NCBI GenBank assembly: GCA_964017185.1
Contig: OZ024873.1
Span: 43,634,760 to 43,698,759 of the forward strand
Source: Rugalucina vietnamica
Lineage: Eukaryota > Mollusca > Bivalvia > Lucinida > Lucinidae
DNA: 64,000 nt
Reading direction: 5' to 3'
Part shown: positions 1 to 64,000 of the stretch, piece after piece
Layout of the letters: the number at the start of each line of letters is the position of its first letter
Numbering within the stretch: position 1 is the first letter of the stretch
Notes under the pieces: generated by a model
Told to the model about the DNA's origin: nothing
Databases searched by the model: none
What the model saw: the letters and a program-made list of their open reading frames with translations, nothing else
Position numbers and translations under genes: made by a program

Positions 1-155
1 CAGAACACTCAATGCAATGGAGCATCTTCAAATTGTACATACCATTGTAAATATTAGACTATATATTCATTTTGTCAAGCATTTGAATATTTGTTAGTTG
101 AGGACCATATGTTAGACTGGCATATCTGCCAAATATGTTATCCTCTTTAAATAAA

Positions 156-156
<1 letters not shown>

Positions 157-219
<63 letters not shown>
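157..219. repeat. (TTA)n microsatellite
   Basis: About 21 uninterrupted TTA/ATT triplets. The tract lies directly upstream of a fragment of the dispersed GGCCGCCAT repeat family. Positions 1-156 hold nothing I recognise. Confidence 0.95.
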
Positions 220-375
220 GACGATGGCTCTGAAATATGGAGTCACCCGGCGTCCGTCCGCCGTCCGTTCACTATATTTAAAGATCTTCTACTCTAAACA
301 CCGCTTGACCAATCAAAGTCAAGTTATATATGTGGCATATATAGGAATGGGGAAACCAATGTGTTTATAAATATC
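220..375 (+). repeat. 5' fragment of the GGCCGCCAT dispersed repeat family
   Basis: The fragment has the CCGTCCGTCC-rich start, then 'aaagatcttct', 'accgcttgaccaatcaaag' and 'tataaat'. This is the same order as the copies at 25111, 29125 and 21830. It stops before the GATGGCCGCC block, so it is a truncated, diverged copy. Confidence 0.6.
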
Positions 376-1597
376 CTCTCCCGAACAGGTCCCTCGCTTT
401 CAACGAAACTTGGCGTGAAGCATCGGTGACTACAGTACTATGAGGGTCATCCAATTAGTTCTGACAATGGTCTCATATCACATAAACGGTTTATAAAAGA
501 ATGGGTTTGCTTCTTACACTGAAGAGCTTTATGTCACAGAGTGAAAATAATTCAAATTCCTATATGCGTCCCTTGTCCTTTATCCTATATCATTTATCAT
601 TTCTAAAGCCGTTCAACAAGATATCTTAAGCGAAAATAGTACAATTCCCGCGCTCACAACTCAAGGTGGAACACCGGTAAAAAATATCACTCCGCCGTAC
701 CTCTCGAAAATAGTGCATTTAAAAATTTCATCCAACAGTGCATTTAAAAATTTCATCGACACATATTTGATGCTGAATAGTGAGAACATTTCCTACATTC
801 TGTGTAAGATCTCGCAATGACTACAAAGTATCGCCATAATACGACATGTTAGTGCACAAATCACCATGCCAAAATGGACTATATCTCATCGGAGGCTTCT
901 GTTTGTACACTACCCCCTACTAAAATCCGGACCATTCTAGAGTGTAAAATCCACCTATAGGTATATTGCAAAATGGAATGCCGGATAATCGAGATGGTCA
1001 ACCCCCCTAGGTAGTGGCACCTTTGGATAGGAGTGTGGCTGGGCTATCAAGTTAGAGAAGACCTTTTGGTGGTGCAATGTTGGGTACTAGTTGGGAGTGT
1101 CACAAAGTGAGGGAATTTGCATTGCGGCCTATGTGAGATTTTTTACCTGTGTTGGACCTTAGAAGCCGAATGTCGAAATTTTTACTTTTGGCATAGTCAG
1201 TCGTTACTTAGTGGTATACTCTTCGTATCTGGCTCAAACTTAGATTTTGACAAAACTTTCAAACTTTTATCAATTTTAGAAAAATTTAATTGAAATTTTT
1301 GAAAATTTGAAAACATTAAAACCCATTAAAATCCGCTTTCAAATGTGATTTTAGCCCAGAGTTAGATATAAAACTAGTCTAAACCATGTTATATTGTTGA
1401 ATTACGCTGTTTGCTAGTGTTTTAGACAATTTTTGGCTCAAATGAACATCTTTTTGACAAGTTTTGGCTGAAAATAGCGTTATTCAGAGGGTCATTTCGG
1501 TCCCATTTTCTAGTGTTATTGTTATCACTCAGCACTTAGAAGACATTGTGGCATAAGCAACAACTGTGGTAAACCTTTGTACTTGCTTTGCGCAAGG
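376..1597. other. No recognised feature
   Basis: This is AT-rich sequence without long ORFs. The only structure seen is a duplicated ~20-nt stretch ('gtgcatttaaaaatttcatc') near 715-765. Confidence 0.5.
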
Positions 1598-1772
1598 TCA
1601 TAGTGAAGGTCAAAGGTCAAGGTCACCCAAGGTCAAAGGTCAAGGACACAAAAACTTACAAACAGATCATTTTTGCTCAATTTCTAGGTTGTAAAGTTTT
1701 ACTCGTGTAGCTATTTGGGGTCAAGGTCACAGTTCAGAGGTCAAAGATCAAGGTCATTTGAAGGTCAAATAT
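1598..1772 (+). repeat. AGGTCA-rich cluster
   Basis: About ten AGGTCA hexamers occur in 175 bp on the plus strand. Several are spaced as direct repeats with zero or one base between (AAGGTCAAAGGTCAAGGTCA). AGGTCA is the half-site bound by many nuclear receptors. Clustering is seen directly; any binding is inference, because the hexamer is also a building block of bivalve dispersed repeats. Confidence 0.6.
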
Positions 1773-1909
1773 GGTACACCAATATCTTGACATTAATTCT
1801 GTAGCATTTTATTGCTTAGGTTTGGTTGTTTTAAACATTTGTTGGGCATTATTTATGATCACCATATTTTGATTTTTGGTCAAAATAGTCTGCTTTTACA
1901 TGGGGGGTA

Positions 1910-3527
1910 CAGTACAGTCAGCGTGATGTTTATATCTCTCACGCTTACGAACGTGGAATTTCGCATGTCACGTGACTTTTTTCCGTGGATTTTGCGTGGA
2001 ATAAGCGTGGATTTTGCGTGAGTTTTGCGAGGAAGTAGCGTGAGGTTTGCGTGGAATTAGGAGACGAAACGTGGAACTGCTTAACTGTAGCGTGAAACGA
2101 AACGTGGAAAGGATTAAGAGAGTTGCGTGAGATATCTACAGTCCCACACTCGCTCACGCTTCCCACGTTCGTTTCACGCTCAGGAAAAAGGGACATGAAA
2201 AAAGTGTTATTTTTCATTTTTTATATATTTATGTATATGTCTCTTGTCAACTAAAATAAAAGCAATGAAGTCATTTGCACCGCTGAAAGTCTGGAACTTT
2301 GCCGCGTACGGACATGTACATGTACTGTTCAGTATGGTGTGTTACATTTCCGAAACAAAGAAGACACGCGCAAACGTAGTTTGTGTTTGTATTTTCTATA
2401 CTTTCTTTTAATTTCGTTTTTATTTTTAACTTATTTTTTTTTCTAACGTTTCAAATGTCAAAGATATTCTTGCATTTTATCAGTTATCACACAAACTGAA
2501 TTGTGTGTTTGTTTGATTAGGATAATTTATAACCTTATGCACCAAATTAGCGTTGTTAATTATAACTTAGAGACTATGTCGCTTATTAATCCTGTGTAAA
2601 AGAATACCTTGATTTTGTTGACTTTGGTAAATACTTGAAAGATCAAACAATATGTTAAAGGGAATCAGAGCTCTTGTAGGGGCATTATACCGACTCTTAA
2701 GATGAAATTAAGATGAATTAATTGCATGTAAATTTAATTGTAACGTGCATCGTAATTTATGATTAAATGATACATGTACATGTAGCAAGGTGCTTGAACC
2801 GTATTACATGTAGGTCGAGCTTTAATTGACGTTAGGCATCTTAGAGAATACGAAAGACGCATTTATTTGAGAGATGTTCTGCAAAACAACAAACCGGGGT
2901 GCTCATCTTTTCTTATGGCAAAAGTATCAGATATAAATGTACAATGTTCTGCATCTAAAACCGCGGCAGTCAGAAATGCACCACGCTGCTAAATAATATT
3001 TAAACGTGCAAATTTTCACATCACTTAATCTACGATGATAATTGAATCAACACTGAATAACATATTGCTCAGACTGCAACTCGTGTATTTACGTGCAGCC
3101 GCTTTGTTGTACAAGTGTAACTATCATTCGGTATTTGTACAGGTTTGCCGTCATCATACTTAGTTGCCGACCTCGTACTTAGGATAAATAAATTAAATAT
3201 ATATTATATATTTAATTTGGTCATAAAACTTTAATAAATTTTACCCTTTTGAACAAGACGAAACGATAATCCTTTTCTCGCATGTTTCTTAATCCTTTCC
3301 ACGCTTCTTTTCCTTAATGAACGTGGAAAGCGTGAGCAAGCGTGGAACTGCTTATATCTCACGCAACTCACACGCTTCTTGCGAGGAATGAACGTGGACA
3401 TAGCGTGGAACAAGCGTGGATTTTGCGAGGAATGAGCGAGGGTTTTGCGTGGGTTTTGCGTGGAACTTAATCCTTTTTTCTTTCGTGCGTGAGCGCGAAG
3501 GATATAAACATCACGCTGACTGTACTG
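1910..3527. mobile_element. TA-flanked TIR element, mariner-like, non-autonomous
   Basis: The inverted ends begin CAGTACAGTCAGCGTGATG at 1910 and end with the exact complement at 3527. Each is flanked by TA (1908-1909 and 3528-3529), and about 27 bp are perfectly paired. TA duplication and a CAGT terminus are the pattern of Tc1/mariner elements. No transposase-length ORF lies inside, so it must be mobilised in trans. Both ends carry subterminal arrays (about 1975-2190 and 3290-3480) of a short motif, GCGTGGA/GCGTGAG, often preceded by TTTT. The middle holds nothing recognisable. It could be another superfamily that also duplicates TA. Confidence 0.75.
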
Positions 3528-3747
3528 TACCTAGAATTGAAAGACCCCATGTACCCTCATTTTGTGTTCTTTCTCATCAAAACACTCTTGTATTTTGGGG
3601 GAGAGTGTATCGCAAAGAAATTTTCTTGTTCGCGATAAAAAGAAATTTCCCTCAAATGTGTGGCGCGCTATCGCGTAGGAATATAGTACTCACTACTAAC
3701 AATGCATGCGCACGCTTCCTAAAACAGCAAGTGCGGCTACAACAGTC

Positions 3748-4023
3748 GTCCATTTGCTTTCGTGAGGGAAAGGTTTTGCTGTCTTTCTCTCAAGAGCGTC
3801 ATATGCTCTAATTACTTAGGGCTTGTGCACTGTCATTACAGGTATGTTTTGCTTATTGTATCTTGTGTTATAATGTAAATATGTTATTGTGCTCATTACG
3901 AAAACGTTCCGCTGGTTGCCATAGCTGTCTCGTGCTAGAGTCGTCCATTTGCTTTCGTGAGGGAAAGATCTTGCGGTCTTTCTCTCAAGAGCGTCATATG
4001 CTCTAATTACTAAGGGCTTGTGC
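3748..4023 (+). repeat. Pair of ~80-bp direct repeats
   Basis: Two copies (about 3748-3830 and 3942-4022) run from 'gtcgtccatttgctttcgtg' through 'ctcaagagcgtcatatgctc' to 'gggcttgtgcac'. They differ at only a few positions and are separated by ~110 bp. They may be remnants of LTR-like or tandem structure; I see no coding content. Confidence 0.75.
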
Positions 4024-4461
4024 ACATGTTACAGTATGTTCTATGGTCCCGGAGATGGGTTTTGACAGACGGAAATAATAAAAACCACGAACGACTCTCG
4101 TCTCAACATGGACTCGTCCGAGATTCCCCGAGAATGAGCCGTTTCTAGAGTCCCATGTTACATTGGCGCCCGGCTTCAGATCTCCGTAACATGTATTCCA
4201 TACAGCCATTGTCGACCCCAATATCTACATGTATAAAGTGACCATGGAAAATTATCGCCAGCAAATTAAGTATTGAATTCCTTTCTCTTTTCTGTGGAAA
4301 TTGAAGGACAGAACGGTACGTAGCAGTGCTTTCATAAACTTGAAGTGTGAAAACCATGGCCATGTGTAGGTTATTCGCGTAAATAATCAGCTGATAAATG
4401 AACTGAATATAACGGTGAAAAGTAGGTCAACCAACGTGTATGAATTTTTATCAATGAACTG

Positions 4462-6105
4462 CCCAGATAGCACGTATACATTGGCCCTCCATTGGCCCAT
4501 CGGACGCCGCACGATTGGCCCATGGTTGTAAATATTGAATGGGCCAACCTAGCGTTTGCTCATCGGCCCATCTTTGGCCCATAACATTGGTTCGACATTG
4601 GGCCAATGCCGGGAGGTTTTGCATTTTTTGTTGGCCCATCACTGTTTGAATGTGCACATTACAAGCTATCGACTATGTATTTCTATCGCACTCGGTACAG
4701 TTTCTTGATCTGCAGCACCACGGTGACAGTCGAGCTTGGTCTCTTGGCTTTGGAGAAGGTAAACTCTTCATTTTTTCATCTTGGCTTTGGAGAAGGTAAA
4801 CTCTTTGAAGAAGGTTAGCTCTTCATTTTTCGTTTTCTCTGTGCTGGATAACTTTGACGACTGGTCTTCTGAAAACAAACGAATAAATACAGCACCATGA
4901 CAAAAACATAAACTAGCCTCATTTATGCAACATTTTAACGCGTGCATTTTATCTCATAAAGGAATAGCTGTTTAAGAAATACATGTTAAAACTAAAACCT
5001 CTTTATTGCAACGAAGTGTGATGGCTAAAGGAAATAAAACATTGAATTATATTATATAAAATCAATTATATTTACGCAACTGCCTTTAATAAGAAATGAG
5101 CTTAATAATTGATGCAAAAAATTAAATAAAACTTACCTTCTAAACCTCAGTGTGTCTGTTTCCTAACATGCAAAACTGACTTCTCTAAAACTTCACGCGA
5201 AACACCTGTTAATAATTCTCACATGCCTGAGAAATTTTCTCGTTGCTATGACAACTGATGTACTCTTGTACTCTGGCTGGAGCAGCGAAGCAAATAATAA
5301 ACCACAATATTATGAAAAGACGTGTTACAGTGAAAAAGGTGTTAACTTCAATTTTGCTCCCATTGCTTACTAAATGTTTACAGATTAGATATACTGTAAG
5401 TTTAAATGGCCTGATCAAGGAAGTAACTGCTAATTAAGATAATGGTTTAGTGGTTTCAAAATCATTGATGGTGATTTACATATATAAATCATAATTATTA
5501 TTTATGATTGATATATAAATTGAAACTATGAGGAAACCGGACCGTCTCTTTATTGAATAAGATTTAAAGACAGTAATTAATGATTGCAAATTAGCACCGG
5601 TCAGTATTTAATCATATACGAATCGGCCAATGATATGCCAACCATCGGCCAACGGAAAGTGTACACGACAAGTTTTTATTTATTTTCTCAGGCTCCTTTG
5701 TATGAGCCTTGTCATACATGGTCACTACAGTTAGCACTTTCCCTCAATTCGAACTTAAACTAGTATGCATTAATTACTAAACTATATTGAAAAGAAAAAT
5801 AAAAAGAAAAGAAGAAAAAGAATCCTATACTATTCCAGCATGCACACAACATCAACGAGCGCTGTGTGCCTGCTGGGTATAATGGCTAACAAATATTGGG
5901 CCACTCTTGTTTCTGTGAAAGAAAATCACTTTCATGATCCGTTGCAGTAACAGATCATTTGCCAAAGTTGGGCCAACGTCGGCAAATATTGCATGTGAAT
6001 GCACTACCACGCCAACATTGGCCCAATCATGTACATGCGACCGCAACCAAATGCCAATTACCCAATCAATATGCAATGTTGGCCCAATGATATTTGCTAT
6101 CTGGG
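4462..6105. mobile_element. TIR element with CCCAGATAGCA ends and TTGGCCCA arrays
   Basis: The left end starts CCCAGATAGCA at 4462 and the right end is its complement at 6095-6105. Next to both ends are dense, irregular arrays of TTGGCCCA/TGGGCCAA (about 4480-4640 and 5630-6090). Little else is recognisable between them and there is no transposase ORF. I could not find a clear target duplication, so the superfamily is left open. The architecture of short repeated motifs inside each end matches the elements at 1910 and 19893. Confidence 0.65.
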
Positions 6106-7265
6106 TGTGTATAACTAAATTTAATAGTACTACGCGTCTACAACTTGTCAAGTCAACAGTGATTTTCTTCAAAAAGACAATCAAAGACAGTGCTTCAACT
6201 GCTAGTATTATTTGATTTACAAGAATTTATGACTATGTTGTGCTTTTTGACATTGTTTTGTGGCTATAAATTACATTACAGGTGGTCAGATAAGGTGTTT
6301 TTCTCTAGTAATCAGAATACAAGATTGCAATATTTCTTGGTATAAAATGACACCGACGCCTTTGTTGTTCGATGCTAGTTGGTCAAGTTTTCTGCCAAAT
6401 TCTTCAGTTTGTTGCATTTACTTTTCTTGAATATATTTTGTGCTTTGTTGTGAATTTATTTAGCCCAGCAGCTTATACATGTTGTACAATTTTTCAGGTA
6501 GATCTATGTGCATGTGGTCACTCAAGTTAACCATGAGAGCTTGTCTAGTCAGCACCATGAGCACGTAACTTAACATTTAACAAATCAGAGCACTTTCAAA
6601 GAATCACGAAAGAAATGCAATTCCATACGACAATTTGGTAAGTCATTTATTTGCCAGTAAAAAAAGAAAGAAAAAAAATGTTCCCCATTACTATTTCATA
6701 TATATCATAATTGTCCCCTCATTGTCCATTCAACTTGTGCTTGTGTCAAGAGAGCGTTTATATAGTGGTCATTGAGCGAGTATATAATATTGAAGGTTTA
6801 TACAGTGGTTTGGTCAGGATATACACTGTTTGCATAACGAAATTTGATATGAGAAGTGTGTGAAATACTATTGTTGTGTAACTGTAGTATAAATTATTAC
6901 TGATTGCTAAGTCAGTTTTGACTTGCATGGAAGTTGATTGTCTCCCTTTTACTGTTGAAATACAGATGTCTGAAGTTGTAGCAAGTGTCTTGAAGCTGAA
7001 ACAACTTTGTTGCTTGTTTCATTTTGGTATCTTCAATAAGTTACCAAATTAATTGCATTTGTTTGTGATTATTCGCGTCTATTTTGAAGTGGCAAGAAGT
7101 TGAAGAAATTTTGATTTCTGTGTTCCTGGTTGCAGGAAAGGTTTGTGTTTTTTTTGAAATGATACTCTATTTACTGAGAGGGTGTTGAACATTGAAGTTT
7201 ATAAACTCAAACTTTGTACCAAACTTGGAAAATTCGAAAACAAAATAATCTCACTGTGTCTCATA
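6106..7265. other. No recognised feature
   Basis: AT-rich sequence with only short ORFs. I see no repeats, RNA gene or family similarity in it. Confidence 0.5.
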
Positions 7266-8014
7266 TCTATATACTAAAGGAGCGAATTAGACGGGTAAAG
7301 TTGGAAACGGCACATTTGACCAGCGTGTTTTGGTATGGAAGTGTGAATATATTGCCCTCATTGATAATTTCGGTCTAAACTTCTTTTTGTTATTTTCAAG
7401 TTTTTAAATATTTTGATATGAATGAAATTTTCTGCTCTATATTCTCCCAACATCTTGTACATTTTGACAGCAATTCAAAATGCTCGGGTCATTATGATAA
7501 TATATTGAATGATGCCCATAGTGATTGGTTAAATTTATGCGCTCACGAGACGACACAAAGCGTGCGTTCGGACTTCTTACCATCGGTAAAAATGGTACAA
7601 TCTTTCAAGGTTTTACTAATGGTACCAATGTTACCAACATGAGGTAGAAATAATGCCGACAAATTACAGCGAGGGCAAATCTACCAACGCAAAAAAGTCG
7701 CATGATTCAATATGGAGAGCATGAAAATGTTTTATGAGTTTATCGAATAAGCACTATTTTTGTCAGACATGCAAATGTAATTAATGAAATAACACAATAT
7801 ACATGTAGAAAATAAAAAATGACCGAAACGAGTGAGGTTATATAGATGAATATGATAAAAATTCGTATTGCCTAAATGCGATCTTACTTTAAATTATATA
7901 TTAAATTGTTTTATAGAAATACAGACTGACCATGTAACATCAACAAATACATCTTTGGCGCTTGCGTGCTTGCGCAAGCAATATAATTCCGCGCTTGCGC
8001 GGGCTTTTTTCTAG
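7266..8014 (+). mobile_element. Non-autonomous Helitron
   Basis: The 5' end reads TCTATATACTAAAGG directly after an A. The 3' end is CTAG directly before a T (8011-8014, T at 8015). About 10 bases upstream of the CTAG is a GC-rich hairpin, CCGCG-CTTG-CGCGG (near 7989-8002). A 5' TC, a hairpin followed by CTRR, and insertion between A and T are the defining structure of Helitrons. At 749 bp with no Rep/helicase ORF, it depends on an autonomous partner. A second dyad, CTTGCGTGCTTGCGCAAG, lies just before the hairpin. Confidence 0.85.
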
Positions 8015-8161
8015 TAGTATTGCATTCTGACAACTTGAAAGTGTAATTAAAGTCTCAAATAAATTCGTCTTTGAAGATTCTTCAATATATTCAAGATTAC
8101 TTGATTACACTAAAATTACATCAATATTTAATGATTTCTAAATTATAAAAAAAATAGTAAA

Positions 8162-9536
8162 TTCAATTCAATTCAATTCTTTATTCAGATTGCCAAATAC
8201 ATTTTAGCGCATCTACAAAACAATCAATACAAATACACAAATACACTAACTTGACATATTTTATCGTGAGTACTGGATGACCGCAAAGCAAATGTTGAGG
8301 AATGCTGATGCAGTGCCCAGAGCAGTTATACTAATATGGCATCCCTGATCTAGGCTGTGTCTGCCAGCAACCATAAAATTGCGATCAGATCGGACATCCA
8401 ATACGCATGAAAAATAGATACATGTAGGATGATAAGCCTATGAATGGTAATATAACAAGATTATGACATGACGTAGGTGGCATCTCCAAAGTAGTATATC
8501 AGTGTGTTTCAAAAGTTACACATAATATGAACTAAGCTATAGTGAACTGACATAGACTGAATTGAAAAATTGAAAATGTTACAGTTCCCTACGACATGAC
8601 TATATGTATATATTTAAACATATATATTAGTAGTTACTACTTCATTGTAACAAAATCTATCAGAAAAACAGATGATTCTATGTAGCGGCTATTATAAGAA
8701 AATAACAATAGCCATACCATCTACTTATTTTGTGGACACTTTCTAATATGTAAAGCGTCACCAATAAAATTACAAATGCTTTTACAATTTTGTTTAGTTT
8801 GTGGGTTAAGAATATGTTTAACTGCGTATATTCCTTTGCCAAAATCATGTACTATTTCTGATATAAACCTATTGTTTTTGCGTTTGGAATCATACTTATT
8901 GCAGTTTAAAAGGAAATATTCCTCAGATTCTATTGTGTCCGGACAGAATCGTTTCTGTCTCACAATTTTCGGTCTACAATAACGCATTGTTTCAATATTA
9001 AGTATATGACAACTAAGCCTAAGTTTGGTAATTAAAGATCTCTTAGCTTTACTAAAATTCATGTTTAAATAACATGGTACACTGAAACTATTATAAAGGG
9101 TACTAAAAAGTTCGAGTTTACTATCAGAAGATTCCTTGATATGTGCTAAGTTAGTCTCTACTTTGTTCTTATAAAATAAAGTCTGTAAAGTCTGAATAAA
9201 GGCACCTTTACTCAAGCTATTAAGTTCTTGTATATTCAGAACCTTTTCCAAGTGTCTAATGTTTGTGAGCCACGAATTACTACCCTGCAGAAACAGCTGT
9301 TTGTCAGTTTGATATAGTTTATATAGCAATCTGTCAGATGGAAGCTTGATGAGCCTGCAGTAGTAACTGTGCATAAGTTTAAGTATTGATATTAATATAG
9401 GGAACCGACCTAGTTCACATCTCGATGCTAAATTAGAAGTTTTATTATGCACTCCTAAAGAGAATCTGCAAGATTTCAAATGGACAAGCTCAAATGGATA
9501 TTTATCAACTTGAAGCTGTAGTGTAGTGAAGAGATG
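8162..9536 (-). mobile_element. 5'-truncated CR1-like non-LTR retrotransposon
   Basis: On the minus strand this region holds the C-terminal part of a LINE ORF2 (9536 to 8721), then ~550 bp of 3' UTR, an AATAAAG-like signal (about 8180) and a short tail of (TTGAA)n units (8162-8180). A microsatellite-like tail and 5' truncation are typical of CR1/L2-type elements. The endonuclease and reverse transcriptase domains are absent. Confidence 0.7.
8721..9536 (-). pseudogene. CR1-like ORF2 C-terminal fragment
   Basis: The reading frame is open for about 270 codons and ends at a stop at 8721. It begins in homologous sequence rather than at a true start codon. Near the beginning it reads YPFELVHLKSC..LGVHNKTSN, then CELGRFPI, a block found downstream of the RT domain in CR1/Jockey-type ORF2. 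Near the end is ESEEYFLLNCNKYDSKR, matching the E..HFLL.CP.Y...R motif of the LINE C-terminal zinc-finger-like region. The cysteine pattern is partly lost (FCPDT). The RT domain is missing, so it is a dead fragment. The family call rests on motif recognition only. Confidence 0.6.
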
Positions 9537-9645
9537 TTAGGAGGGTAGAACAACTGTGTTTTCATAAACAAATAAAATAGTTTTTGTTTTGTTATTCTTT
9601 ATTTAATTTTTGTGTTAGATAGATTACTTTTGAATTCAATTCAAA

Positions 9646-12135
9646 ATGGCTTCTGGTGATTCGGGTGATTCAAATATTGACCCTTGAATTGACTTGAAAA
9701 GTTTTTGGCCAGAAGATGATGTAAGGTTTATGGAGAAAATGTTCAGGGCCACTGGCACATTTCATATTGTACCAATATACCAGCCAGTTGAAGAACATGT
9801 TGAAGAAGGGGAAGATAATCATTTTGATTTCGGTGGCCCCCGAGGGCGGATAACCGCGACAAGTACACCGGTTCGTACTGTACCCAGATCTTTTTCTGCG
9901 GAACCCCCATCATACAAATTAGTGCGCCCGACCACCCCAAGACCAAACTCTGTAAGGTTTAGAGATCAGGACACTTCGTCCAAAAATCAGAACACTTCAT
10001 CCCAAATTCAGGACAAAGTGTCACAACAAACCCATGATACAGCCTCATTGACCCATGTTAATTTTGGGCAGTATAATGTGCCAACGTAAGGGTCCCATTA
10101 AGCACAGTACATGAAGAACTGGGAAGTCATACTATCAGTGAAACACTTAACACAAATACCACTTGTGGTAAATCACAGTATGAACAAACACCCCCACCCA
10201 GTTCTCAGTATGAACAAATGCCCCCATTCAGTTCTCAGCATGAACAAAGGCTCCTACCAAGCTCTCAGTATGAACAAATGCCCCCACCCAGTTCTCAGTA
10301 TTAACAAATGCCCCCACCCAGTTTTCAGTATGCACAAATGCCCCTACCCAGTTCTCAGTATGCACAAATGCCCCTACCCAGTTCTCAGTATAAACAAATG
10401 CCCTCATTGAGTGCATGGCATAAACAAATACCTTCACTCCCTCCTTTACAACCACAAATCAAACAGGAACCAAGTTATACACTGTATGCCACCTTTAGTT
10501 CCCCCTGTTTATAATAAGACAGACAATGGAACCCCATCCCCAAAAGCATCAAGCAAAACAGATCAAGACATTCAGATAGACATTAGGGTTAAACAGTTTG
10601 GGTACCCTCCACTCCAACCAATGCCATCTGAATTTAAAATCAACATGACACTAGATTCAAGCAAGTTTATTCTGAGCCCCCACCCCCACAAAGGTGTTAG
10701 AAACCTGGGGTGGAAAGGGATGTCACTTTTACCCAAACACAGCAGTGTGGGTATGAACCTCATCAAGGTCAACAAACAGTTAAATAGGAACAATTGCATG
10801 GTGATGCCTCAGTATATGATTCCCATTACTATGGTACACAGCAAATGAAAGGTGTTGATATTTAATTACCCCGGCCCCTTCAATTCAATCAAAATATAGG
10901 TTTTGGTCAAACTGAGAGTAATGGGCACAATCAGCAGACAAAAAGAAAGTTTGTTTCATTACCCCCACCTCATGATCAGACTTACTATGCAAATTATCCA
11001 CCACCAACTTGCCCACCACAAAATATAGCTTGCTCTACAGACCCTGTTTCACACAAGGGTAGACAAACCATGGACAATATCCCCACCCATACATATTATT
11101 ATTATCCTATGGTTTCACCATCCAACCAAATCATAGGTAATACATTCCCAAATACATGGAGTGCATCTTACAATACTTCAGATATGACTGGGATGAGACC
11201 TCCTCAAATTCCTTTCTTCTCAGGTGAAGATCAAAAAGGAGATGTATCATCTGAGGTTTGGAAATTCGAACTTAATTGCTGCATCAGAGAACATTATTAT
11301 CCAGATTCTCTTATACTGCAGGCAATAAGAAAGTCCCTCAGAGGTAAAGCAAGGGACATATTACTTACCCTTGGTGAAGATGCTACTCCTTCCATAATAT
11401 TAAACAAACTGGAGGGCATATATGGCAATGTCTGCTCTGAGCAAATATTGCTGCAGCAGTTCTATGTTGTGTCTCAAAATGAAAGTGAATCAAGTGCAGA
11501 CTACAGTATCCGTCTTGAGAACCTCTTACGTAGAGCAACTCAAAGTAGACCTGTAGACGAAGTAACAAAACATGACATGCTGTGTTCTAGGTTTTGAAAT
11601 GGCTTAAGAGATCCTCATCTTAAAAACTCTTCTCGTTTCATGTTTGAAACAGAAAAAGATTTCAATAATCTCCGTTAATACATTAGATCAGTGGAGCAGG
11701 ATCTCAATACTTCTGAAGTGGCACAACGGTTAGCAACAGCATCAAGTGGTGCTGTCGAGAAAGTTCCTAAAGAAACTAAGACTGCTGCACAGTCATTGCA
11801 CACATCTGACAAATCTAGTCAGAAGATTGACAATATGTTCAATCAAATGAAACAATTGAGAGAAAAACTCAAAGGATATGGAAAAGAAATTTGCTGAAGC
11901 ATCACTTCAAGCTAAATCAAATGAGCCCTCCAGTTCAGACCTCAATCCCCCCAAACAAAACTCTACTTACCAAAGAAGTAGAGGTAGAGGTGATTATAGA
12001 GGTAGATCACGTGTCAGAGGTCGAGGCAGATATGATAACCACAGAGGTCGTGGTAGAGGTGGTTTTCAGCATGATAGAAATAATGCTGACACACAAACAT
12101 GTGAAGCTACACAAACTCCTAGTTCTTTAAACTAG
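9646..12135 (+). pseudogene. gag: Gypsy gag (capsid and RGG-type nucleic-acid-binding tail)
   Basis: The ATG at 9646 opens a frame starting MASGDSGDSNIDP, with a stop at 9685. After a frame change comes a proline/glutamine-rich stretch made of 30-bp repeats (10172-10411). The capsid-like part is at 11070-11597: IPFFSGEDQKGD..VWKFEL...AIRKSLRGKARDIL..LE.IYGNV. This resembles the Gag of gypsy elements related to PNMA/ZCCHC12 proteins. Stops at 11595 and ~11677 break it. The C-terminal part (about 11878-12135, another frame) is an RG-rich tail (RGRGDYRGRSRVRGRGRY). I see no CCHC zinc knuckle, so the RGG-like tail probably does the nucleocapsid job. Confidence 0.75.
10172..10411 (+). repeat. 30-bp tandem repeat inside gag
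   Basis: Eight units encode the decapeptide QYEQMPPPSS with variants (QHEQRLLPSS, QYAQMPLPSS, QYKQMPSLSA). The fifth unit has TAT-TAA in place of TAT-GAA and so a stop. The nucleotide core is CAGTATGAACAAATGCCCCC. Unit length is exact, so this arose by slippage or unequal exchange within coding sequence. Confidence 0.9.
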
Positions 12136-12173
12136 AACAAGTCTTCGTTGAGGAGCAAACCAAAGACTCTAAT

Positions 12174-12740
12174 GTGACCTCTAATAACTCCAAATCTGAA
12201 ACAACAGAGCCATCTCTTATGTCGAGAATGATAGGCTCCAGAAATGAGACAGAAGTGTTAGTCAATGGTCAGGAATGCATGGCCTTGATAGACTCTGGCT
12301 CTGATATTTCAACTATTAGTGTTAGGTTTTATGACAGTATGAATCCAAAGCCTGAGCAGCTGAGTATGTCAGATTTTAATCTGAACATCGCTGGAGCTAG
12401 TGGCTCCAAAATACCATACCTGGGTTACATTGAAGCTGATTTGTGCATGTCTGATACTGAGCATGAGCCTGTAGCTGTTCCAATTCTAGTTGTCCCCACA
12501 ACAGGGTACTCTGGCCAAGTGCCTATGATTGTTGGTACAAATATTATTTGGCGCATCAGGTGTAATGTCTCTGATCAGTCAACCATTTCATCTGCATGGA
12601 GTAACGCATTTACTGCACTTTCTTGCTCTCTGACTAAACTGGTAAAGATCACAAATAAGAAGCCAGTTGTTTTAAAGCCGAATGAAACTCAGACTTTAAC
12701 AGGCTTAGTGAGAAATGCTTCACACTTTGAGACTGAGTGA
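12174..12740 (+). pseudogene. Gypsy aspartic protease region
   Basis: The 188-codon frame contains EVLVNGQECMALIDSGSDIS. The DSGS active-site loop is seen in retropepsin-type proteases (usual D-S/T-G-A/S). About 80 residues later comes VPMIVGTNIIW, resembling the second conserved strand (I/L-x-G). The enzyme would cleave the polyprotein. The frame stops at TGA (12738-12740), and the RT frame continues in -1 at 12737 with a 4-base overlap. That may be a remnant of programmed shifting or simple decay. The motif itself is intact. Confidence 0.85.
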
Positions 12741-14569
12741 CTGAAAACACATCCTCTCAAGATAGTTTTAATGTGTGCCCTCGGCTTGTGTCAATCAAAT
12801 GTAACACGAAATCAGCCAAGATTCCTGTTAGAATTTGTAATTTATCAGCCAGGCCTGTCATCATAAAACCAAAGAGCCAGTTGTGTGACTTCAATGGGGT
12901 TAAAGTTTTTGAGAATGTCAATCCATTTTCAACTTCCTTTTTACAGAAGGCTGATACTAGTGAAAGTACTTCTGGGGATGTGAAGCTGGAATTGTCGGAA
13001 GACATATTGGCTGCTGAACAACATGAAAAGGCATCTACTATGCTAAACAAGTGGAAACATATCTTTTCAAAAGGGGCGACAGATCTTGGTTTTACCAATC
13101 AGGTCGAGCATGAGATCATCTTATATGATCCAACTCCATTTAAGGACCCATATAGGCGTATACCTCCGGCAATGTTTGAGGAGGTGCGTCAACATTTAAA
13201 AGAAATGTTGGATGCTGGGGCTATTAGAGAGTCACAAAGTCCCGATTCTTCAAATGTTGTCCTTGTGAGGAAGAAAGATAATTCTCTTCGTTTCTGTATT
13301 GATTACAGAAAGTTAAATAGCAGAACTATTCCTGGTGCCTATTCTCTTCCGAGAATAGAAGAAACCATTGATTCACTCTCTGGTTTCTACGAATGCAACC
13401 GAATGGCTTTTGGTCTAACAAACGCTTCAGCAACATTTCAAAGACTTATGGAGCGCTGCATGGGTAAATATCACCTCAAAGAATGTCTCATATATCTTGA
13501 TGATATTATAATTTTCAGCAAGACATTCGATGAGCATATAACACGTCTGGAAAATGTGTTCAAACAACTTGAAAAACACGGCTTGAAGCTGAAAGCTTCC
13601 AAATGCGAGTTTTTCAAGAGCCAAATACAGTATTTAGGCCATATTGTCAGTGATGAAGGCATTCAAACAGATCCTGACAAGATAGCCGCATTGAAAGACT
13701 GGCCAGCCCCAACCAATATCAAAGAGTTGCGCAGTTTCCTTGGCTTTGCAGGCTATTACCGCAGATTTGTGTGTAATTACTCCAAGATTGTCAAGCCATT
13801 AAATGCTCTCTTAGTTGGACATCCAACTCACAAGAAAGTCAGGAATACAAAGAAAGCTACACTTTGGACATGGGGTATTGAGCAACAAACAGCTTTTGAT
13901 ACTATTATCGAAAAGCTCACATCTCCACATGTCTTGGCATACACTGATTACACCAAACTATTCTTGCTCAACATAGATGCAAGTGGAGATGGTCTTGGTG
14001 CTGTCCTTTATCAGGAGCAGGATGGCATTGAGCGAGTTATCGCTTACGCCAGTCGTGGTTTGCGTGCAAGCGAATGCAGTTATCCAGCTCACAAATTAGA
14101 GTTCTTGGCCTTGAAATGGGCAGTCTGTGACAAATGCCATGACTACCTGTAGGGCAGCAAGTTCACTGTAAGGACTGACAACAACCCGTTGACATACGTC
14201 CTTACGACTGCAAAGTTGGACGCCACAGGTCATCGTTGGCTTGCTGCATTATCGAGTTATGACTTTTCCTTGGTTTACAGATCGGGAAAGAAGAACGCCG
14301 ATGCTGATGCGTTAAGCCGTTTACCATCCCAAAACAAGGAAACGTTATTTAATGAGGTCATAAAAGCTATCTGTCAAGGTGTACTTGCTTCACGGGAAGA
14401 GACACCTGCTGTTGAATGTGTTCTTTTGACACAAGAGACAAATAATGTAGCGGACGATAATGGACAAGACACAGGCACAGACCTAAGTCAAGTAGATTGG
14501 CCTGCTGAGCAAACCATGGATTCGACTATTAGTCGTGTAAGACAAATGTTCTTACCAAGCGACAAATAG
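12737..14569 (+). pseudogene. Gypsy reverse transcriptase and RNase H, internally deleted
   Basis: The RT domain shows LRFCIDYRKLNSRTIPGAYSLPRIEETIDSLSG, RMAFGLTNASATFQRLME, then YLDDIIIFSK (catalytic DD) and FLGFAGYYRRFV. At about 13383 the sequence jumps from DSLSG directly to FYECNRM. Some 35 residues expected in all gypsy RTs are absent, including the LD-x-SGY block with the first catalytic aspartate. RNase H follows (LLNIDASGDGLGAVLYQ, YASRGLRASE), with an in-frame TAG at 14150-14152, then DNNPLTYVL and HRWLAALSSYDF. The next stop is at 14567. The deletion is in frame, so it is invisible to an ORF scan. Confidence 0.9.
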
Positions 14570-14585
14570 CACTTGAACCAAAGGA

Positions 14586-15945
14586 GTGTCAGAAATACCT
14601 GAGGGAATGGGACAATTTGTTTCTAAGAGACAATATTCTCTATCGCAAAGCTTCTATCAATGGTACTGGCCTGGTATGGATGGTGATACTGAGAAATATA
14701 TTAGGAACTGTCCTAGGTGTATCAGGAGAAAATCCAAAACCAGCACACCAGCAAAACTTGTTGTTGATACAACATATCCAATGGATTTGGTATGTATGGA
14801 TTTTCTGTCGCTCGAAATGTCTTCTGGTGGGTACGAACACGTCCTGGTTATCACAGACCATTTCACCAGGTATGCTCAGGCTATTCCGTCACGCAACCAA
14901 ACAGCCAAGACAACAGCCAAGCTCATTTTCGATAATTTCGTTGGTCATTATGGTTTTCCTGCTCGTCTCCATTCTGACCAAGGTCGGAATTTCGAGAGCC
15001 AGGTGATTAAAAAGGTACAAGTAGGCAAAGATCAGGAAAAGGCGCAATCAGAAAAAGATTCCCACTCCAAAAACCGAGGTGGGAAAAAACCAAACCAACA
15101 ATCAGGTACTTATACCATGAAACATATCGTAAGCCGAATGAGCAGCTATTTTCCCAATAGGTGGCCACTCAGTTACCTTAACTTAACTAAAAATATGAAA
15201 ACATACATAAGGCGCCAACAGCACAAAAATTTTAAACACCAAGACATATAACAAAAAGAACCACTACAGAAGTATCGACTTGGAACGATCAGTAACACAA
15301 AGTTACTGGCGGGCTTAAGGAGCTGTGAGCCATTGCCAATGTGGATAGACGAGGACAACTCATTATCATCCCATGGGCAATGGTATGCCAGAGAGGTTTA
15401 ACCAAACTCTCCTTGATATGCTTGGTACTCTCGAAGAGGACAAAAAGTCTGACTGGAAAACTTATGTTCCTCCTCTGGTGAATGCATACAATTCGACTCG
15501 CCATGAAACAACCGGGTTTTCGCCTCACTATCTTATGTTTGGACGTCATCCAAGGTTAGCAGTTGATGCCTTCTTGGGTATTTAACCTGGTAATGAAAGT
15601 TCAGACAAGTCGAAGTACGTTTCCAATCTGAAACAGAGATTGGATTTCGCATACAGAACGGCATTAAAGGAGGCAAAGCAGAAGGCATAAAACATATATG
15701 ACCTTAGGGTCAGAGAGTCCCAACTTTTACCTGGGGGCCGTGTATTGGTTCGCAATGTTGGATTGAAAGGCAAGAACAAGCTTGCAGATAAGTGGGAGAA
15801 AGAAGTTTATTTGGTGGTCGAGCAACCAAATAAAGATATTCCAGTTTTCGTTGTGAAACGCAAGCATGGACGAAACACCCAAAAATTGCTAAACAGGAAT
15901 CTATTACTTCCCTTTATGACACTGCCTGCATCCAAACCAAAGGCC
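14586..15945 (+). pseudogene. Gypsy integrase, split by a Penelope-like insertion
   Basis: Linker sequence (FLRDNILYRKASINGT) is read in one frame and YWPGMDGDTEKYIRNCPRC in another. The two histidines of the HHCC zinc-binding domain should lie between them and are missing (deletion near 14660). The core shows VCMDFLSLE, VLVITDHFTRYAQAIPS and HSDQGRNFESQVIK, with two of the DDE residues. At 15011 an unrelated 306-bp insert begins. The core resumes after 15317 with a stop and a 1-bp deletion, then HYHPMGNGMPERFNQTLLDML, which carries the third acidic residue. The C-terminal GPY/F-like part ends at 15946 in a stop contributed by the downstream MITE. It would be non-functional. Confidence 0.88.
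15012..15317 (-). mobile_element. Penelope-like 3' fragment inserted in the integrase
   Basis: The minus strand matches the 3' end of the Penelope-like element at 36920-37236: GCCCGCCAGTAACTTTGTGT, CTTACGATATGTTTC, CCCACCTCGGTTTTTGGAG, ending TTTGCCTACTTGTACC. The host integrase reads ...QVIK before the insert and K-E-L after it, so both borders can be placed to a few bases. A TTAA/AAGG-like short duplication is possible. 5' truncation with an intact 3' end fits target-primed reverse transcription. Confidence 0.85.
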
Positions 15946-15947
15946 TA

Positions 15948-16518
15948 GGGAATTTAAGGCCTGATTTCGGCCTCATGTGTTGGTAAAAAATTGAATTTTA
16001 GAATTTTGAGGAGGGAAGTATTGCAAATAGTAGGAATATGTCTCTGCTTATAAATTCTAGCACAACTATCACATTCAAAGTTCACAGGTTGCCATGGCAA
16101 CGCTCCGAAAAGCATAGAAATACCACTTTTTGCAGTTTTGGGTCTATTTTTCATAATTCAACATCATTTTCAACTATCGGCCCACGTGACGAACAATTTC
16201 TTATAATGAAATAATTATGAAGTATCATCCAGAGATATTGTATGCTAAGTATCATTTTGTTCGTCGTGTGGGCTGGCACTTAAAAATTAAAAAATGTGTT
16301 CAGAAATGGTCAAAAATAGACCAAAAAGTGCAAAATGTGCTCTATCTATGGTTCTTCTGGGTGTTGCCATGGCAACGCTTGTAGGATAAATGAAGTACTT
16401 GTTCATGTTTTTAATAGAGGAGACACATGACTGTTTTAAGAGATAGTTTTCTCACCTAAATTCCAAAATTTATTTTTTTGCAAAATCTGAGGCCAAAATT
16501 AGGCGTTAAATGCCCTAG
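15948..16518. mobile_element. Palindromic MITE (CTAG-flanked) in the gypsy 3' part
   Basis: The inverted ends are GGAATTTAAGGCCTGATTTC on the left and the near-complement of GGCATTTAACGCCTAATTTT on the right, each bordered by CTAG. The interior is also symmetrical: GGCCCACGTGACGAAC (~16180) pairs with GTTCGTCGTGTGGGCT (~16260). The palindrome TTGCCATGGCAAC occurs once in each half (~16089 and ~16363). It is about 570 bp with no ORF. Gypsy coding sequence resumes on the far side (16519, SPLLDTSQLVDGSQP). Confidence 0.8.
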
Positions 16519-16714
16519 TCCTTTACTTGACACCAGTCAGTTAGTAGACGGGTCTCAGCCGTTACCGGCAGATACCTCGGCAGCTATTGATAGTGCTGGT
16601 CAAGTTGATTTGACAGACACTTCATCATATGATGAAGATACTGAGACCACAGTTGATGCAGGTGACAGCAACTCAGTGCCTGTGAATGAGAAAAGTGTTC
16701 CATTAAGAGGAACT
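16519..16714 (+). pseudogene. Gypsy polyprotein 3' tail
   Basis: After the MITE the frame reads PSPLLDTSQLVDGSQPLP..., acidic and Ser/Thr-rich (DTSSYDEDTETTVDAGDSN), as at the C-terminus of many gypsy polyproteins. It ends where 'accaagatggccgccacgcc' of the dispersed repeat begins. The 3' LTR is therefore lost. Confidence 0.6.
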
Positions 16715-17450
16715 ACACTGACCAAGATGGCCGCCACGCCCATATATGGTAAAAACCTTTAAAAATCTTCTTCTCCAGAACCGGTGAACCGATTTCAACG
16801 AAACTTGGCATGAATTATGTATGACTCAAGTACTACAATGTGTATATAAATCATGACCCTGTGATTACCTTGACCTATTTTACGGCAAGGTCAACATAGG
16901 TCGCAAATGCATTTGAATGGGGGAAACTTTTAAAATGTCATTTAAAGTGAAAGTCATGAAGGAAATGGGAAGTAGGACTGAATATTAATGATTCTGAAAA
17001 AATGGACCCCAGGGGCTCATGCCCACACCCGGGGCAACATACATGCATATCTTCATAATATTCAAACATTCTTTTCCTCTGAAACCACTTGGCCAATCAA
17101 AGCCAAATTTTATGTGAAGCATCTATAGAATGAGTAACCAATGTGTATATAAATAATCCAGGTCACATGACCAAGATGGCCGCCATGCCCATATATGGTA
17201 AAAACCCTTCAAAAATCTTCTTCTCCGGAACTGCATTACCGATTCTAAAGACACTTGACATGAAGTATCGATGGCTAAAGTACTACAGTGTATACATAAA
17301 TCATGACCCTGTGATGACCTTGACCTATTTTACGACACGGTAAACATAGGTCGCCTATGCTTTTGAATGGGGAAAACTGTTAAAATGTCTTTTGAAGGGA
17401 AAAACTTGCAGGAAATTTGCAAATGGACAGGATATTGATTATTCTGATTT
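16715..17450 (+). repeat. GGCCGCCAT dispersed repeat, internal part (about two units)
   Basis: Two successive units carry 'accaagatggccgccatgcc', 'catatatggtaaaaacc', a TTCTTCTCC..GAACC block, 'tataaatcatgaccctgtga', 'tgaccttgacctattttacg' and 'gcatttgaatgggg'. The start and end of the full element are missing. Confidence 0.85.
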
Positions 17451-19530
17451 AAAAAAATGCCTCAGGGCTTCATTTTCAATAATATTCAAACATAATTTAT
17501 TGGTAATACAGCAGATCTCAAGTGTGCGTTTACAGGACCATTGGTCATCTGGTTTAAAAAGGTCCAGCCATAGCCAATTGTTTTACACTTTTTGTCATGT
17601 GTCATCTCTGTGAACAAATGTAGAAAATATTTTACCATTCCACATGTAGCTTGTAGTGTTATATGTATGAAACACTAAAGTTTTTTTTAACTATGTCTCT
17701 TTTCTAATTTGAAAATGAATCATCTTCCACGACTGGAGTTTAACAAACTTGATGTCGTATATCTGACATCACGCGACGTCATAATTACCATTTATTTTAT
17801 ACTTTACAGTGAAAACCAATGTATAACAAAACTTGATAAAATTGGTATTTTCATTGATATGAAATTTCACTGATATCAGATCTCACTGATATCAAAAGTC
17901 ACTAGTGACTGATATCAGCCTATATCTTCACTGTAGATTTTGGATTACTTCTGACGTTTCCATTTACTTGACGTCAATAAATGTGTCTCACTTCACAAAT
18001 TCAAACGCCTATAGCTCCGTTATTTATGAACGAAAACATAAAGTGTGGGTATTCATTTTCTTAGTTAGAACGTAAGGAACAATGTGGTACCAAAATTGTT
18101 TGTGTTTTCAAAAATTTTTGGTTTTTGAATTTTCACAGCCTGCCTTGTGAATTGGAAAATGCCCGTGTATTGTAAAAAATAAAAAGAAAATTTGCTTTTT
18201 TTTTCGGTGAATACCAAAATTAATATATTGCATCTCGTGACTTGAAAACATAAAATTTTTGATGTTTTCAACTCACTCGATGAAATATATTTGGTATTCA
18301 CCTCAAAAAAGTAAATATCCTCTATCTATCAACTTGACGGAGCTTCAGGACTCTCGAGGTCAAACTAGTGTCTTTTCAACTGAATACTAAACTGCTCCAT
18401 AAAAGCAAATACCGCAATGACATTGGCTTACTTGCTTTCAACATGCGCGGCTGCTAGTCAACAACTGAAAATTATATTTTTTGCTCAGTGTAGGTGTCGA
18501 TGCATATTTTCAATACTTCTCTAGTATATTAATGGACACATGCTTTAATGATGTTATTGTATGGCCATTCAAAAGCAAATAAAAATGTAACTTTCAAGAG
18601 CTACAATATACAACATATACCACACCTTGTAGTAGGAAAGAAGCTATTGCAAAAATGCTGACATATACGTGGCAAATTATTTTTTCCAGATGATGTAGAT
18701 CCATGCATTCTGAGTTACACATGTGTGTATAATTGAAACATACCTTAGACTAAAATAGATTTTTTAAAGTAATTGTAAGGACTTATTGGATGACCCTCGT
18801 ACAGTGTGATATAAATCATGATTGTATGATTACCTTGACCAAAGGTCACATATGCATAAAGTCATTTGATGGTACAATGTGTTCATCAGTCATTACACTG
18901 CCAATATGTTAACTTACTTCTGGGCAATGTCAACCAAATGAATACTGTAAAAATGCCACTGGAAGGGGAAAACATGCAGGGAAAGAGTAAATGGATTCTA
19001 TCAGCGGAGAAATTCTGAGATATCAGAAAATTTTATCGGTTTACTCGTAGATACATTTTCAAAACAACATTTATATATTTGGTCCCATTTGAGTAGTACT
19101 AGGCTTTGTATCGACTACCCCGTTGAAACGTGTAAAATTACGGTAATTCTCTTTGGCTCCATGTTGTCAATCTAAAGGGTCACTGACGAGGCTTAAGTAG
19201 CCGAAACCATGGTATGTTCCATCCCCTTTCTCATAAATATGTTCACTTTTCTCAGGATCTCAGTTTTATTTTTATCTATACATGTATTTATGATTCTGAA
19301 AATAATGACCCAGTAGGTACATCTACCCTTTGGTCGGATGGGAATATGGACACCTTTCCAGTGGTGTTGTGAGAAATAGATGGGCTGCTGGTTTCTTCAG
19401 GCAAAGCTTATAAACTACTGCCTGGCAATCTGGTTATTGGTTAGCCGCTCAGAAGGTATATGACCACAATATTGAAGCATGTTTATCGCTGTGTATACCA
19501 GATCGCAAGTGAGCGTTTAAAAGACCATAT
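17451..19530. other. Unassigned AT-rich region with short dyads
   Basis: It contains an array of CACTGATATCA-type units (about 17866-17926). It also has an imperfect ~40-bp hairpin at 18205-18302, whose ends GGTGAATACCAAA and TTTGGTATTCACC pair exactly. A faint GGCCGCCAT-family remnant lies near 18790-18860 (ATAAATCATGA, TACCTTGACC). No gene is seen. Confidence 0.45.
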
Positions 19531-19531
19531 G

Positions 19532-19563
<32 letters not shown>

Positions 19564-19564
19564 T
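19532..19564. repeat. (TTTC)n microsatellite
   Basis: About eight tetranucleotide units of TTTC/TTCT in an otherwise unremarkable stretch. Confidence 0.9.
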
Positions 19565-20639
19565 TATTCATTCTTGTTTTCTTCTTTCTTTTTTAACTCC
19601 ATTTTAATCGAATATGAATGTAAGATAAAAAGTTACAGAAAAAGCGACACACAAGCACCTACGTACAAATCAATTTCATCACACATGCGCCCACATACCT
19701 ACAAAAGTCCTGTGGTCATGGGCGATGGCGAAACAGCAGATGTAGTTGTAGGCCTGCTCGCAGGCGGCTCAGTGTTCCGTGTGGAAAAGCAGTAAGCTGA
19801 ATCCGCAGTCGGCTGAGCGACTGAGCAGACCTATTTAGGAACGCACTGCTCACCTCCGTAGCATGGGGAGGGGGCTATAAACGGTGCTCATCTGTAGAAC
19901 CGCTTATTATCCATCGACGCTTATTGTCCGCCGACGACAATAAGCGTAGCGATTGCAACGCTTATTGTCCACCAAACTGGATGGACAGTAAGCGTTGATC
20001 ATGTCGATATTAAAAAGAACATCGACGCTTACTGTCCACCAACATAAATGTACATACATAAACAGAAAGACAGACAGACATCCAATGATATACTGTAGCA
20101 TTGGCTTTCATTCCATGGCATCGGATCCCTGGGTCCATGCACGGGGTAGGGGTTAGAGGTTTAAATCTAGAACACCATTAATAATGGCGTTTCTGTGATA
20201 TAGTATTCAAGAAGTCTATCTTGAAGACCTTTTATCAGAGAGCTTCCATACTCGAACCACAGGTACCTTGTAGAGTTGAGTTTCATTTCATGGCATGGAT
20301 CTCTGGGTCCATGCCTGGGGGTTGGGCTAGAGGTTAAAAACTAGAACACTGTAAAAATGATGTACTGCTGTGATTTTTTTACAAAGAGTCCATATCTTGA
20401 CAACAACATATCACAAAGCATTCATTCTTCATACACTTTTAGGTTTCATGACATCGGACCTGTGGGTCGGAGTCAGGGGGTGGAGCTAGAGGTCAAAATC
20501 TAGAACTCACTGAAACATTTTTTCTTTCTCTTTTATTTCCAAATAGAAACAACTTAGGAAGATGGTTGGTAATTCATCTTTCAAATTTGTGACACTGACG
20601 TGTGCCATGACGGTAAGATTGGTTTGACCTACTTTCCAT

Positions 20640-21540
20640 GGTCCAGTGATTTTGCCCTATATCTTGACACACAATTAGTATATTTTCGTACTTCTTTCAG
20701 ATTATGAGTGAGTATGACCAGACCTTTGACCCCAGTATACATATAGGTCACTGTGACCTTATTCCACGGCTCAGTGGTTTTGCCTTATATCTCGGCACTC
20801 AATTGGTTTATGAACAGACTTCTTTCACACTATGTTTGCGTATGACAAAACAGTTGACCCTAAAGTAGGCCTAGGTCATTGTGACCTTATTTTACTGTTA
20901 GAGATTTTGCCTTATATATCGGCACTCAATTGGTATATGAACATATTTCTTTCACAGAATGCTTGTGTATGGCAAGATCGTTGACCCTAAAGTATTCTTA
21001 GGTCGTTGTGACCTAATTTCATGGTTCAGTGATTTTGCCTGGTATCGTGACACTCAGTTGGTATATTTTCATACTTTCTTCAGATTATGAATGAGTATGA
21101 CCAGACCTTTGACCATAAATTACTTATAGGTCACCGTGACCTAATTTCACGGTTCAGTGATTTTGCCTTATATCTTGACACTCATGTGGTATTTTTTCAT
21201 ACTTGTTTCAGATTATGAATATGTATGACCAGACCTTTAACCCAAACATACTTATAGGTCACTGTGACCTAATTTTTATGGTTTATATACCAACACTAAA
21301 AGTGGGTATATGATCATATTTCTTTCACATTATGACTAGACCTTGGATCCTAAAGTACTTATAGGTCAGTGTGACCTTATTTCACGGTTCAGTGACTTTG
21401 CCTTGTATCTGGGCACGCAGTTGGTATAGGAACATACTTCTTTCGCAATATGAGTGAGACCATTTAACCTTAGGTAATTATAGTTAACTGTCATGGTTCA
21501 ATGATTTTGCCTTATAGAATCAGGGCAAAAAGATGTATGA
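20640..21540 (+). repeat. ~125-bp satellite with AGGTCAnnnTGACCT palindromes
   Basis: About eight diverged units start with TTCAGTGATTTTGCCTTATATC (near 20640, 20772, 20898, 21030, 21152, 21273, 21385, 21508). Most contain 'tttcacgg' and a dyad of the form AGGTCAnnnTGACCT. Dyads lie near 20744 (AGGTCACTGTGACCT), 20872, 21000, 21129, 21255 and 21363. Two match the consensus estrogen-response element exactly (AGGTCACTGTGACCT) and others deviate by a base or so. Confidence 0.8.
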
Positions 21541-21829
21541 GCATAATGCGTTGGGTTAAAGATCGAGTTTGGCCTTATGTTTGACAAAGGTCAGAAGCAG
21601 TCGAGCGAGCTGCCCTGCGACAGCTCTTATCCCCATTCTAATGTATGCGATACCCATGTTGATTTGATCAAGGTTACCCTATGCTCGTGATTCTTATACA
21701 CATTTTCGAGCTTAAGTTCTGTATGCTACATGTCAAGTTTCAAGATCAAAGGACTTAGGTTCTGGATGAGATTTGTAAAGGTTTTTACCGTATATGAGCA
21801 TGGCGGCCATGTTAGACATGTGGCATGGG

Positions 21830-22380
21830 TTATTTATTAGCCTACTGAGCCGTTAGGCTCACGAGGTGAGCTTATAGGATTGGCATGATCAGGCATCCGT
21901 CCGTCGTCATCGTCCGTTCACACTTTCAAAGCATCTTCTCCTCTGAAACCGCTTGGCCAATCATAGCCAAGTTTTATAGGAAGCCTCTATAGGAAGGGGG
22001 AACGAAAGTGAATATAAATAACCCAGGTCACATAAAAATGGCCGCCACGCCCATATATGGTAAAAACCTTTAAAATCTTTAAAAGGCCTCGGATCTTGAA
22101 ACTTGGCATGTAGCATTTAATTTAAAAATCATGACCCTGGGATAACTTTGAACTATTTAATGGCAATGTCACGTTGGGTTGTCAATGCATTTCAATAGTG
22201 GAAATTGGTCAAATGTAATTACATGTTAATGGGAGAAATAATGCTGGGAGTAGGCAAATGGACAGAAGATTTATGTTTATAAAACATTGTCCCAAGGAGA
22301 TTGTCTGCCCTAGCCCAGGGGCTATATACATGTATATTTCCATGTTCAAACATCCTCTTCTCTGAATATGTGTTGCAGTT
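21830..22380 (+). repeat. GGCCGCCAT dispersed repeat, 5' part
   Basis: It begins with a degenerate TTAGCCTACTGAGCCGTTAGG start, then CGTCCGTCGTCATCGTCCG, 'ccgcttggccaatcatagcc', 'atggccgccacgcccatata' and a CTATATACATGTATATTTCC stretch. It is truncated where the palindromic array starts at ~22400. Confidence 0.8.
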
Positions 22381-22404
22381 GCTACTGCTAATTGTCCACA
22401 GTGA

Positions 22405-22650
22405 GCAATAAGACTAGCAACCGAAACGCTAATTGTCAATGGTGAGCAATAAGCGTAGCAGCCGCAACGCTTATTGTCCACGGTGAAGAAGAAGCGCTGC
22501 AATTGCAACGCTTATTATCCACGGTGAACAATAAGCGTAGCAACCGCAACGCTTATTGTCCACGGTGAACAATATGCGTAGCAACCGCAACGCTTATTGT
22601 CCACGGTGAACAATAAGCGTAGCAACCGCAACGCTTATTGCCCACATGTA
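22405..22650. repeat. Palindromic array, AACGCTTATTGTCCACGGTG unit
   Basis: Five to six head-to-tail units of about 43 bp. Each is a near-perfect dyad: AACGCTTATTGTCC-ACGGTGA-ACAATAAGCGTAGCAACCGC. Each unit could fold on itself, and the array as a whole could form cruciforms. The same unit is found at the ends of the 19893-24032 element. Confidence 0.9.
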
Positions 22651-23317
22651 ACACTTCTACAAACATTTTTCGATGCTATTCACATGGCTGAAAGTTTACA
22701 GTATTAATATTGAATTCAGTATTGGGAAGATTTTCCCCCAAATGCATTGGTATAAGAAAACCCTAGTTTTCAGTATTAGAAAAATTGCTTTTCAGCATTG
22801 AGAATTTTTGGAACTTTCACCCATGTATCCATACAGGGTAAGATACTCATAAGGACAAAAGTCCGTTTAATGTATATCCCCTCATACCCCACTTTTATAT
22901 AGAAAAACTGGGGTTTACAAAACATAAACGAATATCAGTAATAAAACGCCTTTAATGTCATAATGTAGCCATAGATCACGTTCTGGTCGGCGCATAATGA
23001 ACAGAGCGTGTAATTGCTGTTTAAAAATAAGCTGATGTCAACAAAGAAACTCAGCAATTAGAAGAGCTGTCAAACAAAAATTTCCGTACGTTTTTTTTTT
23101 TTTTTTTTTTTTTTTTCGCTTGTTTAGACACCCGGCTATCAACTATCAACTGATATTGTTTGCTTTCGAATCGAAATAAATCTCCGTCTCCGTATTTTAT
23201 ACGCAAATTGTTTAAAAACATTAACTTCAGAACAAAAACATGCGATCAAACCCCGTTACTCATTTTGTAGGGACATAAATATATTTATACAAACGTTCTT
23301 GCACTATAGATGACTTA
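22651..23317. other. Unassigned sequence with a poly-T tract
   Basis: No gene or repeat family recognised, apart from a pure T run of about 26 nt near 23091-23116. Confidence 0.5.
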
Positions 23318-23425
23318 CAACCGCAACGCTCATTGTCCAGGGTGAACATTAAGCGAAGGAACCGCAACGCTTATTGTCCACGGTGAACAATGAGCGTAGC
23401 AACCGCAACGTTTATTGACCACATG
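23318..23425. repeat. Second palindromic array, ACGCTTATTGTCC unit
   Basis: Two and a half units of the same dyad as at 22405: 'aaccgcaacgcttattgtcc', 'acggtgaacaatgagcgtag', with some decay (CATTGTCC, TTATTGACC). The following 'acatgtaacacttctaca' is also shared with 22641-22660, so the two arrays are duplicates including flank. Confidence 0.85.
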
Positions 23426-23512
23426 TAACACTTCTACAAGCATTTTTCGATGCTATCCATACAGGGTAAGATACTCATCAGGTAACATGTCCGTGTAATT
23501 GTAATGTATACC

Positions 23513-23612
23513 CCTAGGGGTTTTAAAACATAAATTGTTGGTACTTGTTAGAACCGCCTCGGCGAGACGGTTCTAACATACATGTACCCACAATCTATGT
23601 TTTGAGCTAAAA
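23513..23612. repeat. Long hairpin around GTTAGAACCG/CGGTTCTAAC
   Basis: The inner stem GTTAGAACCG pairs with CGGTTCTAAC around an 11-nt centre. Pairing continues outward with small gaps through GGTAC/GTACC, ATTGTTGG/CCCACAAT and AAAACATA/TATGTTTT. Arms are about 40-45 bp. Its core AGAACCG resembles the end of the 19893-24032 element. Confidence 0.75.
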
Positions 23613-24094
23613 TGTTAAAAATATCGATTTTTTTATTCTTATGAAATTTTCAATTTTTACAGCTGAAAAAAAATCTCTGTTTATTGCATAGGCAAATTTT
23701 CGTAATGTATGGTCCAAGCTAGAATGTTGTCTGGTAAGTGGTTGTCAAGATGTACCAAGGTAACTGTAGCGTGGTGTATCCATGTATATTATTATTTAGA
23801 TATTTATTTATCAAAATCATTACCACTGTTCTGGTTTATTTTTTTCTTCTTCGTGAACAATAAGCGTTGGCGTTGCTGACCATATCAACAACATCGACGC
23901 TTAGTGTCAATCGACTACAATAAGCGTAGCGACTGCAACGCCTAGTGTCGATATGAACAATAAGCGTTGCAGTCGCTACGCTTATTGTCCTTGGTGGACA
24001 ATAAGCGTCGATGGACAATAAGCGGTTCTACAGTGCTCTAATCAATTGCCTGCTTCGTCTCCTACTGGTTAATTGCGATCAGCATGGATCCCTC

Positions 24095-25110
24095 TTAGCG
24101 GTCAATGTAAAAAGAAAACGACAAAGGTACTCCCTTTGAGGATTGGCACATGAAATGAGTCAGTAGAACGGCCCTTGTGGACAGGGAACTAAGGAGGTAT
24201 ACAGATAGCTGCACAGTACGATACTCGGTTCGCAGATATTAAGATCATAGAAGTTTGTGCTGGATTCACTTTCTTCTGGAGTGGACACAAAAGTGAAGAG
24301 AAGCAGGAGTTGGCTGTGCCTTTAAAACGGAACTTGTTGGTAAGCTTTCAGGATTGCCAAAAGGTTTCAATGACCGTCTAAATGACATTTAGACCTCCAC
24401 TGTCAGGCAAAAAGTATGCAATTGTTGTCAGTGCCTAGGTACCTACGCTGACCAATCCAAATGAGGTTAAGGACAAGTTCTATAATGACTTAGACATAAT
24501 TATTTCTACAACACCCTGTACAGACAATCGCATCTTTCTTGGCGATTTAAATGCCAGAGCTGATACAGACCACCAGACCTGAGGAGTTATAGGTTCAGAA
24601 GGTGTTGGAAAGTGCGACAGCAATGGACCCTTACATCTATGGAAGTGTGCTGAACATGATTTATTATCACCAACACAGTCTTCTGTCTACCTAATCGAAA
24701 CATAACATCCTAGATGCATCCACGATCCAAACAATCGCATCTCATATATTGTGTCATAGTACAGAAACGGACAGACAGGATATCAGAGTGACAAAGACTA
24801 TGCGTGGTGCAGACTGCTGGATCGATCACAGACTGGTTGTCAGCAAACTCAACCTTAGAATCAAGCCTGCCAGGCGACCTCAATGCAAGAAAGTTCCTAA
24901 GAGACTGTATGTCAAAAGCTGCATAAAGATTGCAGAGGCAATATTTCTTAAATGGCATTTGCAACCAAGTGGGTGCAACCAATCTCAGTTCAGAGGACCC
25001 AGAAGAAAACTGGATAGTTTTTCATTACGTGGTTCATTCTCCAACTGCAACGCCCATCTCACAAACATCAAGACTGGTTTGACGAGAATCATGAAGAAAT
25101 TCAGCGGCTT
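24095..25110 (+). pseudogene. LINE endonuclease (EEP fold) remnant
   Basis: Read across several frames, the remnant shows a glycine/serine block FFWSGHKSE (~24270), FLGDLNARA-type sequence (~24537, the 'GDFNA' motif), ITNTVF.LPNRN (~24665) and TKTMRGADCWIDHRLVVSKL (~24792). The last corresponds to the catalytic 'SDH' region of AP-type endonucleases of RTE-like LINEs; proteins of this type are often labelled craniofacial development protein 2-like. The longest open stretch is about 130 codons. It ends at the boundary of the inserted repeat at 25111, within ...EIQRLL. Confidence 0.7.
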
Positions 25111-26812
25111 TTTAGCTCACCTGAGCCGAAGGCTCAGAAGGTGAGCTAATAGGATGGCCATGCTCCGTCGTCCGTCTGTCCGTCGTCGTCCGTCCACAAT
25201 TTCAAAGATCTTCTCCTCTGAAACCGTTTGGCCAATCAAAGCCAAACTTCATGTGCATCATCCTTAGGAAGATGGAACGAAAGTTTATATAAATGATTCA
25301 GGTCACATGACCAAGATGGCCGCCATGGCTATAAATAGCAAAAACCTTTAAAAATCTTCTTCTCCAGAACCAGTGGGCCAATTTCCACGAAACTTGGTAA
25401 TCATAGTTTATATAAATCATGACCCTAAGATGACCTTGACCTATTTTACAGCAAGGTCAACTTAGGTCACCAATACATTTGAATGGGAAAAAATGGTAAA
25501 ATGCTATTTAATGGATAAAACTTACTGGGAATAGGCAAATGGACAGAAGATTAATATTAATGGAAAAATTGAGCCCCTGGGGGGTTGTCTGCCCCTGCCC
25601 CGGGGCTATATACATGTACATGACCGTAATATTCGAACATTTTCTTCTCTGAAAACGCTAGGCCAATCAAAGTCAAACTTCATGTGGAGCATCCTTGGGA
25701 AGGGGGAATGAATGACATATAAATGGTCAAGGTCACATGACCAAGATGGCCGCCATGGCTATAAATAGCAAAAACGTTTAAAAATCTTCTTCTTCAGAAC
25801 CAGAAGGCCTATGATTTTGAAACTTGATGTGAAGTATGTGGGAATGGAGCTCTACAAAGTTTATATAAATCATGACCCTGGGAGGACCTTGACCTAATTT
25901 ACGGCAAGGTCAACTTAGGTCTCCAATGCATTGGAATGGGAAAAATAGGAAAATGTAATTAAATGGCAGAAAACTTGCTAGAAATGAGCAAATGGACAGA
26001 AGATTTGTGTTTAAGAAAATATTTTGGGCCCAGGGGTTGTCTGCCCCTGCCCAGTGCTATATAAATCATGACCCTGGGATGAGCTTGACCTATTTTACGG
26101 CAAGGTCAACTTAGGTTGCCCATGCATTTGAATGGAAAAAAATAGGAAAATGTTACGTAATGGCTGAAAACTTGCTAGGATTGAGCAAATGGACAGAAGA
26201 TTTATGCTTATGAAAATATTTAAGGCCCAGGGGTTGTCTGCCCCTGCCCCGGAGCTATGTAGATGACCATAATATACAAACAGCTTTTTCTCAGAAACTG
26301 CTTAGCCAATCAAAGCCAAACTCTTTGTGGAGCATCCTTAGGAACTGCAAATGAAAGTTTATATACATGTTCAAGGTCACATGACCAAGATGGCCGCCAT
26401 GGCTATAAATAGCAATTTTTTTTAAAATCTTCTTCTTCAGAACCAGAAGGCTTATAATTTTGAAACTTGGCATGAAGCATTTAGGAACGGAGGTCTACAA
26501 AATTTGTATAAATCATGACACTGGGATGACCTTGACCTATTTCACGGCAAGGTCAACTTAGATCGCCCATGCATTTGAATGGAGAAAATTGTTAAAATGT
26601 CATTTGAAGGACAAAACTTGCAGTTAATTGGCAAATGGACTGAATTTCTATGATTTGAAAAAGACATTGACTCCAGGAGTTATTCTGACCCTGCCCTAGG
26701 GTTATATACATGTACATGCATTGTACCATTCTAGTCTAACAAGTTAATTGGTACATGTATATATCTCAGGTCTCAGGTGAGCGTTTACAGGACCATTGTT
26801 CATTTGGTTTAA
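25111..26812 (+). mobile_element. Complete GGCCGCCAT-family element inserted in the LINE
   Basis: The element runs from TTTTAGCTCACCTGAGCCGA to ...CTCAGGTGAGCGTTTACAGG-ACCATTG-TTCATTTGG. LINE coding sequence reads NEIQRLL before it and KHQLYKAHQ after it, so the borders are fixed by the empty site. TTTA occurs at both borders (possible duplication). The ends are partly complementary (GCTCACCTGAG and CTCAGGTGAGC). Inside are three diverged ~430-600 bp units, each with CATGACCAAGATGGCCGCCA, GGCTATAAATAGC and TGACCTTGACCTATTTTACG. No ORF is seen, so it is non-autonomous. Confidence 0.85.
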
Positions 26813-28345
26813 GGAAAGCACCAGTTGTACAAGGCACATCAAGATGATATTAGCTCATTATCCAAGAAGACAGCATACAGTCATACTTGTAAGACAATTT
26901 AGACCAAGTTCAGGGATATGCAAGACTCCTGGTTGAGAAAGAAAGCAGAAGAATTTCAGCTTTTCGCCAACAGAAAAGTCATAAAGAAATTCCATCACGT
27001 ACTGAAAACATTTTATGACCCAAAGAATTCTGGAGCCACCACCTGGCATCATTGCAGATGGAAGCACTCACCTTACAGATAAAAATAGTATCTTGGGATG
27101 GTGAGTAGGAAACTTAGTGTGCTCAGTCGGCCATCAAGTATCAATGACGATGCTATCGACATACTCCCAGATAGAGTGCAATGTTCTGCTTGATGAATTT
27201 CCCACCGTATTGGAATCAAGAAAAGCAGTTCAACAACTTTCATCTAGTAAAGCTCCAAGGACAGACACAGGTCTATAAGGCTGGATGACTAGCAATGGCA
27301 GAGAAACTGACAGAATTGTTTCATAGTATTTTGAGGAATTTATGGATGTATCCATAGTCCACCTATACAAGAGGAAAGGAAATTCTCAAGTCTGTGACAA
27401 TCACAGAGGAATTTTGCTCCTTGCAATTGCTGGAAAGATACTCGCGGAAATCATGTTGCATCGCTTGAATATTCATCTTGACCAGACGGAACTTATCCCA
27501 GGAAGCAACTGTGGGTTCAGGAAGGACAGGGGACAGTAGACATGATCTTCACAGCAAGACAACCTCAAAAGAAATGCTAAGAACAGAATGATGACCTAAA
27601 GATGACACAGACAGTCGTTTATACACCAATCGTCAGTGTGAATGGACAAAAACTGAAAGTTGTTGATAAAATCACCCTACTTGGGAACCACTCTATCCAG
27701 AGTAGTGCACATTGATGATTACCGGTGTGGCATTTAGATGACTCCGTGCGAATGTCTGGGAGCGAAATGGAATCAAGCTTGACACAAAGCTGAAAGTCTA
27801 CAAGACAGTGGTACTGCCAACCCTCCTATACGCGCGAGAGATCTGTACACTATGCCAACGTCATACAAAGAGACTTAATAGTTTCCACTTAAACTGTTTG
27901 AGAAAATTGTTAAAATTCAAATGACAAGACAAGATCCCAGACACAGAGGTCCTGAGGAAGGTGGGATGCAAAGCATGCATACAGTCTTAAAGCTAGCACA
28001 TCCGAGATGGACAGGTCGATCGTGTTATAAAAATCATAGTCTGAAGAGTGACTGCCAAAGAAAATTTTCTATGGAGGGAAAGCGCTCTGATGGCGGCCAT
28101 AAAAACGTCATAAAGTCACCCTTAAAGCCACGCTGAAAGAGATACCAATAAAGTCATGGGAACAGGCTGCTTAGGATCGATCAAAGTCGCGCGGTCTCAT
28201 CAATTAAGGAACAGCTCATTATGAAGAAAAGAGAATCTTTGAAGCTGGTAAAAAGCACAGAGAGCGCTAAGCCAGGGTCGATGGGCCATTACCAGTCTCT
28301 TCAACATTGACTTGCTCTACTTGCATTCGGCAATTTAGAGCTCAA
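26813..28345 (+). pseudogene. LINE reverse transcriptase and C-terminal remnant
   Basis: The match to the minus-strand copy is clear in pieces: MQDSWLRKKAEEFQLFANRK (26918), VCDNHRGILLLAIAGKILAE (27389), LDQTELIPGSNCGFRKDRGQ (27480), then a jump to sequence downstream of the RT core (VWERNGIKLDTKLKVYKTVV, ~27755). The segment between, which would hold the FVDL.KAFD and YADD motifs, is missing. The C-terminal cysteine finger is still visible at 28310-28345 (CSTCIRQFRAQTG), where the MITE interrupts it. Confidence 0.8.
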
Positions 28346-28693
28346 ACTGGCCAGGCCAAAAAAAAAGAATGTTTCTGGTAACATGCCAGAAAAAAAATGG
28401 GTCGATAGGTCGGGATTTTTTTTTGGGGGGGGGAGGGAAGCCTTACCATGTAAAATACCTGAACATAGATATACAGTTTAATCAGAATTAAACTGTTTTC
28501 TCCTCCACTGCACATGCACAGCTTCTTAGTTAAGTTTTTTTTTTATTCATTTGCCGGTCCGGTACTTGAAAAACACGATCTTTTTTCGATTTTCGAGTTT
28601 TTATTTTCGGAAAACAGGAAAAAAAATATTAGAGTCGGGGAGTTTTTGACAGGGTCGGTCGGGTTACCGGAAACATTCCTTTTTTTTTGCCCC
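28346..28693. mobile_element. Short MITE with A/T-run termini
   Basis: The left end GGCCAAAAAAAAAGAATGTT-TCTGGTAAC is the near-complement of the right end, whose reverse reads GGCAAAAAAAAAGGAATGTT-TCCGGTAAC. It interrupts the C-terminal zinc finger of the old LINE (FRAQTG before, SENSP after). It is ~350 bp with no coding content. Internal GGGTCGATAGGTCGGG and GACAGGGTCGGTCGGGTTAC extend the pairing. Confidence 0.8.
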
Positions 28694-28795
28694 ATCAGAG
28701 AACTCACCGACATACGTGAATAATTTAATAATCAATGAATATAGATGGTCTTTTTCATTAGTGAGAGACGAACGACCACGACCCGCTTATAATAA

Positions 28796-29124
28796 TAACC
28801 AGAGGACCAATGGTCCTGTAAACGCCTGATACTTGCAGTTCGATCTGCCAAAAAAAACAACAAAAAAAACAACTACTGCCCTACTGCCCAGTGATGCTCT
28901 GTGTGTAATTTGACCAAGCTCCGCCTACTGGTTTTGGAGATACTGATGTTTAATGTTTTCCTATAGTAAGTCTACGGAGACTATCGACCCCTGAGGCATG
29001 GCCAAATTTGGCCCCAGGAGGCATGATTGGCACAAATTATTTAGAGGATCATTAGCCATTGCCACATACTAGATATCAAAGCTTCAAAGCTGTGGGTCTT
29101 GTTTTTTTTTGTTTTGTTTTTTTT
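28796..29124 (-). repeat. Inverted 3' end of the GGCCGCCAT family plus unassigned repeat
   Basis: 28796-28850 is the reverse complement of the family's 3' terminus (AGGACCAATGGTCCTGTAAACG). The following ~250 bp (GACCAAGCTCCGCCTACTGG, CCCCTGAGGCATGGCC) is unassigned. Confidence 0.65.
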
Positions 29125-30550
29125 AGCTCGACTGAGCCGAAGGCTCAAAGGGGAGCTTATAGGATAGGTAGGCACCCGGCGTCCGTCCGTCGGCGTCGTC
29201 GTCCGTCGTCCACCATTTTCAAGGATCTTCTCCTCTGAAACCGCTTGGCCAATCAAAGCCAAATTTTATGTGAAGCATCTATAGGAAGGGGGGACCAATT
29301 TATATATAAATAATCCAGGCCACATGATCAAGATGGCCGCCATGCCCATATATGGTAAAAACCTTTAAAAATCTTCTTCTCCTGAACCCAAAGGCCTAGG
29401 ATCTTGAAACTTGGCGTGTAGCATGAGGGATTCAAGGTCTACAATTTATATATAAATCATGACCCTGTGATGACCTTGACCTATTTTACGGCAAGGTCAA
29501 CATAGGTTGCCAATGCATTTGAATGGGGAAACCTTTTAAAATGTCATTTAAAGTGAAAGTTTTGCAGGAAATGGGCAGTAGGACTGAATTTTAATGATTC
29601 TGAAAAATAAAATGGACCCCAGGGGCTCTTATGCACCCACCCTGGGGCAATATGCATGTATATCTCCATAATATTCAAACATCTTCTCCTCTGAAACCGC
29701 TTGGCCAATCAAAGCCAAATTTTATGTGAAGCATCTATAGGTTGGGGTAACCAATGTGTATATAAATAATCCAGGTCACATGACCAAGATGGTCGCCATG
29801 TCCATATATGGTAAAAACCCTTCAAAAATCTTCTTCTCCGGAACCGGTTGACCGATTATAACGAAACTTGGCATGAAGTATCGATGACTAAAGTACGCCA
29901 ATGCATTTGAATGGGGAAAACTTTTGAAATGTCATTTAAAGTGAAAGTCTTGCAGGAAATGCATAGTAGGACTGAATATTAATGATTCTGATAAAGATTG
30001 GTCCCCAGGAGCTCATATGCCCCCACCCCGTGGCATTATACATGTATATTTCCATAATATTCAAACATCTTCTCCTCTGAAACAACTTGGCCAATCAAAG
30101 CCAAATTTTATGTGAAGCATCTATAGGATGGGGTTACCAACGTAGATATAAATAATCCAGGTCACATGACCAAGATGGCCGCCATGCCCATATATGGTAA
30201 AAACCCTTCAAAAATCTTCTCCGGAACCGGTGGACTGATTTCAAAGAAACATGGCTAAAGTACTACAATGTGTATATAAATCATGATCCTGTGATGACCT
30301 TGACCTATTTTACGGCAAGGTCAACATAGGTTGCCAATGCATTTGAATGGGGAAAACTGTTAACATGTAATTTAAAGGGAATAAATAAAATAGAAATTGG
30401 CAAATGGACAGAAAATTGATTATTCTGAAAACAAATGGCCCAAGGGCTTCATCTGCCCCAACTGGGGCTAAATACCATAATATTCAAACATGCTTATTGG
30501 CATATGTAGCAGATCTCAGGTGAGCGTTTACAGGACCATTGGTCCTCTGT
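29125..30550 (+). mobile_element. Near-complete GGCCGCCAT-family element
   Basis: It starts TTTAGCTCGACTGAGCCGAAGG and ends CTCAGGTGAGCGTTTACAGG-ACCATTGGTCCTCTG. Three units are present with GATGGCCGCCATGCCC (or GGTCGCCATG), CATATATGGTAAAAACC and TGACCTTGACCTATTTTACG. The terminal structure is the same as the copy at 25111, here flanked by T-rich tracts on both sides. Confidence 0.85.
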
Positions 30551-30561
30551 TTTTTTTTAAT

Positions 30562-31370
30562 ACCATTAAAACGTATATGTTGCCATGGCAACCAGAGTTC
30601 CAGATCGATCTGCACAAAACAAGCATAGCAGCCATCTTGGCTGTGTGACCAAGTTTCTGCAAACTAGCTTTGGTTCCCGGGCATGTGATATGTAAGTCCC
30701 TGATGCTACATCTCAATTTAATTTCATGACCAAGGACATTTTTAACAGTTTTCCCTCATTCAAAGGCATAGGCGACCTATGTTGACCTTGACGTAAAATA
30801 GGTCAAGGTCACCACAGGGTCATGATTTATATACACAATGTAGTACTTAAGCCATGATGATTCATGCCAAGTTTCTTTAAAATCGGTCCACCGGTTTCGG
30901 AGAATAAAGTTTTGAAGGGTTTTTACCATATATAGGCATAGTGGCCATATGACCTGGATTATTTATATGTACATTGGTAAACCCATCCTATAGATGCTTC
31001 TCACCAAATTTGGCTTTGATTGGCTAAGTTGTTTCTGAGAAGAACATGTTTGAATATTATGGAAATATACACCCCCGGGGTGGGGGCATATGAGCTCCTG
31101 GGGACCAATGTTTTCAGAATCATTAATATTGCCTACTGCGCATTTCCTGCGAGACATTCACTTTAAATGATATTTTAGTTTTCCCCATTCAAATGCATTG
31201 GCAACCTATGTTGACTTTACCGTAAACTAGGTCAAGGTCATCACAGGGTCATGATTTATATATACATTGTAGTACTTGAGTCATCAATACTTCATGCCAC
31301 GTTTTGTTGAAATCAGTCCACCGGTTCTGGAGAAGAAGATTTTTAAAGGTTTTTACGCTTCCTTAACAAA
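30562..31370 (-). repeat. GGCCGCCAT-family fragment, reverse orientation
   Basis: Reverse-complement matches to two internal units: GACCTATGTTGACCTTGACG, TCATGATTTATATACACAAT and GGTTTTTACCATATATAGGC. It lies tail to tail with the 29125 copy and so forms a large imperfect inverted repeat. The first ~150 bp (GTTGCCATGGCAACC) is less certain. Confidence 0.8.
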
Positions 31371-31382
31371 ATCAAACAAAAT

Positions 31383-31386
<4 letters not shown>

Positions 31387-31418
<32 letters not shown>
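31387..31418. repeat. (GA)n microsatellite
   Basis: About 16 GA dinucleotides, followed by a TATATATA stretch. Confidence 0.95.
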
Positions 31419-31421
<3 letters not shown>

Positions 31422-31424
31422 ATA

Positions 31425-32199
31425 TATCAAACGATATTGTTATTAAGAAGGACGATCAAATGGTTAAACAGAATCGCTTTTGGAACAATGCAGATCCAGT
31501 ACGTGAATGAATCAAAACTTACCAAATAATAAATGGCGACTTGACGTGACACTTGAAATAGCAACAAAAAATATGTTTAACAAATGGGAAAAAACGGTCA
31601 AATAATCCATTAAAATTTTAGCGTCTATTGTTCCTGATTTAAATCTGACAACTGTTAGACCTTTGCAGCTGCATATTTTCATGATTATAAAATCTTAATT
31701 TGAAGCATCCGCTGTCACAGAGTGTAGTTAAAGATTGACACACTTCATGTTTCCTGATTAAATCAAGTGTTATGCAATAATTGACATGAATGGAAATACT
31801 ACTTTAACTCGCACATTCTGCCTATTAAAAGAGTAATCGCGCAGACTGCTCTCTGGATTGAAGAAAATTGTTCTAAATGCTGTTTCTTGCCAACGTGAGC
31901 AAACATCCCGGTTGACCTGCTTCATATCCCTATAGGAGTAGACTATTCGGGTATACAGTACGTTTTTGAGGGCACGCGAATACTTGAAATCAAACATTAT
32001 GATTTCCTAATAGACAAGTAACTATTTTTTTCAGGAGACCACTAGAAATCATTTTAAGGAGGCCGGAATGTTAATGCTAAGTTATATGGTGAAACTGTTG
32101 ATCAACCTTTGCTGAACAATACCTGCCTTGTCTGCAGTCGAGGAAATGGCTTTTCATGCAAATTACAGAGGTCAAAGTGTATTTTCACTATTCCAGCAA
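31425..32199. other. No recognised feature
   Basis: AT-rich, with only short ORFs and no similarity to the other repeats in the window. It separates the reverse GGCCGCCAT fragment from the 3' end of the minus-strand LINE. Confidence 0.5.
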
Positions 32200-34370
32200 T
32201 ATGATAGTTCGTTTCTCACTAATGAGAAAGACCATCATTATTTCTTGAATAGTGCTGATGTGTGTTGGTGAGTTCTTTGATGGCTGACTAGGCCAATTCT
32301 GGCTCTAAACTGTCGGTTGCAAGTAGAGCAAGTCAATGTCATAGAGTCTGATGGTGGCACATTTGTTTTGGCTTTGCGCTCTCTTCGCTTTCTTTCAGCT
32401 TCACAGATTCTCTTCTTTTCATAAAGAGCTGCTCCTTTGTTGATGAGACCTCGCCACTTTGATCGCTCCTGTGCAGTCTGTTCCCAGGACCCCATTGGTA
32501 TTTCGAAATCCTTCAGAGAGGCTTTGCGGGTGTCTTTGTAGCGTTTCTTCTGGCCACCTTGAGAGCGCTTTCCCTCCTGTAGTTCTCCATAGAAAACTTT
32601 CTTTGGAAGTCGCGCATCAGGCATTCTTATAACATGGCCAGTCCATCTTAGCTGTGCTAGCTTTAAGACTGCATGCATGCTTTGCATCCCTGCTTTCGTC
32701 AGGACCTCTGTGTCTGGAATCTTGTCCTGCCACTTGATTTTTAACAACTTTCTCAAACAGCTTAAGTGGAAATGGTTAAGTCTCTTTGCATGGCGTTGGT
32801 ATACTGTCCAGGTCTCACATGCATACAAGAGGGTTGGCAGTACCACAGCCTTGTAGACTTTCAGCTTGGTGTCAAGCTTGATTCCATTTCGCTCCCAGAC
32901 ATTTGCACGGAGTCGTCCGAATGCCACACTAGCCTTTGCAATTCTGGCAGTGATCTCATCATCAGTATGCACTGCTCTGGAGAGAGTGCTTCCCAGGTAG
33001 GTGAACTTGTCAACAACTTTCAGTTTTTGCCCATTCACAGTGATGGTTGGTTCATTATATGGCTTTCCGGGCGCTGGTTGGTGTACAACCTCTGTCTTTT
33101 TTTGTGCTGATTGTGAGATCATAGTTATCACATGACTGTGAGACTTGATTCATGGCTCTTTGCATTTTTGCCTCTGTGCTGGCACTCTTATCCATATCAT
33201 CTGCATAGAGGAGCTCATCTAGCACATCAGTCTGGACCTTAGTTTTGGCTTGCAACCTTCTGAGGTTGAATATGTTGCCATCAAAACGGTACCTGATTGG
33301 AAAACCAGTGTCACTGTCCTGAAAAGCATCCATAAGCATGGCAGAAAACATCATGCTGAACAGTGTTGGTGCCAGAACACAGCCTTGTTTGACCCCATTT
33401 GTTACTTCAAATGGTTCAGAGAACTCTCCATCATTTTGCACACGTGCCTGCATGCCATCATGAAACTGCCGCACCATTGCTATGAATCTGGGTGGACAGC
33501 CAAACTTGGCCATGATTTTCCAGAGTCCATCACGACTAACAGTGTCAAAAGCTTTGATGAGGTCAACAAACGTCATGTATAGATCTGCATTCTGTTCTTG
33601 GCATTTCTCCTGAAGCTGCCTTGCTGTGAATATCATGTCTATTGTCCCTCTGTCTTTTCTGAATCCACATTGACTTTCTGGGATAAGTCCCGTCTGATCA
33701 AGATGAACATTCAGACGATTCAACAGAATTTTTGCAAGTATCTTCCCAGCAATTGATAGGAGGGAGATGCCTCTGTGATTGTCACAGACTTGAGGATTTC
33801 CTTTCCGCTTGTATAGGTGGATTATGGATGCATCCTTAAATTCTTGTGGGATAGCCTCCTTTCTCCACATACAGTGAAACAACTCTGTCAGTTTCTCTGC
33901 CATGGGTAGCCCCCCAGCCTTGTAAACTTCGGCAGGAATTGCATCTGCACCTGGGGCTTTGCCAGATGATAGTTGTTGAACTGCTTTTCTTGTTTCCGTA
34001 ACGGTAGGAAATTCATCTAACAGAACATTGCACTCTATCTGTGGAAGTCTGTCGATTGCATCCTCATTGATGCTTGATGGTCGATTAAGCACACTATTGA
34101 AGTGTTCTGCCCACCTTTCCAAGATAGCTTCTTTATCTGTGAGAAGAGTGTTTCCATCTGCACTGAGCAATGTGGTGGCTCCAGAACTCTTTGGACCATA
34201 AATGGTTTTCAGTGCATCATGAAATTTCTTCATGTCCTTTCTATCCGCAAAAGACTGAATTTCTTCTGTTTTCTTCCTCAGCCAGGAATCTTGCATGTCC
34301 CTAAGCTTGGTCTGGACTGTCTTACAAATGTTGCAGTAGGCTGCTTTCTTTGATACTGAGCTAGTATAAT
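32200..34370 (-). mobile_element. Young 5'-truncated RTE-like LINE
   Basis: It contains the RT and C-terminal domains with a short 3' UTR (32200-32237; ends TGATGGTCTTTCTCATTAGT-GAGAAACGAAC). Homology to the old copy begins at SSVSKKAAYCNIC (34362). The endonuclease is absent, so the copy was truncated on insertion. The coding part is open apart from one frameshift, in contrast to the heavily decayed copy at 24095-28790. Confidence 0.85.
32238..34362 (-). pseudogene. LINE reverse transcriptase with C-terminal C2H2 finger
   Basis: The frame is open from 34362 (first ATG of the coding part at 34296) to ~33100. It carries IHLYKRKGNPQVCDNHRGIS, GLIPESQCGFRKDRGTIDMI, FVDLIKAFDTVSRDGLW (motif A), GVKQGCVLAPTLFS (motif B) and LLYADDM (motif C, catalytic DD). 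A T run of seven at 33097-33103 shifts the frame. The reading continues in the overlapping frame to 32238: FTYLGSTLS, VYKAVVLPTLLYACETW and LRWTGHVIRM. Near the end is a classical C2H2 finger, CSTCNRQFRARIGLVSHQRTH. One base change would separate this from an intact 3' ORF. The family is best described as RTE-like (inference from motifs). Confidence 0.88.
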
Positions 34371-37236
34371 ATATTACTGTAAACTAACTGTTATGCAGTT
34401 CATTTTTGTATGGATAATTGGCAGACGACATTTAATCTGATAATAATGGTTCCGGGCTATAAAATAAATGTTGCACATACAAAAAGGAGCATTCGGGAGC
34501 TTTTGTCAAAATCAAAGTACTAAAAGTACTAATGTTTTAGGCATCAACGTATGTTTGCGTTTCTTGTGTTACAAAAGTGTTTCCAATCACATATATCCAT
34601 CATGTTTAGAGATAGTTACAAATATAACAATCCAATCAGAAATACTATTTTTAATTTCAGTAAACTTGTTTCTGATCTTGAGATTGTAAAGATTCAAGAT
34701 ATGATTATCAACCAGCCGGACATATAGTTACTGGAAATTTAAAAATAATTTCGGATTCTAGAACTCGCAAAATTGTTTCTAGAGTCCGAAATATAGATTC
34801 CCATCCTACATTAATTTCGACAAATGTAACGAGGAGATTGCATCTGCATTAAATGATTTCGGTAATCGATGGTGTAAACGAGAGGGTGTTGAAGATAATG
34901 CTCTTAAAGAATGGAAAAGAAGTATCTTCACTATCGTGGATAAACGTATTAAGTTTTATTCACAAAATACTAATCTTTTACCTCCTAAACCCAAATCGTC
35001 ATTTAGGCATTTGAAGCAGGGTATCCAAGAATTTCATAGAAAGTATGTCTTGGTTCCGACAGACAAAGCCGCAAACAATGTTGTTGTCGTTTGTAGGCTT
35101 CACTACGTTAACACCTTAAAACAGGAGCTTGGTGGTACCAGGGCTTATCTGGAGACAGATACTGATGAAGTGTCTGTAGTTAATGCCCACTTAAACGATT
35201 TACCTGTTAAGTTTTCTGTTTGTGTCAATGAAGGCCAAGACAAACTTCCTACGATGTATTGGTTACCTAAGCTTCACAAAAGACCGTACAAAGCTAGATT
35301 TATTGCAAATTCTAGCTCTTGTACTACCTCTGAACTTTCTAAATTATTTACTTCCTGTCTTACTGCTATCAAATCTCATTTTATAAGAAGATACTGTGAG
35401 ACAGTGTATGAAACTTCAAATAAAAATTGGTTTTGGTCAATAAAAAAATTCTGGTGAGGTGCTCAGTAAATTGAGGTGTAGAGGGTTCCGTGCGACAAGC
35501 TTGTCAACATATGATTTTTCTACTCTGTATACAACATTACCACATAATCTAATAAAAGAAAAACTTCTGGATTTGATAGAGTGGACCTTTAAAAGAGCAT
35601 TAAAAAACTATGGTTCATTTTATTTGGCATGTAATGACAGAAAGGCTTTTTTTCACTTCCTCTGACCAAAGTCGGTATATACTTTGGTCGTGTCAGAATG
35701 TGTGCGACGCCTTATCCTATCTCCTTGATAATATTTATATTAGATTTGGGACCAAGTTATACAGACAAATTGTTGGAATTCCGATGGGAACAAATTGCGC
35801 ACTTCTCGTAGCTGATTTATTTTTATACTGCCACGAAAGAGATTTCATGGATTATCTTAACCATGATAATCAAGCTGATGTTATCGAGGCTTTCAATTCC
35901 ACATCTAGGTACCTCGATGACCTTTTGAAAATTGACAACCCTTATTTTGAAGGTATGGTCGATCAAATTTATCCACCTGAACTACAGTTGAACAAAGCCA
36001 ATATCTCAGATACCGAAGCACCCTTTTTAGATCTACATCTTTCTGTTGCAAATGGACTTGTTTCTTCTAAAATTTATGATAAGCGCGTTGACTTTGATTT
36101 TGATATAGTTAATTTTTCTTTTTTGGATGGTGACGTTCCTCGTCGTACTTCTTATGGTGTATATATTTCGCAACTTATTAGGTTTGCTAGAGTCTGCAAT
36201 CATGTTACAGACTTCAACGCTCGAAATAAATGTTTAACGGCCAAACTTCTCCAACAGGGCTATCGGTATCATAAACTTCGAAAAACCTTTTCTAAATTTT
36301 ATCGTAGACACTATGAATTGATTTCCAAATATAATGTTGGATTAAAGACGCTTTTAAGTGAGGGCCTTTTGGAACCTGAATTTTATGGTGACTTGGTTTA
36401 CAAATTTAAGAAACTTATAGGAATTAATGATTTTTCTTTTCAGTTCAGAAAAATCATAACACGTTACAGACGAATAGGTTGTTATAACTTGAATTTTATG
36501 CGACAGTCTGCATGCTTAGTTTTTAACCCAATCATGGTTGATAACTATGCTGCCTTCTTTAATTGCACGCCGTTGGGTCGGGCGTCAGACTCTATGATGG
36601 CCCCGACTTAAAGCTATTCATTTTAGTTGGTTGGGGCCGGAGCTTCTTGTCTGTTGCTTGGCCCACCGGGGTCCAACTGGTGTTTTTCTTTTGCTCCGGA
36701 ATTAGTAGGTTATTCGGCGCCCAGGCATCTCCATCGTCGGGAAGCTTACTCAATCTGTGATTCCTGGTTTTTGATTCATCAAGATGTTCATCATGATTTA
36801 TTTGTTTGTTCTTGATGATTCATTGACTAGTTAGAGATTCCCCACGAGGACCGAAGAACTAACTAAATGTTATGAACCACTGCAGAAGCTGAGGGTGAGG
36901 TTAGGTGCCTTTAAAACCGGTTTAAGCCCGCCAGTAACTTTGTGTTACGGATCGTTCCAAGGCGATACTTCTGTGGTGGTTCTTTTTGTTTTATGTCTTG
37001 GTGTTTAAAAAAATGTGCTGTTGGCGCCATATGTGTGTTTTCATAGTTTTAGTTAAGGTAACTGAATGACCACCTATTGGGAAAATAGCTGCTCATTCGG
37101 CTTACGATATGTTTCATGGTATAAGTACCTGATTGTTAGTTTGGTTTTTTCCCACCTCGGTTTTTGGAGTGGGAATCTTTTTCTGATTGCGCCTTTTCCT
37201 GATCTTTGCCTATTTGTACCTTTTTTTTAATGTATC
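34371..37236 (+). mobile_element. Penelope-like element, near full length
   Basis: The RT-coding part (about 34780-36611) is followed by ~620 bp of 3' sequence ending in GCCTATTTGTACC and a T run at 37216. The same 3' sequence, with different 5' breakpoints, occurs at 15012, 38861, 44583, 48016 and 51570, which defines the family and its 3' end. I could not fix the 5' end; 34371-34780 is AT-rich and probably leader or degenerate coding sequence. No GIY-YIG endonuclease motif was recognised, so this may be an endonuclease-lacking or N-terminally degenerate member. Confidence 0.8.
34780..36611 (+). pseudogene. Penelope-like reverse transcriptase
   Basis: Three overlapping frames reconstruct the order of RT motifs. 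First comes VLVPTDKAANNVVVVCRLHY and PTMYWLPKLHKRPYKARFIA (34936-35457). Next is STYDFSTLYTTLPH (motif A, ~35503). Then VGIPMGTNCALLVADLFLYC (motif B) and SRYLDDLLKI (motif C, catalytic DD, ~35905). The tail YKFKKLIG...NPIMVDNYAAFFNC ends at 36611. The PMGTN and YLDD blocks and the KLHK motif are characteristic of Penelope-like RT. Frame breaks coincide with runs of seven identical bases at 35442-35448 (A) and 35647-35653 (T). The ATG before 34936 is uncertain. Confidence 0.85.
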
Positions 37237-37918
37237 CAAGACAAAATAAATTTGTTTTTTTTTTTTTCTCATTTGTAATATGAGCTATGATCATTTTCAG
37301 TTCATATGTATATGCAAAGATACAATAAATACACAGAAAATATGTCAAAGTTGACATCACCTTATACTTAGCAGTGGATATACGACTTAAAATTAGTCAA
37401 AAAGCACCCTTTCAAAAGACACAGTGTCTGGTTCAAAATGGTAGAATGAACTGCGCAACACTTGATAAGAGTTCAGTTTGTAGCGCTGTGTTTATTTTTC
37501 TTAGTAATTGTGTATAGGATATGTAAAATAAACAGAGATGAAACCAGAAATCGATGCAACCAAGCATAAAACCAAGGTAATGAGTACATCAGAGAGGCAG
37601 ACAGAATAAAAAGAAGACATTATGAAGACAAATCACCACAGAAGAGCGATTCAATTTTTGAAATAGAGAAATATAGATAAAATTTCAACTATATTGTGCT
37701 CAACTGGCGAACACAAATTTTGCAAAGGTTTAGTCCACTCCATGTGTTTGGAAAAGGTGACGAACACACCGCTACAAGCAATACAAAAAGCTAAACATGT
37801 CTCTTATACAGTATGAAGAAACAAACTGTAGCCCAAGGGGACATGCAGGTCAAAAACATGCGACAAAACGAGAACAGATGAGGGTCTGTATGGCGTGGGA
37901 ATGTGTGTGGAATTTCAG
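37237..37918. other. No recognised feature
   Basis: AT-rich sequence with a T run just after the Penelope 3' end. No ORF or repeat family is recognised. Confidence 0.5.
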
Positions 37919-38045
37919 GATAACTGGTTAACTGGGGAAAACCAGGAGAACAGGTGAACTAGAGGAAACCAAGAAAAACAGGTAAAACTGGTAAGCTGGA
38001 GGAAACCAGGAAAACTGTTAAGCTGGGGTAAACAGGATAATTGGT
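37919..38045. repeat. Degenerate ~25-bp minisatellite
   Basis: About five irregular units of AACTGGTTAACTGGGGAAAACC type (GGAGAACAGGTGAACTAGAGG, GGTAAGCTGGAGGAAACC, TTAAGCTGGGGTAAAC). It is purine-rich on the plus strand. Confidence 0.7.
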
Positions 38046-38860
38046 AGATTGAAGACAAATGGGACAAATCTCCTTTGTTGATGCCGCTCGGATACAGTGC
38101 CGGTGTTAAGGCATATCCAGCAGCTCCCACGTTTTTTTTCTGGTCTTGTCCGTCCGCCCAAAAATTTGGTTCAAGCAACAAACAGAGGCATGGCTCATGA
38201 CCCATTAGATTTGGTAACATAAAGCTAAGGACAATAATTGTAATTTTGCAATTTTCAACAGTGTAGTCAATACAAAGACTAGTATTATCAAAATTGGGAC
38301 CAAATACTCTATATTAAAGGTTGGTTATAAAATGAATCTAAACCGATAACAATTTTCTGATTTTTCAGAATACCCTCGCTGATCTCAAAGGACCAAAATG
38401 AAGATATCTAATCTGGACTATGAATGATGTACAGGGAGACTTTTTCTGCTGTGCCGGGGTTTAGGCCTGTATGATAAGAGACTTGGTCGGCCCATTTGCC
38501 TAATCCTTCCTATGGCTTGGTCGATGCTTCTGATAACTTCGTTTGCTGAATTGGTCAGAGAGATATTTCCCTCTCATCTCAAAAGCCTCGTCGTCTGAGC
38601 AGATACGTCTGATGCGTAACGCAAGACTGTAAGTGATGTTCTTGCTGCAGTGACAGCTTTATGACAAGAGGTACTTGTTTGAATATGTGTGCTTAATGTA
38701 GAAGTCCACGACTGTCTCCTTCTAGGTGAGACGTGGCGTCTTAAAAGCACGTTTGTCGTTGGATACCTGCAGTAAACTTGATTGTTGGGTGGAAGTTGTT
38801 TGCATCCGTAAGGAATTCTTCCAGTGTCTCTCTGTTATGTATCCATGTATTCATGTCTAT
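38046..38860. other. No recognised feature
   Basis: Mixed sequence without ORFs over ~70 codons or recognisable repeats. Confidence 0.45.
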
Positions 38861-39205
38861 GTGAGGTTAGGCGCCTGTAAAACCTGTTTAAGCCCCCCCC
38901 ACCAGTAATTTTATATAACTGATTGTTCCAATGCGATACTTCTGTTGTGGTCCTAATTGTTTTGTGTTTTGGAGTCAAATTTTTGTGCTGTTTGAGCCTT
39001 ATGTACGTTTTCATATTTTTAGTTCAGTTCGGGTAACTGAGTGGCCGCCTATTGGGGAATAGCTGCTCACTCTGCTTACGATATGTTTTCTTGGTATAAG
39101 TACCTAATTGTCAGTTTTAGTTTTTCCCACCTCTCGGTTTATGGAGTGGGAATTTCTTTCTGATTGTGCCAATTCCTGATTATTGCCTACGTGTACCTTT
39201 TTGTC
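38861..39205 (+). mobile_element. Penelope-like 3' fragment
   Basis: It starts within GTGAGGTTAGGCGCCTGTAA and runs to GTGTACCTTTTT, co-linear with 36890-37230. Only the terminal ~345 bp of the element was inserted. The internal run CCCCCCCC (at ~38893) is a local expansion. Confidence 0.85.
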
Positions 39206-39234
39206 ATCTATGAACCCGAGTCACAAAAATGGCT

Positions 39235-40130
39235 TCAAGCTAACCGACTGCAGGAGCTATTTCTATAGCCTACCCATGAAAATGTTGGCTTATGATGGTG
39301 CCATTTTCGTTCCCATGTCCGGCTCTTGAATTTACAGGTAGTATTTACTATTAAACTCAAAGTAGCTGCATTTAGGACCAAGTTGAGAAGTTTTATTTGA
39401 ATGTGCATGGGCGGATCTTTAACTTTCCGCTTTTCCCAAACCTCTTCACACGCTTGTATACAAACTTGATGTGGTATATTTGATGAAAGGTGTGTGACAT
39501 TCTTCGACACAATCAGTGTTTCGGGAGGAAGTGGGTCCATTGGATCTTGCTTTTTTCAGGAAATATGTTGTATCCTGCAAGTAGGATGGTAAGTTCTGCA
39601 CATGTGGTTGAAGATGAAAGTCGGAAAATTCTGATATCTTCTCTGTAGGGTTTCCATTGGCAGACACTATGGGACGGCCAGGGTTTTCAGCTTTGTAGAT
39701 CTTGGGTAGGAGATAAAAAAAAAAGTCCTGCTTCTGGTTCTGGCATTTTTTCACTAATGTAGTTACCCGCTCTCAGTTCACAAATTGCAGCAGGAACTTT
39801 CAGTGAAAATTCCATTGTGGGGGTCATGATCAAGAACCTCATAAAAGGAGGAATCATTCAGCTACCTTTCGGCTTCTGAGACATAATGATCCGTGTCCAT
39901 GACAACCACAGATGACCCTTTGTCTGCAGACTGTATTATTACATTGTCTCAATTTTGGAGATTGTACAGGGCACTGCGTTCGCAAGGTTTGAGGTAGTCA
40001 TGTTTGGGTCTAGGAGGTTTATGTTTGTTAATGTCAGACTACAAACTCTTTATGAAAGTCTCCGCTTTCTCATTAATACGTTCGCTGCTCTTAAAGGATC
40101 TCGATTCTTTTTTATTATTATTATCTAGGT
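39235..40130 (-). pseudogene. Second, decayed Penelope-family RT fragment
   Basis: On the minus strand, across frames, there is ADKGSSVVVMDTDHYVSEAE (~39900). Next comes [20 protein letters not shown] and [11 protein letters not shown] (39754-39640), with [20 protein letters not shown]. Then [20 protein letters not shown] and [15 protein letters not shown] (39540-39400). These are signature blocks of Penelope/Poseidon-type RT (usually [16 protein letters not shown] and VS.DVTSLYTNIP). The catalytic DD region is not reached. It differs clearly from the element at 34371, so at least two Penelope lineages are present. Confidence 0.75.
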
Positions 40131-42860
40131 CACGACCTTGCCTCGGAGGTTGCCAGTCGCTCCTCTAGACAAATTCAGGGCATTTCTCTGGTGCGCGGGA
40201 AACAGATAAACCATTGAAGTGGGATTTTAGAGTTCTCAATCAGTTCGCCCCTGTCATAGCGTTTGAGGCGGGGGCAGAAGCCTTGAATAACTGAAGCTGG
40301 ACTTAAGTTACGGTGACAGCTTAACAACATCGTAATTTTGCGGTCAACTCAAGCCCACTTTAGCGTTGTCTTATCATGTCATTTCAAAAAGTTACGATAA
40401 CAGTAACTTAGAGTGACTGGAATAGCAAGGGCGTAAATGTTCATGCGGTCATCTTAAGACCATCGTAAATATGAAGTAAGTAGGGGAATTTACGATGCCT
40501 TCGAGTTACGAACCCCTACATACCTGCATGTTCGTGTGTCGATAAAATGTGCTTAAACCCCTATAACATCAAGTGATACTGCGCATAAAGTGATGTTTAC
40601 ATTTCGGCCATTGCATGACAAAATCGAAGGTTTCGCATTTGCTCCAGGCAAAGATTCAGAACAGCATAGGCATTTACCAGTTCGGTTTATTTCATAGATA
40701 GCCAAATTTTCTCCATGTGTAAACGCTCGTTTCAGGTTGAACATACGCCAACATTGATTTGTTTCATTGCTTGACTCCTAGCCAAAATATTGGTTTTGCC
40801 ATGCAATTACTCACAGTTTAAAGTAACGTTTGTGCAGTAGACTAAGTGGACTGACACAAATGCATAAATATTTAAGTGTTGGACATAATTATGTAATACG
40901 TATCACTTGAAAGTATTATTATTTGAAAGTAATATGTTGCTTTTACCCAACCTTTTTTCTTTCACAATTGCAGTACTTTTTGTACTTTGATTATAATTTT
41001 GACAAATTTGTTGCCATATGGCAAGAATATAATCATTTAAAATATTATTTGCTCACTACCAAAAATCCGGATTTATTTTGAACATAACATCAATAATAGG
41101 GTACATTAGTACGACCTTTTACTTTTTGCACCCCGTGACCTTTGACCTCTTTACTGACCTACAAAACGGATTGTGAATCTGCAGACAAGCCTAGCGCTGT
41201 TCCCCAGATATTGGGCAAGCACAATATCAGTGTCTGCATCCATGTACAAGCCGGCCTCCCTGGTCTCAAAATTTGAGATTGGATCACTAGTCTATAATGC
41301 CGGGTCACATAAGAGGGCACTATTCGAAAAGGTCGTATAGGCGCGTATAGGTACGTATAGTATAGTATAGTGGGAATCGTACATGTTCGATTTTGTAGTG
41401 TATAGTGGTTTTGCTGGTCTGAATTTTTAATTTACGCAAGTTATAGAGTGTTTTGCTAGAAAACTAAGTTAAAATAATTTTTACACAATAAAGTCATATA
41501 TTTGAATCCTCATGGATATGTAAAACAACGTCAACAACGTCCCGGGAAATCATAAACATGTCTAATAGCTCGCAAACGGTCGGTTGAAATTTAAAGATAG
41601 TTTCATGCTTTTAAACTACATTTGTACGGAGCAATCAGTAAAAAATATTAGTTTAATTGCTTACAAATTGTAAAAGTTATGGGCATTCACATGATGGTGT
41701 ATCGGCGTAACCGGAGCACGTTGAAAATCATTTGCTACGTTTTTGTGGATGAGGTGGTTGAATGTTTTGTATGCAGTCTCTTTACTTAGAGCCGTAATGA
41801 GATGAATGTTGCCATCTAAGCATTGATTAAGTCTTCTTAGTTAAAATGATAGTCAATTGTTTTGAGATAGAAATGATAAAAAGAAAAAAACATGACATGA
41901 TCAATTTCATTTGATATGAGGGACAACTATTTTTTAGACTGAAATAGAACAAAAAGAGGTCGCGTGTTTAAAACGACAACAAGAATCAAGCATTTAGAAT
42001 ATTTAAAGACAAATGCACACAAAATCATCACTAAATCATTAATGGCACATTAGAAGGTTGATCTTATAAATTAATTTTGTTAAATGTATTTAATGGGAAA
42101 AAATGTTGGGGATGGTCTAATTTTGCGCCGTAAAACTTACATTACGTCACTATTTTCCAGTTGAATAATTTCCGTATCTTTAAAAAATATATAAAAACTA
42201 CGCTGATGGTGGAAATCATTTCAAACTTCCAAAAAATTATCTTACATAGTCACTCGTGCAACTGATAGTTAGCGTTGTGTAATATCATCTCAACTCGCAG
42301 TTACAGGAACTTTTGAATTTGATCTTTATGAATTTCCAAACAGAGTTTTTGACGTGCGCGTTAGACACCTACCACTCTTGGCATAAATGCATATAAATGT
42401 GTTGTGTGAGAAACGAATTCATCCATATTTGTACGAAATGTTTATTAGATGTATGCAAACAGTTCATATAAATTTCATGCAATTCTGCATACACATTCTT
42501 GTTTTAACACAAATGTCTACGTATTTCTGGGACAGGCCCCGTATAATTCAAGTAACTTTTGTCTGTTTGTTTGCTTGTTTGTCCCCATACTCCTCCCAGG
42601 TGTTTAGGTGCCTATCTTCACCAAACTTGGTGGGACCCGGGTGCGTCATTGGAGGATACACTTTTGAAAGGACAATGCCATCTAAGTCACAAAATACCGA
42701 ACTCGCAACTTTTTTCATACTCGCGAAAAGAGCGCATTGAAAGCACGTGTTACTTCTATGTGAACCGTTGTGCCCATATAGCGAATAGCGTATACCGTAT
42801 ACCGTGTATTTCTATGTGAACGCAGCCTTAAACATCACGGGACTAACTGCTGCGCCTACG
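40131..42860. other. No gene recognised; scattered short repeats
   Basis: This is 2.7 kb of AT-rich sequence. I noted a small GTATAGTATAGTATAG array (~41350) and a stretch 'caccaaacttggtgggaccc' (~42619) of a kind common in dispersed repeats. No coding signal or TIR element was found. Confidence 0.5.
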
Positions 42861-42861
42861 G

Positions 42862-44072
42862 GAAATATGCAACATCTTATTGGTTATCAAGAGACAACCA
42901 ACGTGACTGTTAACAACCAACACGGATGAAATTAATATGCAACATCTAATCGGTTATCAAGAGACAACCAAAGTCACGGATAACACGGATGAAATTAATA
43001 TGCAACATCGAAATAGTCATCAAGAGACAACCAACGTGACTGATAACAACTTACACGGATGAAAGTAATACGCAACATCGAAATAGTTATCAAGAGACAA
43101 CAAAAGTGACTGATAACAGCTAACACAGATAAAATCAATATGCAACATCTACATGGTAATCAAGAGACAACCGACGTGATTGATAGCAACTAACAAGGAT
43201 AAAATCAATATTCAATTTAGAAATGGTTATTCTGAATCAACCAACTTGACTGAAAAGACAACCAACATGACTGATAACAACTAACACGGAAAAAATTAAT
43301 ATGCAACATCTAATTGGTTATCAAGAGACAACCAACGTGACTGATAATAACTAACACGGATGAAAGTAATATGCAACATCGAAATAGTTATCAAGAGACA
43401 ATCAAGGTGACTGATAACAGCTAACACGGATTAAATTATTATGCAATTTAGAAATGGTTATTCAGATACAACCAACTTGACTGAAAACAACTAACACGGA
43501 TAAATTAATATGAATATCTAAATAGTTATCAAGAGACAACCAATGTGACTGATAACAACTTACACGGATTAAATTGATATGCAACATCTAATTGTGTACC
43601 AAGAGATAACCATCATGACTGATAACAACTAACACGGAAGAAATTAATATGCAACATCTAATTGGTTATCAAGAGACAACCAACGTGACTGATAAGAACA
43701 AACTCTGAAGAAATTAATATGCAACCACTAAATGGTTATCAAGAGACAACCAACGTGACTGAAAACAACTAACACGGATGAATTTAATATGCAACATCTA
43801 AATGGTTATCAAGAGACAACCAATGTGACTGATGATGACTAACATGGATGAAATACATATGCAACATCTAGAGACAACCAACATGACTGAAAACAACTAA
43901 CACGGATGAAACTAATATGCAACATCTAAATGATTATCACGAGACCACCAACGTGACTGATAACATCTAACATGGATGAGATTAATATGCAACATCTAAA
44001 TGGTTATCAAGAGACAACCAAGGTGACTAATAACAACTAACACGGATGAAATTAATAGGCAATATCTAATAT
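42862..44072 (+). repeat. ~71-bp satellite array
   Basis: About 17 tandem units. The consensus blocks are ATGCAACATCTAAATGGTTA, TCAAGAGACAACCAACGTGA, CTGATAACAACTAACACGG and ATGAAATTAAT. Unit length varies from ~60 to 72 bp and units differ by 5-20%. No spacer-repeat alternation exists, so this is an ordinary satellite and not a CRISPR-like array. Confidence 0.92.
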
Positions 44073-44085
44073 TAGATCTACCTCG

Positions 44086-44420
44086 CGACTATCTGGCGAG
44101 AAAAAAAAACTAAGCGACATTCGTACGAATGTCGTGCGACACTCGCACGAACGTGCGACTGTCGTACGAATTAAAATGAAAATAAGCTACATTCGCGGGA
44201 AAGTCGTGGGACATTCTGACGAATGTCGCGCGACTTTCGTGCGACAGTCGCGCAACTATCGCGAGATATATTTTCAAAATTAGGCCGAAATTCGCGAATT
44301 TGTTGCATAAATATCTATTCAATGAGACTGCGACGTGAAAGTTGTGTTTATATCGTTAATCTTTGTCGCGAAATAGTCGCGAACTATTCGCGAACAAGTC
44401 TCCAGTTGTCGCATTCCAGT
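44086..44420. repeat. Self-complementary TCG/CGA-rich region
   Basis: Many overlapping dyads: CGACATTCGTACGAATGTCG is a perfect 20-bp palindrome (~44117), with GTCGTGCGAC, GTCGCGCGAC and CGCGACTA/TAGTCGCG. It is unlike the AT-rich surroundings. It could be a foldback element, but matching ends were not defined. Confidence 0.65.
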
Positions 44421-44582
44421 GAGATAGGGGCTTATGGGACATTCTATTAGGTAGGTGAGAAAGTAATGAATTTTAGCTTCATATCCAAAACTGGGAACGC
44501 CTTTCCTTTTAAAAGGAAATTTTATTTTAGAAGGAGTGTAAACGCTCAATGGCAAAATAAACTATGCGCACATATTCATTCG

Positions 44583-45034
44583 GTTGATAACTATGCTTCC
44601 TTCTTTAATTGTACGCCGGCGGGACGATGGCCCCGACTTAAGGCTATTAATTTTATTTGGTTGGAACCGGAGCGTCTTGTCGGTTGCTTGGCCTACCGGA
44701 GTTCAAATGGTGTTTTCTATTGTTCCAGAGTTTCAGTTTAAACAACGTTTAAAGTTGTTAAACAACGTTTAAAGTTGCTTGGCGCCCATGGTTCTAATTG
44801 TTTTATGTTTTGGTATTGATTGGTGCTCGCCTTATGTTCGCTTTCATATATTTAATTAAGTTTGGGTAACTGAGTGACCGCCTAGTGGGAAATAGCTGCT
44901 CACTCGGCTTACGATATGTCCCCGTAGTATAAGTACCTTATTGTCAATTTAGTTTTTCCCACCTCGGTTTTGGAGCGGAAATTTCTGTCTGACTGCGCCA
45001 TTTCCTGATCATTGCCTCTTTTTACCTTTTTTAA
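44583..45034 (+). mobile_element. Penelope-like 3' fragment
   Basis: It starts GTTGATAACTATGCTTCC (the VDNYA codons before the RT stop) and continues through the 3' sequence to TTTTTACCTTTTTT. It has an internal deletion of ~150 bp relative to 36700-36880 and a duplicated AACAACGTTTAAAGTTG. It mirrors the minus-strand copy at 51570-52389 across the inverted duplication. Confidence 0.85.
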
Positions 45035-45154
45035 AAAGTTCATGTTGATTGTGTTGAAAGCGTTTTCAAAACCCAATATAAAAGACGTAAACTAATACTC
45101 TTTATTTCTTAGCTCCTTCTTTTTCTTCTTTTTTTTCTGTGTGTTTCTTTTAGC

Positions 45155-47550
45155 GCAGAAGCCAGCAGGGCAAAAATTAATTTTCGTTCCACCCCCTCCA
45201 CATAAAAGGTTTGATAGTTTTATATTGGAGACCATTAAATGGGCAAACTTTTAGGCCTGGGTGCCAAGTCCGGATGTGGATTCTTCATATCAAAATCCAA
45301 GATGGCGTCCAAAATGGCCACCAAAAAGATGAATTTTCTAATTTCTTACATATAGGAGTTAAAGATCCACACAAATTTACACATTTTTATGTTGTTTTAC
45401 TCAGCAGTAACTTACAAACCATAATAGGGCTTTAAAATCCTGATAGCAATAGATTTCTTCTCAGGGAGCCCAAAAGTATCACAACAAATGGTACATTTTA
45501 AACAGATTTTCTACATGGCCTATTGGTCAAACCAAAAATATTTTGTTGCACACACACTACAGAAGAGGTTTTTAATGATTAAAATTAAATTTAGTATATA
45601 AGAATTTATTTCAACCTGGGTGTCAGCTAGGATTATGGTATCAAGTTGGAAATATTTTCATCTTAATAATGTAAGGGTACATCATAAGATTCTCGCAAAT
45701 CAAGGGGGTAGGGGTAGGTTTAGCTTCACAAATTTTGTTCCATCCACCACTTAAAATGTTTGATGGTTTTATATTATGGCTCATAGAATGGGCAATCTTT
45801 TAGGTTTAGGTACCAAGTCTGTATGTGGATTCTTCACACGGAAATCTAAGATGACATCCAAAATGGCCGCCAAAATGTCAATTTTTGTGATAATTCAAAT
45901 AAAACAGTTAAAATAAGATAAAAATGCAGATTTTATTATGTTGGCTTACTCTGAAGTAACTGGACAAGCATAATGAGGCTTTAAATCATGCTTGCAATAG
46001 ATTTCTCCTAAGTGAGCCCAAATTTGAAACAAAAAATTGGCATAATTTATACAGATTTGCTACCTGGCCCATTGCTCAAACAAAAATATCTTGTTGCACA
46101 CACACACACTACAGAAAAGTTTTTTTTATCGTTAGAATTTAACTTTGTATATATAAAATTGTTCAACTTGGGTGTCAGCTAGGAGTGTGGTATCAATTTG
46201 GGAAATATTCTCGTCTTCATAACTTAGGGGTACATGATAATGTTATCGCAAATCAAGGGGGTAGGGGTAGGTTTAGCTTCACACGTTTCATTCCGTCTAC
46301 CACTAGAAAGGTTTGATGGTTTTACAATGAGGTTCATAGAATGGGCAATCTTTTAGGCCTAGGTGCCAAGTCTGTATGTGGATTCTTCACACATAAATCC
46401 AAGATGACATCCAAAATGGTCGCCAAACCGTCAATTTTCTGATAATTCACCTAAAACAGTTAAATTAAGATAAAATGCAGATTTTAATATGTAAATACTC
46501 AAGACGTAAATGGAAAAACATAATAAGGTTAAAAATCTTGCTTGCAATAGATTTCATTTGAGTTTGTTCTTCTGATGGTTTTATGTTGAGCTTCATAGAA
46601 TGGGCAATCTTTAGGCCTAGGTGCCAACTCTGTATGTGGATTCTTCACACGGAATTCAAATATGACACCCAAATTGGCCACCAAAACTTCAATTTTCTGA
46701 TAATTCACCTAAAAAAGTTAAAATTAAGATAAAAATAATGTGTTGGTTTACTCAGAAGTAACTGGAAAAAAGCATCACAAGACTTTAAATTATGCATGCA
46801 ATATATTTCAACTGAGTGAGCCCAAAATTGTCACCAAAAATTGCATATTTTATACAGATTTTTGCTGCCGAACCCAATGGTCAAACAGAACATTTGTTAT
46901 AAGATTTTTGCAAAACAAGGGATTAGGTATAATTTTGTGTCACAAATTTTTGTTCCAGCCTCCAGATTATATGTTGAAGGGTCATACAATTAGGGCATTT
47001 TGAGGCCAGGGTCTAACGGCTGTATTCTCAACCTACACTCGAGGCATACTCCACTCAAACTCATTCAGATAATCTGATCAGTCACTCGTGTAAGCGCATA
47101 ACTATTCGATTTGGTATGCACATGTCACACTCACACTCGAACTCAACTCAAAAAATTTTGAGTAAGCGTTGAGTGAAGCGACACCTCACTCGAGCGCTAC
47201 TCGAAAATTTTTGGACCCTTATTTCTTCACATTTTCTTCGAAAGAGCTCCCAAATAGCAGATTATATACATCACCTGGACCAAGCTTTATGCTCGGGACA
47301 AATTTTTTCTTGAGAGGGGTCGCGAATTCTAGAACAGATTTCGATTTTCCCAAGGCATGTCATTTGTTACTATTTTGAACATGAAAAGCAATGATCCGTA
47401 CTTTAGGTGAGTGGTCAAAATTGTACATCCAGATGCAGACACATTTGTGCCTTAACGCTAGATGTCGCTATCACAGACTCACCCCCTCCACCCCAACGAA
47501 CACCCATCTACTCACGCACCCACCGACCCACCCACACACCCCACACAAAC

Positions 47551-47597
<47 letters not shown>

Positions 47598-48010
47598 AAA
47601 AATAAACCAGCAAGCAAGCAGAGAGAGAGAGAGAGCATCACAGAAAGAAAGACAAATAAACAAACAAGCAGACAAACAAACAATAGAGAGCAAATACGAT
47701 ACCATGGTTGCACATCGAAATCGCACTATACAGTGTTTAGTCATCTCTTTGCTGCTAATTTGATGTTAGAATAGTAACATCAAATGTCCATAAGATTTCA
47801 AATTTCTTTGTTTTATAATGAAAATCTGACACTCCAGTGAGTGATGGTTGAGTGACTGTTGTGCATACCAAAACTATACTCCACTCACACTCAATTTAAC
47901 CTCACTCGACTCATACTCCAGCCATACTCTCGCGAGTTGAGTTCGTGTTTGAGTTTGAGTGACGGAAGAGAATATAGCCGTAAGTCTGGATGTTGAACAA
48001 AACATCCAAA
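45155..48010 (+). repeat. ~550-bp tandem repeat block, left arm of inverted duplication
   Basis: About five partial units start with TTCCACCCCCTCCACATAAA or diverged forms (45188, 45729, 46290, ~46565, ~46951). Each continues with GGCAATCTTTTAGGCCTAGG, GGATTCTTCACAC and CAAGATGACATCCAAAATGG. The block is interrupted by a MITE at 47017-47980. The outermost unit is nearly identical to the outermost unit of the reverse block ending at 51330. No ORF or RNA gene was recognised. Confidence 0.85.
47017..47980. mobile_element. Harbinger-like MITE with TAA duplication
   Basis: The ends are CGGCTGTATTCTC (left) and GAGAATATAGCCG (right), flanked by TAA at 47014-47016 and 47981-47983. Removing the element and one TAA restores the ~550-bp repeat sequence (GGTCTAAGTCTGGATG, compare GGTGCCAAGTCCGGATG). 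A 3-bp TWA duplication is typical of PIF/Harbinger. Subterminal CACTC/GAGTG-rich arrays occur at both ends. The interior holds (GA)n at 47563-47593 but no transposase. Confidence 0.8.
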
Positions 48011-48015
48011 GCCTC

Positions 48016-49034
48016 CTAAAACATTTTCTAAATTTTATCACAGACACTATGAATTAATTTCTGGTTAAAGTCGCTTCAAAGTGAGGGCCATTTCCGAACC
48101 AGAATTTTATGGTGACTTGGTTTACAAATTTAGGAAACTTATAGGAAGGAATGTTTTTTTTTATTATTCTTTTTTGTTTTCTTTTCTGTTTAGAAAAAAA
48201 TCATTATACGATATAAACGTATCTGATATATGTGATGTGACAGTCTGCATGCTTAGTTTTAACCCAGTCATGGTTGATAACTACGATTTCAAGCTATTCA
48301 CTTTAGTTGGTTGGGGCTGGAGCTTCTTGTCTGTTGCTTGGCCCTCTGGTGTTCAACTGGTGTTTTTCTTCTGCTCCGGATTTCAATAAGTTGTTTGGCG
48401 CCCAAGGATCTCCTACATCAGGCAGCTCATTGTGACTGCAGACCCACTGCAGAAACTGAGGGCGAGTTTAGGCTTACGTATAACTAGGTTAAGCCATCCA
48501 GTTATTTATTACTGACATTCCAAGGCGTGACTGCTGTGGTTCACAATTATCCAAGCTATTCCAATAACTTCACTACAATAGCTGCTCACCCTGATTTCCG
48601 TTACACATATACGTTGGTACCTATGTTTTATATTTCTTTACATGATTTTCCTTATTGCTACTTTATACATAGATTATAGATATATATTTATATATATAGG
48701 TATATTAGAGTCACTGCAGAAGCTGAGGGAGAGGTTAGGTGCCTGTAAAACTAGTTTAAGACCCACAGTAATTTTATACTACTGATCGTTCCAAGGCGAT
48801 ACTTCTCTGGCGTTCAATTTGTGTGGTGTTTGCACTTTATGTATGTCTTCATATTTTAGTTTTGGTAACTGAGTGACCACCTATTGGGAAAATAACTGCT
48901 CACTGGACTCACAATATGTTTTCTTAGCACAAGTACTTGATTGTTAATGTAGTCTTTTCCCACCTCGGTTTTTGGAGTGGGAATTTCTTTCTAAGTGTGC
49001 CGTTTCCTGAGTGTTGCCTACTTTTACCTCCTAA
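48016..49034 (+). mobile_element. Penelope-like fragment with duplicated 3' part
   Basis: It begins in the RT C-terminal codons (AAACATTTTCTAAATTTTAT, compare 36285) and carries frameshifted YKF(R)KLIG sequence. The 3' end appears twice: a diverged copy at about 48467-48650 and a better copy at 48713-49034, both starting CACTGCAGAA.CTGAGGG. Partial tandem copies are a known feature of Penelope-like insertions. Confidence 0.8.
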
Positions 49035-49035
49035 G

Positions 49036-51330
49036 ACGGGTGTGTAAATGAAATGACTTATTTGACCAATGGGCTGTTTAAAATGTGTCATTTTTGAGAC
49101 ACTTTTACACTCACTCAGAAGAGATATACAGCTTGCAATGTTTTAAAGCATCATTATACATTTTCAGTTATTTGTGAGTAAAATAACAAAAATAATCATA
49201 TAATTAAACAGATCTAGTGGTAGAGCGTCGGACTCCAAATCGAGAGGTCCTGGGTTCGATCCCCACAGGCGTCACCGTGTTGTGTCCTTGAGCAAGACGC
49301 ATTAACTCCCTAAAGTACTGGTTAAATACAGGAAGCATTGGCTCCGACCCGGCATGACTAAAAATTTGTTGACTGTGCCGTTAAGCATCAACACAAACAA
49401 ACAAACAAATAATTAAACAAATAATAACTCTTTATTCACTGTAGGTGTAATATAATTTCGTAATTTAGGCGGCCATTTTGGATGTCATACTAGATTTTGG
49501 TTCAAAGAATCCACATGTTTATATGTGACATATCAGTAATTTCATCACTTTGGTAGACAATTTGGATGCCATCTTAGATTACGGTACATAGGATCAACAT
49601 CCACAACATGGCCTCAAAGTGCCCTCATTGTATGACCCTTCAACATATAATCTTTAAATGGAGGCTGGGACAAAATTGGTGACGCTAAACTAGACCTTAC
49701 CCCTTCTTTTGAAAGAAACTTACCATGTACCCTTTAATTATAAAGATGAGAATATTTCTCATCTGATACTACAATCCTAGTTGACATCCAAGTTGAACAA
49801 TTTTCTGATATCCATAGGTGGGAATTTTTGACCATTCTAAACTTCTAAAGTAGTTTTTGTGCAACAACATATTTTGTTTGACCAGTGGGTTCATTAGCAA
49901 ATTTGTATAAAGTATGCAATTATGTGACAATTTTAGGCTTACTCAGAAGAAATCTGCTGTATACAGGATTTTAAGCATCATTGTGTGTTTTCCAGTTATT
50001 TTTTAGTAAACCAACTTAATAAAATCTGCATATTATCAGAAAATTGATGTTTTGATGGCCATTTTGGATGTCATCTTGGATTTCCGTGGGAAGAATCCAC
50101 ATACAGACTTGGCACTTAGGCCTAAAAGATTGTCCATTCTATGAACCTCAACATAAAACCACCAAACCTTTCTATTGGTGGATGAAACGAAATGTGTGAA
50201 GTTAAACCTACCCCTACCCCCTTGATTTGCGAGAATTTTATCATGTACCCCTATGTTATAAAGACGAGAATATTTCCAATTTGATACCACAATCCAAGCT
50301 GACTCCAACGTTGAACAAGTTTTTTTATATATACTCAATCTAGTTCAAATGATAAAAAAACCCTTGTCTGTTGTGTGTGTGCAACAAAATATTTTTGTTT
50401 GAGCAATGGGCTTGGTAACAAATCTGTATAAAATGTGCCAATTTTTTTGGACAATTTTGGGCTCACTCAGAAGAAATCTATTGCAAACAGGATTTAAAGT
50501 GTCCTTATGCTTTTCCTGTTAGTTCCGAGTAAACTAACATAATAAAATCTGCATTTTTACCTTAATTTTAAGTATTTTAGGTGAATTATCATAAAAGTTG
50601 ACGTTTTGGCGGCCATTTTGGATGTCATCTTAGATTTCCGTGTGAAGAATCCACATACAGACTCAGCACTTAGGCCTAAAAGATTAACCATACTATGAGC
50701 CTTAACATAAAACCATCAAACCTTTTTAGTGGTGGATGAAACGAAATTTGTGAAGCTAAACCTACCCCTACCCCTTTTATTTGCGAGAATCTCATAATGT
50801 GCCCTCACGTTACAAAGATGAAAATATTTCCAATTTCATACCACAATCCTAGCTGATACTCAGGTTGAAAAAAATTCTTATGTACTTCATTTAATTTTAA
50901 CCATTAAAAACATTTTCTGTAGTGTGTGTGCAACAAATTATTTTTGGTTTGACCAATGGGCCAGGTAGAAAATCTGTTTAAAATGTACCATTTTTTGTGA
51001 TACTTTTGGGCTCCCTGAGAAGAAATATATTGCTATCAGGATTTTAAAGCCTTATTATGCTTTTTAAGTTACTTCTGAGTAAAACAACACAAAAATATGT
51101 ATATTTGTGTAGATCTTTAACTCCTATATGTGAGAAATTAGAAAATTCATCTTTTTGGCGGCCATTTTGGACGCCATCTTGGATTTTGGTATGAAGAATC
51201 CACATCCGGACTTGGCACCCAGGCCTAAAAGTTTGCCCATTTAATGGTCTCCAACATGAAACTATCAAACCTTTTATGTGGAGGGGGTGGAACGAAATTC
51301 CTTTTCTAGCTGGATATTTTGAGCTGGCTT
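49036..51330 (-). repeat. ~550-bp tandem repeat block, right arm of inverted duplication
   Basis: About four units lie in reverse orientation relative to 45155-48010, with boundaries near 51300, 50730, 50190 and 49660. Each contains GGCGGCCATTTTGGATGTCA, CCTAAAAGATT and CCTACCCCTACCCC. A SINE sits at 49207-49412 inside the innermost unit. Confidence 0.85.
49207..49412 (+). mobile_element. tRNA-derived SINE
   Basis: The tRNA-like head is TCTAGTGGTAGAGCGTCGGA (A-box region) and GGTCCTGGGTTCGATCCCC (B box GGTTCGATCCC). The body contains TGTGTCCTTGAGCAAGACGC, a conserved central block seen in several metazoan SINE families. The tail is (CAAA)n at 49389-49412. Internal polymerase III promoter plus tail are diagnostic. 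It is about 205 bp. Confidence 0.82.
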
Positions 51331-51369
51331 CTGCGCTATTTCTTTCGTAACTGTCTCTGTGTGTTTTTG

Positions 51370-51380
51370 CATTCTCTCTC

Positions 51381-51450
<70 letters not shown>
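51370..51450. repeat. (TC)n-(TG)n compound microsatellite
   Basis: TC/CTTT-rich tract to ~51418 followed by about 15 TG units. ORFs across it on either strand are artefacts of the repeats. Confidence 0.95.
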
Positions 51451-51451
<1 letters not shown>

Positions 51452-51569
51452 TAATACTTTGACAGCATTTTCAAGCGGAAATGTTTTACATCTATGTAGT
51501 TGGCAAATGTAAACGTACATGTACTGGAGCTGGTTGCAACGAACTGATGCAGTCTAAATTACGCACTTG

Positions 51570-52389
51570 GGTAAGATTAAAATCAGAAAGAAATTCCCAC
51601 TCCATAAACCGAGGGGTGGGTAAAAATAAAATGACTCTAAGGTACTTTACCAAGAAAACATATCGTAAGCCGAGTGAGCAGCTATTCCCCAATAGGCGGC
51701 CACTCAGTTACCCGAACTGAATCAAAAATATGAAAACTTACATAAGGCTCAAACAGCACAAAAATTCGATTCCAAAACACAAAACATTTAGAACCACAAC
51801 AGAAGTATCACCTTGGAACGATCAGTAATATAAAATTACTGTGGGGCATAAACCGTTTTTACAGGCGCATAACCCCACCCTCATCTTCTGCAGTGGTTCA
51901 CAACATTTAGTTAGTTGTTCGGTCCTCGTGGTGAATCTCTAACTAGTCAATGAATCATCAAGGACAAACGAAAAAAAAATCATGATAATCACATTGATGA
52001 ATCAAAAACGAGGACTCAACAAATTCAGTAAGCTGCCCGACGATGGAGATTCCTGGGCGCCTTACTGAAACCCGGAGCAAAAGAAAAACACCCGTTGAAC
52101 CCCGGTGGGCCAAGCAACAAACAAGAAGCCCCGGCCCCAACCAACAAATGAATAGCTTTATGTCGGGGCCATCATAGAGTCTGACGCCCGACCCACCGGC
52201 GTGCAATCAAATAGCAGCATAGCTATCAACATGATTAGGTTTAAAACTAAGCATGCAGACTGTCGCATAACATTCCAGTTATAACATATGCGTCTGTAGC
52301 GTGTTATGATTTTTTCTGAACTGAAAAGAAAAATCATTCCTTCTTATAAGTTTCTTAAATTTATAGACCAAGTCACCATAAAAGGCCAT
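51570..52389 (-). mobile_element. Penelope-like 3' fragment, reverse orientation
   Basis: The minus strand runs from TTTATGGTGACTTGGTCTAT (RT C-terminus) through YAAI/DCTPVGRASDSMMAP-like codons (52225-52170) to the shared 3' end (CGGTTTATGGAGTGGGAATT at ~51600). It retains almost the same extent as the distal part of the 34371 element. Confidence 0.87.
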
Positions 52390-52406
52390 CACGTAAAAGC
52401 GCTGTT

Positions 52407-52550
52407 GGATCATATTTGTAACAAATCATATATGTAACAAATTTGTTCCGTACATGATCACATTCGTAACAGATAAAGTGTGTTACAAATGTGTTTGTCC
52501 GAAATGGGGGTTGACATGAGAAGCATATATGTAACAGGTTTAGTTGTCTA
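52407..52550. repeat. TGTAACAAAT/TGATCA-type array, first cluster
   Basis: Irregular units of CATATATGTAACAAAT and TGATCACATTCGTAACAG with their complements. They are related to the cluster at 53815-53945; the two may be ends of one element, but no terminal match was fixed. Confidence 0.6.
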
Positions 52551-52681
52551 TTTGTATTCAAACAGTTAACAGCAATAGCAACATCATTATATTCTTTACA
52601 CTATTGATTTTATTCTCGATTGCAAAACAATAGTTAGCACATTAAGCTAATCGCTCTGGAGACTCACTCCAACTTGAATCA

Positions 52682-52686
<5 letters not shown>

Positions 52687-52750
<64 letters not shown>
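52687..52750. repeat. (AG)n microsatellite
   Basis: About 32 uninterrupted AG dinucleotides. Confidence 0.97.
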
Positions 52751-52754
<4 letters not shown>

Positions 52755-52759
52755 TGTGG

Positions 52760-53110
52760 ATTAATGATTTTTTGCCCAAGGTACCAGTGCATCTCGAGCG
52801 CGCACGTGGACCCAGATTAGCCTGTGCATCCGCACAGTCTGATCAAGGTCTACGCTGTTCGCCAAAAAACGTCTGGAATGCTTCTTTGAAGAATCCAGAA
52901 TATTTTCCCGACTAATTACAAATTGGGTGTCTTAAAGTCTATTTAGCCATGATTCAGCGTACACCGTCCACACCTTGATACTGGGCAGCGGCAAGGGCCA
53001 TTCCTAACGCTGGACCCGGTCGAGGGACGTAAATCCTTAAGAAACAAACCTTATCTTACCGTCTTTGGTAGACCAAGATCAGCCCGCGCATCTGCAGTAG
53101 TAGGAGATCA
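52760..53110. repeat. Dispersed repeat-like segment (CTGATCAAGGTCTACGCTG)
   Basis: It contains GATTAGCCTGTGCATCCGCA, CAGTCTGATCAAGGTCTACG and TTCGCCAAAAAACG, of a type common in bivalve intergenic DNA (family knowledge, not verified). No ends could be defined. Confidence 0.45.
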
Positions 53111-53117
53111 GTGAAAA

Positions 53118-53405
53118 TTGATCATGTCCCGTCTTGATAATGTTTGCGAAGTTGCCAGTTTAGTGGCGTGAAGGTGACAGCCTAGTGGCTTTAAGTTGGC
53201 AGACTAGCAGGCATGTGTGGCAGTCTAGCGGCGTGTACTTTGCAGTCCAGCAACCTAGCAGCCTAGTGGCTTGGCGGCCTAGCGACTTGTTGGCCTAGAC
53301 TGCCACACATGCCTGCTAGTCTGCCAACTTAATGCCACTAGGCTGTCACCTTCACGCCACTAAACTGCCAACTTCGCAAACATTATCAAGACGGGCCATG
53401 ATCAA
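53118..53405. repeat. Near-perfect 111-bp-arm hairpin
   Basis: Left arm 53118-53228 and right arm 53295-53405 are reverse complements with only about two mismatches in 111 bp, around a 66-bp spacer. The arms start TTGATCATG and end CATGATCAA. The spacer is itself built from CCTAGC/GGCCTAG-type short repeats. A transcript would form a long, almost fully paired stem. No ORF. Confidence 0.95.
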
Positions 53406-53679
53406 GTTTCAGTACCATACCGAGATTTTTCAACATTATGTCAGTCATATTACGGCGGTCAGTTAGCCTACCTACTCACAGTTCCTGGGTTGACCAGTAC
53501 AAAGTGCATATCTTCGCCATTTTCTGACAGCTGTCCAACGTGAATCGTCGGTAGGGGAAGAATGCGGTAGATATCTCATGACCAAATTTCACGAAGGTTA
53601 TGCTGCAAGTGAAGCTCAGTTTTTCTTAGCGCTATCCTCTAAATGCTGAGCAACAAGCAAGGGCTGCTTGTGTCATTTT

Positions 53680-53757
53680 TAACGTCTTCGGTAAGGCTCG
53701 ACCGGGGATTGAATCTCCCGCAATCGGAACGGATGCTGTACCACTGGGTTATTAAAT
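53680..53757 (-). repeat. tRNA-like (SINE head) fragment
   Basis: The minus strand reads AACCCAGTGGTACAGCATCC then GCGGGAGATTCAATCCCCGG, resembling the A and B boxes of a tRNA. The acceptor stem is not complete and the B box deviates (GATTCAATCCC), so it is more likely a SINE remnant than a tRNA gene. Confidence 0.45.
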
Positions 53758-53814
53758 TCGTAACAAACAAGACAAAAAACGCAAAAAAGAACATATACAT
53801 GTACGTGTATAAGA

Positions 53815-53937
53815 CTACTTTCGTTGCATATTCCATTTGTAACGTGTTATGTGATCATATATGTAACATGTGTTACATATTTGATCACAAATGTAACATG
53901 CGTTACATGTATGATCACATATGTAACACATGTGTGT

Positions 53938-53945
<8 letters not shown>
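53815..53945. repeat. TGATCACATATGTAACA array, second cluster
   Basis: Four to five units of TGATCACATATGTAACATG and its complement alternate, making overlapping dyads (TGTAACATGTGTTACAT). Followed directly by (CA)n at 53939-53978. Confidence 0.75.

Positions 53946-53978
<33 letters not shown>
53939..53978. repeat. (CA)n microsatellite
   Basis: About 20 CA dinucleotides. Confidence 0.97.
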
Positions 53979-53982
<4 letters not shown>

Positions 53983-53999
53983 CATGAACCTCAACGTGA

Positions 54000-54535
54000 C
54001 AAAATGTACCTTCGGACATTCTGTCATCACTAGTAGAAAGCTGCAAAAAGAGGAAAAATCATGCAATATAAATGTTTTAAAAATATCATTGTAATTGTAA
54101 TCTTTCAACTGAATGAATTTTAAAACATATTTATTTCAATACTTGGAGTTATCTTCCCTTGTCCCAGCCCATTTGATATATTTTTTCTATATCTATCGTT
54201 AAAAGGTAACCATAGCGACCACATCGCAATAAAATACACAAAATAATTTCAACATATTGCCGTAACAATACGGGGTTGGATCAGTGCTTAAACAGTTTTA
54301 AGCAAATGCATCGTGTTTTGTAGGTTCTACTAACACGCAGAAATGCATTACGCAACTTTGACTTCATTTTTCAGGTAAATGACGTTTGTAGGGTTCATAT
54401 AGTAAATTTGTCATAACTCACAAAATAACCTGAATAATCTGTTCAAATAAAGACTAACATACTCTAGAAATATTATACATTCAAAATTACGTTGCTTATC
54501 AAATACTCACCAATTGTCCGAAGGTACATTTTCTA
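54000..54535. mobile_element. Small TIR element (AAAATGTACCTTCGGACA ends)
   Basis: AAAATGTACCTTCGGACA at 54000 is repeated as its complement TGTCCGAAGGTACATTTT at ~54516-54533. It is about 530 bp, AT-rich, with no ORF. Target duplication was not resolved, so the call rests on the terminal match alone. Confidence 0.55.
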
Positions 54536-54774
54536 ACGTTGTGGCCCATATATATACTTTATACAAAAATACAAGCCGGAATTAAATTTAACATAAAATA
54601 CGCAAGTGGAGATGCCAATTATGAGTTCGTTACGTTTAATTATACACCCCATTATTATACGTACCGTAACGTTTTCCCGACGTTACCGTATAGGCCTAAC
54701 CTTGACAACGTCTTTAATGTGAACATTGACACGGAGATATAACACGGGGACCCAACTGTTAATTGTGATTATTG

Positions 54775-55035
54775 ATGCGACGTGGAATGTTAATGCATGC
54801 TATTATGAAGTTTCGTATGCGTCGGCGAGTTCGTTACGAATGCGACGCTCCACATCCTCTGTCCTTGGACGGTAAGTACCACATGTTTTGCTCTCGTGAA
54901 AATAAACAAAGCCGAATTTACAAAATCGGCGTCCACTATGATGTGCAAAAAGCTTCTATGTTCCCACTTGAAGTCAATTGGAATACTTACGGCACTTGTG
55001 TTTTTCAGCTAATGGTTTATAAAGTTGACAGGTAG
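54775..55035 (+). CDS. Unknown small ORF, arm 1 of inverted repeat
   Basis: The ORF is 86 codons from ATG (54775), basic, starting MRRGMLMHAIMKFRMRRRVR and ending VFQLMVYKVDR. I do not recognise the family; there is no signal peptide or membrane segment. A partner ORF of the same length is in the opposite arm. By eye there are about 12 amino-acid changes against about 4 synonymous changes between the two. This is what neutral drift predicts, so conservation of the frame is not evidence of function. It also contains a good splice donor (G|GTAAGT at ~54869) and acceptor (TTTTTCAG| at ~55009), so it could be part of a captured gene segment. Confidence 0.3.
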   Translation: MRRGMLMHAIMKFRMRRRVRYECDAPHPLSLDGKYHMFCSRENKQSRIYKIGVHYDVQKASMFPLEVNWNTYGTCVFQLMVYKVDR

Positions 55036-56150
55036 ATACAAGATTGCCACGAAAACTCATTACATTCTTAAAGTCCTTTTGTTTTTCTAATTCTTGACCG
55101 TAAACTAAGAAGTATAACACAGTCTTGTGGTGTCTTTATTGAAACATGTATCAAAATGGCTTTGTAAATGCACACTTATTTACTGAGCGTGAAAAATAGT
55201 AAGATAAGCATCTTTCGTATGCATCGTAGATTTTGTTAAAATTTAATATGCGACACAGAAATGCATCGTGGAAGATTGAGAACGATGAAGCAGTAAAATA
55301 AGATAGCAAATGTTACGATATGGAGACAGTGATGCATTTTCTTCAATTAATATTTTCTAGATACATGTTAAAGGGGTCAACCATGTTTTTATACTGTATT
55401 AACATTTGCAGAGGCTGGAGAAAGTTGTTTTAGCCTGAGGCCGAGGGCTCAAAGGGCTCCCGAAATACTCTTCCAGTTGCAATAAAATAACCATAGTTGA
55501 TCGCTGTTCTTGTACAACACACCATTCCCATGGAAAAATTATTGACAACCGCACCTAAAACTCGCACAATTCCCTTTAATTCTTTTTCTTATCAAAATGC
55601 ATGGAGCCACCGATATTAAATGATCAAATAATACTTGGTTTAGCCTTAGTGGTCATTTAATGTTAGAAAACATATTACCTATGTCACTGATATGCCCGAA
55701 AATGATTTGCTGTTTCGAGGCAAGAAGTCACTCGAATGTTGACAAAGCTATATCAGAAAACCACTCTGTGACCTTATTCAAAATAAAAGTGGCACATGCT
55801 TTGAAGCTCGCTCAACGAAGTACATGTAGTACAAGGAAAAAATACGCCATGCAATATTGCGCTTGATAAAGGCGCAAGTTATGCTTCTGCATTGACGTAA
55901 ATAACTTTTGTAAGAGCACAACAAAATGCTAATTTCTAATAGTACCTATCTTCATCTTCGATGCATACAAAAGATACTTATCTTACTGTTTTTCACGCTC
56001 AGTAGATAAATGTGCATTTACAACGCCATTTTGATACATATTTCAATAAAGACACCGATAGGACTGTGTTATACTTCTTAGTTTACGACCAAGAATTAGA
56101 AAAACAAAAGGACTTTAAGAATGTAATGTGTATTCGTGGCAATCTTGTAT

Positions 56151-56411
56151 CTACCTGTCAACTTTATAAACCATTAGCTCAAAAACACAAGTGCCGTGAG
56201 TATTCCAGTTGACTTCAAGTGGTAATATAGAAGAATTTTGAAGATCATAGTGGACGCCGATTTTGTAAACTGGGCTTTGTTTATTTTCATGCGAGCAAAA
56301 CATGTGGTACTTACCGTCCAACGACAGAGGATGTGGAACGTCGCATTCGTAAAGAACTCGCCGACGCATACGAAACTTCATAATGGCATGCATTAACATT
56401 CCACGTCGCAT
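56151..56411 (-). CDS. Unknown small ORF, arm 2 of inverted repeat
   Basis: The reverse-strand counterpart of 54775-55035, also 86 codons without stop or frameshift. Changes include Arg to Leu, Ala to Val and Gln to Glu. The candidate splice acceptor of arm 1 (TTTTTCAG) reads TTTTTGAG here, so if splicing was real it is lost in this copy. No family recognised and no promoter elements seen. It is probably a passive duplicate. Confidence 0.3.
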   Translation of the reverse strand: MRRGMLMHAIMKFRMRRRVLYECDVPHPLSLDGKYHMFCSHENKQSPVYKIGVHYDLQNSSILPLEVNWNTHGTCVFELMVYKVDR

Positions 56412-56504
56412 CAATAATCACGATTAACAGTTGGGTCCCCGTGTATAATGGCTTTGAAAATTGTTATTAACATGAAACCGGTTAGCCAGTAATAAATTTG
56501 TGTT

Positions 56505-56505
<1 letters not shown>

Positions 56506-56598
<93 letters not shown>

Positions 56599-56690
56599 GG
56601 ATTAAACCATTAACAGTGCAAGAATAAATGTATAAATCTGTTGATAGTTTGATTTATTCTTGCACTGTTAATGGTTTAATCCCCCTATAT
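56506..56690. repeat. (AT)n microsatellite and adjoining 39-bp perfect hairpin
   Basis: About 45 AT dinucleotides lead into ATATAGGGGGATTAAACCAT-TAACAGTGCAAGAATAAAT. After a 22-nt loop comes its exact complement, ending CCCCCTATAT. The motif TTGCACTGTT(A/G)ATG recurs near the ribozyme-bearing sequence at 59810, suggesting both are ends of the same type of element. Confidence 0.9.
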
Positions 56691-57432
56691 ACTTATTTCA
56701 ATCATTTTCGAATCCTTTCCTTAGGATCCAGTGCCACCGGGAAGATTTTTGTTTGATGTTTGTCCTATTTCTCCCAATATATTATATAGTAAGATAAGCA
56801 TATCGGTGTAATATTAAGGGGAACAACCCATAAATTATGTCTTTATTCATAAAACCCGGAACTCTCGCTGGTACCGCAATACAAGTATTGCTGTCGTAAG
56901 GTTTTTTTTTTTTTTTTTTTTTTTTTATTATTATTATTATTATTTTATTGAATCCTAGTTTGGAACAGCGATAGTTGCTGGTTTCATGTGAGTTGTGCAT
57001 GCATGTGCGGCTCGCAGGGGGTCGGTTGAGAATTGTCGCCTTTCGTGGTGTGCATGGTTGTGTCTTAGATGGTCGTATTCCGTTTGGTCTGTGTTCTCTG
57101 CATTGTGCGACTGATGTTGGGTTTAATTTTCGTGACTGTCAATTGGCTGGTTAGCTTTTGTGCTTATTTGAATTTTCACAATGGGGCACTCGGTGCTGGT
57201 TTCCCAGAATCATGTAATTGCGCACTGTTTGCGTGTATGTTTAGTTTTGTGAATTGGGTGTTTGTACAAAGAGGCACATGGTTGTTAAGCCTTTTTCGTG
57301 CTCATCGTGGTGGAACGAGACATTTTGCTGCTTATGAGTGCTTTCATAGTGGCATTCTGGTGTATCAGTTGGTTCGGGTCATTAAGCCGGGCCGTTTTTG
57401 CCGTGAGTATGCACGCGCGGAATTATACTCAG

Positions 57433-57989
57433 CGTCAATGAAAAGTTACCACCACTTAAAGTTTGATATTTTGAAAAATATAAAATTTCTATCAAACATT
57501 TTGATTTCATTCATGATTCTGGTCAACAGTGTATTGATTTAGTGGCATAAAACAGTTCCACTAGTCCTGGAACTATGGTGCACGTGATACACGTGCAATT
57601 TGGGATTTTCGAAAAGTTTGAGAACCAGAAAACCCAGTTTTTACGAGTCGGCATGCTTTCTCATTCCTCTGACACCCACTTTGAAAACGCCATCCAATTG
57701 GTTTAAATTTTTCCATCGGCTGGCGAAATAGTGGACTTAACTTTCAGGTAGTGCCCAAATTTTGCATTTTTCTATACATTTCAATGGAATCTTCTGACAT
57801 TTGTCAAAGAGTGCGTGTAGTCTATTCGGCTGTGATGACCACTGTTTTCAATAGCAATGATGGATGGCATGTTTTGCCAAGAAAATGAATGCTGAAGCAT
57901 CAGCATTAGTCTCTTCAGAATGAAGCAAATATTGTCATATGTTAATTGAACCTGATTTACTGGTAACTTTTCATTGACGCTAAGTATAG
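57433..57989. mobile_element. MITE inside copy 1
   Basis: TACTCAGCGTCAATGAAAAG-TTACCA at the left is complementary to TGGTAACTTTTCATTGACGC-TAAGTA at the right, with TA at both borders. Copy 3 reads GAATTGGTTTCGG across the site, giving the empty site directly. A TA duplication suggests a Tc1/mariner-type MITE. Its many A residues are unconverted, unlike the flanking copy 1. Confidence 0.82.
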
Positions 57990-58127
57990 TTTCGGGTTCT
58001 GCTGGGTTGAGCATGAAAGGTGTCTTGTATTTTGGTTTTGACGTTTTTGATCTATGTTTCCCGTAAAAGATGGCGTCAAGACGTTGTGAATTTGGATTTT
58101 GGTGGCGCCATAACGGTGTGGCGACGT

Positions 58128-58164
58128 TCCTGCTGAGGAGCTGTGGAGTGAGGGCGCTACGGGA
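58128..58164 (+). ncRNA. Hammerhead ribozyme remnant, copy 1 (core broken)
   Basis: At the position of the intact ribozyme in copy 3, the core reads CTGAGGA and GAGGG instead of CTGAAGA and GAAAG. Two invariant adenines of the GAAA segment are lost and stem I has a G.T pair. All changes are A-to-G. It should not self-cleave. Confidence 0.7.
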
Positions 58165-58205
58165 CTGAGGTGAATTGTTGCTGTTGCTTCATTTCATTCT
58201 TTCTT

Positions 58206-58206
<1 letters not shown>

Positions 58207-58277
<71 letters not shown>
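58207..58277. repeat. (TA)n microsatellite between copies 1 and 2
   Basis: About 35 TA units joining the tails of copies 1 and 2. ORFs of alternating Tyr-Ile across it are artefacts. Confidence 0.97.
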
Positions 58278-58278
<1 letters not shown>

Positions 58279-58282
<4 letters not shown>

Positions 58283-59005
58283 CAACAAGTCCTTGTGTCG
58301 GTAATGATAGGAAGGAGGAGTGAAGTGGAGCAACGGCAACAATTTGTTTCAGTCCTGTAGCGCTTTCACTTTGCGGCTCTTCAGCGGGAGCGTCGCCATG
58401 TTGTTATGGCGTTGCTAAGGTTCAGATTCGTAGCGTCTTGACGTTGTCTTTTACGGGAAGTGTAGATTGAAGGTTTGACGTCGCGGCGAAGGCGTCAAAG
58501 CTAGAATACAGGATGTTTTTCTTGCTCAACCCGGTGGAGCCCGAGGCCGGTTCCGTGTGTGTGTGCTCGCGGCGGGGACGGCCTGGTTTAGTGACCTGAA
58601 CCAGTTGATGTATTGGAGTGCTATTGTGAAAGTGTTCATGGGCAGCAGGATGTCTCGTTCTACCGTGATGGGCGCGAAGGGGGTTTGATAGCCATGTGTT
58701 TCTTTGTATAGACACTTAGTTCATAGAACTGAACATGTGCGCAGGCAGTGCGTAATTGCATGATTCTGGGAAGCCGGCGCTGAGTGTTTCATTGTGAAAA
58801 TTCAAATAGGCACAGGGGTTGACCAGCCAATTGGCAGTCACGGGGGTTGGGCTCAGCATTGGTCGCACAATGCGGAGAACGCAGACTGGGTGGAATGCGA
58901 CCATTTGGGACACAACCATGCGCACTGCGAAATGCGATAGTTTTCGGCTGACTTCCTGCGAGTTGTGCATGTGTGCACAACTCGCATGGAACTGGCAACT
59001 ATCGC
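58279..59005 (-). mobile_element. Ribozyme-bearing repeat, copy 2 (reverse, converted)
   Basis: Read on the minus strand, copy 2 aligns to copy 3 over its whole length. It has more than 80 T-to-C differences and almost no A/G differences. On the plus strand these are A-to-G, the same direction and strand as in copy 1. It is tail to tail with copy 1 across (TA)n and head to head with copy 3 (junction ~59010). The region is notably GC-richer than copy 3 as a result. Confidence 0.88.
58353..58389 (-). ncRNA. Hammerhead ribozyme, copy 2 (weakened)
   Basis: The core CTGAAGA and GAAA are kept, with GCGC and cleavage site TA. Stem II reads GCC-GCAA-AGT with a C-A mismatch, and stem I has a C-A mismatch (TCCCG/CAGGA region). 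Both mismatches are restored if the copy 2 C is read as the T seen in copy 3. Confidence 0.65.
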
Positions 59006-59012
59006 TGTACCT

Positions 59013-59760
59013 AGTTTGGTATCCTAGTTTGGTACAGCGATAGTTGCTAGTTTCATGTGAGTTGTGCATACATGTACAACTCGCAGGAAGTCAGTTGAAA
59101 ATTATCGCATTTCGTAGTTTGCATGGTTGTGTCTTAAATGGTCGTATTCCATTTAGTCTGTGTTCTCTGCATTGTGCGACTAATGTTGAGTTTAATTTTC
59201 GTGACTGTCAATTGGCTGGTTAACTTTTGTGCTTATTTGAATTTTCACAATGAAACACTCAGTGCTGGTTTCCCAGAATCATGTAATTACGCACTGTTTG
59301 CGTATATGTTCAGTTTTATGAATTAAGTGTTTATACAAAGAAACACATGGTTATTAAACCTTTTTCGTGCTCATCATGGTAGAACGAGACATTTTGCTGC
59401 TTATGAATACTTTCATAATAGCATTCTAATATATCAATTGGTTCAGGTCATTAAACCAGGCCGTTTTTGCCGTGAGCATACACACACGGAATTGGTTTCG
59501 GGTTCTACTGGGTTGAGCATGAAAAATATCTTGTATTTTAGTTTTGACCTTTTTGCCGCGACGTCAAACCTTTAATCTATATTTCCCGTAAAAGATAACG
59601 TCAAGACGTTATGAATTTGAATTTTAGTAACGCCATAACAATATGGCGACGTTCCTGCTGAAGAGCTGTAAAGTGAAAGCGCTACAGGACTGAAATAAAT
59701 TGTTGCTGTTGCTTCATTTCATTCTTTCTTCCTATCATTACCGACACAAGGACTTGTTGC

Positions 59761-59763
<3 letters not shown>
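59013..59763 (+). mobile_element. Ribozyme-bearing repeat, copy 3 (reference state)
   Basis: It runs from ATCCTAGTTTGGTACAGCGA to CCGACACAAGGACTTGTTGC followed by (TA)n at 59765. It carries an intact hammerhead motif (59653-59689). It agrees with copy 2 at A/G positions and with copy 1 at C/T positions, and so is the majority state at nearly every variable site. No convincing ORF. Ribozymes next to (TA)n tracts are known from Penelope-like elements; membership of that class is inference. Confidence 0.85.
59653..59689 (+). ncRNA. Hammerhead ribozyme (intact minimal type I)
   Basis: Stem I is TCCTG pairing with CAGGA. The core CTGAAGA fits the invariant CUGANGA. Stem II is GCT-GTAA-AGT (three pairs, GNRA-type loop). 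GAAA follows, then a minimal stem III GC/GC closed by A-T, and the cleavage dinucleotide TA (UH). All invariant positions are present. Stem III has no loop, as in other minimal metazoan hammerheads that work as dimers. Activity is untested. Confidence 0.75.
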
Positions 59764-59798
<35 letters not shown>

Positions 59799-60560
59799 GG
59801 AGATTTTATCATCAACAGTGCAAAATCCTATTTGTGCCTGAGCGCGCTTTCGCCTTTCGGCTTCTTCAGAGGCTTACTAAATACTACATAATAAGAGTGT
59901 GATATCTATATCTGCCTGTCATAGGCAGTCGAAAACTAGGAGACAAAATGTAATCTAAAAATTCTACATACTACTTATAACATTGTAAAACCTTATATAA
60001 CTACATAAGAAATAAACACACCGCTACAAACTAGAAAAAATGTAACTACAGCAAAATGGCTACGGAATTTTGAAAATGAAGAAATTTGGAAAATTAAACA
60101 GAAATTTAACAAAATTATGATTTTTGTGGGCTAATACATCTTGGAGAGGTTGGAAACAGTGTTAGAACTGTCAAAGTTGAAAATAAAAAGTACTAAATGG
60201 CGTAAAATCGTATAACTGAAATTGAGAAAATTTCATGACCGTTCACCTGTAAGATTATCGGACATCTGAAGCGTCACCTGTAAGATTATCGGATTTCTAT
60301 AGCGTCAGTCGTTAACACACCGCTACAAATGTAAATTATAAGAACAGCTAATAAGTAAGGTACAGGTGAAGGCGGAGTCTCTATGTGCAAAGTGAAGGAG
60401 TAAAGCCTATCAGGATATGGATAGACAGTGTGTAAAGGGGGATGAAGTCCAAAACGGGACATCAAATCGGATCAAATATCCATGTTAGGCTAACTATACA
60501 TGCTGGCCTATTGCACTATGCTGTAACACTACTGTGTTTAATCACCTTTATTGATACCAT
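59764..60560 (-). mobile_element. Second ribozyme-bearing element, Penelope-like 3' region (tentative)
   Basis: (TA)n at 59765-59793 is followed on the minus strand by a hammerhead-like motif and ~650 bp of AT-rich sequence with no ORF. TTGCACTGTTGATGATAAAA next to (TA)n resembles the hairpin at 56586. The identity of the element is not proved. The segment ends where the tandem array begins (~60568). Confidence 0.5.
59836..59873 (-). ncRNA. Hammerhead ribozyme motif
   Basis: On the minus strand: stem I GCCT/AGGC, core CTGAAGA, then A-GCC-GAAA-GGC (a bulged A precedes stem II). GAAA follows, then self-complementary GCGCGC as minimal stem III (with A-T closure) and cleavage dinucleotide TC. 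All invariant core bases are present; the bulged A is atypical. Confidence 0.7.
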
Positions 60561-61048
60561 GTGGCTGGAGTGTAATTAAATTACACATATTATAACAACT
60601 TGCTTTGTATGTTGTTTGACTCTGCCAAGTTTGTTCATTAACAAACATAAGTAGTGTACGGCCAATAGATCAAATAGTATATTTGATAAAATTGGCAGTA
60701 ACAGAATAAATGAGCAATAACAGTGTATTGCAGTGAAATATAAATCTGTTGATAGTCAAGCAGATGCATTGTCTTGCATAAATAGATAGAATAGTCAGTG
60801 TACAGCAAATAGCTGAAATACATATTAGCTAAACCAGCTAACAACATTGATCATAATTCTATTTTGCTTTGAGAAAAAAAAAAAAGAACTGATAGCTTTG
60901 TACTAAAAGCATAAGGTCTTTTGAGTGTGTACGGCATATAGCTAAAATTGCGTACTACCTGAAAATAACTTTTTGCCTATTATACAAACACAGAGGATCA
61001 GAACTCTATAAAAACTGAACAATTACTGTTAAATACTGTAAACAAGAG

Positions 61049-61057
61049 TATATAAAG
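61049..61057 (+). promoter_or_regulatory. TATA box, unit 1
   Basis: TATATAAAG lies 49 bp before the ATG, placing transcription start near 61079 (GAGGCACTG context). It is conserved in all three units. Confidence 0.6.
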
Positions 61058-61105
61058 GGCATTAGTTGAGGCACTGCTTATAGTAGGAAAATCAGAAATC
61101 GAAAA

Positions 61106-61516
61106 ATGGCTACAGGAGGATTTGATCCACGCGAAGATAGGAGAATGCGCAGAGATTTGGTAAGGGAAGAACAGTTAAGGGCAACAATGCAAATGAGTTT
61201 GGAGGATCAAGGGGTTATGTTAGATGAAGAGGACATACCTGACATAAGAATAGGTCAGGATGGTGCACAAATGCCGGAAGACATGATATCTGTTCAGGAT
61301 TATAATGCTTATGACAATAACACTGAAACAGATAATGAAAGGAGTGAAGAAGAGGCTACTTTGCCTCATTCCTCTTCAGAAATAAAAGACAGAACAGATA
61401 AATTCCAGAAAGAAAAAGCACAATATGAAGAAAAAGAGGATGAATTGCAACGCAGAGAGCGTTTAGTAAAGGAACAAGAATATGATTTAGAGAACAGAAG
61501 GGCTGCTTTGTGCTGA
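61106..61516 (+). CDS. Unknown charged, coiled-coil-like protein, unit 1
   Basis: The ORF is 136 codons from ATG, with AAA at -3 (GAAAAATGG, a fair Kozak context). The protein starts MATGGFDPREDRRMRRDLVR. It is acidic in the middle (LDEEDIPDIRIGQDG) and ends in a Glu/Lys/Arg-rich stretch (about residues 93-136, EKAQYEEKEDELQRRERL...), which looks like a single coiled coil. No cysteine-rich, catalytic or membrane motif is seen, and I recognise no family. The gene is compact: TATA box 49 bp upstream and AATAAA 13 bp after the stop. The repeated unit and the ORF's integrity in two of three copies suggest recent spread or selection. It may belong to a mobile or viral-derived unit (speculation). 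Confidence 0.65.
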   Translation: MATGGFDPREDRRMRRDLVREEQLRATMQMSLEDQGVMLDEEDIPDIRIGQDGAQMPEDMISVQDYNAYDNNTETDNERSEEEATLPHSSSEIKDRTDKFQKEKAQYEEKEDELQRRERLVKEQEYDLENRRAALC

Positions 61517-61528
61517 AAAAAAAGAGAA

Positions 61529-61534
61529 AATAAA
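61529..61534 (+). terminator. Polyadenylation signal, unit 1
   Basis: AATAAA 13 bases after the stop codon, followed by GCGGTGTACGG, so a copy of the 20-nt motif lies at the expected cleavage region. Confidence 0.5.
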
Positions 61535-62199
61535 GCGGTGTACGGTTGATAGCTAAACACTTGTGTATGCATACCGACACACATTACTCAGTTTGATATT
61601 AAAAGACACAGCGGATAGACGCGTACTGATTGAAATCAAACAAAGTTACGAGAGCATTTACAATTACAGACAAACTCAGTGTACGGTCAATAGCAGAATC
61701 ATAGTAGTTTAATAAGGCTAATTAAATTACAGGTACACATATTATAACAACTGGCTAAATTGTATGTTGTTTGACTCTGCCAAGTTTGTTCATTAACAAA
61801 CATAAGTAGTGTACGGCCAATAGATCAAATAGTATATTTGATAAAATTGGCAGTAACAGAATAAATTAGCAATAACAGTGTATTGCAGTGAAATATAAAT
61901 CTGTTGATAGTCAAGCAGATGCATTGTCTTGCATAAATAGATAGAATAGTCAGTGTACAGCAAATAGCTGAAATACATATTAGCTAAACCAGCTAACAAC
62001 ATTGATCATAATTCTATTTTGCTTTGAGAAAAAAAAGAACTGATAGCTTTGTACTAAAAGCATAAGGTCTTCTGAGTGTGTACGGCATATAGCTAAAATT
62101 GCGTACTACCTGAAAATAACTTTTTGCCTATTATACAAACACAGAGGATCAGAACTCTATAAAAACTGAACAATTACTGTTAAATACTGTAAACAAGAG

Positions 62200-62208
62200 T
62201 ATATAAAG
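62200..62208 (+). promoter_or_regulatory. TATA box, unit 2
   Basis: TATATAAAG at the same distance from the ATG as in unit 1. Confidence 0.6.
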
Positions 62209-62256
62209 GGCATTAGTTGAGGCACTGCTTATAGTAGGAAAATCAGAAATCGAAAA

Positions 62257-62667
62257 ATGGCTACAGGAGGATTTGATCCACGCGAAGATAGGAGAATGCG
62301 CAGAGATTTGGTAAGGGAAGAACAGTTAAGGGCAACAATGCAAATGAGTTTGGAGGATCAAGGGGTTATGTTAGATGAAGAGGACATACCTGACATAAGA
62401 ATAGGTCAGGATGCTGCACAAATGCCGGAAGACATGATATCTGTTCAGGATTATAATGCTTATGACAATAACACTGAAACAGATAATGAAAGGAGTGAAG
62501 AAGAGGCTACTTTGCCTCATTCCTCTTCAGAAATAAAAGACAGAACAGATAAATTCCAGAAAGAAAAAGCACAATATGAAGAAAAAGAGGATGAATTGCA
62601 ACGCAGAGAGCGTTTAGTAAAGGAACAAGAATATGATTTAGAGAACAGAAGGGCTGCTTTGTGCTGA
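62257..62667 (+). CDS. Unknown charged, coiled-coil-like protein, unit 2
   Basis: It has 136 codons and differs from unit 1 by one residue (GQDAAQ for GQDGAQ, residue 53). The same TATA box, start context and downstream AATAAA (62682-62687) are present, with a slightly longer A run after the stop. The function is unknown. Near-identity of units means either recent duplication or ongoing homogenisation by gene conversion. Confidence 0.65.
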   Translation: MATGGFDPREDRRMRRDLVREEQLRATMQMSLEDQGVMLDEEDIPDIRIGQDAAQMPEDMISVQDYNAYDNNTETDNERSEEEATLPHSSSEIKDRTDKFQKEKAQYEEKEDELQRRERLVKEQEYDLENRRAALC

Positions 62668-63352
62668 AAAAAAAAAAGAGAAAATAAAGCGGTGTACGGT
62701 TGATAGCTAAACACTTGTGTATGCATACCGACACACATTACTCAGTTTGATATTAAAAGACACAGCGGATAGACACGTACTGATTGAAATCAAACAAAGT
62801 TACGAGAGCATTTACAATTACAGACAAACACAGTGTACGGTTAATAGCAGAATCATAGTAGTTTAATAAGGCTAATTAAATTACAGGTACACATATTATA
62901 ACAACTGGCTAAAGTGTATGTTGTTTGACTCTGCCAAGTTTGTTCATTAACAAACATAAGTAGTGTACGGCCAATAGATCAAATAGTATATTTGGTAAAA
63001 TTGGCAGTAACAGAATAAATTAGCAATAACAGTGTATTGTAGTGAAATATAAATCTGTTGATAGTCAAGCAGATGCATTGTCTTGCATAAATAGATAGAA
63101 TAGTCAGTGTACAGCAAATAGCTGAAATACATATTAGCTAAACCAGCTAACAACATTGATCATAATTCTATTTTGCTTTGAGAAAAAAAGAACTGATAGC
63201 TTTGTACTAAAAGCATAAGGTCTTCTGAGTGTGTACGGCATATAGCTAAAATTGCGTACTACCTGAAAATAACTTTTTGCCTATTATACAAACACAGAGG
63301 ATCAGAACTCTATAAAAACTGAACAATTACTGTTAAATACTGTAAACAAGAG

Positions 63353-63361
63353 TATATAAAG
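63353..63361 (+). promoter_or_regulatory. TATA box, unit 3
   Basis: TATATAAAG, same position relative to the ATG at 63410. Confidence 0.6.
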
Positions 63362-63409
63362 GGCATTAGTTGAGGCACTGCTTATAGTAGGAAAATCAGA
63401 AATCGAAAA

Positions 63410-63820
63410 ATGGCTACAGGAGGATTTGATCCACGCGAAGATAGGAGAATGCGCAGAGATTTGGTAAGGGAAGAACAGTTAAGGGCAACAATGCAAATGA
63501 GTTTGGAGGATCATGGGGTTATGTTAGATGAAGAGGACATACCTGACATAAGAATAGGTCAGGATGGTGCACAAATGCCGGAAGACATGATATCTGTTCA
63601 GGATTATAATGCTTATGACAATAACACTGAAACAGATAATGAAAGGAGTGAAGAAGAGGCTACTTTGCCTCATTCCTCTTCAGAAATAAAAGACAGAACA
63701 GATAAATTCCAGAAAGAAAAAAGCACAATATGAAGAAACAGAGGATGAATTGCAACGCAGAGAGCGTTTAGTAAAGAAACAAGAATATGATTTAGATAAC
63801 AGAAGGGCTGCTTTGTGCTG
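63410..63820 (+). pseudogene. Unit 3 ORF, frameshifted
   Basis: Identical to units 1 and 2 except EDHGVML for EDQGVML, up to codon ~104. There an A run has six instead of five bases (63717-63722) and the frame ends at 63733 (107 codons). The rest of the reading is still present in the other frame to the TGA at ~63819-63821, with AATAAA after it. One-base changes in a run could be real decay or an assembly error. Confidence 0.7.
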
Positions 63821-64000
63821 AAAAAAAGAGAAAATAAAGCGGTGTACGGTTGATAGCTAAACACTTGTGTATGCATACCGACACACATTACTCAGTTTGA
63901 TATTAAAAGACACAGCGGATAGACGCGTACTGATTGAAATCAAACAAAGTTACGAGAGCATTTACAATTACAGACAAACACAGTGTACGGTCAATAGCAG

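What the first reader, a model, noticed from the sequence alone, without database searches (positions are those of the whole stretch)
56953..59763. Strand-specific A-to-G conversion in two facing copies of a repeat
Three copies are present: copy 1 (plus), copy 2 (minus) and copy 3 (plus). Copy 1 differs from copy 3 by roughly 65-70 A-to-G changes and about five others. Copy 2 differs from copy 3 by more than 80 changes that are A-to-G on the plus strand. Copy 3 holds the majority base nearly everywhere. Copies 1 and 2 are tail to tail, so a plus-strand transcript would fold into a duplex. Adenosine deaminases acting on RNA (ADAR) convert A to I (read as G) in both strands of such a duplex. The simplest reading is a hyper-edited transcript copied back into DNA. 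The opposite reading (C-to-T on the plus strand in both) needs the same change twice at nearly every site. The ribozyme gives polarity: stems I and II pair fully in copy 3 and are mismatched exactly at converted bases in copies 1 and 2. The later MITE (57433-57989) is not converted.
Basis: partly seen in the sequence, partly recalled or inferred. Interest (0 to 1): 0.9.

Follow-up and report, generated by a model that had tools for sequence, protein, structure and literature searches.

The report
DNA fossil of hyper-edited hairpin RNA
Two mirror-image pieces of a jumping gene in an animal genome carry a dense, one-directional scar of A-to-G changes that matches the signature of an RNA-editing enzyme, which suggests that an edited RNA was written back into the inherited DNA.

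Summary
Confirmed. Against copy 3, copy 1 has 72 A>G of 77 private substitutions; copy 2 has 105 T>C of 109 in its own sense, that is, A>G on the plus strand. Forty-nine other genomic pieces of the repeat carry the unconverted base in 2661 of 2719 and 3985 of 4054 site-cells, so the polarity holds. 72/183 and 105/268 adenines are converted, both with the ADAR 5'-neighbour order U≈A>C>G (p 8.7e-9). Conversion stops where the copy1:copy2 duplex stops: 0/29 in copy 1's flank, 0/12 in copy 2's partnerless tail, 0/199 in copy 3. The repeat is the terminal repeat of a Penelope-like retroelement (GIY-YIG). A second locus, on C15, has one arm with 81 A>G of 83 differences, 81/205 adenines, same neighbours. 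Best reading: ADAR hyper-edited an RNA duplex and reverse transcription fixed the result in DNA. The route into DNA is not settled: no unedited source locus was found, only one arm is converted at C15, and the 3'-neighbour signal is not significant over three arms.

The parts
56806..56950 (+). unconverted 5' flank of copy 1: 3'-region of the Penelope-like element plus T/ATT tract; similarity to the element ends near 56806 (5' truncation)
   Evidence: aligns to L042, L004, L020 and others; 0 of 29 A sites converted in 56806-56901
56951..57432 (+). copy 1, first part: terminal repeat (sense), A>G converted
   Evidence: 72/183 A converted in the whole of copy 1
57433..57989 (+). MITE inserted in copy 1 (terminal repeats and TA flanks read by eye), not converted
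   Evidence: 2 A>G among 22 differences from the per-site majority of 7 relatives
57990..58210 (+). copy 1, second part, lacking 19 bases present in the other copies
   Evidence: the deletion junction was found once in the genome
58208..58277 (.). (TA)n tract between copies 1 and 2, unconverted
58272..58306 (-). tail of copy 2 (q718-752), without partner in copy 1; unconverted
   Evidence: 0/12
58307..59011 (-). copy 2: terminal repeat in antisense, A>G on the plus strand
   Evidence: 105/268 plus-strand A converted (tail included)
59012..59020 (.). centre of the head-to-head dimer of copies 2 and 3; the centres printed for other dimers differ
59019..59770 (+). copy 3: unconverted terminal repeat with tail, ending at (TA)n
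   Evidence: 0/199 majority-A sites converted; many genomic copies at 97-99% identity
59794..60600 (-). neighbouring repeat (family B, hammerhead-like core on the minus strand by eye); a copy of it at C15 (L065) is the second converted locus

Best explanation
A plus-strand read-through RNA held c1 (sense), (TA)n and c2 (antisense), and perhaps c3 (sense). c1 and c2 folded into a duplex of about 700 bp, and an ADAR deaminated about 39% of the adenosines on both arms. Shown: the conversion, its strand, its polarity, the ADAR 5'-neighbour preference, and its limits at the ends of the c1:c2 overlap. Inferred: c3 stayed unedited because with three arms (+ - +) only one plus arm can pair with the minus arm, and c1 is transcribed before c2. 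Inferred: the edited RNA was reverse transcribed, inosine being read as G. The cheapest geometry is target-primed reverse transcription by the Penelope-like element itself, starting at the tail of c3, running through c3, c2, (TA)n and c1, and stopping in the element's 3' region (end of similarity at about 56806). Copy-back of the edited RNA at the same locus is the main alternative route. The C15 locus can be read the same way if its insertion was cut short before an edited sense partner. The confidence given is for RNA editing followed by reverse transcription by whichever route; for the target-primed geometry alone I would give about 0.45.
For: Spectra and polarity. Conversion rates 39.3%, 39.2% and 39.5% in three arms. 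5' neighbours over the three arms: U .53, A .48, C .26, G .13, p 5e-13. Limits 0/29, 0/12 and 0/199, with chances of 5e-7, 2.5e-3 and 7e-44 at a rate of 39.3%. Few other substitutions: 5 of 77 and 4 of 109, 2 of 83 at C15. The genome has A_deamin matches at four loci (14 matches); one has HAE, PCG, SCSDKIARWN and KIESGEGT (that these are ADAR motifs is recalled). Relatives of the repeat flank an ORF with a GIY-YIG domain. Penelope RNA is massively edited in a lizard (PMC5625713, passages). An active PLE starts reverse transcription internally, which explains 30-40 bp tails, and it extends both DNA strands (PMC11167929, passages).
Against: No unedited parent with c1's 19-base deletion was found (up to 1 mismatch: one match, c1 itself). 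The hit lists (40 candidates scored in each, of 243, 192 and 99) hold no second tail-to-tail pair of this length. They hold one short one, an 89-bp fragment at C2:14173991 beside a full copy (L027), with 12 substitutions without bias. The (TA)n tract is unconverted although its A's have a 5' T, so it must have been short then or have re-expanded. At C15 only one arm is converted, so a plain hairpin with both arms copied does not explain it. The 3'-neighbour effect is weak: p 0.048 in the window arms, 0.67 at C15 and 0.16 over three arms. The downstream A enrichment that PMC5625713 reports for invertebrates is not seen. No RNA data were available.
Confidence: 0.78

Rival explanations
1. ADAR (or a similar adenine deaminase) acted on DNA: on the first-strand cDNA in its RNA hybrid during target-primed reverse transcription. 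This would leave T>C in the sense of the copy in one arm of a dimer only.
For: c2 and the C15 arm B are both T>C in the sense of the element, with the other arm of the dimer clean (sense of family B judged by eye from the hammerhead-like core). That ADARs deaminate dA in RNA:DNA hybrids in vitro is recalled, not read here.
Against: c1 is A>G in sense and cannot be such a cDNA. The tail of c2, the first part of the cDNA, is 0/12 converted. Limits fit the c1:c2 overlap.
Confidence: 0.12
2. Copy-back, a route within the best explanation: the locus itself was converted in place. Its own edited transcript was reverse transcribed and used as a template for repair, so that the tract covers c1-c2 here and one arm at C15.
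For: No source locus found elsewhere. One-arm conversion at C15 is easily a partial tract.
Against: Needs a rare route (RNA- or cDNA-templated conversion). The truncated left end and the tailed right end also fit one ordinary PLE insertion.
Confidence: 0.3
3. Ordinary mutation, or repeat-induced C>T/G>A mutation in the other copies (copy 3 derived).
For: Would give transitions only.
Against: Outgroups carry the unconverted base. In the other copies A>G is 42 and T>C 49 of 518 pooled substitutions. No other copy in the capped hit lists shares the changes, nor in two pattern searches.
Confidence: 0.01
4. Assembly artefact: RNA-derived reads used in polishing put edited bases into the assembly.
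For: Would give ADAR contexts and duplex limits.
Against: At C15 only one arm is converted although both arms of a hairpin RNA would be. Every converted site would need majority editing. How the assembly was made is not known to me; it is 1.09 Gb in 47 contigs.
Confidence: 0.04

Closest known systems
A-to-G hyperediting of avian retroviruses (RAV-1, avian leukosis virus; cited in PMC8586724, passage)
   Same: dense ADAR-linked A>G in a reverse-transcribing element (that it was seen in proviral DNA is recalled)
   Different: exogenous retroviruses; here a Penelope-like element in a genome assembly, with both arms of one duplex preserved in cis
APOBEC 'DNA editing' of retrotransposons (PMC2873906, passages)
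   Same: a deaminase scar in genomic retroelement copies found as mismatch clusters
   Different: that is G>A from C deamination of cDNA; A-to-G/T-to-C clusters were counted there too (49 in mouse IAP, 129 in human, in the passages seen) but served as the comparison class; here A>G with ADAR neighbours and duplex limits
RNA hyper-editing of inverted repeats, including Penelope in lizard (PMC5625713, passages)
   Same: substrate (long inverted repeats) and neighbour rule (G depleted 5')
   Different: there the RNA differs from the DNA; here the DNA itself carries G
Penelope-like elements with tails and both-strand extension (PMC11167929, passages)
   Same: GIY-YIG domain, pLTR, optional 30-40 bp tail
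   Different: no A>G conversion is mentioned in the passages seen

Membership tests
ADAR hyper-editing | A>G only, on one strand, in a stretch that is double-stranded in RNA | tested here: met
   72/77 and 105/109; limits follow the c1:c2 overlap; pairing itself inferred from the sequence
ADAR hyper-editing | 5' neighbour U≈A>C>G | tested here: met
   p 8.7e-9 in the window arms, p 5e-13 in three arms
ADAR hyper-editing | 3' neighbour preference (G, or A in invertebrates) | tested here: inconclusive
   p 0.048, p 0.67 at C15, p 0.16 over three arms
ADAR hyper-editing | ADAR gene in the genome | tested here: met
   14 A_deamin matches at four loci; motifs in one
ADAR hyper-editing | edited transcripts exist | not testable with these tools
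   no RNA-seq
Penelope-like element terminal repeat | associated GIY-YIG ORF | tested here: met
   GIY-YIG 2.2e-8 in the L043 ORF and 9.9e-8 in the L042 ORF
Penelope-like element terminal repeat | associated reverse transcriptase | tested here: inconclusive
   no Pfam RT hit in the two ORFs; RT-like motifs (RFLDD, IYSKPTDTHNYL) judged by eye and recall in the L043 ORF
Penelope-like element terminal repeat | optional 30-40 bp tail | tested here: met
   many copies end at q717 and others reach q752, as the tail described in PMC11167929
Penelope-like element terminal repeat | hammerhead ribozyme in the pLTR | tested here: inconclusive
   core by eye; no Rfam hammerhead at E<=10; only stem I in the fold of c3
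retro-inserted copy | unedited source elsewhere in the assembly | tested here: not met
   deletion junction found once, in c1; no sister tail-to-tail pair of this length in the capped lists
repeat-induced point mutation | C>T/G>A relative to the ancestor | tested here: not met

The most novel reading that the evidence does not exclude
ADAR deaminates adenines in DNA during retrotransposition: the cDNA strand in its RNA hybrid (c2, C15 arm B), and neighbouring target DNA folded with it (c1). This would be an ADAR-based DNA-editing defence against Penelope-like elements that leaves heritable scars.
Probability: 0.12. Interest if true: 0.93.

Novelty: new variant of a known kind. Interest (0 to 1): 0.83.

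Why it matters
If right, a change made in RNA became heritable: 177 edits of what may be one RNA molecule, on both arms of a duplex, are kept in a genome. Such scars would record past transcription and ADAR activity, show the editing pattern of single molecules, and make it testable how often edited RNA is reverse transcribed in the germ line. A second locus turned up in another repeat family among 12 fetched loci, one of them the window's own, which suggests that a genome-wide search would find more.

Tried and rejected
Rejected: copy 3 as derived, and C>T mutation in the other copies (outgroups). The ribozyme as main polarity evidence. A shared origin of the edits with other copies: with c2 and c1 as queries, the best full-length non-self hits are 85% and 90%, the ordinary members. 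Gradual accumulation: four low-identity copies (L027, L029, L031, L039) have balanced spectra.

Led nowhere: offset correlations between edits within and across arms showed nothing consistent. Five pattern searches for more converted copies gave 0, 4, 2, 1 and 2 matches. Of these 9, four are the known loci (C15 arm B twice, c1, c2) and the other 5 carry only the forced base. These patterns need one forced converted site and no mismatch, so they miss part of what may exist. No third copy of family B was found within 8 kb right of L065. The first, looser alignment of the C15 arms gave 86 of 219 adenines, misaligned end included; the clean block of 524 columns is used instead. Literature searches did not list a report of a germline ADAR scar in a transposable element (listings; one search was about Penelope ribozymes); passages of PMC5974252 held none either.

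Rows dropped before counts: columns with gaps; alignments under 60 bases; pieces under 100 bases and the overlapping loci L001, L019, L042-L045; inverted pairs under 100 bp or TA-rich. The 52 hits behind 0/29 include overlapping loci and simple-repeat matches. Among the 16 outgroup hits the two copies held by both L066 and L067 count twice.

Full report
What is there. The window lies in a 1.09 Gb genome of 47 contigs (C5:43634760-43698759); that it is an animal is inferred from its ADAR-type genes. At 56806-59793 there are three copies of a repeat of about 750 bp. c1 (+) is preceded by part of the element's 3' region and interrupted by a MITE. c2 (-) and c3 (+) form a head-to-head dimer; (TA)n lies between c1 and c2 and after c3. 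Related loci L042 and L043 carry the same repeat on both sides of an ORF with a GIY-YIG domain; no Pfam reverse transcriptase was hit in these partial ORFs, whose RT-like motifs I judge by eye. Many copies end at q717 and others reach q752 with a 35-bp tail. PMC11167929 (passages) describes for Penelope-like elements pLTRs, an optional 30-40 bp tail explained by internal start of reverse transcription, and extension of both target strands. The last gives a natural origin for head-to-head dimers (my inference).

Conversion. Of substitutions private to one copy in 693 gap-free columns, c1 has 72 A>G of 77. c2 has 105 T>C of 109 in its own sense (A>G on plus). c3 has 2. Against 49 outgroup pieces of at least 100 bases from 39 loci, the majority base is A at 71 c1 sites (2661 of 2719 cells, 15 with G; no G at all at 60 sites) and T at 106 c2 sites (3985 of 4054 cells, 19 with C; no C at 89 sites). 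c3 departs from the majority at 10 sites without bias. The pooled spectrum of the outgroups has 42 A>G and 49 T>C of 518. Queries with c2 and c1 list no copy that shares the changes; the next best full-length hits are 85% and 90%, the ordinary members (40 of 192 and 40 of 99 candidates scored).

ADAR signature. Plus-strand adenines converted: 72 of 183 in c1, 105 of 268 in c2. 5' neighbour, both arms: U 59/109, A 79/165, C 29/106, G 10/71 (p 8.7e-9); each arm alone p about 1.5e-4. 3' neighbour: G 36/69, C 40/92, A 57/164, U 44/126 (p 0.048). PMC5625713 (passages) reports upstream G depletion in both of its species groups, and downstream G preferred in mammals and reptiles but A in amphibians and invertebrates; our 3' signal is weak and does not settle the group. 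A_deamin matches lie at four loci (14 matches), one with HAE, PCG, SCSDKIARWN and KIESGEGTIPV (the meaning of the motifs is recalled).

Limits. c1 edits run q31-679 and c2 edits q30-709. The element's flank just before c1 has 0 of 29 A sites converted (and 0 of 4 in the T tract). The tail of c2 that c1 lacks has 0 of 12. c3 has 0 of 199. Chances at 39.3% are 5e-7, 2.5e-3 and 7e-44. So the converted stretch is the overlap of c1 and c2, as expected if these two paired. The (TA)n between them is clean, which needs later expansion or a short tract at the time. The MITE is clean, hence probably later.

Second locus. The repeat right of c3 (family B) was searched: 671 candidates, 40 scored, 12 loci fetched, one of them the window's own. 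A scan for inverted pairs with one-way mismatches found one of these, L065 on C15. Arm B (L065:2440-2963) differs from arm A by 81 A>G and 2 T>G in 524 ungapped columns; 81 of 205 adenines; 5' neighbours U .50, A .49, C .19, G .11 (p 1.1e-4); 3' neighbours p 0.67. Outgroups (16 hits, two copies counted twice) carry A in 985 of 1010 cells and G in 12. Arm A is normal. No third copy was found in the 8 kb to the right. In the sense of the element (hammerhead-like core by eye) arm B is T>C, as is c2. Of 131 inverted pairs in all sequences held, 102 with at least 20 mismatches, the only 11 rows that are at least 70% one-way belong to these two loci.

Mechanism. Editing of an RNA duplex by ADAR explains strand, neighbours, rate and limits. 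That the DNA now carries G requires copying of the edited RNA into DNA. One model covers both loci: a read-through RNA of the order sense-(TA)n-antisense-sense, in which the antisense arm pairs with the first sense arm, the last sense arm stays free and unedited, and reverse transcription starts at its tail and stops at varying points upstream. At C15 the stop would fall in (TA)n, so that the edited sense arm was lost. This is inference. Against it: no source locus with c1's private 19-base deletion was found; of 42 outgroup pieces over the site none lacks the block, one having a one-base gap. In the capped hit lists the only other tail-to-tail case is an 89-bp fragment beside a copy at C2 (L027), without bias. 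Copy-back at the locus and deamination of cDNA in hybrids are live rivals. The last explains why one arm of each dimer is T>C in sense, but it does not explain c1 or the clean tail of c2.

Novelty. RNA hyper-editing of inverted repeats is known (PMC5625713, passages), and so is A>G hyperediting of avian retroviruses (PMC8586724, passages). APOBEC scars in genomic retroelements are known, and the same survey counted A-to-G clusters in genomic traces as a comparison class (PMC2873906, passages). A germline ADAR scar of a transposable element was not among the listings, which cover open-licence papers only.

Mended were the short tail-to-tail case at C2, the fold of c3 (stem I does form), the status of the reverse transcriptase, the count of pattern searches, and the account of repeated requests.

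Noticed in passing
L065 (C15:5472968-5476573) 2440-2963: second converted locus, in another repeat family, one arm only
   Followed up: yes
window 36586-36653 (+): SECIS_1 selenocysteine insertion element above the Rfam gathering score (39 bits); ORF 35604-36611 upstream has no Pfam hit at E<=0.01
   Followed up: no
window 10866-15251 (+): LTR-retroelement-like ORFs: PNMA domain at 10866-11597, RVT_1 and RNase H at 12737-14152, integrase at 14577-15251
   Followed up: no
window 22431-22656: imperfect palindrome with 30 minus-strand one-way mismatches of 56 (each counted twice) and 26 others; much less pure than the finding
   Followed up: no
L042, L043, L019, L008, L017, L044: head-to-head copies of the same repeat without conversion; the centres printed differ
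   Followed up: partly
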